Shown: positions 1 to 64,000 of the stretch, in pieces
Layout: the number at the start of each line of letters is the position of its first letter
Numbering within the stretch: the first letter of the stretch is position 1
Source of the DNA: Hydractinia symbiolongicarpus
Taxonomy: Eukaryota > Cnidaria > Hydrozoa > Anthoathecata > Hydractiniidae
Length of the DNA stretch: 64,000 nucleotides
Direction of reading: 5' to 3'
Assembly (NCBI RefSeq): GCF_029227915.1
Contig: NC_079879.1
Coordinates: 21,964,501 to 22,028,500 of the forward strand
Notes under the pieces: generated by a model
Databases searched by the model: none
What the model was told of the DNA's origin: nothing
What the model saw: the letters and a program-made list of their open reading frames with translations, nothing else
Made by a program: the position numbers and the translations under genes

Positions 1-596
1 CTTAAATGCATTTCAAATCGTTTGCTTTCAAGATTAAAAAGAAATATCTTTATTCGAAGGATTTTTTTTGTCATTATAGTGGAGTTATATCAACTGAAAT
101 TTTCTTAGATTCAATTCTTCCAACCCACATAATATTGCACAATATGGGTCAAGTTAATTTTATATAAAAGAGTTTAAAAAATTGTGTAGGAATTTGTACA
201 TTTTCCAGAAAAATATTGAAACTCAGTAAGTGTCATAGCCATGCAACGTAGCATTAGGGAGTTATTAAAAAAAAGTAAGGGGGCCGGAATGTTAAGGTTT
301 AGAATTATTCAGAGCATCTTTACAATTTACCAAGCCTGAAATTTTCACTAAATACCTTGCAAAAAAAAAAACAAATAAAAGCACTACTGCATTCTAGAGA
401 ACTGATAAAAAGAGTAGCAAAAACATATTTGCTATTCAGCATCCCAATGATCTCTTACTATGCTGAAGGAGGACAAAATTATTAGATCTACTACTAGATC
501 AAGCTGACTCGTACACTAATAACTACAAAGAATTTGTCTTATTTTTTTACTGTTTTCATGAAACTAAAGGCCTAAAATGTAATTATTAATTTTTAG
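1..596. other. Unassigned AT-rich DNA upstream of the first visible MRPS18C exon
   Basis: I see no convincing exon here. The exon starting at 597 follows a good acceptor (ttttag) and its first two bases complete a split codon, so at least one earlier exon must exist. This stretch is therefore probably intron of MRPS18C, with the first exon hidden here or before the window. Confidence 0.4.
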
Positions 597-3482
597 ACCA
601 ATATCCAAAATACCGCAACATGAGAAAGAAAGCACGTTTACACAGAGAAAAGCACGCATTAATGAAATCGAAGTATGAGGTAGGAAGCCTGTCTTTAGTT
701 AATGACCTGGCATGCAAGTCTCAATTGAAATTTCTTTTTTTTTTGTTATTTGTCAAAACGACACTACATTGTAACTGTGTATGCCATATTTTTTTAACAT
801 AAATACTTTAAATACTCCCCAGTCCTCTCTTTTAATGACTTTTTTCATAAATGACCACTAGCACATAAACATAAAATTCTCGAACTAAAAAAGTTTTAAT
901 TGTAGTGTAAAGCATAATTTCCTGGGTGGCTACTCCTCAAATATCCAAAAAAAGCTAAAGACCCTACAAACGATAAAATATTAACCTAAAATATCGATTC
1001 CTTCTCAAATCTCTTAATATGGTGACTTCAATTTTTTGTCATAGCCACTTTTTTGTATTACGTGTTATGTGGGAAAGAATTGAGTATACCGTAATTCTTC
1101 TTTTTTAATACGCCCCTCAGAGGCTAACCTCTGAAGAGCGTATTAAATTCTGGAGGTTTTAGACAGGGGGGCTTAATAGAAGGGGGGGGCGCAAAATGTT
1201 AACTTTATTTGTTTCATCCTCAAAAAAACCATGGATATTTTGAAAACAAACTTGGGGAGAAAAAATTAAAGCTGCAACATACCGATATCATTGTATATGA
1301 CGTTAAATCAACAGTATCTTTGGAATTCAAAAAAGAAAAATCTTAATTATTAGTAACTCTTTATTTCCTACTATAATTTTAACAAGTATATATAGTTTTT
1401 ATTCTTTTTTTTTTTACCTTGAAATCTCCTAAATCCTTCTAAAATCTCCTAATAATATCAATATAAAGTGTTAATTTTTCAGTCACCCTGATTTTACTTT
1501 TGTCATTGTATAAAACGCATTGAGACTTTAGTAAGATAAGAATGTGAATGAAAAAAATTATTGTGTATAAAGGCTGAAATTTACTCTCAAGAGCAGAATA
1601 CTGACCACATTTTTATGTGTATAATACTAGAGACTTGATGTGGAGGATCGAGCAACTGGATGTTTGCTGTGCCCACACCGCAACCCCGATATTGATGTGG
1701 ATTTTAAGGTAGTATTACTGTTTGCTTGCTTCATTTCTATCATTGATGCCTGTTTTCATCTTAAAACCGTTACTTTTGTTATCAATACACCATTTTTTTA
1801 TCGGCAAATCGCTTATTAGTAACTAAACTGGGTTTTAAAATTATTAAGCAACTTTAGTTCTGTACAAATATATAGGCACAAGCAATATAAAAAAATTATT
1901 TGGTGCTAAAATAGAAAGAGACACGCTTCCGAAACAGATGAAATGTAACTCCGAGAAAAGAAAACTACAATAACTTCTTTGTTGCACACCTTAGTTTGTC
2001 TCAAGAACTTTGTTTTACCACTTCTTTTACCTTTTTACTTAATTACGAAATATAGTTGAATAAAATTAAGCAACCAACTTCGGACCTATATAGATATTGA
2101 CTAAGAAATAAACAACTTGAGATCTCATCAAATCCTAAGTTTGTTAAAAAACATCGTGTGTTACTTTTGATTTATTTAGAATGTCAGATTACTGTCACAG
2201 TTCATTTCTCCACACACTGGGAGAATGTATGGCCGAAGGATAACTGGTGTGTGCTCTTTACTTTGTTATTGGTGTGAAGTCAAATTGTGGTTGCCACATG
2301 TTTTTTAGGGTCAATATTTAGACAGGTCGATGTCTGGCATGAAAGAATTGCGTATAGTTTGTTGTTGCTGTTGTCGTAGGCGTCGTTCTTTTTCTCATCG
2401 TTGTTGTTATTATTGTTGTTGCCGTCGTTGTTTTTGTCGTCGTCGTTGTTGTTGTCATTGTCGTCGTCGTTTTTGTTATTATTGTTGCTGTCGTTGTTGT
2501 TTTCACCGTCGTGGTTGTTTTTTGTCGTCGACGTCGTTCCTTTTCTCATCGTTGTTTTTATTAATGTTGTTGCCGTTGTTGTTTTCACCGTCGTGGTTGT
2601 TTTTTGTCGTCGTCGTTATTGTCATTGTCGTCGTTGTTTTTATTGTTGTATAGTATAAAAATGTGCCGTTAGAAACTAAGGAAAACTGTCGACTTTTCTT
2701 TAATTTAGGGTTGTGTGGTCGAAAACAAATTGAAATAACTGATGCGATAAAACGAGCTCGGAAAATAGGTAAAGTTACTTGTGCTTTTATAATATTTTCA
2801 AAAAACGTCAGCGTAGCCCTTTTTCTTGAATTTTGAGGTTGTTGTGAAGATGGACGTTGATTATTCCTAAAGGCAGACGTATTGGGAAGCGCGACTAGCA
2901 TTTTAATCGCTATTTACCTTACCTCTGCAATAGTAGCACTTGTGAAGTGATGCTGTCAGCCAACTTTTACATAAACGTTGGTTTGGACCAAAATTGGTGT
3001 AAAAATTAAAACGTCTTTGTTAGAAAAATAACTAAGGGGATTGGGTAATATTCTATCGAACATGTAAACAAGTTATAATAACAAGGAAAATACATCAATT
3101 AAATAAACTTTTTGATCATGAAGGTGAAATCGACACGTCCCTAAATTGTAGTTGTGTTCTTATCACATGTTTTTTCTCGTCTCTAAAGACATGTTTTGGG
3201 TTTTAGTCAGTTAAAGTTTTGTGCCCCTGTACTTTAAAAGCTTAGTTGCAGCCTTGCTTAATTTGAATCTCAAAATTCAGCAACACATTTCTGACCATAA
3301 ATGGCTGCTGTTAGTGGTGTTATTAATTCGTCCTTCAATTTTTTGTGATTGTTCTTTTGGTGTGTGTGTCCTTTCTTTTGGTGTGTTGATTTTTTACTAA
3401 CAGAGGAATGATGTTTTTTTTAGGTTTAATGCCCGTTACGATGAAATATTTCGATTATCACGGAGACCCCAAACTTTTTTAA
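597..3482 (+). CDS. MRPS18C: Mitochondrial small-subunit ribosomal protein bS18m (MRPS18C type), 5'-partial
   Basis: Component of the mitochondrial ribosome small subunit, acting in matrix translation. Exons: 597-679, 1631-1708, 2180-2246, 2709-2768 and 3424-3482 (TAA at 3480-3482). All junctions are GT-AG and the phases agree. The joined product has the S18 core [20 protein letters not shown], then ITGLCGRKQ across the third intron, then [13 protein letters not shown] and LMPVTMKY. This follows the order in vertebrate MRPS18C. A CLLC pair precedes the core, as in S18 proteins. The second half is typical in length. The N-terminus is incomplete: the first exon begins mid-codon, although an in-frame ATG at 620 inside it could serve as a start if the upstream part is untranslated. 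The N-terminal visible part is Lys/Arg-rich ([12 protein letters not shown]), compatible with a mitochondrial protein. AATAAA-like sequence near 3525 could be the poly(A) signal. The first exon is the least certain, since it has no recognisable homology. Confidence 0.85.
1085..1196. repeat. Possible MITE fragment with an internal inverted repeat
   Basis: Inside the first visible MRPS18C intron. The stretch contains taatacgcccctcagaggctaacctctgaagagcgtattaa, in which AATACGC and GCGTATT and also AGAGG and CCTCT are inverted. A GGGGCGC box follows. A similar gggcgtatt motif recurs near 7724-7750 in an ABHD2 intron, which suggests a dispersed family. Boundaries are approximate. Confidence 0.35.
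2355..2650. repeat. Imperfect (GTT/GTC)n trinucleotide microsatellite
   Basis: About 300 bp of GTTGTTGTCGTCGTC-type triplets lying within the third visible intron of MRPS18C, between exons 2180-2246 and 2709-2768. Because the period is 3, most frames stay open on both strands and give low-complexity Cys/Arg, Val/Phe, Asn/Asp or Thr ORFs that are not genes. Confidence 0.9.
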
Positions 3483-6400
3483 ACATATGTATATTATATT
3501 CTAAGAAATTGTTTATACATAGTCAAATAAATTAAAAACATCCCCAGACATAGTATATTTAGTATCTACTAATAATATTTCCTTGACCGTCAGCATAGCT
3601 GTTAGCCATTCGGACAAGGCGAGATTGAAGGTTATAAATCGTTATAAAACAGGGTTGCCTCGACATTACCTTTATAGTGTGCCATTAATTTTTATTTATT
3701 TTGCTTTTATCACTGTAACTTTTTCGTAATATGTAAATGTTATGGTGCTGGCAAAAAGTGGAATGTTTTAAAAAAATGCCAAAACCTTTGAAAAGTGGAA
3801 TGTGGATAACTACAAAAATCTCCAGCTTATATGCGAAACATATATCCTTGGTAATAAAACATAACCTTTAAAAATCTCGCGAATTCACGTGTTTAACATC
3901 TGTCTGCCATGTTGGCGTACCATTTCTTTCTCTCCCTTTGAATATCCTTGTCATTCCTCCCTCACTCTACTATATACATCAAATTTATATACAAAACTTT
4001 CCTATGGATAACATGTAGAGAAGAAGACTGTTGACCAAGTTTCCACCTCGGTGAAATATTGTCAATGAAAACTAATTTACGTTTAAGTAAGAAAATCAGT
4101 TCGCTTAACCGAGATCTCAACACTGGTACAACTGGGATCTCATTGGTAATTTTTTTAAAAAAACTTCCAATTTTCATAAACAGAAAAAAGTAAAGATCCC
4201 TGCGAACGAGATTGTGTGTAGGCCACCTTAGCATAGACCTATAGCAACGAACTGTGTTCAGCTTAGCCCGAAAACAAAACATCTTTATCTTAATCTTGAG
4301 TTCACACATGTAAACGGGATCTTCCAATGATATAAAGACATTAAATACATTTCAGTCGTGTTGTTGGGCTTTGTAATAAAGCGTGTAGCCCGTAATATGT
4401 GTCTTATACATATTGTCAACTCAGAAATATTGTTACACAAATTTATCTCTTATTTTTCCGCCATACTATTTTAAATTTTTATTGAATTAGCAAGAAATCT
4501 CCGATCGTCTAAAATGAACACTTTCAAAGTTAATACGAAGCTACAAAAATCGAATTTTCCGAATTAGTTTTCTTTGATATACCGCTGCTATTCATCAACT
4601 TTGTCAAACAAAATGAATGTGATTTTTGAAATCCTCACCTGAAACTTGATAAAATGTGAAATCTTTAGATTCATACAGCAAACAAAAAACCTAGAAAAAC
4701 AGTTTTTTTAATTTCGTACTAATTGACCCCTAACAAAAGCTTCTTGGTAAAGGTGGAAAATTAAGAAGACTTTGACCGTGACATTAACACTACCAAAATA
4801 GCATTTTCACATGTGAAAATAAGTTAAAAAAAAATGCTGACATATTTCTACCTGTAATTAAAGATGAGATCATTCTTAAAATGCAAGACTTTACACATGC
4901 CAATATATCATCAAGAGCAAGTCCACACTGCTTCAAAGTTTTGATATTATTTAAGTTCGAAGATATTTCGAAGATTTTTTTATGCTTAATATCTTTCAGC
5001 TGGAAATATTTTAAGCTCAATATCTTGAAAACTAAAAAATATTCTTAAAAAATTCCAAAGAACTTGATAAGCAACTTTTTACCCTCTATAAGATACAAAA
5101 CATTTATTTTCGATGCAGGAATCCCTTTACAGTCAAAACATTAAAATTCTAATTTTTTTAAGAATGTGCAATTCAGGAAACGTGTATTGAACAAAAAATG
5201 TTTACGCAATTTTAGGTGGAATTTTAGAAATTTCCTTCGGGCTATCAGAACGCCAGTAGAATGTCGCTTAGACGTCTATATATCTTGATATTTGTTGTGG
5301 AGACAGAACTGGCCTAACTTTCAGCAATTGTGGACAAAATTAATAAAAAAGAGGCAGTTGTTTTCGGTATTTTTGCGCACACGTAGAGGTAGAAAGTAAA
5401 AATTGTCAGTGACATTCTCTACACAACGAAATAATTCGCCGTGACCCACAAATGTCTCAAAAAGACGGTCGAGCTGACGTTAGCAACACTTAGAATGTTT
5501 CGAGTCTGTTTTGATGATCGAGTTGTTTAACGATTGAGACGTGAACCTTGACAAGTTCAAAATGCGCAACTGTAATATCATAACAATCAATGTAATCACT
5601 TGTGGCGAAAAAACTCAAAATTAGCTGTCCTGTTTTAATTATATTTTGTCCTTCATGGGTAGTGAGAGAAAACAAATTAAAATCATGTTGTTGTTGTTGT
5701 TGTTGTTGTTGGCAGAGTGTGTACAAAAGCGACCTAATAAATACAAGAAAGACATACTATTAAATAATATAAGAAATATTATAAAAGGCAGTGCTCTTTC
5801 ATCCAAAGCTTAACAAAACTAGATAAGTGTTCCATGACAAAAGTGAAATTTAAAAATATATAAATTTTTCAAAACATGCAACCTTGTCCTCATGCCTTGA
5901 CTAAAATTACCAAAAAAAAAGAATTAATATCGAAACATTTATTTCGCGTTCCAATTTAAAAAAGACTAAGCTATATAGTATAAATATATAAATATAAGAA
6001 AAAAACAAAACAAAAACAAACAAACAGCAATATGCCACAAAACAACAGGTCCACAAATAACTACTGTAAAAATTCTAAAAATAACCTATCTGTCAGACTA
6101 GCATTTTAGATTTGCTTCATCTTCAAAGTCCACAAATTTAATATATCTCCACAAAATATCTTCAAAAAGCAAGGCTCCCGCCTAACACTTTCATTCCGTC
6201 ATATAAATTTTGATGAAAGGCGAGGAAACGCTTGCTATACAGATACAACCTCAAGAAAAGCTGACGAAGTTTAAAGTTAAATAAAAATAGGATTCTATCC
6301 TATTCTTCTTGCAAATTTTTTTTATTTGTCTTTAAGTGAACTTAGAATTGATATGAAAACTAAAACCTGAAGCAGCTTTAAAGAGGGCTGTGTTCGAATT

Positions 6401-6624
6401 AGGTAAACTAGAAGGAAACCTTAAGTTTCGCACATAAAGAAAGTAATCGCACTTTAGTGTTGTACATAGTAAACATCGCAGTTAAAATACATATCTAGTT
6501 TTTAACCAACTGAAAAAATATGGTTATGTCAAATATTTTGAAAAAATATATATTTGGTTAGTTGACACACGGTTAAAAAACCCGTAAAAAACGTTGTATA
6601 ATCACAGTAGTAGAATTAGGCAAT
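3483..6624. other. Intergenic region between convergent MRPS18C and ABHD2
   Basis: AT-rich DNA with the 3' UTRs of both neighbours. I found no conserved exon. A minus-strand ORF at 3962-4327 has no recognisable family and no splice context. A (GTT)8 run lies at 5687-5711. Confidence 0.6.
5687..5711. repeat. (GTT)8 microsatellite
   Basis: About eight uninterrupted GTT units directly after ...aatcat. Its minus-strand reading gives a spurious polyglutamine run. Confidence 0.9.
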
Positions 6625-9600
6625 TTATTTGGTAATGTTAAAAGTAGGCTTGACAAATGTAAACCCATCTTCTTCGCTGCTGCTATCTGTCTCTCTTTCT
6701 TCCCTATTTCTTAGCAAACCTTTTTCCTTTATGTTCCTTGGTTTCTCGTCTTTCACACTTTCATCTTTTTCACCAACACCCTCCTTCCTGCTCTCCTTAT
6801 CTTTTAAAATATCCAGAGTACTTCCTATGTATTGGGCCAGTAAACGATCTACCCATGACAGACGATCCGGAAATATTACACCACCTTCAAAATAACCCAT
6901 GTGTCCGCCATAAGGCGTAACAACGAATAAAACTTTATGATTGATACCTAGAAGATAAAAAGAAGGTTGGTTAGCCGAGCTGGTGTAAGGTTGCAAGATC
7001 ATTCTGGTCCACTAACATTTTTAGAAAAAAGCTATGAGCTCGTTTAGATAAGTATAAAATTTGCAGCAAGGGAGCCTGAAGAAATGCTCTATTTCGGTAT
7101 TCCCTTTATAATAGTTTGAAAGCACGAAATTTTTTTCGGTCAGTTTTCTCGTAGTGGTCTACTTAATTCTAATAGTTTCGGTGGGGAGTATATATTTAAA
7201 GCTACATAAGCAGTTTTTTGGAGGAAGGGCATGACAGTTGGGAGAGCCACTAACGTTAAAAAACGTATATAGATTGGGGGGAAAGGGGAAAGGGGAGGGG
7301 AGTCAATAAATTAAGGGCCTGGGTTGTTTGCTTTCCTGCTATGACATTAAATATCCTTTTTGTAAATTTTATTTTTCCTGAGGAACTTCTCATTTAAATA
7401 AGAGTGTGTTGTTAGCTAGGTGGATATGCACTTTTGTTGCATTGTTTCAAAACATTAATGCATGGCGCTTAGAAACGTTTTGTTTTAATTTCCATCACAA
7501 GTTCATCAATTTTTCGTTCGGTTTTTATTAATTAGCCTGAAATCTTTCACGTCACAGTCGTATTAAAATTGATTGGTTAGTTACTCACCAATCAGATTCT
7601 TCGGATATTTAAATAATTGCTCAGGTATCAGAGGGTCGTCTTTTGCGTTTAAGATTAACAGCGGTATATAAATCTAATTATAAAAACATTATAAAATTTA
7701 TACAAATACCATACAAATAAGTAGGGCGTATTACAGTGGGGCGTATTGAATAAGGGCGTGTAAAGAAAATATATGCAACCCACAACCTGAAAGGCACAAG
7801 AAACTGGCTGCAACAGAATAGGGATTTTAATATTTACAGTTTTTCATAGTGTAAACGGCTAAATATTATTCAAAAAATTCTCTCAGCCTAATGTGATATC
7901 AGCTTACTCACATTGATAATTATCATCAAATAAACTCATTTACAAAAAATTAAGCTTTACAATTAAAAGTGTCACATATTGTTATGACATGTCCTGACGT
8001 AATTGTGTTGCATTAACAAGGCAATCCACACCTCATTATTTGAGCATGATTGTGATCAGGGAGAAATTTCAGTACTAGTACTATAAAGGCACTTACATTT
8101 TCGAGGTATTTGCTTGAGCTGCAGTTTTCATACAACTCTTCAATACTATTTTCTTCAGCTAATTTTCTAAAAAAGATCACATTGACATTGTGAAGTAAAA
8201 AATACTGCTGAAAATAAACACAGTATACATAATGTTAGGATTGATAGTTAATTCAGTGATGTTACACTTTCGTTCCCAGGACCCCTTAAACAAAAATTAT
8301 TGTCAAGGCAAGGAGTAAGGTGTGTGCTAAGCATATAAATAAACAATTAATTGCAGAGAGAAACAAATAAATTAATCTTATTATAGAAAATTTTGTCTCT
8401 GTTGTTGTTGTTACTATGCAGAACAAATATTTAAGCATCACATTTGAGAACTGGTCATAGGGCTTTGTACTTGATAAAAACACAATATTCCTGAAATTAT
8501 ATTCACTTTTATGGTTCAATTAATGCTTTTCTGGTTCAATTAATTCTTTTGTGCACATAAGAGACAGCAGCCAACTTATTTGCTAATATATAGAGATAAA
8601 AAAGAGATAAAAATATATTTTATTTTTTCAAAAAATGTTTGACTTGTTGATATATAAAATCATATAGAAAAGTCAATCGAGTTGACGAATGTTTTTTTAA
8701 CGTTTTTACCAAACACTGCAGTGGCATTATTTTAAAATAATAGCCAGCATTTGGTCATTTCCTTATTTCCACAAATAATTATTAGTAACCACCCCATATT
8801 AACATATGATTTTTCCGTAGAGCAAACAATTTGCTAAAAAGTGGCAACATTCCTACTTATTCTCCAAAAAAAGGACACCCACAAATATGGAATAAAAATA
8901 ACTTTTTTAATAAAATTTAAAAAAATAAATAAAAATAAAATAAAACATACATAGTAAATTCTAGGTCTAGCTCGTTTAGCGCTTTAGCTGAAGAGATTTT
9001 CTTCCAGTTCAAATCAAGAGGTGGGTCACGTGAATTTAAATGTTTACTTAAAGTGTCTTTGTGATGCAATATAACTCGCAACATGTTTCTTGTTAAACCA
9101 TAGTTGTACATCCATCTCAAGTTTTCCTTCTCCTGCATCAACACATTACATCTGAAGAAAAAATATAGATTTATAAACAACAAATAATTGTTTTGTGTTT
9201 TGTTCTGATATAAGCAGAATGTAAAAACTTTTCGAATTATATAACTCACTCAGGTACATTGTATCCTTGACATATTGAAGCAGCGAAATAAAAATTTTCC
9301 TGACGGTTAGGCTTTTCACCAAGATATTTCATCAAGATATTTGCACCAAGTGAGAAACCAACGGCTATTAACTTTTTTACATTTCTCGTGCGAAGAAGTG
9401 TCTGGACAACAAAATCGAGATCATCTGTTTGTCCTGAAGTAAAAATAAGAGTAAGGGGAGAAACTTGAAAACTTCCAAAGGAGATCAAAAAGCATGTACA
9501 CCTTTACTTTGCACAGATCCTACTGTACAATAATTAAACAAGAAAGAGTTTTTATTGTGACATGCTTCAATGCAAAACACTCTGATTTCACCAGTAATAT

Positions 9601-11996
9601 TACCATATTTTCTTCAAAGAAAATTTCTATTTGCATTATGAAGGCCAAATTTGGTCCTCAATGTAGGTAACAACAAGTTGGCAACAAGAAAAACATATGC
9701 AAGGAAATCTAGTCAAAAACTACTTGTCATAATCAATAACTAACAAGAACAGTAAGATGGGGAAAATGAGGTTAGAAACTAATTTTTTTTGTCATTTTAC
9801 AAAGCTATAAAATATATTGATCAGGAACAACACAATAATTTCATAACGTTTTGTTTTAGGGTTATTACAAATATTAAAAAAAGTTTACCTAATCTAAAAA
9901 TGCTATCAATATCAGTTAACCAAGCTATATATATATATTTTTTATTGACCTTACCGTATGTAAAAATTTTAGGTTTCTTTAACTCAATACTTTTAAGTGC
10001 TCCTGTATGATTGAAGATAACCACTGTGTACCCAAGATTTGTCATATGAGAAGAAAATGCTCTTATATATACATTTTCAGCATGGTTACAGATGCCAGGG
10101 ACCACTAGAATTGTCTTTGAAGTCTAGAAAAATAAAATGATAAAACCTTATAGTTTTTTTAAAAACTGTTGTGGGTGGGGGCTGCATAATGAAATATGTT
10201 TATTCATCATTAATTTTGTGTATCAATTTATATCAATTTATAGCACTTAAAATCCATTTGTCCAAATGTTTCACATTTGCAGAAAAAAGGACTTTTTTCT
10301 TAATTTGTTATAAAGCAAAAATGGCTAATGACTAACTATGCAATTTTGATGTTGGTGTTATTCGATGAATTGTCAATTTGGTTGGTATGATTGAATTTGA
10401 CAAATTTTTCACAAAGGTATAAAAATATTTCCATCTTTTGAAAGAAGTTCTAGAATTCTATTCTGAAAAAGAAAACTCTCATCAACAATGGTTAACAGTG
10501 ACAGAAATACACTGAAATAATAAAGGACGCAGTAATGTTATGGTAACATGGTTGTTTGATAATAATGATAATCACAATTACCTCCTTTGCACTCTCCAGA
10601 GCTTCAAAGATATCAAAAGAAACTTGAGTGCCATCATCAGCAACTAGTTTGTATCTTTTACTTCCTACTGGTGGTATCCTCCCAAATCTTCCAAATATTG
10701 TATATAGCATGCTTTGAATGTGACCACTTTTTCCCCACAAGTAAGTGGGTACATAACTGGAAAATTAAAAGAAGATTTAAATAGTTCGTTAATAATGTAT
10801 AAAACATGTTAGAATATTTTGTAAATAAATGTAAAAAAAATCTTTTACAATGTTACTTTAAAAAAGCTTTCAGAAGAATAAACTAATGTATTAAGTTTTA
10901 TTAAGGGTTTTTTGTTGTTGCCATTTTGCCTTCTTTTGACAAAATATTTTCAGTCAGTTCCCTCAAAATCAATCTCTTTTTTATGAATAAAAAGGAACCC
11001 GAGGTATAAAATGATGTTAAACTTATACATTTTTTTCCAAAATGATCCTTGTTTGATTGTCCCAGGCCTTTTTATTTTTTGTTGTCGACTCTATAACTTG
11101 GAATATGCAACTTAGTTTGCAATGAAATTTTGTGAGTAAACATGCAGGGCCTATACAGGCTTACCCAGAAAATTGTATTGCAAACAAGTCGCAGATCCCA
11201 GGTAATTGGGTCATTGGAACCTCAGGTTCCTTTAAGTTTTTATCTAGTAAAAGAGAGAGTCAAAGAATAAATTGTTTTTTTCCTTTAATTCCCATTTTAT
11301 GCATTTAAGAATACTACAAACAACTACTTGAGCAGCTACTTTACTGGTTTTTAAATAAATGCTCTGGGTAATAAATGCATGCTAATATGAAACCATGCCT
11401 TAAAAGCACTCACGCTTAAGGTGCACTTTTAATCCTAAGTAAACACACATGGAGACTTAATTAGGGTGCATCTAAAATTCAGTTTAAATTGACAAAAAAA
11501 CTGTATATACTTAGTAACTGCCCTTGTTGGAACATTTTTACAAATTTCTATACATCATTTTTTTCTCTTTTGTATGTTGGTTAAAAAAATTTTGCAATTT
11601 TATATTGAATTTTAAAGATTTATTGTGATAATGAAATATCTGAATAACACCCAACATTGTGATATATAGTCCTCCTTAATAATCATCCCCAGCTGAAATA
11701 AGTACCAGGGTAAAATTTATATTTAAAATTTATACTTAATCTATCTGTCATTAATATATATATATGGCATGTATTCAAAATGAAAAAAAAAAATGAAAAA
11801 AATTATTTGCACAAAATACTTACTTTTCATTTAAACATTGACAGTTTGCTATGATCTTTTTCACCACCTCTGATGATTCTTGATAAAATAGTTCTGACTT
11901 GGGCACATCTTTTGCATACCAAAGTATCCTTGATATTAACACAGCAAAGACCAAGACAAAAAACACCAATAAATAAAAGTAGAAATCGAATGACAT
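6625..11996 (-). CDS. ABHD2: ABHD2-type alpha/beta-hydrolase (monoacylglycerol lipase), complete
   Basis: Membrane-anchored serine hydrolase; in vertebrates ABHD2 is a progesterone-stimulated monoacylglycerol lipase. Exons in coding order: 11996-11824, 10756-10582, 10123-9955, 9433-9250, 9151-8951, 8166-8097, 7673-7589 and 6947-6625. All are GT-AG and in phase, giving 459 aa (human about 425). The ATG opens an N-terminal hydrophobic anchor (FDFYFYLLVFFVLVFAVLI). Then come VPTYLWGKSGHIQSMLY, the VVPGICNHAENVYIR segment, and the nucleophile elbow GFSLGAN (Ser about 200). The acid is in NAKDDPLIP (Asp about 337) and the base in GGHMGYFEGG (His about 368). The spacing matches the human triad. GFSLG followed by ANILMKYLGE favours ABHD2 over ABHD1/3. 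The last about 60 residues form a charged Lys/Glu/Ser tail longer than usual. The gene is divergent from the whirlin gene. Confidence 0.93.
10991..11233. mobile_element. Short MITE with terminal inverted repeats, in ABHD2 intron 1
   Basis: The left end reads AAAGGAACCCGAGG and the right end, reverse-complemented, reads AAAGGAACCTGAGG. The left arm continues into TATAAAATGATGTT, as in the 14640 element, so the two appear to be one family. A GCAGATC motif sits in the right half of both. No transposase is present. Confidence 0.6.
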
Positions 11997-12841
11997 TGTA
12001 TATATAACTACCTATACTTGTTACTATAGTATGTATTGTTCTGAAGAAATATCAGGTTAAAGTATTAGCTAGTTAGCTAGGCATACATTAAAAAATCACA
12101 AAGTAATATGTCATGTTCTGTGCTAAGGAAATACAAAATTTATGTGCTGTGTTTTGACTTTTTTCTATTTTTTGCAAACTAACCACAATTTTTCTTTTAA
12201 ATTGGTTGCTAGGCTAGCCTAACCTATCATTAAATATAGCTAGCACTGCAGTTCATATATTTTAAAAAAAAGGCTAAAATAGGAAACATTCATAAAATAT
12301 ACATGACTTCTTAACCCTATTTTCACATATTTAGCTTTTACCGCTGATACTTTTAGCCAGCTAGCTAAACGAGACAATTCAAACGACACACTCCTATTTA
12401 GTAATCGAAAGTGTTCGGTAAATTATCGCAATCTTTGTTTACATGCTTATCCTCTCCCTTCTTCTTCGATTAGTATAAATTATCTTACCTCCCAGAGAGT
12501 ATAATCAACAAAGCTAGGCAAGTTTTTAAAACAAAAGTCTGTAATAATTATTTTCACAATAATACCCACGAAATATTTTATTCTATTGGGATAATTAGCA
12601 ACTATCTGTTGAGGTTAGCCACGGAGAAGAGCTGCATGTTTACATTTGTGATTTCTTGAAAATGGGATCAAAAGACAAGACAGAAATTTCAGGCATGTAA
12701 AGAAGAACGCAGGTGTAGTTTATTCTGACACCAGTTCAGCTTGTTCGCAATGTGTAAAAACCAGGTCATGTTGTGTTTACAAATGAAATAAATTTAGTGC
12801 AACTTACTGATTCATTAAACAAAATCTATACGTGAATAAAA
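11997..12841. promoter_or_regulatory. Shared divergent promoter region of ABHD2 and the whirlin gene
   Basis: The two start codons face away from each other and are separated by 845 bp, so both promoters must lie here unless there are distant 5' UTR exons. I see no clear TATA box or CpG island. The assignment rests on layout only. Confidence 0.45.
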
Positions 12842-15800
12842 ATGGAAGATGCAACACAAAGAAGTAAACTTTTTTTGCACAACGTTGCATGTCATAATTT
12901 GTCAGATAAGGAGAGAGCTAAGTTAATTGCTTCCCTGCAGCATTATCAAGATAATAAGTCAATTGAACAGTTTTTTAAGCGTCTGGTCATTATTCTAAAG
13001 CCAATAGCAAAACTTGAAATGCTATATGATATTCGAAGTATTGTTTACCAGAAAGATCTTGAAAGTTTTGACAAGATGTTAAACTCCCTTATTAGAAGTA
13101 ATTTAGTTACTGCACCACATGTTATTAGGGACACTTATAGCACAGCATCAACTTCTTCAAGTAATGATCTATCTCAAACTGCACCAGTTATACATAATTC
13201 GAAGCAAAGGTCTGTTAGTAATTTGTCACCCAATAAACTGAAGACATTTAAATACTTAAAAGATAATGGAAATTTGACTTTGCCAAATAAACTTTCCACA
13301 TCTACAAATGGCATAAAATATACAGTTGTCAATTTTGTGCAACCAGATAAATTCCAAGACCTAGGGTTCAGTATTTGTGGTGGTCAAGAAAATAAAATGG
13401 GTATTTTTATTGGCTTTGTCGAACCTTCATCAAATGCAGACCACAGAGGATTAAAAGTTGGAGATGTGATAGTTGAAGTAAATGGTATATCTTTGGAAAA
13501 TATCTTGTTAAACTCTGCACTTGGCTTACTAAAAAATTTGAAGCAACTGAAATTTGTTTTGAAAAGAGGAAATATAACTGACCTGTCTCCCTTGCATCTC
13601 ATTAATCCATGGTAAATATTATTACACATACTTTTTTTCTCTTATATCATTAAAACCAATGCTACCATGTATATAAAAATTTCTCCTTACACACTCAAAG
13701 GTTTACGAATTCATAACAAATGTGTATGAATTCATAACAAATGTGCTCCAACTGAATTTTTAGAGTATGTAAGATACTTAGTTTACCTATGATAAGTGAC
13801 ATATATCTTAAGTGGTTTGCTTTGCTAAAATACTCTATTATCCTAGTTACTGATCAAAAAAGTGTCTGTGCCTTGTTTACTTGCCTGTTTCACTATATGC
13901 ATTACCTTTTTGGGCTGCTGTACCAATGTGTTTTATAAGCAATCACCAGTATTTATAAGACTTCGCTCTTATTTTTTACTCATAGGACACACAAGAAAAA
14001 GATTATACGTAGTAATGTGTTGCAGTCTCAAGTGCAACCAACAGGAAGTGCAAGAAAATTTTATCCCCAACAATCTGGAAATAAGAAGTCTTCTCCTTTG
14101 CTAGTACCTAAAAATGTTTTTCATACCACTACTCCCCCACCATCTAAGGTATTTCACAATGTTGTAACTTTGTATGAATATGAACCAGACTGTGACATTA
14201 TTAAAATTATTTATTTATGTATATAAGGAATTAACACAGGGTGTTTATCCTTGGAAAAAGGTTTTTTTGTGATTTGTTCTAAAAATCAACTGTCATTGTC
14301 AAACAATTTGAAGCCCCAATCAGTTATAGAATTAAATTGTAAAGACAATTCTTAAGTTTTGATAGAAAACTGTATGAGAAATTAGATGTCTCAATATAAT
14401 CAAGGTAAAAAGTAATAAAATAATAACAATAACAATTTATGGTGGTTATTCCAAGAAATCAAAAAACACTGGATTATTTCCAAAAGGAACAAAAAATGAT
14501 ACATTTAGCTAAGCTAATTTTAGTATAAAAAACATTTTTTAAAGTTACGATATTCCAAAAGTGCTAAATGAAATTAAGCATGTTGAATTTAATTCTCATA
14601 CACCAATTAAATTAACATGGTTTGTCAATTTTAGGAATTAAAGGGAACCCAAGGTATAAAATGATGTTGGACTTATATTATGGGTAAGCTTGTAAAGCTT
14701 ATGTGTGTTGTTGGACTTATATTATGGGTAAGCTTGTAAAGCTTATGTGTGTTGTTGGACTTATATTTTGGGTGAGCTTGTAAAGATTGTGTGTACTCAC
14801 AAAATTTGATTGCAAACCGGCATGCAGATCTTAAGTTATAGGGCATCAGCAAAAAAATTAAGAGGCCGAGCAAATAAGTGTCATTTTGTCAAAAAAAATG
14901 TTAATCAATTAACCTTTACAATATCTATGCATTAATAAACTTTGAATGCACATACCTTAACAGGTCTAAAATAACTGATGACAGGAAATGTCAAAATTTA
15001 CTTAACTTAAATATGACATCATAATTTATGCGGCATAAATTAATCTGAAATTCTTTAAATGCGAATGTCTTAAGAACGATAAGAGTTTTTTAAAAAATTT
15101 AAAAAGACTTGTTAACCAACTTTTTTAAGCTCTATAATATAAGTCCAACATTATTTTATACCTTGGATTGCTTTAAAGACTAATTAAATTAAGGTGGTTG
15201 ATGGCTAGTAATGTCAAAAGGAAGTAAAATGAAATGGTAAAAATGACAACAGATACAAAGCAACATAGCAGTTTTTAGTATGTAAAAATAGAATTTTAAA
15301 AAAAACGAGGTATATTTTTAGTGTAATTTCTCATAGGCACTGTCAAAATACATAGATTCAAGTTTTGGCAACATCACAATAACCCTTTTTATAACCCTTA
15401 AATCTGTAAAAATTAATGTAAATAAGTTATTATTAAGGTATTATTAATAATAGTAGTAAAATATTTTATATTTTGTCGAAAATAACAAAAAAAAGTAAAA
15501 AAAAGAAAAAAGGTCAATTAGAATTCACTATTTGCATTTTGTTCTACAATAGAGGGCTTAATAAAATTTAGTGTAATCAATGAGTTTCTTGGGCAGGCTT
15601 AAACCTGAATGGTTTAAAACGTTATTGTCATTTTATCATAGTGTCAATTTTACTTTTTTTTCATAATTAGATATGACAATTATGACAATTATTATTCCTA
15701 TAAATATAGACAAAAAAAATTATATGCGAAAAAATTTTATCCATTATCTAATAAGATTTTAAAACAAGTCAGCTTGCCAGATGATAAAAACAAGGAAATG

Positions 15801-18800
15801 TAGATCTTGTTGAGCAGCATATAGTCGCTGAACAAGCTAATCTGCATTTTTACATAGAAGTTTCTATTATGGTAATTACACCATGTATTTCAATTTTGTT
15901 ACATAGCCTGATGGCATTGATGACCATATTCTAGAGCGAAGAGTAAATTTGGTTATTGATCAAAGAGAACCAAAGAAATCTCTTGGTTTTAATATCCGAG
16001 GAGGTTGTGAATATGGAATTGGTATTTTTATATCAAGGTATTAACAAGTTATCCCTATGTTTTTTTTATTTTTTTAAGTCCAACTGTGTGTCCGATAAAT
16101 GCATAAATCATGCCCAAAATTTCTAGATTACAATATTATCTCAATTCTTCTGTTGAATGCTGACTATAATGATCAAATAGGATTTTTTTAAGTGCTTGCT
16201 TATAAGGATAGGGATATTATCATGTCTCAATCTGCCATCCAGCAAAGTCATGTATAAGCGCTGTTATTTTCTTACAGACCATGGAAGGATCCTGTCTCTA
16301 TATTATTGATGGTTTCATTGAGTAAGGTTAAATCATGCTCTTGCTTATTCACATTTTTTCACATTATCATTTCGTTTCTTAACTAAAACTAATCCAGTTC
16401 TACTTCTCTTTTCATTTTATTGTCACATAATCTTCCTGGATGAGGTGATACGAACAAGAGTTACTCATAGTTAATTAAATTAGTGTATTTTTCAAGGACA
16501 CTGAAAAAGATTTATGTAGTGTGTATTAGAGGAGGCCTATTTTAATGCAATGCAATTCATTACTTGAAATTATGTTTATTTCAACAATCTAGTAATTCAA
16601 GTTCTTTGCTTTGATTACTAAAGAGATTACCTGTGGTTAAAAGCTATAGGAGGTTAACCATGTGAGATCCCACCCAACCATGTTGCTACCTCACCTACAA
16701 TGTGTGACACTCTCGTAAGCTACAGTAATGTTTTATCATTTCAACGGTTATATTATTTAATGATATGTGTTGCTCTCTGTTGCTGTGACTAGATTATGCG
16801 CCAGTGTAACAACTTGAATTTGTTAAAAAAGTACAAGCATTAAATATTAAAATACTACAAAGCCAAACGAAAAGGATTACAACAATAACAAAAACAGGGA
16901 AGCTTGTACACAACTCTTTGTTGGTCTTTTTAAATTTTAGTGTTGTTGCTGATTCTCCTGCAGATCAATGTGGTCTTCGTCCAGGCGATCAAATAATTGA
17001 AGTTAATGGAATAAGTTTTGAAAACATTAACCATCATGATGCAATTAACTACATTAGAAAGCGTCACCAGCTATCGATAACTGTGAAGGTTAGTGATGTT
17101 TCTACATGCAGCGGTTGTATGAAAATGTGTTTTCGCCTTTTTCATAATTCTTTATGAAGAATCCTTGTAAGGAGTAAGTTTTTATGAATTTAAGACTTTG
17201 ACCAAAACGTAATTTGTTTCTGTGAAATATTTTCATCTGCAACCTTTAGCCGCACAAACAAATTTCTTTTAAAAATTTTCAAAATTCAAGAAACCATTCA
17301 AAAGTTATCCTAGGTTAACCTTTTGGCATCTTTATAAAAGAAAACTTTATCAACTTCAAATTAAGTTGAATAATTATTGAGTCGTATTCCAAAAATTCTG
17401 CTCAAGACATCTTAGAAGAAATGCTTAGTCAAGCCTGAAAGACTAGAGGTTTTTTAGTTACCCAGTTTGGTTACCTTCTTCTTTGTTAATTTTCAGCATG
17501 TTGGTAAGGTTCCAGAGGGAAGACATTTAGTCCCTCTATATAGTTGGATAACAACAAATGGAGAAAGATGCTACAGCAGACAGTCAGGTAAGGAAGAAAT
17601 ACAAATATCTAAATCTCTATGCTCAAATTTGTTTTTTTTTCGTCTTATAATTTATTTTGGTATTATTTTTTTTATTAAGAACTGATCATGTATCATTTAT
17701 GTGGCAGCCATTTTTCTCCACAATAGTTTATGCTCATAGTGATTCCCAAACAATATTCTGCATAACTTTTTAATGAAATGAATAAATATTTTCCTTTACA
17801 TAATAAACTAAAGAAACAAAATGTAAATGAGTAACACAATCTCTCCAGATTACCTTCAGATGGGGGTCTTCAGATGGTAACGTCTGAAAGGCAGGGGTTC
17901 TACTCTCACAGATGTAGCTCAAATTGGAGCTTTAAACACTCTAGAACCGCCTTTGTGGTCCCTCCTGACACAATTGACACGATTTATCCTTTGAAATTAG
18001 TAAGGCTAAACACATAAAATATAAATCACTACACCATTTTGACGAAACTTCTTTTATTATTGTCAAATGTTTAACGATGAAGTTTTGAATTTAATCCCAA
18101 TCTTCGATCTTGTTGAAGGGCAATCTGTACAATATTTGTGGTTTTATTGAAGCTAGAACTGTATCTTCTACTTTTTCAGTTACAAAAGAAAAGTCATAAA
18201 CGATAAAAAAAATCAACCTGTAGAACCCAAAAATTTTCCATTACTAACTGAGTTTCAATGTCATAACAGAGGTTTTTTCAGCGTTATATGACATGGTTAC
18301 GATATTATGATCCCCTTGCCTCATTTACTAGCAAAATATGGTTGTTGTATAAATTTTCAAATCCATACACCTGTCCACCTGTGCATGAGGTATTATTAAA
18401 GATGTCAGCCAAATTGACATGTCTAATGGAGCAAGCTGTTATTAATTTAAAAGCATCTTCAAAATGTGTTATGAGTATGTTCTTGACATATCTCTCATCT
18501 GATGCTTAATAATTTAAGTCTTTTTAATAGTTGGTTGTATCGTGTGGTCTCTTTGAATGGTAAAAAGATTGAAGGGTATTTGTTTCACCTATTCAAAACC
18601 TCCTTACCTTTTTAAACATTCTGCTCTGTTCAGACAATGTTTGGGAGGCTTCCAAATCCTCTCAGAAGGTTTAGCATAGCTAAAACAATAAAAATGAGTT
18701 GGTTAAGCAGGTTGAGAAGGCTGAAAAGATGCTGAATCAAATACACTCTTCAAAACAGCAATGAAATAAAATAAAAACATTTGCCTAAAAGAAATTATTG

Positions 18801-21800
18801 GAAGATGCAAAAACATTTTGACTAACATTGTACCTCCTATTCGTCTCGTATTTTGGATAATAGTTAAACCTAAAAAACAACACTAGCTACAAGATATCGA
18901 ATGTAAAAAAACAAACTTAAGACAAAACATTTGACAGTGGTAAACATAATATCCATTCTTTGTAGGGATTGTTAAAAATTAAAACTCAAATAATATGAAG
19001 TTAAAACTCTGGGAGCAGGACTTAAGTATGTAATCATTAAAAAATAAAATCTAAAGGAGTGTGAGGGTTTAGGCTGTTGATTGCGTAGGACAGCATGCAA
19101 GACTTTTGTATTGTCATAGATGACGATGATCGAACTTATTAAGATGCAATTAATAAGATGCAATTAAATCCATATTTGTATAATTTTGTTAAAAAACATT
19201 TTTTTTCTTCAGATACATCCTCTGACTTAAACAGGACTAACTCGTTGAACTCTGCATTTTCATCAAATATATTGAACGATGGTAGCATAGATGCCACTTC
19301 TAACAAATCTCTTCAAAAATTGCATCCTAAACAGTCTCTTAGTAACCAGTCTGTTGCAACAAAATCACCTGGGGATAGTCCCAAAAATCGTCATCTGCCT
19401 AAACGTACTGGATCCTTGGATCGTGTAGATTTTTTGACGTCTACGCCAACGAAACCAGAAAAGCCTACAAAACATTCAAAACACGAAAGATCCCAAAGCC
19501 TTCATGTAAACAGCAACAGGAGCGAGCAGAAAAGTCATTTCACTTCACTTGCAAATAGTGTAAAAGAGGACAAGAAAGAGGACAAGCTTGTCTTGTCATC
19601 AAAGCACAAAAGGTCTTCCAGTGTTGATAATGGAAAGAAACTTCATAAACAGAACCCAGCTTTGAGTTTGCGCAGGACGAATTCAGTTCCTGATAATACC
19701 GCTGTTCAAGACTCGCAGAAAGGTATAGCTAGTGACGAGCATGTAAAGAAGATAAACAGTCGTGGCAAGTCTTCAAGCTTGAGTGATTTAAGTAATTTGA
19801 ACACAAATCAACGTAATAAAAGCTTGAGTAAAAAGATGACGGGTAGTTTGGATAATTTAAATAAAAAAGACAGAGAGAAACATTCGTTTCTTCGCAGACA
19901 AGGTGAAAAAATCAAGAATGCTTTGAGTTGGAAAAAAAGAAAAGATAAGAATAACAGTATGCCGCCTTTTTTTAATTATTGTTTTCATGAACTCTATTAG
20001 AAAAAAAATCCTGTCCCAGACAGTACAACAATTACCTACAATGTTTTTGGGCCTTTTAACGCCCTTGTTTTTTTACGAAATTTTTGCTTATATTTGAACA
20101 GCGAGGTCAGCCCACACATGTGAAAGGTCGATAATTCCGTAATCCAAATTGATACAGTGAATTATTCTTCTGGTGTAAATTCATCTTTGTGACTCTGTGG
20201 CTTATTGGTTATAACTCTCGCAATTTGTGCGGGAGACCGTGGGTTCAATTCTCTTTTTCAGTGATTCGATGGATGAATGTTACCATAGCCCTGGGTTAAC
20301 CCAAGTTATGTAAGGGAAATTGGGGAGATAGCGCATTGTGTGGGCCGTTGGATATTGTAGGGAGTTATTTGGTAGAGCACGGACCCTATTAGGATTTTAG
20401 TAGCTCAAAATGAGAATTAAATACTCCAGAACTCCTTATCTAAGCCATGCCCCACTATTTATATCCCTGGTGTCCATTTTTCTCTTTTTAGATGACAGGA
20501 ATTTGTTCGAAAGTGCTTTGTTCGACAACAAGCGAACACAAATACAAAGTTTGGATCGCAAAATGCAAGATATTCTTTCAACGAATGACTACAAGACTGT
20601 CAAGGAGCATGTCACTGATGTATGTCATAGTCTTGAACGTTTTGACGTGTTTCTAACTACATTACTTTCTCCAATTCTTTTTCTGTTTTTATTTAAGCTA
20701 GGAAATTATGAAACACTTAATGATTTAAATTTAAGGCTATATTAGGGTAGGTTAGTCGTATATCTGTATAACAAAACAGAAAATTGATAGAGCGGTCATA
20801 GAAAGCTTCAAAGGAGTGTTATGCACGGCTAAACTAATTTTATGGACAAATTGGAGACCAAAGTCGTATTATTTTCACGCTGGGTAATGGGCAAAAAGCC
20901 TTGCTTTTATTGTTATTATTGCTGTAAAGACTAGTGCAGTAAATCTAAGTCCTCCATGGTCAAAAGTGAATACTTTGTTGCAAGATCTTAGTTGATTATA
21001 TAAAGCCTCAAATAATTTGTGCGAAGATTTTAATATTTTGACACTGCTTTAATCGTTTCTAACCGTTTGCTGGTTTACTAATGGACCATCCCCACTGTCC
21101 TTTCTGGAATTCTCTATTCTGGAAAGTCTTACTCCACCGATTTTCAATAAAATTCTGCATGCTTTTGTACAAATTAACCTGCAGATCCCAAACCGTGTTC
21201 CATCCTAGCATAAATTTTCTGTTATTTAAAAGTTTTAATCAATTATTCTCTCAGTAAAGTTTAAACACGTGTCCTTTAAAGTTGTGCCACCTGAAACAAT
21301 TTAAACTACTTTTTTTTAACAAAGTCATCCAGTTCTTTTTGATTACTCAATTACACTATAGAAATATTCTGTTGTGATAAACCATTCATAGTACATTTAA
21401 AAGTACATTTAGATTCATTTTAAGTGGGCTATATTACATATATTCTGTTATCAGTAGTCCCTTTAAACTCTGGATTGTTATCTTGTGTTATCGTCTTGTA
21501 TTAATGTGTGTCAAAAATAATGTTACACCAAGGAATAGCCAAGAAATATTACCCGTATAAAAAAAAGAGTTTGAAGCTAAACCAGTTAGAATTTGCGCAA
21601 GTAAGCTTTGTGTAAGAAATGTCGTTTTAACCGTATCACACGTTGATCAATATCACGATTGTTTTTGTTTTCTTTAGTACCTAGCGAAAGGTGATATTGA
21701 AATATTTCTTATTCACCTTCTGGATGCGTTTAATACTCCACAGAAATACAAACTCATACCAGCAGTAAGGTAGGTTGTTGCGTTTTTGTTTCGTGTTTTG

Positions 21801-24800
21801 ATATTTGATCTTTAAATGAGCAAAGAAATCTTTTTGTGCTCAACGGTGATGTAGTAGCTAATTCGCAGGTTGTTGCGCTGGAAGGCGGGATTGCCATCCG
21901 ATAGCTAATCGAAATTGTTGTTAAAAAGTGCCAAAGATGTTTTATGCGCGGGTTATACATAGTACCAGAGAAAAGATCTAATAGAAACTGTAGGAAATTT
22001 ATATAAAAGAAATTCTATCAGTCTATCAGTAAAGATTTGCTTCTTTCACGGAATTTCGTTGTGTAACTTTGTTTACGTTTAAATTTTAACGTCCTACATT
22101 CTCCACAACATAATAGCAGGAAACAACAGAACCATTGTTGCAAATACGTTATCAAAATTACATTTCATGCTAAAACTTTAAAGTATTGATTGCTTGTCGT
22201 AATAGGAGTCTAAATAATAAGATGTTAAAAGCTATTTTGTATTTTCGTTTTATTGCGAGTATATTGGCTTGCTTCTTGTGTGAGTGTCCGGAGGCTGGAT
22301 TTACACTGACGTCAACCTTGGAACTAAATACATCAAAATGTTATATAAGACTAGCGTTTTTCCCTTTGATGCCAACATTATTTGACGCGACAGGATGTAT
22401 TTCCAATCAATCAACACAAGTTTGAAAATAAGTGAACCCGGGGGGTTGAACGAAAGATGGGTTATAGACATGATGAGAAATCATCATCCCGAAGGTTTTA
22501 ATTTTCCATTAAATTTAGACAGACCCTGCATTTTCTTAGCATTTCCGTAATTTTTGTACCCCTGACGAACAACTTGACAATTTGAAAAGTTTGGTGATAT
22601 TTTAAAAAAATGATTTTATCGTTACTTGTTTTATTAAAAGCTGATTGTGTGGCTAAAATGTGAGATAACGCCCTCACAAATAATAACAGCAACCTTGATT
22701 TAATGCGCTATTTTTTATATTTGCGAGGGACTGAGTACTATAAGTCATGGATACATAAACAAAGCTTACCAGTATTTCTTATCTTTGAAATTCTGGATTT
22801 AGTAATTTGTTATACTTTCCCTCCAACATTATGTAAGTTGATGATGACACTCATTTGGTATAATTAGTGGCACATCCGGTAACCTTTTAACGATGTCCTT
22901 CTACATCTTCTTATCAGACAATCATCAATCCACTTATTATGTGACAAAACATAATCACTAAGAGGGCGTGGTTTGGATGCAAAAAACATGTGACGTCACA
23001 TGGATGTAAATAATACTTTTAAGCTTTTTCTATGACCACTCACTTTCATTAAGCTTCTTGTATTTTCATTACATAGTTACGCCATGGTATTGTAATTTTT
23101 TTTGATTTGCTTTTTTGGGCGAGGGGCAAAGTCTTAACAACTGGTCTGGGTAATACTAACTGCCCTCCACCCCATACACTCCACCCCAAACCCCTTACTC
23201 ATGCCTGAGGCTCAAATCGTTTTTAGATGACCTTTTATGGAAGTATTTCAATTTCTTCTTTTTTAATGTTGTTATCCAAGAGTTGTTTTTGGTTTTTTGT
23301 GCCAGTTTATAGTTTCAGTAAAAAATTTTGAACATATGTTTGCTTATAAAGTAACTGAGGCACGCGTCTACTTTGTCTAAAGATTGTCGTCAAAGCCCTT
23401 GTAGATCATGAATATTCCCTCCCGCAATGCGACAATGTTAGCTAAGATAATAAACACAAAGTTGTAGATGTAGGTTTGTTACCACGGGTTAAGAATCGTT
23501 GCTACTTTCTTGCGATGAATTAGACGAGTCTTATAGGATGGAAATAAATAGACAGCAATTTTTATTTGTCTCGCAAAAGAAATTGCAAACCGCTACTGAA
23601 TTGTAGTTACATAATACTTGTCGTAAAAACTGGAGTAAATTGACGTTTATTTTCGGCCATCATGCGTATTCGTCTATCAACAATGCCATGTGTTTATTAA
23701 TTTAAAATAAATTTTAGCCGATTTCTCCAATTTTGTTGAAAAGAATAGAGGTGATTTTTGCCCGTCATACATATCTCATGTAGCGTTAGCACGAAGCTGT
23801 TTCAGAATTTATTTTGAATACAAACAGACCTAATAAGACTATTCATATATAGAGGTTTTTATATCTTTGTATTTTTTTTGTTTGCTTTGACAATCTTTTA
23901 TGTTGTCTCCTCACAACAATATTTGTCGGTCGTCGTCACAATACCTCTTGTCTATTTCAGTTGTTAAGGCTGCAATGTATAAGTATACAGAGACGCTCTA
24001 AGCTCATAATATAAAAAGACGCGCCAAAATGACAATTACTCAGGTCACGTGTGATTCTTATCTTTCTGCTAATTGTAAGATTAATTGTTCTTTTTTAGTT
24101 AATTTAGTTTTCTTTTTAACGTTTCATAATGGTATAAAGAACAGTGATGTAATTAGTATTGATTTTTTTCTTATTTAATTGTTTTTTTTTTAATTTTCTT
24201 TAAGGGGGATTATTTGTCCTTATGAAATCGATCGTTTCGATGCTATAGTGGCGAAGCATGAATATGAGAACATTCGTAAATTGAAACCCGAAGAGTCAGG
24301 TTGGTTTCATTTCTTTGGGATACTTTCGGGAAATATTCTATCTTGCTTCACTTAATACTGATGTTCTATTCATTTGTGTTCTTTTAACCCTTCACGCTTT
24401 CTCCTATTTCGCATAAAGTGAAAATGAAACAACAAACAAAAAAACGATCGTTTCTGTAGGCCACATCTGTTTTCACCTTTTGTTTAATGCAATAAATTGC
24501 TTGCAAAGCAGATAACGTGTACATCATTTCATGTTTTAGTTACACCACTCATCTTTTATTATAGTGACTCCAGTTATCTACGATAAACACAAAAAGCCGT
24601 CGAAGAAGACAACCGTATCTGCAGTAATATGTACGTTTGTTTGTTTTTTTGTCTGTTTGTTTGTTTGTCTGTTTGTTTTTGATTGTTGTTTGTTTGTTTT
24701 TCGATACATATTTTCTTCTTGTTTGGTCCTTATTTGGTTATTATTCGTATTTTGTCATTTTTTTTGCATCACTAAACCATATTTCCGTAGAGTATTTTTT

Positions 24801-27120
24801 CTATCTAATGGTGGCCTAGTTACTAAGTTGCCATAAGAAAACTATGTTATTATCTTTCTTATTTTAATTATATTTTTTCGTCTTCTTTGATATTCTTTTT
24901 AATCTTTTGCAGCGCCAAAGTCACAGAAATTCAGTTTAAAATCCACAAAAGAAGAGAACGAAAAAATGATTTACAACCGAATTAATACAAAACACTATCA
25001 TAAGAGTATATCTTTGAATGACGAGTTAACGAATGAAAAGTTTGGCTCGATTAGTCGTATGCCTCAACCATCCATGATGTATGCTAGTATGTTACAGAAA
25101 GGAAGACCAGAATCGCTTGAACAAAACAAAAATGAACGAGAACGAATAAACAGCTCGGAATTCAGCTCTTTTCTCGATGACTCGAGCGATAAAATTGGTG
25201 CCCAAAAGGACGAGAAACCGAAAGAAACGTTTGAAGCAAAGCGCAAAAGGACAGTATCATTTGACGAGAAATATAATACTGTAACAACATTTCAAGATAC
25301 TTTACCGAAACCAACAAATAAAAACGATATTGTCAATCAAGCAAGTGATAAAATAAACCGTGACCGAAAATACAGCGTTCCAGTTCGAAACTCTCCCAGG
25401 TACGTACAAGTAAAAGTGGAAGCCGCTGAACCGAAAAACAAGCCCTACAAAAATTACTTGAGCAGAAGCCAGGAGACACTGAATCGAATTGATTCAAATG
25501 GAGTAAATACAAATGACTTTTTGCTGCAAAAGAGTATACAAAATGATTCATGTGAATCAATGAGCAGTAGTGAAATTATTGACAGTAAACCGGATAATTT
25601 AGCTATTTCTAATAGAAATAATGCAACGCTGGATTCAGCCGTACAACGTGGAAGCTCGCCAGGAAATCCTGCAACAAATGGGCATGCCATGTTGAACGAT
25701 GCTGAAGAAAGGGAGGCAGGCGACACGGTGCCTGATGAGTTATACGCGATTGTCAACAAACCAAAGAAACAAGATCCTAGTCAGATAAAAGTGCGCGATA
25801 GTTTTTGTGCGTACGAACTTGATCTTTCTTCTTCACCCGATACAATACATAAAAGTTACTCCCTTTCCATCGATACTGTCAACATAAACAAACCGCACAA
25901 GGTCTACAAGTACTCAAAAGATTCACCAAAACCTCTTGTGGTTTTGAATGGTAACGACTCATGTGAAAATAAACCAACTGTTAACGGTGCTGGAGCAACT
26001 GTTGAAGAAAACTTAGTCGACAATGGCCCAACTGTTGATGGTGCTACAGATGGACGACCGGATGTGTCAGATAACGTAAGTGAAAATGAACCAACTATTA
26101 ACGGCGTTCCGACCGAACGTCTCGCTGCACCTGATCATGGAAAGGACCTGCTAACGAATACAAGGCTTAGTGAAAGCGGGAACGATTTGCACGAAATAGA
26201 CGTACCGAAGGGATTTTCTTCCTTAGGTAAGCGCTTGTTTTTGCAGCACGCACCTTGACAGTCCTTTATGGAATAGGTGTTGTAGCTACTTTTATGTTAG
26301 TTCTTTTGACATGAGAAAAAAAATCAACTCAAGCACCTATTGTGTTGTAGATAAAAATGAGTTTACATGTGCTAGACTTCGTAAGCTACTTTTTCGAGCT
26401 TTTTGTATCCCTTGACCCTTCCTCTTGTTTATTTATTGTTATGTTTTCGTAGTAACAAAACACGTCTACACGCTTTGGGTTACGAATTAATACAACTTTA
26501 ATGAAGTCCATTATTAACTATTATATTATCGATTGCTTTACAAAATATTTAATCCTTTTTTTATTACTATTGTTAAACCTTTTATGATTCAGGATTGAGT
26601 ATATCAGGCGGGAGTGACTCAAAAACGCAGCCTGACATCAAGATAGCAGTAGTACACCCAGATACAGCAGCCTTTGTGACCCCACTAAAGGTAATGCGCT
26701 CAACCCTTTTCTTTTTTTTCCCTCGTAAAATTTCACATTTTTAGAAGGCTTACATTCTTTGTAAAGTAGCCTGGTTTTCATTGTGGTTGAATATCTTGTG
26801 ATTTTAAGGCGTTTAAAGAAGTACACGTTGACGTGACTCTAGTCTTGGAATAGTGAAAGAAGTTCTTGAAAGACATGGAATTTTAGATTACATTTTTTTA
26901 TTATTCTGAAATGGGTTAAATGCGCATACGACTTTGATCTTTTTTTATAGTTTTTTCAAATTTTTTATCAACAATACATTTTTAGGCTGGTCAGATACTA
27001 ATCTCCGTGGATGGTGAAAGCCTGATTGATATTCCACACAAAGAAGCTGTCAATATAATACGCATGCGCTATAAAGATAAAACACATCCCACAATGCACG
27101 TTGTTGTTTCTGATCACTAA
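12842..27120 (+). CDS. WHRN: Whirlin-like scaffold with two HHD and three PDZ domains, complete
   Basis: In vertebrates whirlin organises stereocilia tips and the Usher-2 complex. Exons: 12842-13611, 13986-14148, 15907-16037, 16941-17088, 17497-17587, 19213-19956, 20492-20619, 21678-21769, 24205-24299, 24565-24630, 24913-26226, 26593-26690 and 26986-27120. All are GT-AG and in phase, giving 1324 aa (human 907). Domains: N-terminal HHD about 8-86; PDZ1 about 159-241 (LGFSICGG); PDZ2 about 322-404 (LGFNIRGG, then GLRPGDQIIEVNG), followed by the whirlin-type HVGKVPEGRH...YSWITTNG segment; Ser/Lys-rich linker about 435-682; second HHD about 683-787 (ending in EIDRFDAMV-like sequence); disordered region about 810-1247; PDZ3 about 1248-1324 (GLSISGG). 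The N-terminal HHD separates it from PDZD7, which lacks one, and the three PDZ domains separate it from short harmonin forms. Both linkers are much longer than in vertebrates. Extra cassette exons in the large introns cannot be excluded. Confidence 0.88.
14640..15174. mobile_element. MITE with about 45-bp terminal inverted repeats, in whirlin intron 2
   Basis: The left end reads AAAGGGAACCCAAGGTATAA and continues through ATGTTGGACTTATA. The right end, reverse-complemented, reads AAAGCAATCCAAGGTATAAA and continues through the same ATGTTGGACTTATA. It is 535 bp, has no ORF for a transposase, and carries three 44-bp tandem repeats near its left end. It is related to the element at 10991. Confidence 0.75.
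14667..14795. repeat. 44-bp tandem repeat, about 3 copies
   Basis: TTGGACTTATATTATGGGTA recurs at 14667, 14711 and 14755 with exact 44-bp spacing; the third copy is diverged. The array expands the left arm of the surrounding MITE. Confidence 0.9.
20191..20400 (+). mobile_element. tRNA-derived SINE in whirlin intron 6
   Basis: The head shows a Pol III box A (TGGCTTATTGG), an anticodon-stem-like pair (CTCTCGC and GCGGGAG) and a box B (GGTTCAATTCT) in tRNA spacing. An unrelated tail containing CCCTGGGTTAACCC follows. The 3' limit is approximate. It lies in the intron 19957-20491, in the same direction as the host gene. Confidence 0.6.
24633..24703. repeat. (GTTT/GTCT)n tetranucleotide repeat
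   Basis: Low-complexity repeat beginning directly after the donor of the whirlin exon that ends at 24630. ORFs reading through it are artefacts. Confidence 0.85.
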
Positions 27121-28890
27121 TACTACAGAAGAACATGATGGAGCAAACAGACAGTTACATGGGATTTGTCCCATTTTGGATGGATGAAGCATTCTCTTCG
27201 TGACAGATTCAAATTACTTGATTTAACCGAGTTCGATATTTTGAAGAAAAGTTCATATTTATGTCAAATCATTGAACAAAATATTTTGTTCGTACTTTTA
27301 TAAACCGTACAAATAGAACTTGAAGTAATTTTCTTCGTTCATTAAAACAGCTGATTTGCCACTGGGCTTAAACAAATTTTGTATACTATATATATTTTTT
27401 TTAAGTAAAGTCGCAACACAAAATTATAAAATGAATATTTCTTACATCTTTTAAAACTTTTAGTGATTCTGAAATAATTTAATGACCGTCTCCTGTTTTA
27501 GTGCCTCCTTTAATAACCGCCACCACCCCCTCCCACCCTCCCCCTCCTTCCTTAATTTCCAAAAAAAATAATAAACGTCTGGGTGGTAATAGAGGAAATC
27601 CGGTACTTTAAAGGAGAACACAGATTTTTTATTCTGTTTTTGTGCTTATTGTTAAGCTAGCAGTTTTTAATTATAAACTATATTGATTTTTATAAGAAAA
27701 AGTTTTTATATATAATACATAATAGTTTTTTACAAACTTCTATTTTTGTAACTTAGGAACAGTATGTTCTTTTATATCTAAGAAGCATACGTTTTTATAC
27801 AATGACATTTGATAGAACAGCCATGTTTTAACTAACGAAAACAACATCTATTTTTTAAAATCTAAGCATAAACTCTTTGATTTTTTGCGTTTATAATCAA
27901 TGCTCTCTATAGAACCCGATGACACCTTTACACTTTCATATTTTTTCTGCAGGAACTCTGTCTATTTATAAATCTAATGTTAAAATATTGTGTAACATAT
28001 GCTACTGTTTATATTTGTATACTTGTATATGTGTGATACACAAAACATATTGTTTCGTATGCGTTTGTGTAAAAAAGAGAGTAATTGTTGCGATAAAAAG
28101 TTGTTAAATAATGTTTACAGTACAAAATTTTGCGACAAGGTGTACTATTAATACCAACCTCGTCTACAGGCCTACTTTCTGATAGGAAAGACCGACGTAG
28201 AGGCTAGGAAATTGATGGAGCTTAACAGTGTTTATTTACTGCTTTTGTATTTGGTCATGGTGTCCGCTGATTGGTGAGTATACTGTATAGGAATATAAGT
28301 TTTTCTGACATTGATTTTTTTTTCTATGAAGAATATATTCTGGTCTGTAAAAAACTCAATAATATGACTATGAGAGGTGGTCCCGAGGCTTAATCTTTTT
28401 CTTTCAATCTCAGCCGTAATAAATTTCATGATTTTACCCTTAAAAGTACAATTTTGAGTTTTTCTTGACAAACCTCCTGTACTAGTGATAAGCGAACTAA
28501 AAATTTCTGTCGATTTTAATTGAATTTAAAATTGTAATGCTTGTCTAATTGGACAACGTGCGCGTTATTTCCTGTACGACGCTATTAGATTGCCACTTGC
28601 CAGTTATATACATGATAAATTGCCAATGGTATTGCTGAAAGCATTTTTTAGAGAATAAACTTAAACAGCAACCTCGTCCCCAGGGTCTTGTGGCCCCTGA
28701 GCCGGGAAATCGGATTAGTCACGTGTCAAAATTATTCAAAATGATTCTTTTTGATGAAACAAAGTTGTGTTGCAAGTTTCAAGTTCTAAGGATAATCCTA
28801 ACAGGAGTTATTATATTTTCCCCATTATAAGGATTTCATAGAGATTTTAGGGGTAGTTTCGAGTAACGGCCAATATCAAAGCCTCTGAAA
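27121..28890. other. 3' UTR of the whirlin gene and downstream AT-rich DNA
   Basis: AATAAA occurs at 27570-27575, about 450 bp after the stop, and is a plausible poly(A) signal. A C-rich stretch (27520-27550) precedes it. I see no further exon. Confidence 0.5.
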
Positions 28891-29190
28891 GGTATGGGCG
28901 GAATCCGCCCCCCCCCCCCCCCCCGGACGGTGTTTTTTAATAACTCCTGATTGCTTTCTTATATGGCTATGATACTTACTGAGTTTCAACATTTATCTAA
29001 TTTTACAATCATCATACGATGATGTGACAAAACAGCTAGCTGCAATGATAATTAATTCCTGTGCGTGCAGTTGACAGAGCCATTTCTTTACTTCCACTTT
29101 AACAATAACTTCTTTCTATAAATAAATTTTTCTTATTCCGGGCTCGGCCTGACTCCAGCCGACAGTACCTGGTTTCCGGAGCGGCATTAT

Positions 29191-29284
29191 GACTGTCCAT
29201 GTCGGGCTTAACGAACTATATTTTCAATCTATTTTTCGTTTGTCCTAGGCATGCTGACGAGCCCTGACATTGGGCGAAACAGTC
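29191..29284 (+). ncRNA. Type III hammerhead self-cleaving ribozyme (predicted)
   Basis: Stem III strand GACUG (29191-29195) and U29196 pair with A29279 and CAGUC (29280-29284). C29197 is the cleavage-site base, giving the classic GUC triplet. Stem I: CAUG (29198-29201) pairs with CAUG (29250-29253); an internal loop follows, then GGGC (29204-29207) with GUCC (29242-29245) and AACGAA (29210-29215) with UUCGUU (29235-29240). The core CUGACGA (29254-29260) fits CUGANGA. Stem II is GCCC (29261-29264) with GGGC (29272-29275) around a 7-nt loop. GAAA (29276-29279) completes the core. Stems I and II are closed and stem III is open, so the topology is type III. The stem I internal loop is where natural hammerheads contact loop II. 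Activity is not shown. Confidence 0.8.
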
Positions 29285-29547
29285 TAAAAATGATTTATGC
29301 TAACGAAATACATTTAAGTTGTCATTCTTTTTCTATTTGAAGTGTTTATGCGGAGCTGCGGCGTTTATGAGAATGTTTCGTTTCTGTTATCAAGTTCTAA
29401 AACGTCTGCATACGAGGTTGTTTTTTGTCCCCGTTTAAGCCTATTTCAGGGTTCGCAAAGCCCGTTTTAGCGAAAGCTTCTGGGGATCCGCCCCAGACCC
29501 CGCTTGGGGAGCTTAGAGCGCCCCCCAAGACCCCCAGCTGTATATTC

Positions 29548-29600
29548 AAATTTTCTTAGTAGGTCATGATGCTGCGCATCATGACCTACAAAGAAAATTT
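29548..29600. repeat. 53-nt near-perfect inverted repeat (hairpin)
   Basis: AAATTTTCTT and TAGGTCATGATG on the left pair with CATCATGACCTA and AAGAAAATTT on the right, with one 2-nt mismatch per arm and a 5-nt loop. CGCCCC boxes flank it. It lies 264 bp after the hammerhead-like motif and looks like the core of a foldback element. Confidence 0.8.
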
Positions 29601-30004
29601 GCTAGATCCGCCCCTGATTCGATCCATAAAAACCGAAAGATATGTTAAAACAAATTTAGCTTTCAGAAACTTCAAACAGAATGTAAAAATTCGCTCTAGA
29701 ACAAAAGTAATTATATTTTAAGCAGATAGTGGCATTTTTAACAATTTTCAAGCTTCTGATGACGTCAGAGAAAATGTGCTGACGCAAGCAAAAATTTATT
29801 GCCGCCATTTTGTTCCTTTTATGACGTACTATAAGTGTGCCAAGTTTGATTCAATTTGAACTTGGAGAAAAGAATACGGATTCTTTCCTCCAAGATTTGA
29901 ACAATCCTATGAAAAGTTATTGAGGGGGGGGGGGGGGCGGAATCCCCCCCCGGTCATAGTATGTTCGAAAAACCCCGAACCGAATAGGAGGGTTAAACAG
30001 TAAA

Positions 30005-32969
30005 CTAGCCATAGTTACCACTAATGCGCCCCGAATTACTAATAACGATTTCAAACATTCAAATTTAGAACGGGATTTAAAATTAAAATGGAAAATGGTG
30101 GACGTTTGAAATCTATAAAAACTGCAGTGTTAGAACTTATTATTTTCGTGATTTTCACATTTGGCTAAGGCTCTATCTATAAAGTTAGATCTTGATTAAA
30201 TATATGTACACTTTAAACGCCTCTAGCCTTCTTGTTGTGTAATTTCACGTAATCATTGCTTTTGATTTTTGGTTAAAATTCGTTCAAAAGACTTACGCAT
30301 ACATTTATGACTTATCCAAACTCCAAAAATTCTTGTGCTGTAATAACAAATTGTGTCTGAAAGCTATTCTGCTGAAACATTTTCCGCCAAATATGACGAA
30401 TATGATAGAAATGCAGTACGGAATTGCATAGAGGCTTGTGAATAAGCTTATTGCCCAGGGGAAAATTTTTAAATAAGAAGCCCTGCGACTTGAAGATTTC
30501 CGTCATTTGCCTAAAAGATTCTGAAATTTGAAGTAGACTTTAAAACGGAGAACAATGGGGTATATAAACACATCATAAGTATCCTAATTCTCAATTATTA
30601 TTGCGTAAAATACAACTTGCTAAATAAAAAATAATTTTTTTTTACATATATATAGTATATATTCTAAAACAATAGTTAAAACTTTAACTGGATTTTTACA
30701 AGCTCGTGAGCTTGTATTAAAACGCAAAAGTGTCCTACAAGAATGGAAATTTTTGCCTCTCTGAGCACCGACACGGGAGTAGTCGTGTGTTCGAATCTCA
30801 TCTTGGTAACTATTTTTACTTTTTTTTTCTTTTTACTATCTCGCCCGCGAGGACGTGTTTACTGACTGACCTAACGAAAATTGAAATTTCGAGAAATTTT
30901 CTATCAATATTATTGCCTATCCGAATAGCAAAATATGTCGTGTCTAACTTCAGCTTTTTATACACTTTTTTGGCGAGGTTGTTTGCGTATATCATACGTC
31001 TTGTTTTATAACTGATCTCGAAAATTCCAGGATGCAGGATTGCTATGTATGAACTTCACGATTCGAATATATATAATAACTTCTGAACAATTTCAATTTC
31101 AATGAATTATTACTCTGTTAAGTTACCAATAAAATCCTTAAAAATTTCTCTCGTTGAAGATTTTTCGAAACTGCTGATGGTGCATGGTTTCATAACAAAT
31201 GATCTGAAAAAGAAAGTATATTTAAAATTGAGAAAGAAGAATACAATTTTACCAGAACTGAATTAATACTAGGTTGTTTAATTATTGTCTACTTATCTGA
31301 TTTAAAGTTAGAATTTATTAAAAAGATACAAATCAATGCCATGTGATACACAAAAGGTATACTATATAAATAAAAATATATATATAAATTTAGTCAAGCT
31401 GGCTTTGATATCATTGTTAAACAAGTATAATATTAAGCAGGCGATACAAGATTTTCAAACCTGTGGACAATACAGGACTTATTTTGTCGAAATCGATTAT
31501 TGAATTTTACAAATTTGATTGTTTATTATCGAGGAAATTGATTGGTCATTGTTTTCGAATTGAATTGAACAAGTTGATACAAAAAAGGGTAGACACTCAA
31601 TAAATTTGTCAGATTTGATAAATCAACAACATCATTTATAATTTCAAGAAAAAACATGAAAAAGGGAAGAAAACAAAGAAACCTGTAACATACTGTGGGT
31701 AGCGTCTAGTTGTACTGCAAGGGGCTAACTATGTTATGTTATTGGTTAATTTATCAGTTCAACTTGACTGTTCCGTGCAATGAACAACAATATTTTTTCA
31801 TGATTCAACAAATATCTTTTTATATATATTCTTGCGGTCTAATTCGTGTCAACTAATCACGGGCAGCCATTATGAAATGGGGTACAAATGCCGTAATTAA
31901 TGTTTTTGTGGTGAAATCTTCATAAACACAATACTGGATTTTTCAAGGAATTCTTTTTTTTTTAGTCAAATCTTTAATATGTTTTAGATACTGCTTAATT
32001 TTTGCCATTTTGCGACATTTTAACGACGTTTTACTTGTAAATTCTGTTTAAGTAAGGTTGCTACTTTGAAGGTTTGACCGTGAAAAGTCCACTTTGTTCT
32101 CCATCGGATAGCAACGAAGTAGAACATTCTGACCGCAAGAATACATGATAGCAGCCTCACAAAGGTTCCTTTAGAAGTTATTTTACTCACCCAAAACGCC
32201 TATACTTTTTACGGTGTATGTGGCTTATCAGCACCCTCGTTGATAAAATTACACAGGGCAGGATAAAAGTTTTTTGTTGCTTCTGAAAAAAGGGACTCTA
32301 ATGAAAGCACTATTTTGTGCAGTTCTAGCTTGATAGCTGTAGTACAAGTGAGAGTAGTTTTAGGACTATTAACTTATAAAATGCAAGAATTTAAAAATAA
32401 GTATTTAGCTCCCTAGCTACATCATTAAAGCTATTACAACAAGCCAGACCATCGGGAATGGAAGACCAACAAAATGCAAGCAGTTTTAGTCATATGGCCA
32501 TACACAGAAGGTTCTGTTCTTGATTGACTTTAAATTGTGATGCATTTATAAATTGCGGCCTTTGGATCAACGCCATAAACCGTTCTGAGTTTAATTTCAT
32601 ATAAAATATAAGTAATCCTTCTACTTACTGTTAACAAGTTTCGAAACAACTTGGACAAAGAAAAACAAACCTTTTCTTGAAGATAAATTCACGTGGGCTG
32701 CAGTGACATTTAAGCATATTAAACGAGACAATATTACAAAGCTTTAAATTAACATAACAAAAGAATCTCGATTAATATTTTTTATGGCAGTCAAATCTTC
32801 AGAGACAACAAAGAAACCGAGACAAGATAAGTTTTGCTCGATCAGTGTTATTTTTGTCTTGATGGTACCAAACACACAGGTTGTGTTATATCAAACCTAG
32901 GTTGAATGTTCGAGCCGAAGTTCCCCCGCGAAGTTGAGAGTAAGAAAAAAACTTCTCCCATACATAAAA
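30005..32969. repeat. 2.97-kb direct tandem duplication, copy 1
   Basis: Begins ctagccatagttaccactaa and ends acttctcccatacataaaa, directly abutting copy 2. Neither copy has a recognisable gene; the 93-codon ORF at 30730 is not a known family. The middle, about 30725-32485, matches copy 2 at a constant offset of 2969 with no difference that I saw. Both outer parts differ by many substitutions and small indels. Confidence 0.92.
30750..30800 (+). repeat. tRNA-like 3' half with Pol III box B, in copy 1
   Basis: GAGCACCGACACGGGAGTAG followed by TCGTGTGTTCGAATCTC resembles an anticodon arm plus T arm. Box B (GTTCGAATCTC) is good; box A is weak. It is present unchanged in copy 2 (about 33719-33769). 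It is a SINE relic or chance, not a functional tRNA. Confidence 0.35.
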
Positions 32970-35936
32970 CTAGCCATAGTTACCACTAATGCGCCCCGAA
33001 TTACTAATAACGATTTCAAACATTCAAATTTAGAACGGGATTTAAAATTAAAATGGAAAATGGTGGACGTTTGAAATCTATAAAAACTGCAGTGTTAGAA
33101 CTTATTATTTTCGTTATTTTCACATTTGGCTAAGGCTCTATCTATAAAGTTAGATCTTGATTAAATATATGTACACTTTAAACGCCTCTAGCCTTCTTGT
33201 TGTGTAATTTCACGTAATCATTGCTTTTGATTTTTGGTTAAAATTCGTTCAAAAGACTTACGCATACATTTTTGACTTATCAAATCTCCAAAAATTCTTG
33301 TGCTGTAATAACAAATTGTGTCTGAAAGCTATTCTGCTGAAACATTTTCCGACAAATTTGACGAATACGATAGAAATGCAGTACGGAATTGCATGAGGCT
33401 TGTGAATAAGCTTATTGCCCAGGGGGAAAATTTTAAATAAGAATCCCTGCGACTTGAAGATTTCCGTCATTAGCCTAAAAGATTCTGAAATTTGAAGTAG
33501 ACTTTAAAACGGAGAACAATGGGGTATATAAACACATCATAAGTATCCTAATTCTCAATTTTTATTGTAATTAACGTAAAATACAACTTGATAAAAAAAA
33601 AATAATTTTTTTTTACATATATATAGTATATATTCTAAAACAATAGTTAAAACTTTAACTGGATTTTTAAGCTCGTGAGCTTGTATTAAAACGCAAAAGT
33701 GTCCTACAAGAATGGAAATTTTTGCCTCTCTGAGCACCGACACGGGAGTAGTCGTGTGTTCGAATCTCATCTTGGTAACTATTTTTACTTTTTTTTTCTT
33801 TTTACTATCTCGCCCGCGAGGACGTGTTTACTGACTGACCTAACGAAAATTGAAATTTCGAGAAATTTTCTATCAATATTATTGCCTATCCGAATAGCAA
33901 AATATGTCGTGTCTAACTTCAGCTTTTTATACACTTTTTTGGCGAGGTTGTTTGCGTATATCATACGTCTTGTTTTATAACTGATCTCGAAAATTCCAGG
34001 ATGCAGGATTGCTATGTATGAACTTCACGATTCGAATATATATAATAACTTCTGAACAATTTCAATTTCAATGAATTATTACTCTGTTAAGTTACCAATA
34101 AAATCCTTAAAAATTTCTCTCGTTGAAGATTTTTCGAAACTGCTGATGGTGCATGGTTTCATAACAAATGATCTGAAAAAGAAAGTATATTTAAAATTGA
34201 GAAAGAAGAATACAATTTTACCAGAACTGAATTAATACTAGGTTGTTTAATTATTGTCTACTTATCTGATTTAAAGTTAGAATTTATTAAAAAGATACAA
34301 ATCAATGCCATGTGATACACAAAAGGTATACTATATAAATAAAAATATATATATAAATTTAGTCAAGCTGGCTTTGATATCATTGTTAAACAAGTATAAT
34401 ATTAAGCAGGCGATACAAGATTTTCAAACCTGTGGACAATACAGGACTTATTTTGTCGAAATCGATTATTGAATTTTACAAATTTGATTGTTTATTATCG
34501 AGGAAATTGATTGGTCATTGTTTTCGAATTGAATTGAACAAGTTGATACAAAAAAGGGTAGACACTCAATAAATTTGTCAGATTTGATAAATCAACAACA
34601 TCATTTATAATTTCAAGAAAAAACATGAAAAAGGGAAGAAAACAAAGAAACCTGTAACATACTGTGGGTAGCGTCTAGTTGTACTGCAAGGGGCTAACTA
34701 TGTTATGTTATTGGTTAATTTATCAGTTCAACTTGACTGTTCCGTGCAATGAACAACAATATTTTTTCATGATTCAACAAATATCTTTTTATATATATTC
34801 TTGCGGTCTAATTCGTGTCAACTAATCACGGGCAGCCATTATGAAATGGGGTACAAATGCCGTAATTAATGTTTTTGTGGTGAAATCTTCATAAACACAA
34901 TACTGGATTTTTCAAGGAATTCTTTTTTTTTTAGTCAAATCTTTAATATGTTTTAGATACTGCTTAATTTTTGCCATTTTGCGACATTTTAACGACGTTT
35001 TACTTGTAAATTCTGTTTAAGTAAGGTTGCTACTTTGAAGGTTTGACCGTGAAAAGTCCACTTTGTTCTCCATCGGATAGCAACGAAGTAGAACATTCTG
35101 ACCGCAAGAATACATGATAGCAGCCTCACAAAGGTTCCTTTAGAAGTTATTTTACTCACCCAAAACGCCTATACTTTTTACGGTGTATGTGGCTTATCAG
35201 CACCCTCGTTGATAAAATTACACAGGGCAGGATAAAAGTTTTTTGTTGCTTCTGAAAAAAGGGACTCTAATGAAAGCACTATTTTGTGCAGTTCTAGCTT
35301 GATAGCTGTAGTACAAGTGAGAGTAGTTTTAGGACTATTAACTTATAAAATGCAAGAATTTAAAAATAAGTATTTAGCTCCCTAGCTACATCATTAAAGC
35401 TATTACAACAAGCCAGACCATCGGGAATGGAAGACCAACAAAATGCAAGCAGTTTTATTCATGGCCATACACGGAATGTTCTGTTCTTGATTGACTTTAA
35501 ATTGCGATGCATTTATAAATTGCGGCCTTTGGATCAACGCCATAAACCGTTCTGAGTTTAATTTCATATAAAATATAAGTAATCCTTCTACTTACTGTTA
35601 ACAAGTTTCGAAACAACTTGGACAAAGAAAAACAAACCTTTTCTTGAAGATAAATTCACGTGGGCTGCAGTGACATTTAAGCATATTAAACGAGACAATA
35701 TTACAAAGCTATAAATTAACATAACAAAAGAATCTCGATTAATATTTTTTATGGCAGTCAAATCTTCAGAGACAACAAAGAAACCGAGACAAGATAAGTT
35801 TTGCTCGATCAGTGTTATTTTTGTCTTGATGGTACCAAACACACAGGTTGTGTTATATCAAACCTAGGTTGAATGTTCGAGCCGAAGTTCCCCCGCGAAG
35901 TTGAGAGTAAGAAAAAAACTTCTCCCATACATAAAA
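32970..35936. repeat. 2.97-kb direct tandem duplication, copy 2
   Basis: Second copy, in the same orientation and without spacer. Its right end (acataaaa) runs directly into the 54-bp repeat array. The junctions share only AAA(C), which fits microhomology or unequal exchange rather than target-site duplications. Confidence 0.92.
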
Positions 35937-36100
35937 CAAACACTATATACCCGCGGTCCACTAAATGTGCGCCCCTTCGGCGGGGCGCAACAAACACTAT
36001 ATACCCGCGGTCCACTAAATGTGCGCCCCTTCGGCGGGGCGCAACAAACACTATATACCCGCGGTCCACTAAATGTGCGCCCCTTCGGCGGGGCGCAAAA
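35937..36100. repeat. 54-bp tandem repeat, three copies, each with a GC hairpin
   Basis: CACTATATACCCGCGG begins at 35941, 35995 and 36049, exactly 54 bp apart. Each unit carries CCGCGG and a hairpin in which GCGCCCC pairs with GGGGCGC around TTCGGC. Since 54 is divisible by 3, frames stay open on both strands (18-residue periods such as NTIYPRSTKCAPLRRGAT). I regard these ORFs as repeat artefacts. Confidence 0.95.
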
Positions 36101-37772
36101 ACCTGTATTTTTTGTTTCCGTTGATCCGGGTTGTGATGAATTACCTGTTTTGGAATTCCGGGTTGCGCCGGATTACTTGTTCCGGAGTTTCGTATTCCAT
36201 GTTCAGCAAGCCTGGCGAGGATAATGTTTTTCGGGAAGCACGTGGAAACATAATTTTTCTTTATTTTTATGTTATTTATTTCATTTCATTTATTTACTTT
36301 ATCTAGCGCCCTCCGCAGTTGAGGAGTAATGTCTCTGTGGTTAACAACAGAAAGAATACTGTTGCCTATCGTTGTTAGTTGACCTGTAGCTACAATTCAT
36401 TATTTTTAGCTGCTAGCTACGATGTTTCCTCTTCTTCTTATCTCACATATAGCTAAACCCTGTATTTTTTGCATAAGAATCCTCAAGCGAAAGTGACGAT
36501 GCATCTACCAGTGAACATATACAATGTGAACAAAATACAGTAAATCCTGTTTTGTAGTACAGACCTCAAAAGGTTAGTTTTTATCGTACACAATAAATCG
36601 GGCTCGGTATTCAAGTAATGGTATGATCGGAATCGAGTACGCCAAGAAAATATGTGGAATTAAGCGCCTTGATCGAGTATGTGTAAACTTGTTCACAAGT
36701 AAAAAGTATTGTGCAACAATTTAGTAAATATGTGCAAAACAAAGTAGCTCATTTTTGCTAGGTTTCGATGTATAATCAATTTAAAATTGTTAAGGTCAAG
36801 ACGTGCAAGAAAAACGTGCGAGAAAATTTGTTTCTTTAAAAAAAACATTTTCTCTGTAAGTAAAAGTCAGATACACAAGTTTCACATGCACGACTTTTCG
36901 GCCCCATCTTTGATGTCGCTTACACGATCAGTGCCCAATGCCAATGGTGCACGTAATTTTTTAAGGCGTCTCGTAACTTGGGTAACTCAGACACACTTAG
37001 TTGACAAATTCTTTGTCCCCTGGACGTTAAGGATAAACACTGTTTAAGAGAGGACTGGATATTACGAATGGAATTTAAGAGTGAAAACATTTACACAGTG
37101 ATGTTGTTATATGTTGGGAATTAGTCAGTGTAATCTGCAGAACCCATGGACATACAGACTATGCCGACAATCCTATAGATGAATTTCTTTGCTTGTATTT
37201 TCACCGGCAAGCTGTTTCGGCGTTGGTAATGCGTAGCAGGAAAAACTTTGTTGCACTATAGGTGAAGCAAAGTTATTTAGAGGGCTAAAACTGTGCACCA
37301 AATTTTAAAATTTACAGTACAGATGAAAGGTGCCTGACCCTACTAAATCAATGTATACTAAAGGGTGGTAGACTGAGCTACCACAACAAGAAGCAGTGCT
37401 GGTAAATATAAAGCACAACAATAATTAGAGTAAAGTTTAAAAAATATTCAGTATTCAGCATCCTTGACAGCAAAATTTCAGTCTTGCTAATTTTTTTATT
37501 TAGTTTTTATACTCCAGCCTTTCAGACTCATTGTTCTTATAAAAATGTGTACTGTCTGGCCTGAAGTATTACTAAAAAAGCTTCCAGAAAAGTCAATTAA
37601 TGGTGGTATATATATTGACATTGGGTGAGAGTGTGCTTTTGGTGTGTCTAGTCAATAAGGGATGGCTTTTATTGACTGGCACAGCCTGTTCATTGTGCCA
37701 ATGCATTGAGTGTTTGATGAATGCCCAGGCCATTCCTTGAGACAAGTGCGATTGCAAGTGCACTCGCCCGCA

Positions 37773-37795
37773 CACTCGTAAAAATTTTACGAGTG
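37773..37795. repeat. Perfect 23-nt palindrome
   Basis: CACTCGTAAAA, then A, then TTTTACGAGTG. Related CTCGT/ACGAG words recur at about 37805 and 38265, so it may be the remains of a foldback element. Confidence 0.8.
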
Positions 37796-37874
37796 CTTTT
37801 AAACTCGTGAAAATTTTCTTTTTCTAAAATATTAGCTATAGAGTGACGAAAAAAGCTTTCATGATATTTAAAAA

Positions 37875-38117
37875 ATCTACAGCGATATTTTCCCTTTCTA
37901 CGATGCTGTTTAAGATTTTTACACGATCTACAGTGATCTTTTCGCTGTCTACGATCCTGTTTTCATGATGTTTAAACAATCTACATTGATCTCTTCGCTT
38001 TCTGCGATTCAGTTTTCCTGATTTTTAAACGATCTACTGCCATATTTTCGCTTTCTACGATGTCGTTTTTATGATTTTTAAACGATTCACATCAGTATTT
38101 TCACTTTCTAAAATCGT
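37875..38117. repeat. Degenerate minisatellite, 51-53-bp period, about 4.6 copies
   Basis: Units begin ATCTAC or ATTCAC at 37875, 37926, 37979, 38032 and 38085. Each contains a TTTTCGCTTTCTACGAT-like box and ends in TGATTTTTAAACG. Confidence 0.85.
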
Positions 38118-40518
38118 ATAGAGATCAATTCATATAAAATATTATATGCATTGAAGCAATTGTGGAGACGATTCCTTAGTATTCAAACATCATTTCTTTA
38201 CAAAAAACAAATAAGTGTGAAACACACTTGCAAATATTCACATCGCACTTGTAAATTTTGCTTACGAGTGCGATTTTCACACATCATAGCACATATAATT
38301 TTTTTAGCGGGTGCTTTTTATAGCTCTGGCATAGTTTTATTTAAGAAATGGCCTGAATGTCGTAGCAAGGATTTTTTTCCGTAAAAAAGGTGTAGTTTTT
38401 TATAAATTCTACATAAACTAGATTATCAATTCTAATAATTTCCAGTTTTTGTCGTCAACTGCAAGAAATCACAAAATATTTAGGGATAACGTTTTCTTCC
38501 TGCAAATGTATTTGACTTTTACAATGATATAGACAGGATGCTAACGATTGCTATACATCAATGCATGGCATAAATAAATCAGGACTACATAGGAAAACAA
38601 TGGGTCATTACCTTCATTTTTAGGAATACAAACAGAAATTAAATTTTCTGGACTCCCCTTCTCAAAAACAGCTTTCAGCTTTTAAATTTCTGTTGTTTAT
38701 GTTTTCTGGACAAATGCGCGTATGCGTACATATATTTTTCTTGTCTTAACCATTGAACTACAAGGAATGAGAGTCATATAGTTATTTTTATGTCCAAAAT
38801 GTATCAATATATGTGGGTGATACAAATCAAATAATATATATTGCTTTTTAACTGTGGACAAAATTGAGGTGGGGTTTTATCATGTGTAGAAAAGAGATAA
38901 ACTTCAACGCAATCTTGTGACTCGAAAAATAAGCTCTAGACTGGGAGAGAATATATGACCCTCCCTTGGCTGCCTTAATTTGCAACTTTTCAAAAATAAA
39001 CGTTTTAGAAGAATAATATATATGCAAGCCATGCTGAGAGTGCTAGTCAAACCATTAAATACTATCCTGCCAGCCCACACCCATAGATCTTGGAATCCAC
39101 TGCGTGTTTGCAAACAATTGTAAGTATAACATATATTTAATATATATTGATAAGCCTGTAGCAAAATCCACGCATTTTGCAAGGTGCAAGCAAAATTAAA
39201 CTATCCAATACTTTGTCCCTAGCGCTTCTTGTTTCTTTGGCGCTAACATCTTCTATACAAAACCTATTGTATCTATTGTTAAGACCTTGAAACTGATCAA
39301 AATGATGTATCGACCCATGTGCTTTTGACAAATAGTTGATAAGATATTGGAATTTAAAGTTTTTTGATGACGTCATTTCCCCGTCTGTTCCACCTTTCCT
39401 GAATTTATATTATTTAAAATGTCCTGAAAGACAAAAGTAAAATTAACAATCTCCAAAAATCCTCCTAAAATTGTAATGTCGAACTTAAAATAAATCTCCC
39501 ATTGCTTTCAAGAAAAATGTCACTTTAAAACATTCATACTTTTGTCCTGTTTGATCCTTATTAACTTTATAGAATGTATTATTTTATTTAATAAGTGTGT
39601 TTTCCTTTTTAGGAAACTAACTTAGGCTAAAATATTGCTAACAATTACATTATATAGGATTTTTTTTGACAATTTCTCAGTTATAGCATGTAGTGTTATG
39701 TGAAATAGTTGATATGGGAAATAGTTGTAAATTTTGAAATCTTTGGTAGTTGCTTGTCATCACGTTTATACAGAACTAAAGTTGATTAGTTCTTTTTCAA
39801 GTCCAATACAGTTGCTTCTAGAAAAAGAATTGAGTACATATATTTTTTAAGCCTGTGTACCATGGTAATGGTTCTTTTCATATTGTGTAATACTACTTTA
39901 TTCAATATGTTTGTATTATTAACAAAAGTTTAATGAATTGTAGTGAGATTGTTATAAAATCTTGTGAAATGTCCCAAATCCTCCTAAAAGTTTCATTGCA
40001 TTTTAGTCTTAATTGAGTGATTTCTTCTAAATATTGGAGGTTAAATTATCGAACTTCTCCTAAATTCTCCTAGAACCCTCCAAAATTTTACTTTTGATGA
40101 AAGTAAATGGCAACCCTGTATATGTGACTAAATTTTGAATTTGTTGTGCCGGGGTTTTTTACATTTGGGATTGTCACAGACTGAAATACAAAAGAAATAG
40201 GCACAATGTCAAAGAACGAATTTTGGCGATTAAAAATTTACTCCTTACAAAAGTTTTTTTTTTATATTTTGGGTAAACTTTTGTGTGTTTAGGACTGTAT
40301 TCAATATACACAGAACTCATTTTTGTTTATTTAGAATTTGCTCCATGAAAGCATTCTTTTTTAACATTTTGAATTATAATATTTTGTATTTTAATTTTTT
40401 GACATTCTTGCCTGACAAATGAGGATCAGGTTTTAAGCAATTTGAGAGAGCATGTGCAAAAATGCACGTACAGCTGTTCTAGAGTTTAAAAAACAGTATG
40501 TATACATCTTCTTTCTAG

Positions 40519-43500
40519 TTTGACAGTGACAACTCATGCTTCTCATCAAAATGAGTCAGATTTGAGTGATAATGGTGAGAACAAGGAGAGTAAAGATAAT
40601 GTATCCACTGATGGAAATAATGGTGACAGTTCTGCGCTAACACAAATCGGTGTTCCTGAAAATTTCCCAGTAGTTCCTGTTATTCCTTTGTATCGTAATC
40701 CTGTGTTTCCAAAGTTCGTAAAGTTAGTCGAGGTAGGTTTTCAAAGTACACATTATTTTTATGTATTATTAAATGTATTTTACCCCTATTTAACAAGAGA
40801 ACAAGATGGAATAAAATGCAAATAATAAAATTCATTGTTGTATTGCATTTCTCCTGGCCAAAAAGTTTTGGGCAACATCATCAATGAGGTTTTTGGATTT
40901 TATATCACGTTGAACATTTTCAAGCCATAATTTACGAGGTCGTCCTTTCGGGAATTTTCCAGGGATCAAATTCCAAAATTTTCTTTGGCCAACAATCATC
41001 GTCACACCTGAAAACATGGCAGTACCATCGGAGTCGGCCATGTTCTTATTTTACTTTGATAATTTCCTCTACATTTTCTCTTTCTTTTTTGAACATGCAT
41101 TGTGCATTTTCATACAACAAAGTAACTCATAACCAAATTCTTTTGTTTGCTTAAACTAGATTTTTACATAAGAAAAAAGGAAACAGGACAGAAAAGAGAT
41201 ACCATGTTATTGTTTATGGCAGGTGCATTTTTTTCATGCAGAAAATAAGATAATTATAAGAAATCGAATACAACCATGGCTATCCGAATTGTACCCATTG
41301 TATATTATTTGTGTTTTGATATGATTTATTTAAACTTAAAGAGTATTAGCATAGCAAAAAGAAGAAACTATTCGCATAGCCACAATTATGAGGGCAGTGT
41401 TGGAAATTACTTTCGCAAAATGTGTCAATATGCCAAAATTAAACAGTTTTTCAGAGTCGTGATCAAATAGATGACATCAATGGCTATGATTTCTTTCCAT
41501 ATGTGACAGTATCTATTAAAAGTTTTCCTGATGACTATTTTACAGGGTTAACAAATTATTCTCCTCCCATGTACGTATCTGTACATGGATTTTTGTTATT
41601 GACTTGACAGGTTGGTGTTATTTTTCATAAATAAATTACTTTGTTATGTTGGCAGTTTTAAGTCTTTTATGTTAAGTGTATAGATCTTCATTTAGCAGCC
41701 TGAAAAAAAAAAACATAAAAATTCATAATACTATTCAGTAAATAACCTTGAATTTGATCTGATAAATTTAATATACATCAGGGTTTTGTACTAAATCTTT
41801 TCGTGTATTGAAGTGCTATCGATGAAGTTCAGAACAATGTGCTCATGGAAGTTATTGTAGCAGATGAGTTCTTTCTTATAGCAGAATCAATGGATGAGTT
41901 ACTGAAAAGTTTGAGAAGTGAAAAAAAGAACTAGTAGACAAAGGGTTCTGAGTGAATTTAGCAAAGTCTAAAGTCATGACCATTAAAATGTGACATGTAG
42001 TTCCAAGGTGGTGTTGTGGAGTTTGCAGGAAAGGGGCATGGCAAAGGCAAGATTATAGACAACAAAGTTTTTTAAGCTTCTTTAGAAATTTTAGAATTGT
42101 TGCACATTTGTGAAACAAAACACTGCATTACTGGGAGTTTCCCTTTTGTTAACCCCTTTACATTTTTTGTTGCTCAAATTTGCAATAAATTCCTCCGTCA
42201 ATGCTACACCAGATGCATGCAGTATTTGATATTCCTTTTCCCAGACTACCCAAGAGCATACAGTGTGAGTGAGAATCCCCAGTCATTCATGCCCTATGGT
42301 CTGTCTTTTAGAATTAGATTCTTTCGTTTATTGTGGGTAAGAGCAAAAAAAAAATAGGTACAACTTGGTCTCGATTTCTGTTTTTCAAAAAGCTTGCTGT
42401 GTGAATATATACACTGACTCAAGATTCCAACCTTTTTTATATTGTTCTATGCAATATCTGTGACCGTAGTCATATAGAGCATTACTTAAGTTTAACGCGC
42501 TATGTTTTTTTTGTTAATTAAAATAGCATAAGAAAATTTCAAAACCAAAAAAATCTTATTTTCCTATTCTCAAACAACTTTCTTGTTTTAATTTTAAGGT
42601 TTCAGATCAATTGTTAATGGAACTGATAAGAAAAAAGTGCAAACTATCACAACCTTATGCTGGAGCATTTTTAAGAAAAGATGATAGGTAAATATATTTT
42701 GTAGATTTTTAGCTGAGATATCAAAAGGCAAAACTTAGATTCACAAGGTAGTTTTTCTTCCTTTGAAATTTCTCTTCACCTCAAAAGAGCTGATGTAAAC
42801 GCACGTAAAACCTCAAAAGAGCTGATGTAAACACACATAATACCTTAAAAGAGCTGATGTAAACACACGTAATTCAGACAAAGCAATCTTTTCTACACAT
42901 GTTTAAAGGTCATGAAGATTCCTAATGTTAATGAGGAGTGTAAAATGTCAGCAGTTGCACTTTGCAGAATTTCTCCCAAGGACATATCAAAGTGCATGAA
43001 GTTCTTAAAATCTTTAGTTTTAATAGATTTGTAACAGCATAATAGAATGTTAGACAAATAAAATGTGGACATACTAAAAGCATTTGCTTCATACTCCCAG
43101 TATATTGCTATTTCAGTTCTTGGTAGAGTAATTGAAGAGCCTAAGTCTTAAATGTTTAAATGTCTTTATAAATGTTGTTATTTTGTTTAGCGATAAAGAA
43201 GTCATTCATAATCTTGATGAAATATATTCTATTGGTACATTTGTTCACATCTCAGAACTACATGACACTGGAGATAAAATCAAAATGATAATTTCTGGAC
43301 ACAGAAGGCACGTTTATTTTCTTGTTTTGCTTTGTTTTACTTATTTTTTACTTATTTTACTTTAGCATTAGATTTATTTTTAAATTATGTGTATTTTGTT
43401 GTGCCATTCTATTTAGGTGATTGCTTTCAGTAAGAAGTTGGATTGACCTTCTTAATGAAACTAATTTGTATTTGATACATCAAATGAATTGTAATTTCTG

Positions 43501-46500
43501 TCTATATTGCTTTTCTTTAGAGTTCATATTACCGGAGCTAGCAGACAAGATGACACTGCTGAAACAGTGTTTGACAAATCTGAATTTTGCAATGAGAAAA
43601 TTGAAAGCAGTTCAGATAAAGACTCAGATAAAATACTTGAGAATAATTCTCCAGAACGAATTGACAGCAACAAAAAGTTTGAAGCAATTGATATGTCTGA
43701 AAACAGGGAACCAATTCTGCTTGTCGACATTGAGAATACTCACCATGAACCTTTTACCCAAACAAAAGAACTAAAGGTGTGCTCTTAGTTTTTTTTCTAT
43801 CTGATTTTGAAAACAGAGGAGTGCTCCTGTTGTATTTATCTTCAAGCAGAGTAAATAATCCATATATTCCAATAGACAAGAGGAATCATTTCTGTTCTTT
43901 ATGCAGAGTGGTAAGGAGGAAAAGTCAATTTCTATTAGTTGCTTTTATGATTCTGACAGAATTTGCACCCATCATGACCAACTGCATTGAAAATACTATC
44001 TTCATTAAAATTACACAAAGATTTATAATTATCACAATCTCACTCAAAGACCTTACAATATCCATAAGCGCTATACGTATATATTTATTCCAGGAGCATA
44101 GAAAATATTTTTTCACTGTAATGATAAACGATATTTTTAAGGTGTATTTTTTAATTTTTAAGATTATTTATGACTGTTTTATAAAATAATATGACAATAC
44201 TTTAAAGGCTGATCCAAATAAAACATTCTGTTACAAGTAAAAAGGATCCGTTATTTAAGTTTTAAGTTTTTTGCCTCTATTTTATACAGGCTGAAACACT
44301 GATCAAAAAAATGTATAGAATTACATGCTTTTGATGAACAGTTTTTTTGTTTTTTTCTGTTTTTAGGCAACTGCTGCAGAAGTTGTGAAAACGATAAGAG
44401 ATATTATAGCCATTAATCCATTTTTTAAAGAATCTCTTTCACAGTTAATAGAGGCTGGTAAACGTGTTATTGATAATCCTGTTCATTTAGCTGATTTCGG
44501 TAAGTCCACTAATATGTACCTCACAGTTTTTTAGAACATTAAAATTATTTTTTATTATGAGGTTGAAACAATCACAAACAATATATCAGGACCAGCCTTT
44601 TTATTTTAAATTTTTTTGTTGAACCATTATTCTAATAATTTAACTTATATGTCAATAAAACTAAAAACAACCTAAAACCTGCAAAAAAACAACAATAATA
44701 TTTATTAAAGAACCAAATCAAGCAATAATGTAAAAACAACCACACAAAACCAGTTACAATAATTAACAAACCGAATCAATTCCAATTCAAATATTTATGA
44801 GGCTACTATGTTACCATATTACAAAATAACCCAAATTAAGTTATGTGTGAGACTGTTAAATCTGTTTTGGCATCTTCCTCAAAAATATTAAAAACTAGGT
44901 TTGCTAACAACTAATAACTAATTGCAAATGTGTAGCAACATGCATTAACAGGTGTTAACGTTATTTACCAGATAAGCGGTACTAAGAATTTTAGCCATAG
45001 TCAGATAATACACGTTATGTATATTTTCAAGCTCAATTGGGCAATTCATTGGACAAATTGGGCAAAGTAACAAAGCAAAGGAAAAAACTATATCTTTTTA
45101 TTTATTGTCTGCGGAAATTACAATAGTTTCAATAATTCTAACAGGTGGCATGAAATCTGAGCTTTCACTTACACAGCTACCCTGTCTCTTAATCTAAGGA
45201 AAAACGATCGCCTTTTTGTATAAAATCCAAGCAGGCTGAACGTCTTTACTACATCTCCCTGCACTTTCTTCTTAGGCACTTCCTACGTAGGCATCAACAT
45301 GGATTATTTCGTTTTTCTATAGGTGTGTTAAGAATGCGACCAGCAAATTTTAAACGCAGTCTAACTGGCCTGTTTGTATGCAAAAGTACTAATTTTTGCC
45401 ACAACGCTTTTGACAATATTTAAAAATGATGAAAAAACTCCCTTTGTCTCAATTAAAAACTAATAACGCAAAGTAATACCTTGTGTAAAGATCATTTTGT
45501 CCTGAGAAGAAAAATTTCTGAGAAGTTAAATTTCTAACGATATTGAAGAGAACTTTATAAATAAAAAATTGTCCATTCACAACTCTTATGTCTGTTGATG
45601 CTTAATGTAGTAAGACCTAACATAAATATTGTTTCTTTTGTAAGAATTTAAATCAAATTACAAAGAAATCGGCTTTTTCTGTCCTTCCTTCCGCAACAGT
45701 GTTATCTGTAGTCTTTTTTTGCACAAAAATTTAATAGTAAATAACAATAATTATTTTTAGAACGTGAGGTGCCGCAAACATAGATAACTTAAATACGTGG
45801 GTAGCCAAAAAAAGTTGCATTTTTGTCACTTAAAAAACAGAAACACAGAAAAAAAAACTCAACCAATACACGTCTTAAAAAACAAATTTTTTTAATGCGT
45901 CATTTAAAAGTTTATTCCAGAAAATTTAGGATTTGTATGACATTCTTTAACCAGATTTGTCTCTAAACATTTATATAAAGCCAGCTGATATGTACAATTT
46001 TGTAATGAAAATTTTAGGTGCTGCTTTGACAAGTGCAGATCCACCTCAGTTGCAAGCAGTGTTAGAGGAACAGAATATACCTCAGCGATTGATGCTAACA
46101 TTGGAATTATTGAAAAAAGAGTTAGCTATTATTACTCTTCAACAAAGACTAGGGAAGGAGGTGAATATACAGCCCTGTGAGATATTTAACATCCATTCTA
46201 AGATGTTGATTGCTTTAAAAAGTTATTTCCATGGTTTGTGTTTTCGTAGGTAGAAGAAAAAGTCGGTAAAATGCAGCGAAAATATCTGCTTCAAGAACAA
46301 CTAAAAATTATAAAAAAAGAATTGGGTTTGGAGAAGGATGATAAAGATTCTGTAATTGAAAAATTTCGCTCACGTTTGAAGCTTCTTACTGTTCCAGTGA
46401 ATGTGAGTGATATAATTGAAGAAGAACTTGACAAACTATCTTACCTTGACAATCATTCTTCAGAGTTTAGGTATGCCAGTAATATTTCCTAAGTTTTGAC

Positions 46501-49500
46501 CTCTGTAGATTTGTAACAATGAGTGTTTAAGGTTATTTACATCGAATTTCATACACCAATTTAGAGAATGTGACATATAATTTGCAAGTTGCTTTGCCTT
46601 AATTTTTTCGTAATTTTTATGTGCAGATTATAACAAGTTGAATAGGGACATTTTTCCATTTTACAAGAATTATGCCAGATCTGTAGTTTGTCTTGCATAA
46701 AAGTGTTTCTAAAAATGTATTTTCAATGAAAGAAGGCTTATATATTTAATTTATCTGTTAGTGTTACTAGAAATTATTTGGATTGGCTTACAAGTATGCC
46801 ATGGGGAGTGTGCACAGAAGATGTACTTGATTTAGAACATGCACGTTCTGTTCTTGACAAAGATCACTACGGTTTAGAAGAAATTAAAGATCGTGTGCTT
46901 GAATTTATTGCTATAAGAAAGCTGAGCGGGAATGTTCAAGGGAAAATACTGTGCTTTACTGGTATGTATACCCATACAGATTTCTACAGCCGGCTGTACT
47001 AGTATTGTATTTTCCTATTAATCTTAGTGTCTTGGTTTCTCCTCTGTGAATAAATTGTTATTAATACACTATAGGATACTTACGCTTTTTACTAGGGCCA
47101 CCCGGTGTTGGTAAAACGAGTATCGGTAAATCTATCGCCAGTGCATTAAATCGGAAATATTTCAGATTCAGTGTTGGAGGAATGACTGATGTAGCAGAGA
47201 TAAAAGGACATCGACGTACATATGTTGGTGCCATGCCAGGCAAGATTATTCAATGCTTAAAGAAAACACAATGCGAGAATCCACTGATTCTTATAGATGA
47301 AGTTGACAAAATATCACGTGGAATTCAAGGAGATCCAGCTTCGTCGCTCTTAGAACTTCTTGATCCTGAACAAAACCATAATTTTCTCGACCACTATCTT
47401 GATGTGCCTGTTGATATGTCGAAAGTCTTATTTGTATGCACTGCCAATACAACTGATACTATCCCAGGTCCCTTAAAAGACAGGATGGAAATGATTGAAG
47501 TATCTGGTTATATTGAACATGAAAAAATGGGAATAGCTAAGCAATATTTGATACCATTTGCCGAAAAGGCTGCAGGTATGAGCAGTGCGTCTATAAGGAT
47601 TTCTGATGAAGCAATTGAAACCGTTATTAGAAGCTATTGTCGTGAAAGTGGTGTACGAAACTTGCAAAAACATATTGAAAAGGTATCTATTTTATTTTAA
47701 ATGAAGTTTTCACTTGTGTTTTTGTCTTCGTGTGTATGGCCTGTTTATATGCAACATGGTTTAGGATTTTTGACCCTTTTGTTATCATAATGCTGTCATA
47801 ACTCTGTTATTACTCTTGTACATCAGAGTTAATTTAACAGTTTGATCGTGAATTTCCAGCCAACATTACAACACGTTAATAATACTTCGTAGTACAATGT
47901 TATTTAATGATGCTGCCTGCTTTGAAATTCTGTTAAAAAAAGTTATATGTTACTTACCTAGCCAGCTGGCTGGCTAGCTAACTATGCATCCTACGTAATT
48001 TGCAAAAAAATATATTCCTGGGAAAAAAGTATGAATTATGTGGTAAGTCTAACTAGATAACAACTAGATAGCAGCTTCATGATGTAGAGATCGAACCCAC
48101 AACGTCTTCAGTTAAAAATTGCTGACTCGATTAAATTAAAGCTAAAGCCAATGTTTTAAACTTTCACTCAACATTGGCTAAAAACTATACAACTTTCTTG
48201 GCCAAATTAATTTGATTTCATTATCCTAATAAATGTTTTAATGCTGTTTTCCTTCGAAAATATTGCATTATAATGTTGCAAGAACATTGACCGTATCTTT
48301 CAAAATTCTGAAAAATTTCACACAAAGTTGCAGAAAAAATTTACTTTATCACTTATCTAGCCTGCAATGTCGTCTTCGAATTTCCGATATATTTGGTTCG
48401 GCAAATAATTGCCGAAGTAACTTCGCAATTTTTCAAAATCACTTCGGCAGTCCTTCGGCAGAAAAAATGCCGAAGACAATGATCAATAGCACTGAAAACC
48501 TTCGGCAATTGCCTCGGCAGACTTCGGCACTTTTTAAAAAGACATCGTCGTGAAAACAAGGTGACAAATCGACTTTCGTGACGCACTTTACATCATTCAA
48601 TTATAAGCTGGGGGCATCGAGACTATATGTTTTTTATTTTTCGTCGTTTTTGAAGTGGACAGTGGAAACTTATTTGTGTCATTGTGGCAATATCTGTTTG
48701 AAATTTAGGAGTATGGATAATATGAATATTCATAAAAAAAGGGAAACTACAACCATCGACGATCGAGTTTTGCTTCGGCATTATTATTGCCGAAGCGAAA
48801 GCCTTATAACTGCTAATACTTCGGCAATTGCCGAATGCCGAAGCGAAGTTCGAAGGCTAAAAATGTTTTTACAATGAGCTGTTTAGTGAAGACCACTGTT
48901 GACCTCTGACAAAATTATGATTTTTAACTCATTTGCAGATCCAAAACAAGTGTTTTATTTTTGCACCGCTTTGTAGGAAGCATAGCAGAGCTTTAACCAA
49001 TAAAAATTTCAATCGTGGTGAGTTAGCAGCAATATCAAGCAGTTTCCAGAGTAGCAACCCGCGTAGTGTGTTCGGAGAAAGTTCACTTTTATCATTTTTT
49101 CATCAAAAAACGGCGAGTGAACAAGCTTGTAATTCCTTTGTAGTTGAAAACAATACAAAAATGAATAGGTTTATGTCGTTTTAACAAAAAAGACCTGTCT
49201 ATTTCTTTTTTCTATCCTCCTGCTAACCAAGTAGTATTGCATTAGAAAGTCAGCTGCATTAACTATCTAGTTATTTGTCTAACATAAAACAGTTTTAATG
49301 TTTTGACCAATTGTGACCTAAAACAGCATTAAGGTGACAACATGCTTTCTTTATTAACCGTGCGAATTTTGTATTAAACAAAGCAGTTTTTATTAACACT
49401 TTAATTTCAGCCTAAAGCGGTATACAAAAAGTTACCATTTTGATGTCTCCATCATGACTGCAAGATGGAGGATGTAAAGCAAGTGTTTTTTAGGTTTAAC

Positions 49501-52500
49501 AACTTTTTTATTTTCCATTTGACAACATGCTACTAAACAAGCTGTAGAGTTTCTGGTGCATTCAAATTTGCCCAAATTTTTAAAAAGATTATTGGTACAT
49601 AAATGTTGATAACTCTTCTTGTTCAAAAGTTTCTTTGTTACGCTTTCAACATGGTAATTTTTGAAATGTTCTTTCCAACGTAGATGACCATAGCTGTAAA
49701 ATGTATTGTTGCTGTTAAGAAAAGACATTGTGAGAGAGCTCAATGCTAGATTCTGCAGCATCTTGTTTACAGCTTCAATCATAGACTTTTTAAACAAAGT
49801 TAACAACCTGTGTCCCAGGCTTTTTTATCACTTACCAATGCTGTTACTCTGCAAGTAGAAGACGAGCCTCTGTGTAAAGCGCGAGCAGTTTCCATGGATA
49901 TTTTATTATTTGGGATATTTTTAGCCTTTTTGTGGTTAGTATTTTAATGTTGATGCTTCTCTTTAGAAGCTAAATTTAGTGCAAAACACCATAATATCTT
50001 AATAATTTTTACTTTGGCTTGTGCAATGCTGCAAAATGAAGAATATCTAGCCTAAGCCATTTAATGTTAAGTTTTCCCAACTGTATATTATATTGCCTAA
50101 AGTTTCCAAGCAGTTTTTTCTCGCAGATATTCTCTGCATAAATTGTTAGAGCCCGGGGGTTCTTTTTTTTTGTTGTTTTTTTTTGTTTTTTTTTTTTTTC
50201 AAGAATAGAGTAATAACAGGTGACTTGGATGGAACTGCCGAAATTTTCAGGGTTCAACCAGACCCTGGAAAACCTGAAAAAAGGTGTTTTTTAAAAAATT
50301 TGAGGGAAACCAAGGAAAAAAATTTTTTTTTCCAATTCAGGGAAAACTCAGGGAATTTTTTTTCTCAGCTTTACCACCTTTTTACGCCCTAAATCTGTTT
50401 AAATCTAAGTAATCTCTAAGATTCCTAAATGGGTTATAATTTTACCTATTGGTGATCCCCATCTCTAATATTTTGGTTATGGCAAGTTATGTACTGTTTT
50501 CAGCAAATAAATGTAGGTCTTATATGTGACAATTTTGTTTATTACAATTTGTTAGAGTAACGAGATTTAGATTTGACATCATATATTTGCGCAGGGAAAA
50601 AAGGTACCAAAACCAGGTCAGTTTGAGGGAAAAATGCCTTCAAAACGACCAAAAAACTCGGGGAATTTATTTTGTCAGCCTTTGTCTGAACCCTGATATT
50701 GACTTACGAAAAACGTTGTTAAAATTGTTTAACAAAATTTAATATCAGGCGCTCTAGTCTAGCTGTCTAAATAAAGAAAACATACCATGCTGAACAATCA
50801 TGTTGAAATTAATTTGTGAAATTTTTTTCATTACACAGTGCCAGTTTTTATGTAATAGGACAACTGTATGTATTCGAAACAGCAACTTCTTGGATGGTGA
50901 GCTACTTGTTAACTAACGCATAACAGAGTTGTTTATGATTGTTATTCTAGATGTACCGAAAAGCAGCACTGGAATATGTTAAAAAGAATGAAGTGGTATC
51001 CATCACACAAGATAACTTAAAACAATTTGTCGGTAATCCGGTATTTAATTCTGAACGAATGTATGATAAGACACCTGTTGGTGTTAGTGTTGGTCTTGCA
51101 TGGACTTCAATGGGTATGTATAGCTTATTATAACTAACTAGTCGTCAACCCGTGGAAAAACCCACGGGGTCGCCTGTCCTTTATATATATATATATCGCA
51201 TTCATGTTTTCGTAACAGACACACAAACAGAGAGACGACGGTTATTATGAAACTAACTAGCTATAAGTTATTCATTTCATGTTTGACTATAGTAATTTTG
51301 GCATTTTTTTGATTTAGTGTTTTCAGATTTAATTAGTGGGATTTTATTTATTGTAGGTGGATCGACGCTATTCATAGAAACTACGGTAAAGGCTAAAACT
51401 ACTGCATCATCATCACCATTATATATTACTGGACAGTTAGGTGATGTCATGAAAGAAAGTTGCCAAATTGCGTATACATATGCTAAAGTATGCTGTGTTA
51501 AAACTATTGGAGAATTTTGTCCTTACATACAGAGAGATAAGTTTGTACGAAATTTAAGTAGGTTTTACACAAACCTTGGATCTGTAACATATTTAAATAT
51601 TAGGGAAGTTGTTGGTGTATGCACGGTAAAACAATTCGCATAATAATCATTGTTCGAGGACTGATTTTTCTCTTGTATTACTTAATGTTTTTTTGTTGCC
51701 GGACTCTGTTGAATTTTTTAATTCTAGTCATTTTTCTCAAAACAAAATCCTGGAAGTACGTTTTTCGACGACCATTTAATTCATCTTCACGTACCTGAAG
51801 GAGCTACTCCGAAAGATGGTCCATCTGCTGGCTGCACCATCACTACAGCATTATTATCGCTTGCGATGGACCAAAGAATTAATCACAATTTAGCTATGAC
51901 TGGTGAACTTTCATTAACTGGGAAGGTAAGTAAATGCATAATTCCATGGTTACCTCCCTGAAATACTGGCGTAAAATAACCCTTCAACTGAGTATGAAGA
52001 TGTTTTATGTAAAATTAGATATTCTCAAAAATATTCTACTTTCACGTCGTGTTTTTTATTCGTTTGCATATTCAAAATGTATTACTTTATTATATATCGA
52101 GTAGTTGTCGCATAAAACTTGGCACAATACAACAAGATCTTAACTGAAAAAATGATATGTTGGTCACGTTTTTGATGACGTCACGTCTATAGTGTCATTA
52201 TATAAGAATGGTTGCATCATTTTCTTAAAATTTGGCGTTTTTTTATCTGCGTTTAAATAAATATTGTTTTCGTAAGAATTATTTGCTTAAAGTTTTAAAT
52301 GTTATTGAAATGGTGTAATAATTCGAATTTGTATCATCTTTGAACCATCTGATCAATTGCTACTCTTTAGATTTTACCAGTTGGAGGAATAAAGGAAAAG
52401 CTGATTGCGGTAGGTCAATTAAAATTATCTTTTCATTCCAAAGTTTTCTGTTTGTTAATAATTTTCTTAGATATTTTCTCTTTTACGCGTTTTTAAAATT

Positions 52501-53251
52501 GTGGATTATATTTATGATAATAAGCCTATTTTAATATCCATAACCATTCCGCAAAACACAGCCAAAATAAATATAAAAACATGAAAATCAGGTTAGTTAA
52601 TAGACGATTTAAAATTTCCAGCAAAGTGATGTACAGTTGACTTATTTTACCTTAATTATGCTTAATTATGACTTTTGGTAAGAGAAAGGTCATTTATTAA
52701 ATGCCCATTGGGCATATTGAAGTTGCTGATTTATATTTTTTCTGGTAGCTAGCTAAGTTGATTGTTTTGAATTTTATACTTTGCACTAGCATTGGCTACT
52801 ACAATTCCGGACAAAATATTTTTGCAAAAGGCTCTTTTGGCTATTTTCGTAAATGGCAAAACGTCATCACTTAGCCAGTACTTAGCACCCTATAGGCTGC
52901 AAGAGTTTCTTTGGCAGGGGTGTAGGTCGAGTAACTCACGATGAAAATGCGTTATGAACAACCCTTCCTTAACCTGAAAAAGGTCCGAAAAATCGTGGAA
53001 ATAAGACGTACTGAAGTCAGCACAAATTATTTATCAGATCAGATTTTGAATCTATTTAAATAGGGTTATTTCAATTTTATTACTTTTTTCTTAAATATTG
53101 ATTTTAGGCCCGTCGAGCAGGGATTACAAAAGTGTTGCTTCCGATTGGAAATAAAAATGACTACGATGACCTTCCTGAATTTCTTAAGAAAGACATGGAC
53201 GTTCGCTTTTTAACAGAATATGCAGAGACATTTCAAGAAGCCTTCAACTAA
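40519..53251 (+). CDS. LONP1: Mitochondrial Lon protease, lacking only the first exon
   Basis: ATP-dependent matrix protease that degrades oxidised and regulatory proteins. Exons: 40519-40732, 42599-42687, 43191-43307, 43521-43776, 44367-44499, 46018-46160, 46250-46470, 46762-46961, 47096-47682, 50951-51113, 51357-51487, 51728-51925, 52371-52409 and 53108-53251. They give about 878 aa from the phase-2 start of the first listed exon (human 959). Order: LON N-domain ([15 protein letters not shown]); helical linker ([20 protein letters not shown], identical to the human stretch); Walker A GPPGVGKT split by the 46961/47096 intron; Walker [10 protein letters not shown] near 47284-47310; [11 protein letters not shown]; sensor and C-terminal helices; protease domain with catalytic Ser at 51824-51826 (KDGPSAG) and Lys at 52392-52394 (GGIKEK). 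All introns are GT-AG except 43308-43520, which is GC-AG. The presequence exon upstream of 40519 was not found; an in-frame stop at 40487 rules out simple 5' extension. Confidence 0.93.
40832..41041 (-). pseudogene. Fragment of a non-LTR retrotransposon ORF2 C-terminus
   Basis: About 69 codons read [20 protein letters not shown] and continue with an ARRN-like end. The GRP-x-x-x-W motif and what follows are typical of the region just after the reverse transcriptase in RTE/Jockey-like LINEs. It lies antisense in the first visible LONP1 intron. No reverse transcriptase core is present, so it is a truncated relic. Confidence 0.45.
42779..42875. repeat. 32-bp tandem repeat, three copies
   Basis: CTCAAAAGAGCTGATGTAAAC recurs with 32-bp spacing (42781, 42813, 42845) in the LONP1 intron between exons 42599-42687 and 43191-43307. 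The third copy has one substitution in this box. Confidence 0.9.
43308..43520 (+). other. GC-AG intron in LONP1
   Basis: The exon ends AGAAG and the intron starts gcacgt. The acceptor is ttttctttag. Splicing here joins GHR to RVHITG in the frame expected for Lon. The nearest GT (5 bases downstream) would shift the frame and meet a stop within a few codons. Confidence 0.8.
48070..48130 (-). repeat. Weak tRNA-like box B relic
   Basis: On the minus strand, GTTGTGGGTTCGATCTCTAC has a good box B. No convincing box A or acceptor stem is present. It is probably an old SINE fragment in a LONP1 intron. Confidence 0.3.
48372..48857. mobile_element. MITE-like element dense in TTCGGCA/TGCCGAA
   Basis: The left end (TCTTCGAATTTC, then TTCGGCAAATAATTGCCGAAG) and the right end (reverse complement CCTTCGAACTTCGC, then TTCGGCAATTGCCGAAG) are imperfect inverted repeats. 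About a dozen copies of TTCGGCA or its complement lie between, several arranged as local hairpins. It sits in the 3.3-kb LONP1 intron 47683-50950. Confidence 0.6.
50248..50695. mobile_element. Possible hAT-like MITE with CAGGGTTCA ends
   Basis: It opens CAGGGTTCAACC and closes TGAACCCTG, giving 9-bp terminal inverted repeats of the CAGGG type common in hAT elements. The interior repeats GGGAA/AGGGAAA words. No 8-bp target duplication is visible, so the borders or the class may be wrong. Confidence 0.4.
51140..51200. repeat. Hairpin followed by a TA run
   Basis: CCCGTGG and CCACGGG flank a short A-rich loop, followed by about eight TA units. It lies just after the LONP1 exon ending at 51113. 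It resembles the end of a small dispersed element, class unknown. Confidence 0.4.
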
Positions 53252-53730
53252 CACGTAACACTGATTTGATAAATTATTTATATTGTAATACATATAATGC
53301 TTATTGTTTGTTTCAGGGCATTTTTGATCTAAAATGAAACGATAACGCCGATATCATTCTACAGGGCGTCCTTTTTTTCCTAAATTTTTAATTTTTGCGA
53401 GAAGTTCCTAAACTCTGAAAATTACTCTGAAAATTAAACTAATTATCTTAGATTTTTTTAAAAATTTTTTTACTAAAAATATGCCCATAAGGCAGAGTTG
53501 ATAATACTGTTAAGGCCTGATGCACGGTACGATAAATGCAATAAATCGTATCGTGTAAACGCCTAAAATCATACAAAAGTACCAGTTACGAGTCGCATGC
53601 GACGAAAACGATACGTACGGAAGTGCTATTAATTTTTCTTCACATATAGAGAAGTTAATTGTTTATGTATGCCGCACTCACAACGTAACACCAGCAGTAA
53701 AAATGAAATGTTTTGTAGCCACACTTTATA

Positions 53731-53862
53731 ATGGGTACAGGACCAACGCAACAAGGAGTTATTTCTGCTACACTTGATCGTAGCATTGCTACCATTGTTA
53801 TTGTGAAACCACGTGAAGTTATTCGTGTCAAATACTTGAAGGATGAACCATTTGTAAAATAG
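53731..53862 (+). CDS. Possible 43-codon ORF or terminal exon of unknown function
   Basis: ATG to TAG, reading MGTGPTQQGVISATLD and on to KPREVIRVKYLKDEPFVK. AATAAA follows the stop directly (53863-53868) and an acceptor-like tgttttgtag precedes it (53709-53718), so this could be a last exon with translation starting upstream. The composition is protein-like, unlike the AT-rich shadow ORFs nearby. I do not recognise the family and found no upstream exon. It could be a retroposed fragment or chance. Confidence 0.35.
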   Translation: MGTGPTQQGVISATLDRSIATIVIVKPREVIRVKYLKDEPFVK

Positions 53863-54074
53863 AATAAAAAATAAAAAAATTGCTACATTTGTTAAAAAGA
53901 TTGATCGTTTTTCTGTCTTATCATAACATTTCTACATCTTTTGATCTGATTTTAAGTCAATATTTTAGAATCCAAATTTTTCACTATTTTGAAAGTGCTG
54001 TAACTTTTCTTTTTGATAACAAGGATCGTAATTTTATTCTTATCCTAGGATAAGAATAAAACAATGTCATAACT

Positions 54075-54225
54075 AAAGCAGCATATTAAATTTGTTTTTC
54101 TGCTTGTGTTATGTCTTCAAAAGTGGGGCAACATATTAAATTTGTTTTTCTGCTTGTAATATGTCTTCAAAAGTAGGGCAACATATTAAATTTGTTTTTC
54201 TGCTTGTGTTACGTTTTCGTAATGC
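54075..54225. repeat. 50-bp tandem repeat, three copies
   Basis: CATATTAAATTTGTTTTTCT recurs at 54082, 54132 and 54182 with exact 50-bp spacing. Unit differences are few. Confidence 0.92.
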
Positions 54226-56035
54226 GTACAAAACAACTGTATATGTTTTTACTTCACTTATGCATGTAAATTAAAAGAAATGGCGCAAATGGGCTTTTGT
54301 AGATGTCGTACGAACCATGTAGCGCTCAGAAGTTAAATGCGGCAAGTAATAAGACAGAAAAAAACCCAGTTTTTTCAGTGCGTGTAAAAATGTATTAAAA
54401 TTGATAACCTTTTGTTTCGCACAAATCGTAAAGTGTATCCGGCCCATAAGTCAACTTTTCTTTATATATATAACGTTAGTTTTATGAGCTTTAAAGACCT
54501 TATGGCATCATTATTGAGATAGTATAAGGTAGAACTCTGGACATAAGTTTGGAAAGTTAAAGCTAACATTTATCACATGATGATGTACCACTATTTGTAA
54601 AAATGTAATTTTCTAGAGTTTTATTAAAGTTTTGTTTTAATTATCGCCTTTTGTGAAATTTTTGCGGAGACAAACTTTCGCGGATTCGAAATTTTCGTAT
54701 ACGGGTATAAATATTTGCGGTTTGCGATTTTAACAATAGACTTTTGTTTTTATCTATGCCGTGTGCCATCTGAAAAGAATTTTATGTGCTAAATGTTGAT
54801 TGATGGCAGAAAGTTTTCCTGTAATTAGTGTCTACAATCGTGGACAAAATTAATGAAACAAAGGCTCTTTGTCATCTTAAGTTTATTTATTTTATAATAG
54901 ACGATTAAACAACTGTTATTCGCCCCGGTCTTGTTTATCATTTATGCCTTTGCAAAGTTCGATGTGTGATCATTTGGATTTTTTTCATCAGACAGGAAAA
55001 ATTAAATTTGGTCTTGACCGCCACAGTTTTTGATCATATCATTAATCATAATGACTCTTTTTCCTCATACGAATTATTTTCTGTGATTGCGGAGGAGTAT
55101 AATGCATTTGAAAGCTAACATGTCAAAATAATTTTTTTAGAAACAGCCAATGTGATCATTTGTTGCGGCGAAATTCAAAATTAGTCATAAATTTTAGCAA
55201 AAATTTAATTTCGAAATAATGCATTTTTGCAGATGGCCAAATACTATTGTATAATTCACATAATTAATGTTTTTATTCCAAAACAAGTAATTGACAAAAA
55301 TTCGCGAGAACATATTTTCGTGACAGAGATGTAAACATGCAATGCAACTTCGTGGTTAAACATGCCATACGTCATCGGTAAAAAGGACCGAGCAAAAAAA
55401 AAAAAAAACGTAAAAACTAAAGTCGCTGAAAATATTTATTTATTAATTTATTTTTATGGGATTTTAAATCGGTAAAATATTAGTGGTTGTGCAAAACAAA
55501 TACACACAGGACGAAGGAATACCAATGAAAGAAATAGACACCAATACAATAAATGGTAAGTATTTTCTGAACTTGTGTGACGTAAGTCTGCGGGGATGTA
55601 AACTAACGTATTCTGAACGAAGCACAGGAATCGGCTGAGGAGACGCTAGAATGGGCCCGTGCAGTGTAGCGGTATAGAAATTTTCAGAGCTGTTGAGTGT
55701 GTGCGGAAAAACTGTTTATTTTTTAGGATTATATTATTTTGTCTAGTTATTTTCGCTAAAAATTAAAATATATATATATATTATTATAAATTAATACTAT
55801 TCGAATCATACATATTTCACACCTTACATTACATGCGTAAATAAATCTATAAAATTATAAGCTGAAAACAAACTTTTATAAAAATAAAAAATAAAACTGA
55901 AATGCAAATTGGATACATTGTGTCATGACAACATCACTCGAAAGTTGATGTAAAATAAAACTAATCGTTACAACAATCAATTATATAAACTATATGTATT
56001 CCTGTATCTTCTAAAAATCTTCATCATCACAACTC

Positions 56036-59000
56036 TTAATACAGTATTTCTCGCAGTATAGCAAACAAAGCAGCAGAAATTCCACCTAAAATAGACGGTG
56101 ATGTTATTGCACGCACACTCAAAAATTAGGTAATCTATTCTTTTAACTTTTGAGGCGTACGTGGGAAAAATGTGATTGATATGAGCATTAAATCAATACT
56201 TTAAGGTTAGAAACTTTTGCGGGAAGAAAGTTTTCGCGGATTGAAAAAAAACGCAAAATTTTTACATTTCGCGGGAAGAAAGTTTCGCGGATGGCCTACT
56301 TCGCAGGAAATAACTTTTGAGGGAGAGAAAAATCAAGATAACTTTTTGATTTATGTACCTTAAGTGGATAAATTTTGGCAAGGATTAAATTTGGCGAGTG
56401 ACCAAAATGGAATATTTGGCGGGGGTTTTAATTTGGCGAATGATAAACACAGCATATCCGACCTACATTTGAACAAGTTAAGGAATTTTATACATACTGC
56501 CTGAGCAGTATTAGTTGTTTCATGCTTTGGCTAATTTTAAAAGGCTGACAATTGCCAATGTACTAAAAGTGTTGACCAAGATTGCAACATCAATAAATAT
56601 TGAGCATAACAAAAACTTTCTGTTTTCGTGTCATAAAGCGATGCTATTTTGAATTGAAGACGATCCCTGTCAACTGCGACAAGTGAAGAGTAAGACTTAC
56701 CAGTAATAGGCATGGTCACCACCCAAGACAATACAATATTTCCAAACAAGGACCAATCTACAACTTCTTTTGCACGAACTCGACCAACAAAAACAACCGA
56801 GCCGACTTTACAGTGCGTAGTCGAGACTGGTATACCAAGATTTGATGCCAGAAGTACAGTTAATGCTGACCCGATTTCGATAGCAAAACCACTAAATAGA
56901 AGAGAGATTTTGATCAAAGAAGTACAACATACACAGAAAAAACAAATGTAAATTCAACAGTAGTTCTATGTTTATGCAATTCGTAGTTGAGTTAACCGGT
57001 AAAAAGGTACTTTTCGTAAATTTACCTTGAATTAATAAAAATATTTTGCTTTTGAGACATAGTGTTGCAGGTCAGTTAAGGAGATTTATATCCTTAATTA
57101 CCGTAAAAAATCAAATTTTGTCTAACCTGCTAGGTGTTATGGGAGAAAGATTTTCACCAATTGTTTTGATAACCTTTTGTCCCCATATACACAAGCCTAG
57201 AATGATTCCAACTCCGCCGTATATCAAGATCCATATTGGAGTTGATGCTTTGGAAACAACTTCCCCGTTTTGGTAAATAAGCCAAAGAGAGATGACAGGT
57301 CCTATCGCATTACTAAAACAAAATAGTTATCAAAATACCATTACCAACATTTTATTTTTGTATTATACCACAAGGCTCTCAAATACATAAACATTTATAT
57401 AAAACCCAGATAATTTTCTATCCAGTACGCTTTGGTCCTGGATAATCCTACCGCGATAATTCCTTTTCACTAACTGACACCAGAATTTGTGACAAATTCA
57501 GTTCTACAGTTTCGATAAAAAAGAGGAGTGTATTGTTTAGTTTTTTCGATTTCATGAAGTTTCTAGTTAGTTTTCGAAATTTCTTTTTAAAAAAGAAAGC
57601 TATAAACTATTTTTCCCCTAAAAAATTGAGCAAATACTAGGAAGATTTTTATGAAGGAGGCGTAAAGAAATTCTAGAAGAACTACTAAACATTTGCATAG
57701 ACTTTTATTTTTAAAATATTTAAATTTTATTCAGACGATAAATTTCAGGGAATAAAAAAAAATAACAGACTAAATATTTTTCCCACAACATTTAATACTT
57801 ATTTCTTTTATTTTGTGAAATGTTCGCAAGACCTCGCGTATAGAAGACTGTAATAATTGTTTATATATTCTCCGTAAGTCGTCAAGACACACATTTCGTA
57901 TGCAAAAACCTACGTAGCAAATATTCAGTCTTAATTGGTATGCGAAGTGGAAGTAATACAGGAAGGTGGGCAATTATCCTGATGGAGGTATCCTAGGTGG
58001 AAATTATCGGGGGGAAATTGACCAGAGGGAATTAGCAGAACGGTGTTTGACGGTGAAATTATCCTAGAACATGAAATATGATGCATATTTGATATGGCTC
58101 AGTCGTATATAATCGGTGAAAACATTCAAAAAACAATTGACATCACATATACTTATATTGTACCTTTTCCCTTGTCATATGATATTTAGTATCTCTCATG
58201 TTACTTATCCTACAACCTTAATTCTCGACTGACTTTTGAGCGAGTTGCTAAAAAATAATTTTAAAGATGGTATCAAAAGTAACGTTACATCTGCAAGAAA
58301 GTTTCTTATTTTCCTTATCCATGTATAAAGATATGTCCAGTTGATGTATTCACGCTAAAGCTATTAAAACTTGTTGTTTTGTAACATATTGCATTACAGA
58401 AGGGCCGGAGTAAATATATAATGATTTCTTTGGAATCATAAATGGATTCACTAACGTGGATCGAATTACCCTACTATTTTTAGTGCCCATATATTGCCTT
58501 GGCAAGTTGCTTTCTGATTTTTATTTGTGAAAAGCTCCTTCGTAATATTAAAAGAAACTTTCCAAACTTTCAAAAAAAACAAGGTTTCGGCTACGAGATA
58601 AAAAAAGTTCAAGCTGCGAGTATGTTAGCAGGGACAGTGGTTGTAAATAAACCTGGAATTAGACTTCCTGAAGGTGCCGAATACATTCTCTTAGTCCTTA
58701 CGACGGCGTAACACAATGGCAAGCACCTATATTTTGATCATTTCAAGCTGTACATAATAGTGCCAACACGCAAACAAATTCCTCATACAACTTTTCTTCA
58801 AAGAAACACTAACGAAAATTTTTTTCAAAAAGCCATAATTACATTCACGGTCGCCGCCATTATCAAATAAAAGCCAACTAGTTTCGTACATATTTTGTTC
58901 ATTTGTTACGTCACACGACGCACATAGCTCAGCAGGACTTGTAGGGGTCCACTTAAATTCTTGGTCTTCGAAGAGAGATATAATTTATCGCGACGTTCAA

Positions 59001-62000
59001 ACGATGAAGAAGACAAGTTAAATTCCAGTAAAACAACATCATAAAAAAGTAATTTTCAACAATTTAACAACATGCGAAAGTAGGTAAACAAAGAAAAACT
59101 TTGAGACTGTTTTTGTTTTGTTTAGCTTTCACAAAATCACTTTCAGTACACTTTATTGCGCATAATCATTTGAGTTTTATTTAATAAAAAATTATATAAA
59201 AAATTTTTATAATAAAGTTTAATAAACGTAATACTTATTTTTCCAAGTGATAATTCATGTCTAAAAATCTAAAATTATATTTATAACGGTGAAATTTCAT
59301 TTTATTCTGATAAAGATATTTATTTCAAAATATGAGAAATAAAATTACTCTTAGACAATTAAAGGAGGCACAGTTTAGTATTCCCTCGCTTCGTTCATTT
59401 AGAATGCGTTTGTTTACAACACTGCGTACTTACGTCACACAAGTTAGTATTTTACCCAACAAAAAGTCCTAATCGACACTGTCATGGCCGCGACCGTAGG
59501 ACTACTTTGACCTTAAATATCTCAAGAACCAAAGCTCCCAAATATAAAAAAATTAACACAGTTTATATTTGCATTATAATGAACACTTTAGGCACAACTT
59601 GTTATTAATCGTTAGTTCTCCTTTAAATAATGACTTATATAGATTTTTTCGACGGGTCCTGACAACTAGTCTTATATACTAATATGTGTGTGTGTCAGTG
59701 ACGGGAAAAGAGGATGTGTTCATTTTCCATTGATGTAACCGAAAAAGATTGTTTTTTTGCTTATTTTTTAATTTGTTTGACGTTACAACACGACCTCAAT
59801 GCATCAGACTGACGTCAAAAAAGTCTTTGTAAGTTCCCAACAGGATGAAAACGAAGTAACATTACCAGTGAAAACAGAAATACACGGCAACAGAAAGCGC
59901 ATTAGAAGAACTTGTCAAAGTAGGAGATACAAAAGAAACGGTTAAGGTATTGTTAGAGAAAGAGAGACCGGTGCAAGATCACTTAAATCTGGAGATAATG
60001 TAATGTGATGTTTTGAGTAACAGCACAAACACGTTGAGAATTTCCCTCATCAAAAAGTAGATGTCCCCATGGCCATACATCTAATTCTCATCGCTGATAC
60101 TACTTCTGCTCAATAAGAAAAGATTGAGAAAGCAATTCTACTGGGCAGTATGTAGTTTCTGTATATTAAAGGAGAAATTGAAAGCTACAATGTGATACTT
60201 CATTTGAAAAATTTTGTCATGAGTAAAAGAAAAAATAATGAAGGCTAAAAAGATTAGGCTTGCTTCTAAAATGGGTGTGAAGATCAAGAGTTCTTAAAGT
60301 ATAAAACTCCAAAGCCTTCTCCTGTAGTGTCAATGCTAAAAGCTGATAATTTTAATAAATTTGTATCAAGTGATCGAAATAACGTAATACATTCTAAATT
60401 GTGGATTTTGCATTTCGTGGACCGCAGCTGCTCGTCATACTTCAGCAACCCTAATAATTACAAAAAGGAAATTGTTGTAACCAGAATCTATCAAATTCGC
60501 ATTAAAGACGCATAATGACTGTGATGAGGAGGTTTGTAATGAAGTGTTTCATGGAATGCATGTAAGTTTGATATTAACACAAGCAAAACTCCTGGCAAGG
60601 CACCATATAGTAATAGTATGATTGAGCCAAACAATGAAGTTGTTCTTGAATCAATGATTAAAAAGAAGGGAAATGGAAAACATAGTTTTGAGATTGCTTT
60701 GGCGTGGTCGGTATTAGCCAATGGGTAAAGCCCAAACTTTTCATCAGCATCTTAACTTCTTGCACTAAACAGCATCTGTTAAAGATGGTTAAAGGGATCT
60801 GGTTAGACAAAATCTCAGATTTTTATTTGGCATAAGGAAAAAAGGAGGTAGAGGTTCTGCAAAAATTTATTAAATAAGAAAGTAATTTCGCCTTGATTCG
60901 GCATGGTAATGCATACTATTAGTTGATAATATATACTATTGAACCTACCACAGGATACAAATATAACTTACAACTATAAAATAAAACAAAATACTTAAAC
61001 ATGTACAACCGATAGCCCAACATGTATTAGGCAAATGTTCAGACTTGTTTTTATAGTTGCATCCACTAAACGTCGGGAACACTCGTCAGATATAACCTCT
61101 ACATTTTTACAAGGCAATGACATTACAAAAAGAATACGTATTCGTCTTTCATCAAAATAAGATTTTGGAAAAAAAACTACATCACTTAAAGCACTCTTTA
61201 TATGGACTTGCTGATGTATTGTGAGAGTGATACAACTGAGTTATAGAAGTACTCATTGATTTAAATGGAAAGTTGACTATGTATGATAAATCATTGCTTC
61301 TGTGGTTTGATGAGCTGGTTTCGTCGATTGGTATGATTGTTGCTCAAGTTAATTGACTTAGTAATGGTTCAGCTGAAAGACGCTTTTCGAATCAACAAGC
61401 ACAAGAAAATTTGATTTGAATGTGAAACAGACTAGTAACAAGATACACATAGATAAGGATCAGCATGTGCAAAGTTTAAGAGACAATAATGTTGATAGCG
61501 AGAGAAAAGTAAAACTTGATGCACCACTCATAAAAGAGAAAATGATTTACGCTCTCTTTGATCAACTGCTTTATCGTGATGGTCGTAAAGGAACGCTGTA
61601 GATCAGCAAACTATAGAATTAAAGCTGTTGTGCAATCACTGAAAACTGAGAATCGTATCAAATACTTGAAGTCAGAAAACGTAAGATTGTTATTTCCTTT
61701 GTCCGGTGAACTTGGGTTGAACTTGCAATGCGTGCAAATACATTTCATGCAAATCTTCCCAATGTGGTAACTCAAGGAGCTTGATCATAGTTTGATTTAA
61801 GTGGTTTTCCAGGAATCTCACCAGAATCACAAAGCCTAGCTTATGAAGCATTAGGAATAGTTAATGCAGCTGACGTTGGTTGATTGACAACAAATCTACT
61901 GAAATAGATTTTTTACCTACCTAAAACACCGAGAATTATATGCTACACTAACAGTAAGTGACCAAAGGATCGTATCAGCAGCACTAAAATCTTCCACGAG

Positions 62001-62881
62001 CAGATGCTGGTAGATTGACACATATGGTGGAGGGAAAGGAAAAAGAATTTAATGCATTCCTGAAAGTTATTCGATTGCTGAAAAAAATATAGTGCATCAA
62101 CAAGCAATTGTTGTTAAAGGTGCTAACAGAAAGTGCCTTGTAAGCTTTTACTTTGCACTTCTACTTTATAAAAAGAAAATTGAAATAGTTGAAGAATTGT
62201 TGTTGCACTACTGAAGATTTATTGCGTTGGAAATATGCCGTGTGAAGACGATTTGATGGCGAAGACTGTTGTGTGTCAAATTATATCTGGAATATCTAAA
62301 AGTTGAAAAGAAAAAGAAAAGGAAAAATTTCTTCTTCGTTTCTCTTGTCTTCATTCTGCGAAAATGGGATTGATGGTTGTTTTTGTGTAAAGAGTTATGG
62401 GTGAATAAAAACAATATTTTTGCTAGAGGCGTTAGGCAAATGGGTCAAATTCTTATGTGTTACAATGAAGTTATTGAGCAGGAAATGTAGCTACGTATAA
62501 CTTTAACATACCTGACATCATTACCACCATGAGCAAAAGCTCCAAAAGACGCAGTTAAAATCTGGAGATATTTAAAGAGGCGGGCAGAGTGTGGATCATC
62601 TTGAATTTTTGATCTTGCTGTTTCATCAACTGGCATCATTATATCCTCGATGACACTTCTGGTTCGAGAACGTACTGATCCAGATCTAGATCTTGATGCT
62701 GCAGATTCTGACCGTTTTTTTCTCAAACCATTATCAGTTTCTGAATCTGCTATAAGATCTATTTTATCATCTTTCTTGAGAGAATTAACTTCTTCTTCAT
62801 TAAACTTAACTGATACTGCCTTTTCATCTGTTTCTTCATCTTGATAAGTTTCATCTTGAAAGACTTGATTATGAACAGAAC
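56036..62881 (-). CDS. SLC20/PiT sodium-dependent phosphate cotransporter, C-terminal part
   Basis: Plasma-membrane Na+/phosphate symporter of the PiT family. Exons in coding order: 62881-62512, 57312-57127, 56891-56701 and 56085-56036 (stop TAA at 56038-56036). All are GT-AG and in phase, about 265 codons. The first exon carries the end of the large cytoplasmic loop, Glu/Asp-rich then Ser/Arg-rich ([14 protein letters not shown]), and the PiT signature FAHGGNDV. That signature continues as SNAIGP across a 5.2-kb intron. Then come [30 protein letters not shown], and [20 protein letters not shown], strongly conserved in PiT1/2. The last segment is short ([16 protein letters not shown]). The N-terminal half, including GANDVANAFGT, is absent and should lie beyond 64000. 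PiT1 versus PiT2 cannot be decided from this part. Confidence 0.9.
56205..56450. repeat. TTTCGCGG-rich dispersed repeat
   Basis: Two GCGGGAAGAAAGTTTTCGCGGAT-like units occur at about 56219 and 56271, followed by TTTGGCGA/TTTGGCGGG words. Related sequence lies near 54660-54720. It falls in the last SLC20 intron. Confidence 0.5.
60140..60770 (+). pseudogene. Broken LTR-retrotransposon integrase, antisense in SLC20 intron
   Basis: Pieces of an integrase appear in order but in different frames. First comes a degraded zinc-binding segment. Then comes the linker [11 protein letters not shown] with FNKFV and KLWILHFVD, followed by a DEEVCNEVF segment in another frame. A further frame change gives the stretch [12 protein letters not shown]...[11 protein letters not shown], typical of Ty3-like pol integrases, where the Glu is catalytic. 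Stops and frameshifts show it is dead. More degraded sequence may extend to about 59850 and 62200, but I cannot identify it. Confidence 0.6.
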
Positions 62882-64000
62882 CTAGATAGCAAAACATTTT
62901 TGTGCGAATTAGAGTGATACAATGCAGTAATAATATAATATAATATAATAATATACGGTGTGACAAATAAATGAGGATGTTATTATATCTTGTGTCGTCC
63001 TGAACGAAAAATTAACCATTTTAACATTACATAATTGCGTCAACAATGTTGCCTGAATACTGTTACTGTCAATACTGTTGTTGCAATGTGCCTTAAAATT
63101 TGAGGTCAAATAAAAACAGATGGTGACATCAGTAGTTTCACCCCTATGTGGGTAACTATGGAACACCTGGCATTAAGTTAGAAAATTGTCTTAAAGATAC
63201 ACATTTCGAATTCCATGAATTGATCTTTTCAATATAAAGTTCTGAATAAGAAAATTAGGCTTTTATAGATTGTCAGAAGACAAAACTTGGGAATGTGTGT
63301 GAATAACTGATGTAAACTTCTTAATAGGCACCACCAGGGAACACAATTAGACCCTTCCCAAAGCTTGTCTATCCCACCTAGTTCGAAACAGACAGGTTCA
63401 TGACATGATCAAAAAAACATGATCATTTTTTTTCAACCATGGACTAAAGTGTTTTTGTACATGGTTAAGGTCATTATTAACTGTATCAAAAGTTTATTTC
63501 TGGAACTGCTTGCATCCCTAACCAAATGGATTTTCTAGGGGCCACACAACTAGTCTAAAAATACGCTAACAGTGTGTATCACTTGTGCTCACTCTTTTTT
63601 TTCTAACATTTTTTGTCACAATTTCTGACATTATTTTCACTTTTCAAGCTACACTCTATAAGAACTTCATACTATTTGAAACCTTAGATAATCTTACACA
63701 CGTGATTTTTAATAACAAACATATTGATAAACCAGATTGGTTAAAAATTTTAAAATATAATCCCCACTTCTTTCATTTTATAAAAAGACCAATTTCACCT
63801 ATATTTTTGAAATTCCTGACATCCTGACAGAGTGCATGTTCTTGCTCGGCGTTACTAGTTCTTAACAACAGAAGGGACAGCTTAATCAATTAGTGAATAT
63901 TTTTTTTCAAAAGCAGCTCATTAGTAAAGTTTATCAGTTTACTTTTCAGTGTCTATTTAACCATTTTTTTTCAAGAAAACCAACATCATTAAAACAGTTG
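62882..64000. other. SLC20 intron running off the window
   Basis: No upstream SLC20 exon is visible on the minus strand here. A short ATA-rich microsatellite lies at 62931-62957. Otherwise I see nothing. Confidence 0.5.

Follow-up and report, generated by a model that had tools for sequence, protein, structure and literature searches.

Our analysis confirmed a complete, well-formed type III hammerhead ribozyme (HHR) in the genome of the cnidarian Hydractinia symbiolongicarpus, at positions 29191-29284 on the + strand of the window (the whole 64,000-nucleotide stretch of DNA that was analysed). The ribozyme lies within a copy of a repeated element that we assign to the hAT-type DNA transposons; its sequence, fold, family, position and strand were computed here. 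Our favoured reading, to which we give a probability of about 0.6, is that this HHR, with its long helix I and its location on the sense strand 3' of a hAT-type transposase frame, cuts transposon transcripts and caps or modulates the transposase.

The hammerhead motif and its fold

Read directly from the + strand, the motif contains the CUGANGA box, the GAAA box with CAGUC after it at 29280-29284, a UH cleavage site, the A15.1-U16.1 pair and pairing at 10.1-11.1 (Table 1). Helices I and II are closed and helix III is open, which is the type III topology. The first-pass annotation had described the same topology, core, stems and coordinates, and direct reading and folding both agree with it; its predicted cleavage position, after 29197, fits the core geometry. 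Our own type III descriptor gave a single match in the window, with helices of 6, 4 and 5 bp plus the U16.1-A15.1 pair, and none on the - strand of the window. A looser descriptor additionally allowed this core to be read, weakly, as type I, with a helix III of 2 bp. An alternative register with cleavage at 29244 was ruled out, as it leaves a helix I of 1 bp.

Table 1. Features of the transposon copy and of its hammerhead ribozyme (window coordinates)
Feature	Position	Strand	Basis
hAT-type transposon copy, 3' part only, 5' end missing	28999..29616	+	boundaries common to genomic copies
Final unit of a short tandem repeat; longer copies have additional units	28999..29052	+	copy comparison
AATAAA upstream of the ribozyme; same place in 4/4 long copies checked	29121..29126	+	
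Motif M, conserved GC-rich stretch CCGGGCTC..GACAGTACCTGG..GGAGC	29138..29185	+	copy alignment
Type III hammerhead ribozyme (HHR)	29191..29284	+	fold, descriptor, simulations, phage-trained covariance model, genomic copies
Helix III 5' strand GACUGU, partner 29279-29284 (ACAGUC)	29191..29196	+	fold and pair probabilities
C17, predicted cleavage after this base	29197..29197	+	core geometry
Helix I	29198..29253	+	fold, pair probabilities, haplotype alignment
Helix I, basal 6 bp	29198-29203/29248-29253	+	
Helix I, next 4 bp	29204-29207/29242-29245	+	
Helix I, UA bulge	29246-29247	+	
Helix I, apical hairpin	29210-29220/29230-29240	+	
Core CUGACGA	29254..29260	+	read directly
Helix II GCCC/GGGC, loop UGACAUU	29261..29275	+	read directly and fold
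Core GAAA	29276..29279	+	read directly
Palindrome, 26-bp arms, adjoins element 3' end	29547..29601	.	repeat analysis
3' terminal inverted repeat CTAGATCCGCCCCTG	29602..29616	+	match to 5' termini of copies

When 29186-29290 was folded alone, the minimum-energy structure was this hammerhead (-29.0 kcal/mol, z = -3.1), and none of 200 shuffles of the segment reached an equally good energy. The hammerhead accounts for only 7% of the ensemble of the same segment, and the pair probabilities reveal a competing fold, with 29198-29209 paired to 29259-29273. Once flanks are added, the hammerhead comes within 2-4 kcal/mol of the optimum, in energies that exclude tertiary contacts, which we counted in favour of the main reading. 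The addition of upstream sequence made another fold slightly stabler than the hammerhead, which we counted against it. The upstream strand GGGCTCG (29140-29146) is a perfect complement of CGAGCCC at 29258-29264, in the core and helix II. By pairing there it could block the ribozyme; the complementarity is imperfect in three genomic copies (L156, L167 and L169).

Chance expectation and covariance models

Simulated sequence (third-order Markov, trained on the window, one strand) contained no type III match as good as that of the window, either in 1 Gb or in 5 Gb, while looser type III matches numbered 3 and 10, respectively. With no equal in 6 Gb of these simulations, we rejected a chance origin of the motif.

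The Rfam covariance check that the first-pass annotation had proposed came out below threshold. A scan of the window reached the gathering score for no family, and RF00008, the Rfam type III model, gave the HHR 23.2 bits versus 48.5 required. We do not regard this miss as decisive, since phage loci with hammerhead patterns were missed as well: gathering scores were unreached anywhere in nine phage loci (out of 11 found), seven of which contain motifs that the descriptor accepts as type III. The 3' region of L146, one of the long genomic copies of the element, gave 18 Rfam matches, none of them at the cut-off.

Phage control motifs were taken from IMG/VR contigs (at least 142 distinct motifs, 38 of the 142 being type III by descriptor). 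Model R2, a covariance model built from 37 phage type III motifs with L087 dropped for its implausible 69-nt helix I, found one match in the window, the HHR, at 30.6 bits and an E value of about 2e-6 (a rough figure). RF00008 and R2 both pass over the long helix I in favour of the nearer GUC (29242-29244), neither model having a long helix I of its own; we counted this preference against the main reading. Model R1, built from 14 Hydractinia haplotypes, comes close to a single-sequence model. Applied to 33 of the 34 phage loci with these motifs (L038 omitted), it recovered 9 of 36 motifs at E <= 0.023, along with two other places, and reached two further motifs at E 0.55 and 2.5 only. A pattern search of IMG/VR and GTDB for relatives with loop II UGANA gave no matches; it was with looser patterns that the IMG/VR contigs serving as controls were obtained.

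The carrier is a hAT-type element

Copies elsewhere in the genome, which the first-pass annotation had suggested looking for, are present. A search of the H. symbiolongicarpus genome with 29141-29290 as the query gave 152 candidates. Forty of these were scored and every one matched, with identities of 87-100%; the copy set consists of 39 genomic loci and the window copy. The HHR-bearing sequence is an interspersed family by these 40 scored copies, many of which end 3' at the position equivalent to window 29616 and many of which match the window copy at 98-99% identity across the common 618 bp. The two copies measured end to end were 5,543 bp (L146) and 5,441 bp (L147) long.

In the longer copies, the 5' terminus CAGGCGCGGATTTAG mirrors the 3' terminus CTAGATCCGCCCCTG, the two forming terminal inverted repeats (TIRs). 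All five copies with both ends in hand have TIRs and matching target-site duplications (TSDs), of 5 bp in L176, L139, L146 and L152 and of 6 bp in L147. A search of 26001-30000 that allowed as many as 4 mismatches turned up no 5' TIR for the window copy. The transposase frame is open over 1,026 codons in L146 and L147; Pfam recognised Dimer_Tnp_hAT (2e-9) and DUF4371 (9e-23) in its C-terminal part and no domain in its N-terminal part. An unbroken C-terminal transposase stretch of at least 575 aa is retained by seven copies. The 3' terminal repeat (up to 3 mismatches) was seen in 32 of the 40 copies and transposase sequence in 29, with one or the other in 39, L169 having neither. On the sequence evidence of a hAT transposase domain, TIRs and TSDs, we class the carrier as a hAT-type DNA transposon. 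Its HHR is in sense with the transposase, whose stop codon lies about 800 nt before the ribozyme; about 330 nt separate the ribozyme from the element end.

L160-L167 fall in a larger repeat of >5 kb, L160 being 98-99.9% identical to six of these loci among the matches listed (L164 aside), and this repeat holds a decayed transposon relative followed by internal repeats of roughly 100 bp. On C11, near 27.44 Mb, L151, L153 and L154 are about 8 kb apart and share the same core mutation, which suggests a local array.

The module could instead be a captured retrozyme-like or other self-processing RNA, with a circular or processed RNA as the unit of interest. Circular RNA driven by HHRs is known from retrozymes, as far as the available excerpts of the literature go, and the HHR belongs to a conserved island with a sharp 3' edge at its end; L169, moreover, has the module with no recognised hAT terminus or coding remnant. 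We nevertheless find this improbable, given the hAT context of 39 of 40 copies and the single HHR per copy by descriptor, with none in the scanned 5' parts (L177, L178 and L179), and given that animal retrozymes, as the same excerpts describe them, are type I tandem repeats. In the loci scanned we found neither two HHRs flanking a unit nor HHR tandem repeats. Retrozyme-like circles are not expected, since the descriptor found no second HHR in those loci, and the circular RNA product raised in the first-pass annotation is therefore not favoured.

Surroundings of the window copy

Upstream of the transposon copy lies a PDZD7-like gene, most of whose exons in the window match the H. symbiolongicarpus protein P0121 at 100%; the exon at 12842-13612, used as a protein query, gave no matches. 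The stop codon of the gene is at 27118-27120, and the HHR starts 2.07 kb downstream on the same strand. Calling the location intergenic, as had been done at first, is incomplete: the ribozyme is beyond this gene but sits inside a transposon copy. Strand and distance could also suit a 3'-UTR ribozyme of the PDZD7-like gene, like that of mammalian Clec2. We consider this extremely improbable, as copies of the HHR family are dispersed over many loci and AATAAA sites occur at 27570, 28418, 28654 and 29121.

The transposon copy is flanked by inverted GGCGGAATCC and long C/G runs (28896-28921 and 29924-29949), and one GGCGGAATCC repeat is adjoined by a stretch that also matches 207-272. About 0.4 kb past the copy starts a tandem duplication (30002-35937; 2.97 kb at 99% identity) with no frame of >110 aa, except at the right edge. 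A 54-bp tandem repeat of about 3 copies (99%) occupies 35935-36102.

Conservation and decay among copies

The descriptor recognises an intact HHR in 25 of the 40 copies. The core is damaged in the other 15, which we counted against the main reading: the first core C is changed to U in L151, L153, L154 and L156, ten copies (L159-L168) carry changes at 11.1/G12, and the HHR is also lost in L169. L158, whose cut began inside its ribozyme, is absent from the alignments and included in the descriptor count.

Across 14 close haplotypes, 95.3% of cells were paired versus 37-49% in slid controls, and the changes in helix I below the apical hairpin mostly preserved pairing. The compensatory double changes hoped for at the outset did not appear in any of 29 pairs among these haplotypes, and covariation on them did not go beyond shuffles, which reached the observed values; both points were counted against the main reading.

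Subfamilies were compared using L138 versus L159, L160 and L168, with L157 also included for motif M. Between them, the HHR is 87-91% identical (84-88/97), like the coding stretches (about 85-86%; 216/253 and 381/444), and motif M is 90-94% identical (47-49/52). The 200 nt upstream agree at 66-67% of aligned positions, and the downstream sequence has no clear similarity. L155, L156 and L169 have no conservation peak at the HHR, which again was counted against the main reading.

All seven copies with an unbroken C-terminal transposase stretch have an intact HHR, compared with 5-8 of 9-21 broken-transposase copies, depending on the length cut-off. The link between the two kinds of intactness is not robust, the copies being non-independent and age a confounder. 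As Fisher p varies from 0.007 to 0.10 across length cut-offs (0.044 with 10 broken copies), we gave this contrast no weight.

The HHR might be a passenger, once active or accidentally captured and carried along without selection or effect on the life cycle. Such a history would agree with the 15 damaged cores, with the three copies lacking a conservation peak, with stems free of double compensation and with the fragile link to the transposase. We hold it to be rather unlikely, because between subfamilies the HHR is conserved like coding DNA while its flanks have diverged, and because each of the seven copies with an unbroken transposase stretch has kept the HHR.

Conservation might also act on DNA. 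Motif M has the fuller form CCGGGCTC..CTCC..GACAGTACCTGG..GGAG and is present as two copies in the transposon's 3' part (29138-29185 and L146:2041-2092), the related copy lying about 460 bp upstream in longer copies; the ribozyme follows only the second copy. Both the strong conservation of motif M beside the HHR and its related copy with no HHR are consistent with a 150-bp stretch conserved for its role as DNA, for instance as a subterminal site bound by the transposase, with the ribozyme incidental. There is little probability in this, in our view: chance is not expected to produce a complete hammerhead, and most helix I changes below the apical hairpin retain pairing.

Proposed action on transposon transcripts

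We infer that the site is transcribed, that the transcript is cleaved and that expression is affected. According to the favoured reading of a ribozyme acting on transposon RNA, a transcript running from the transposase gene through the 3' end of the element would contain the ribozyme. Once folded, the ribozyme would cut behind C29197 (in window numbering), and the upstream product would end in a 2',3'-cyclic phosphate and the downstream one begin with a 5'-OH. The coding part of the RNA would be left without the sequence past the cut and without any poly(A) tail placed downstream of it. The likeliest effect would thus be a transposase output that is capped or modulated, possibly lowered.

Between the transposase stop and the HHR, each of the four long copies checked has six AATAAA sites, the last of them directly upstream of motif M. 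Transcripts may thus end before the ribozyme, which was counted against the main reading. Some transcripts may escape cutting through these sites, in which case the targets of the ribozyme could be read-through RNAs. A further idea, which we put forward tentatively and regard as somewhat doubtful, is that a DNA transposon with a working ribozyme cuts its own mRNA as a self-limiting switch, in which motif M, with its GGGCTCG strand, might govern whether folding occurs.

Comparison with known ribozymes and transposons

An intact type III hammerhead in a cnidarian hAT-type element would extend the host range as well as the kinds of ribozyme-carrying mobile element. It also raises a testable question, namely the regulation of a transposase by RNA self-cleavage in a DNA transposon, and genetic tools are available for Hydractinia, which is kept as a laboratory animal. 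In the open-licence papers searched, we found neither hAT elements nor Hydractinia described earlier as carrying a hammerhead.

In the available excerpts of published work, animal HHRs are mainly type I and are found in retroelements and satellites, with a few in host genes (PMC7229834, PMC7761336, PMC6155905, PMC3088659, PMC6431247, PMC7936874). Type III HHRs have already been reported in animals by two of these sources, for mammalian Clec2 (PMC6155905) and for flies, termites and delta-like agents (PMC7936874). These precedents qualify the first impression that a type III form is unusual in animal DNA.

The atypical type III HHRs of delta-like circular RNAs from toad and termite, and of termite and dipteran genomes (PMC7936874), are alike in their short proximal helix I, internal loop and apical hairpin and in being isolated motifs in animal genomes. 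As the excerpts of that paper present them, they have a 6-bp helix II and a GCCR/YGGC pseudoknot in which the helix I loop takes part with its 5' side, and no DNA transposon is described for them. The Hydractinia HHR has the long helix I with an apical hairpin; in place of the 6-bp helix II and the GCCR/YGGC pairing, it has a 4-bp helix II and, judged by eye, may form a 4-bp GACA/UGUC contact that involves the 3' side.

The canonical type III HHRs found in plant retrozymes and phage contigs share the core, the 4-bp helix II and the topology, so far as the sources at hand describe them. Their helix I is about 6 bp with a short loop, amounting to 14-19 nt in the 37 phage motifs versus 56 nt in the Hydractinia HHR. 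Plant retrozymes are described in the same sources as LTR retroelements with HHRs in a dimeric arrangement, unlike the Hydractinia element.

The discontinuous HHR of Clec2, in the available portion of PMC6155905, is likewise a type III form with an enlarged helix I downstream of a coding region; it differs in belonging to a host-gene 3' UTR and in a helix I of 150-1500 nt, whereas the Hydractinia HHR is in a transposon. Penelope-like and Terminon HHRs are also borne by mobile elements and, in what is accessible of their descriptions, are type I variants in retroelements, in contrast to the type III form in a cut-and-paste DNA element seen here.

With hAT DNA transposons, the Hydractinia element has in common the Dimer_Tnp_hAT transposase, the TIRs and short TSDs. 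The usual hAT TSD is 8 bp. The Hydractinia element differs from the usual hAT in a TSD of 5-6 bp and in carrying a hammerhead.
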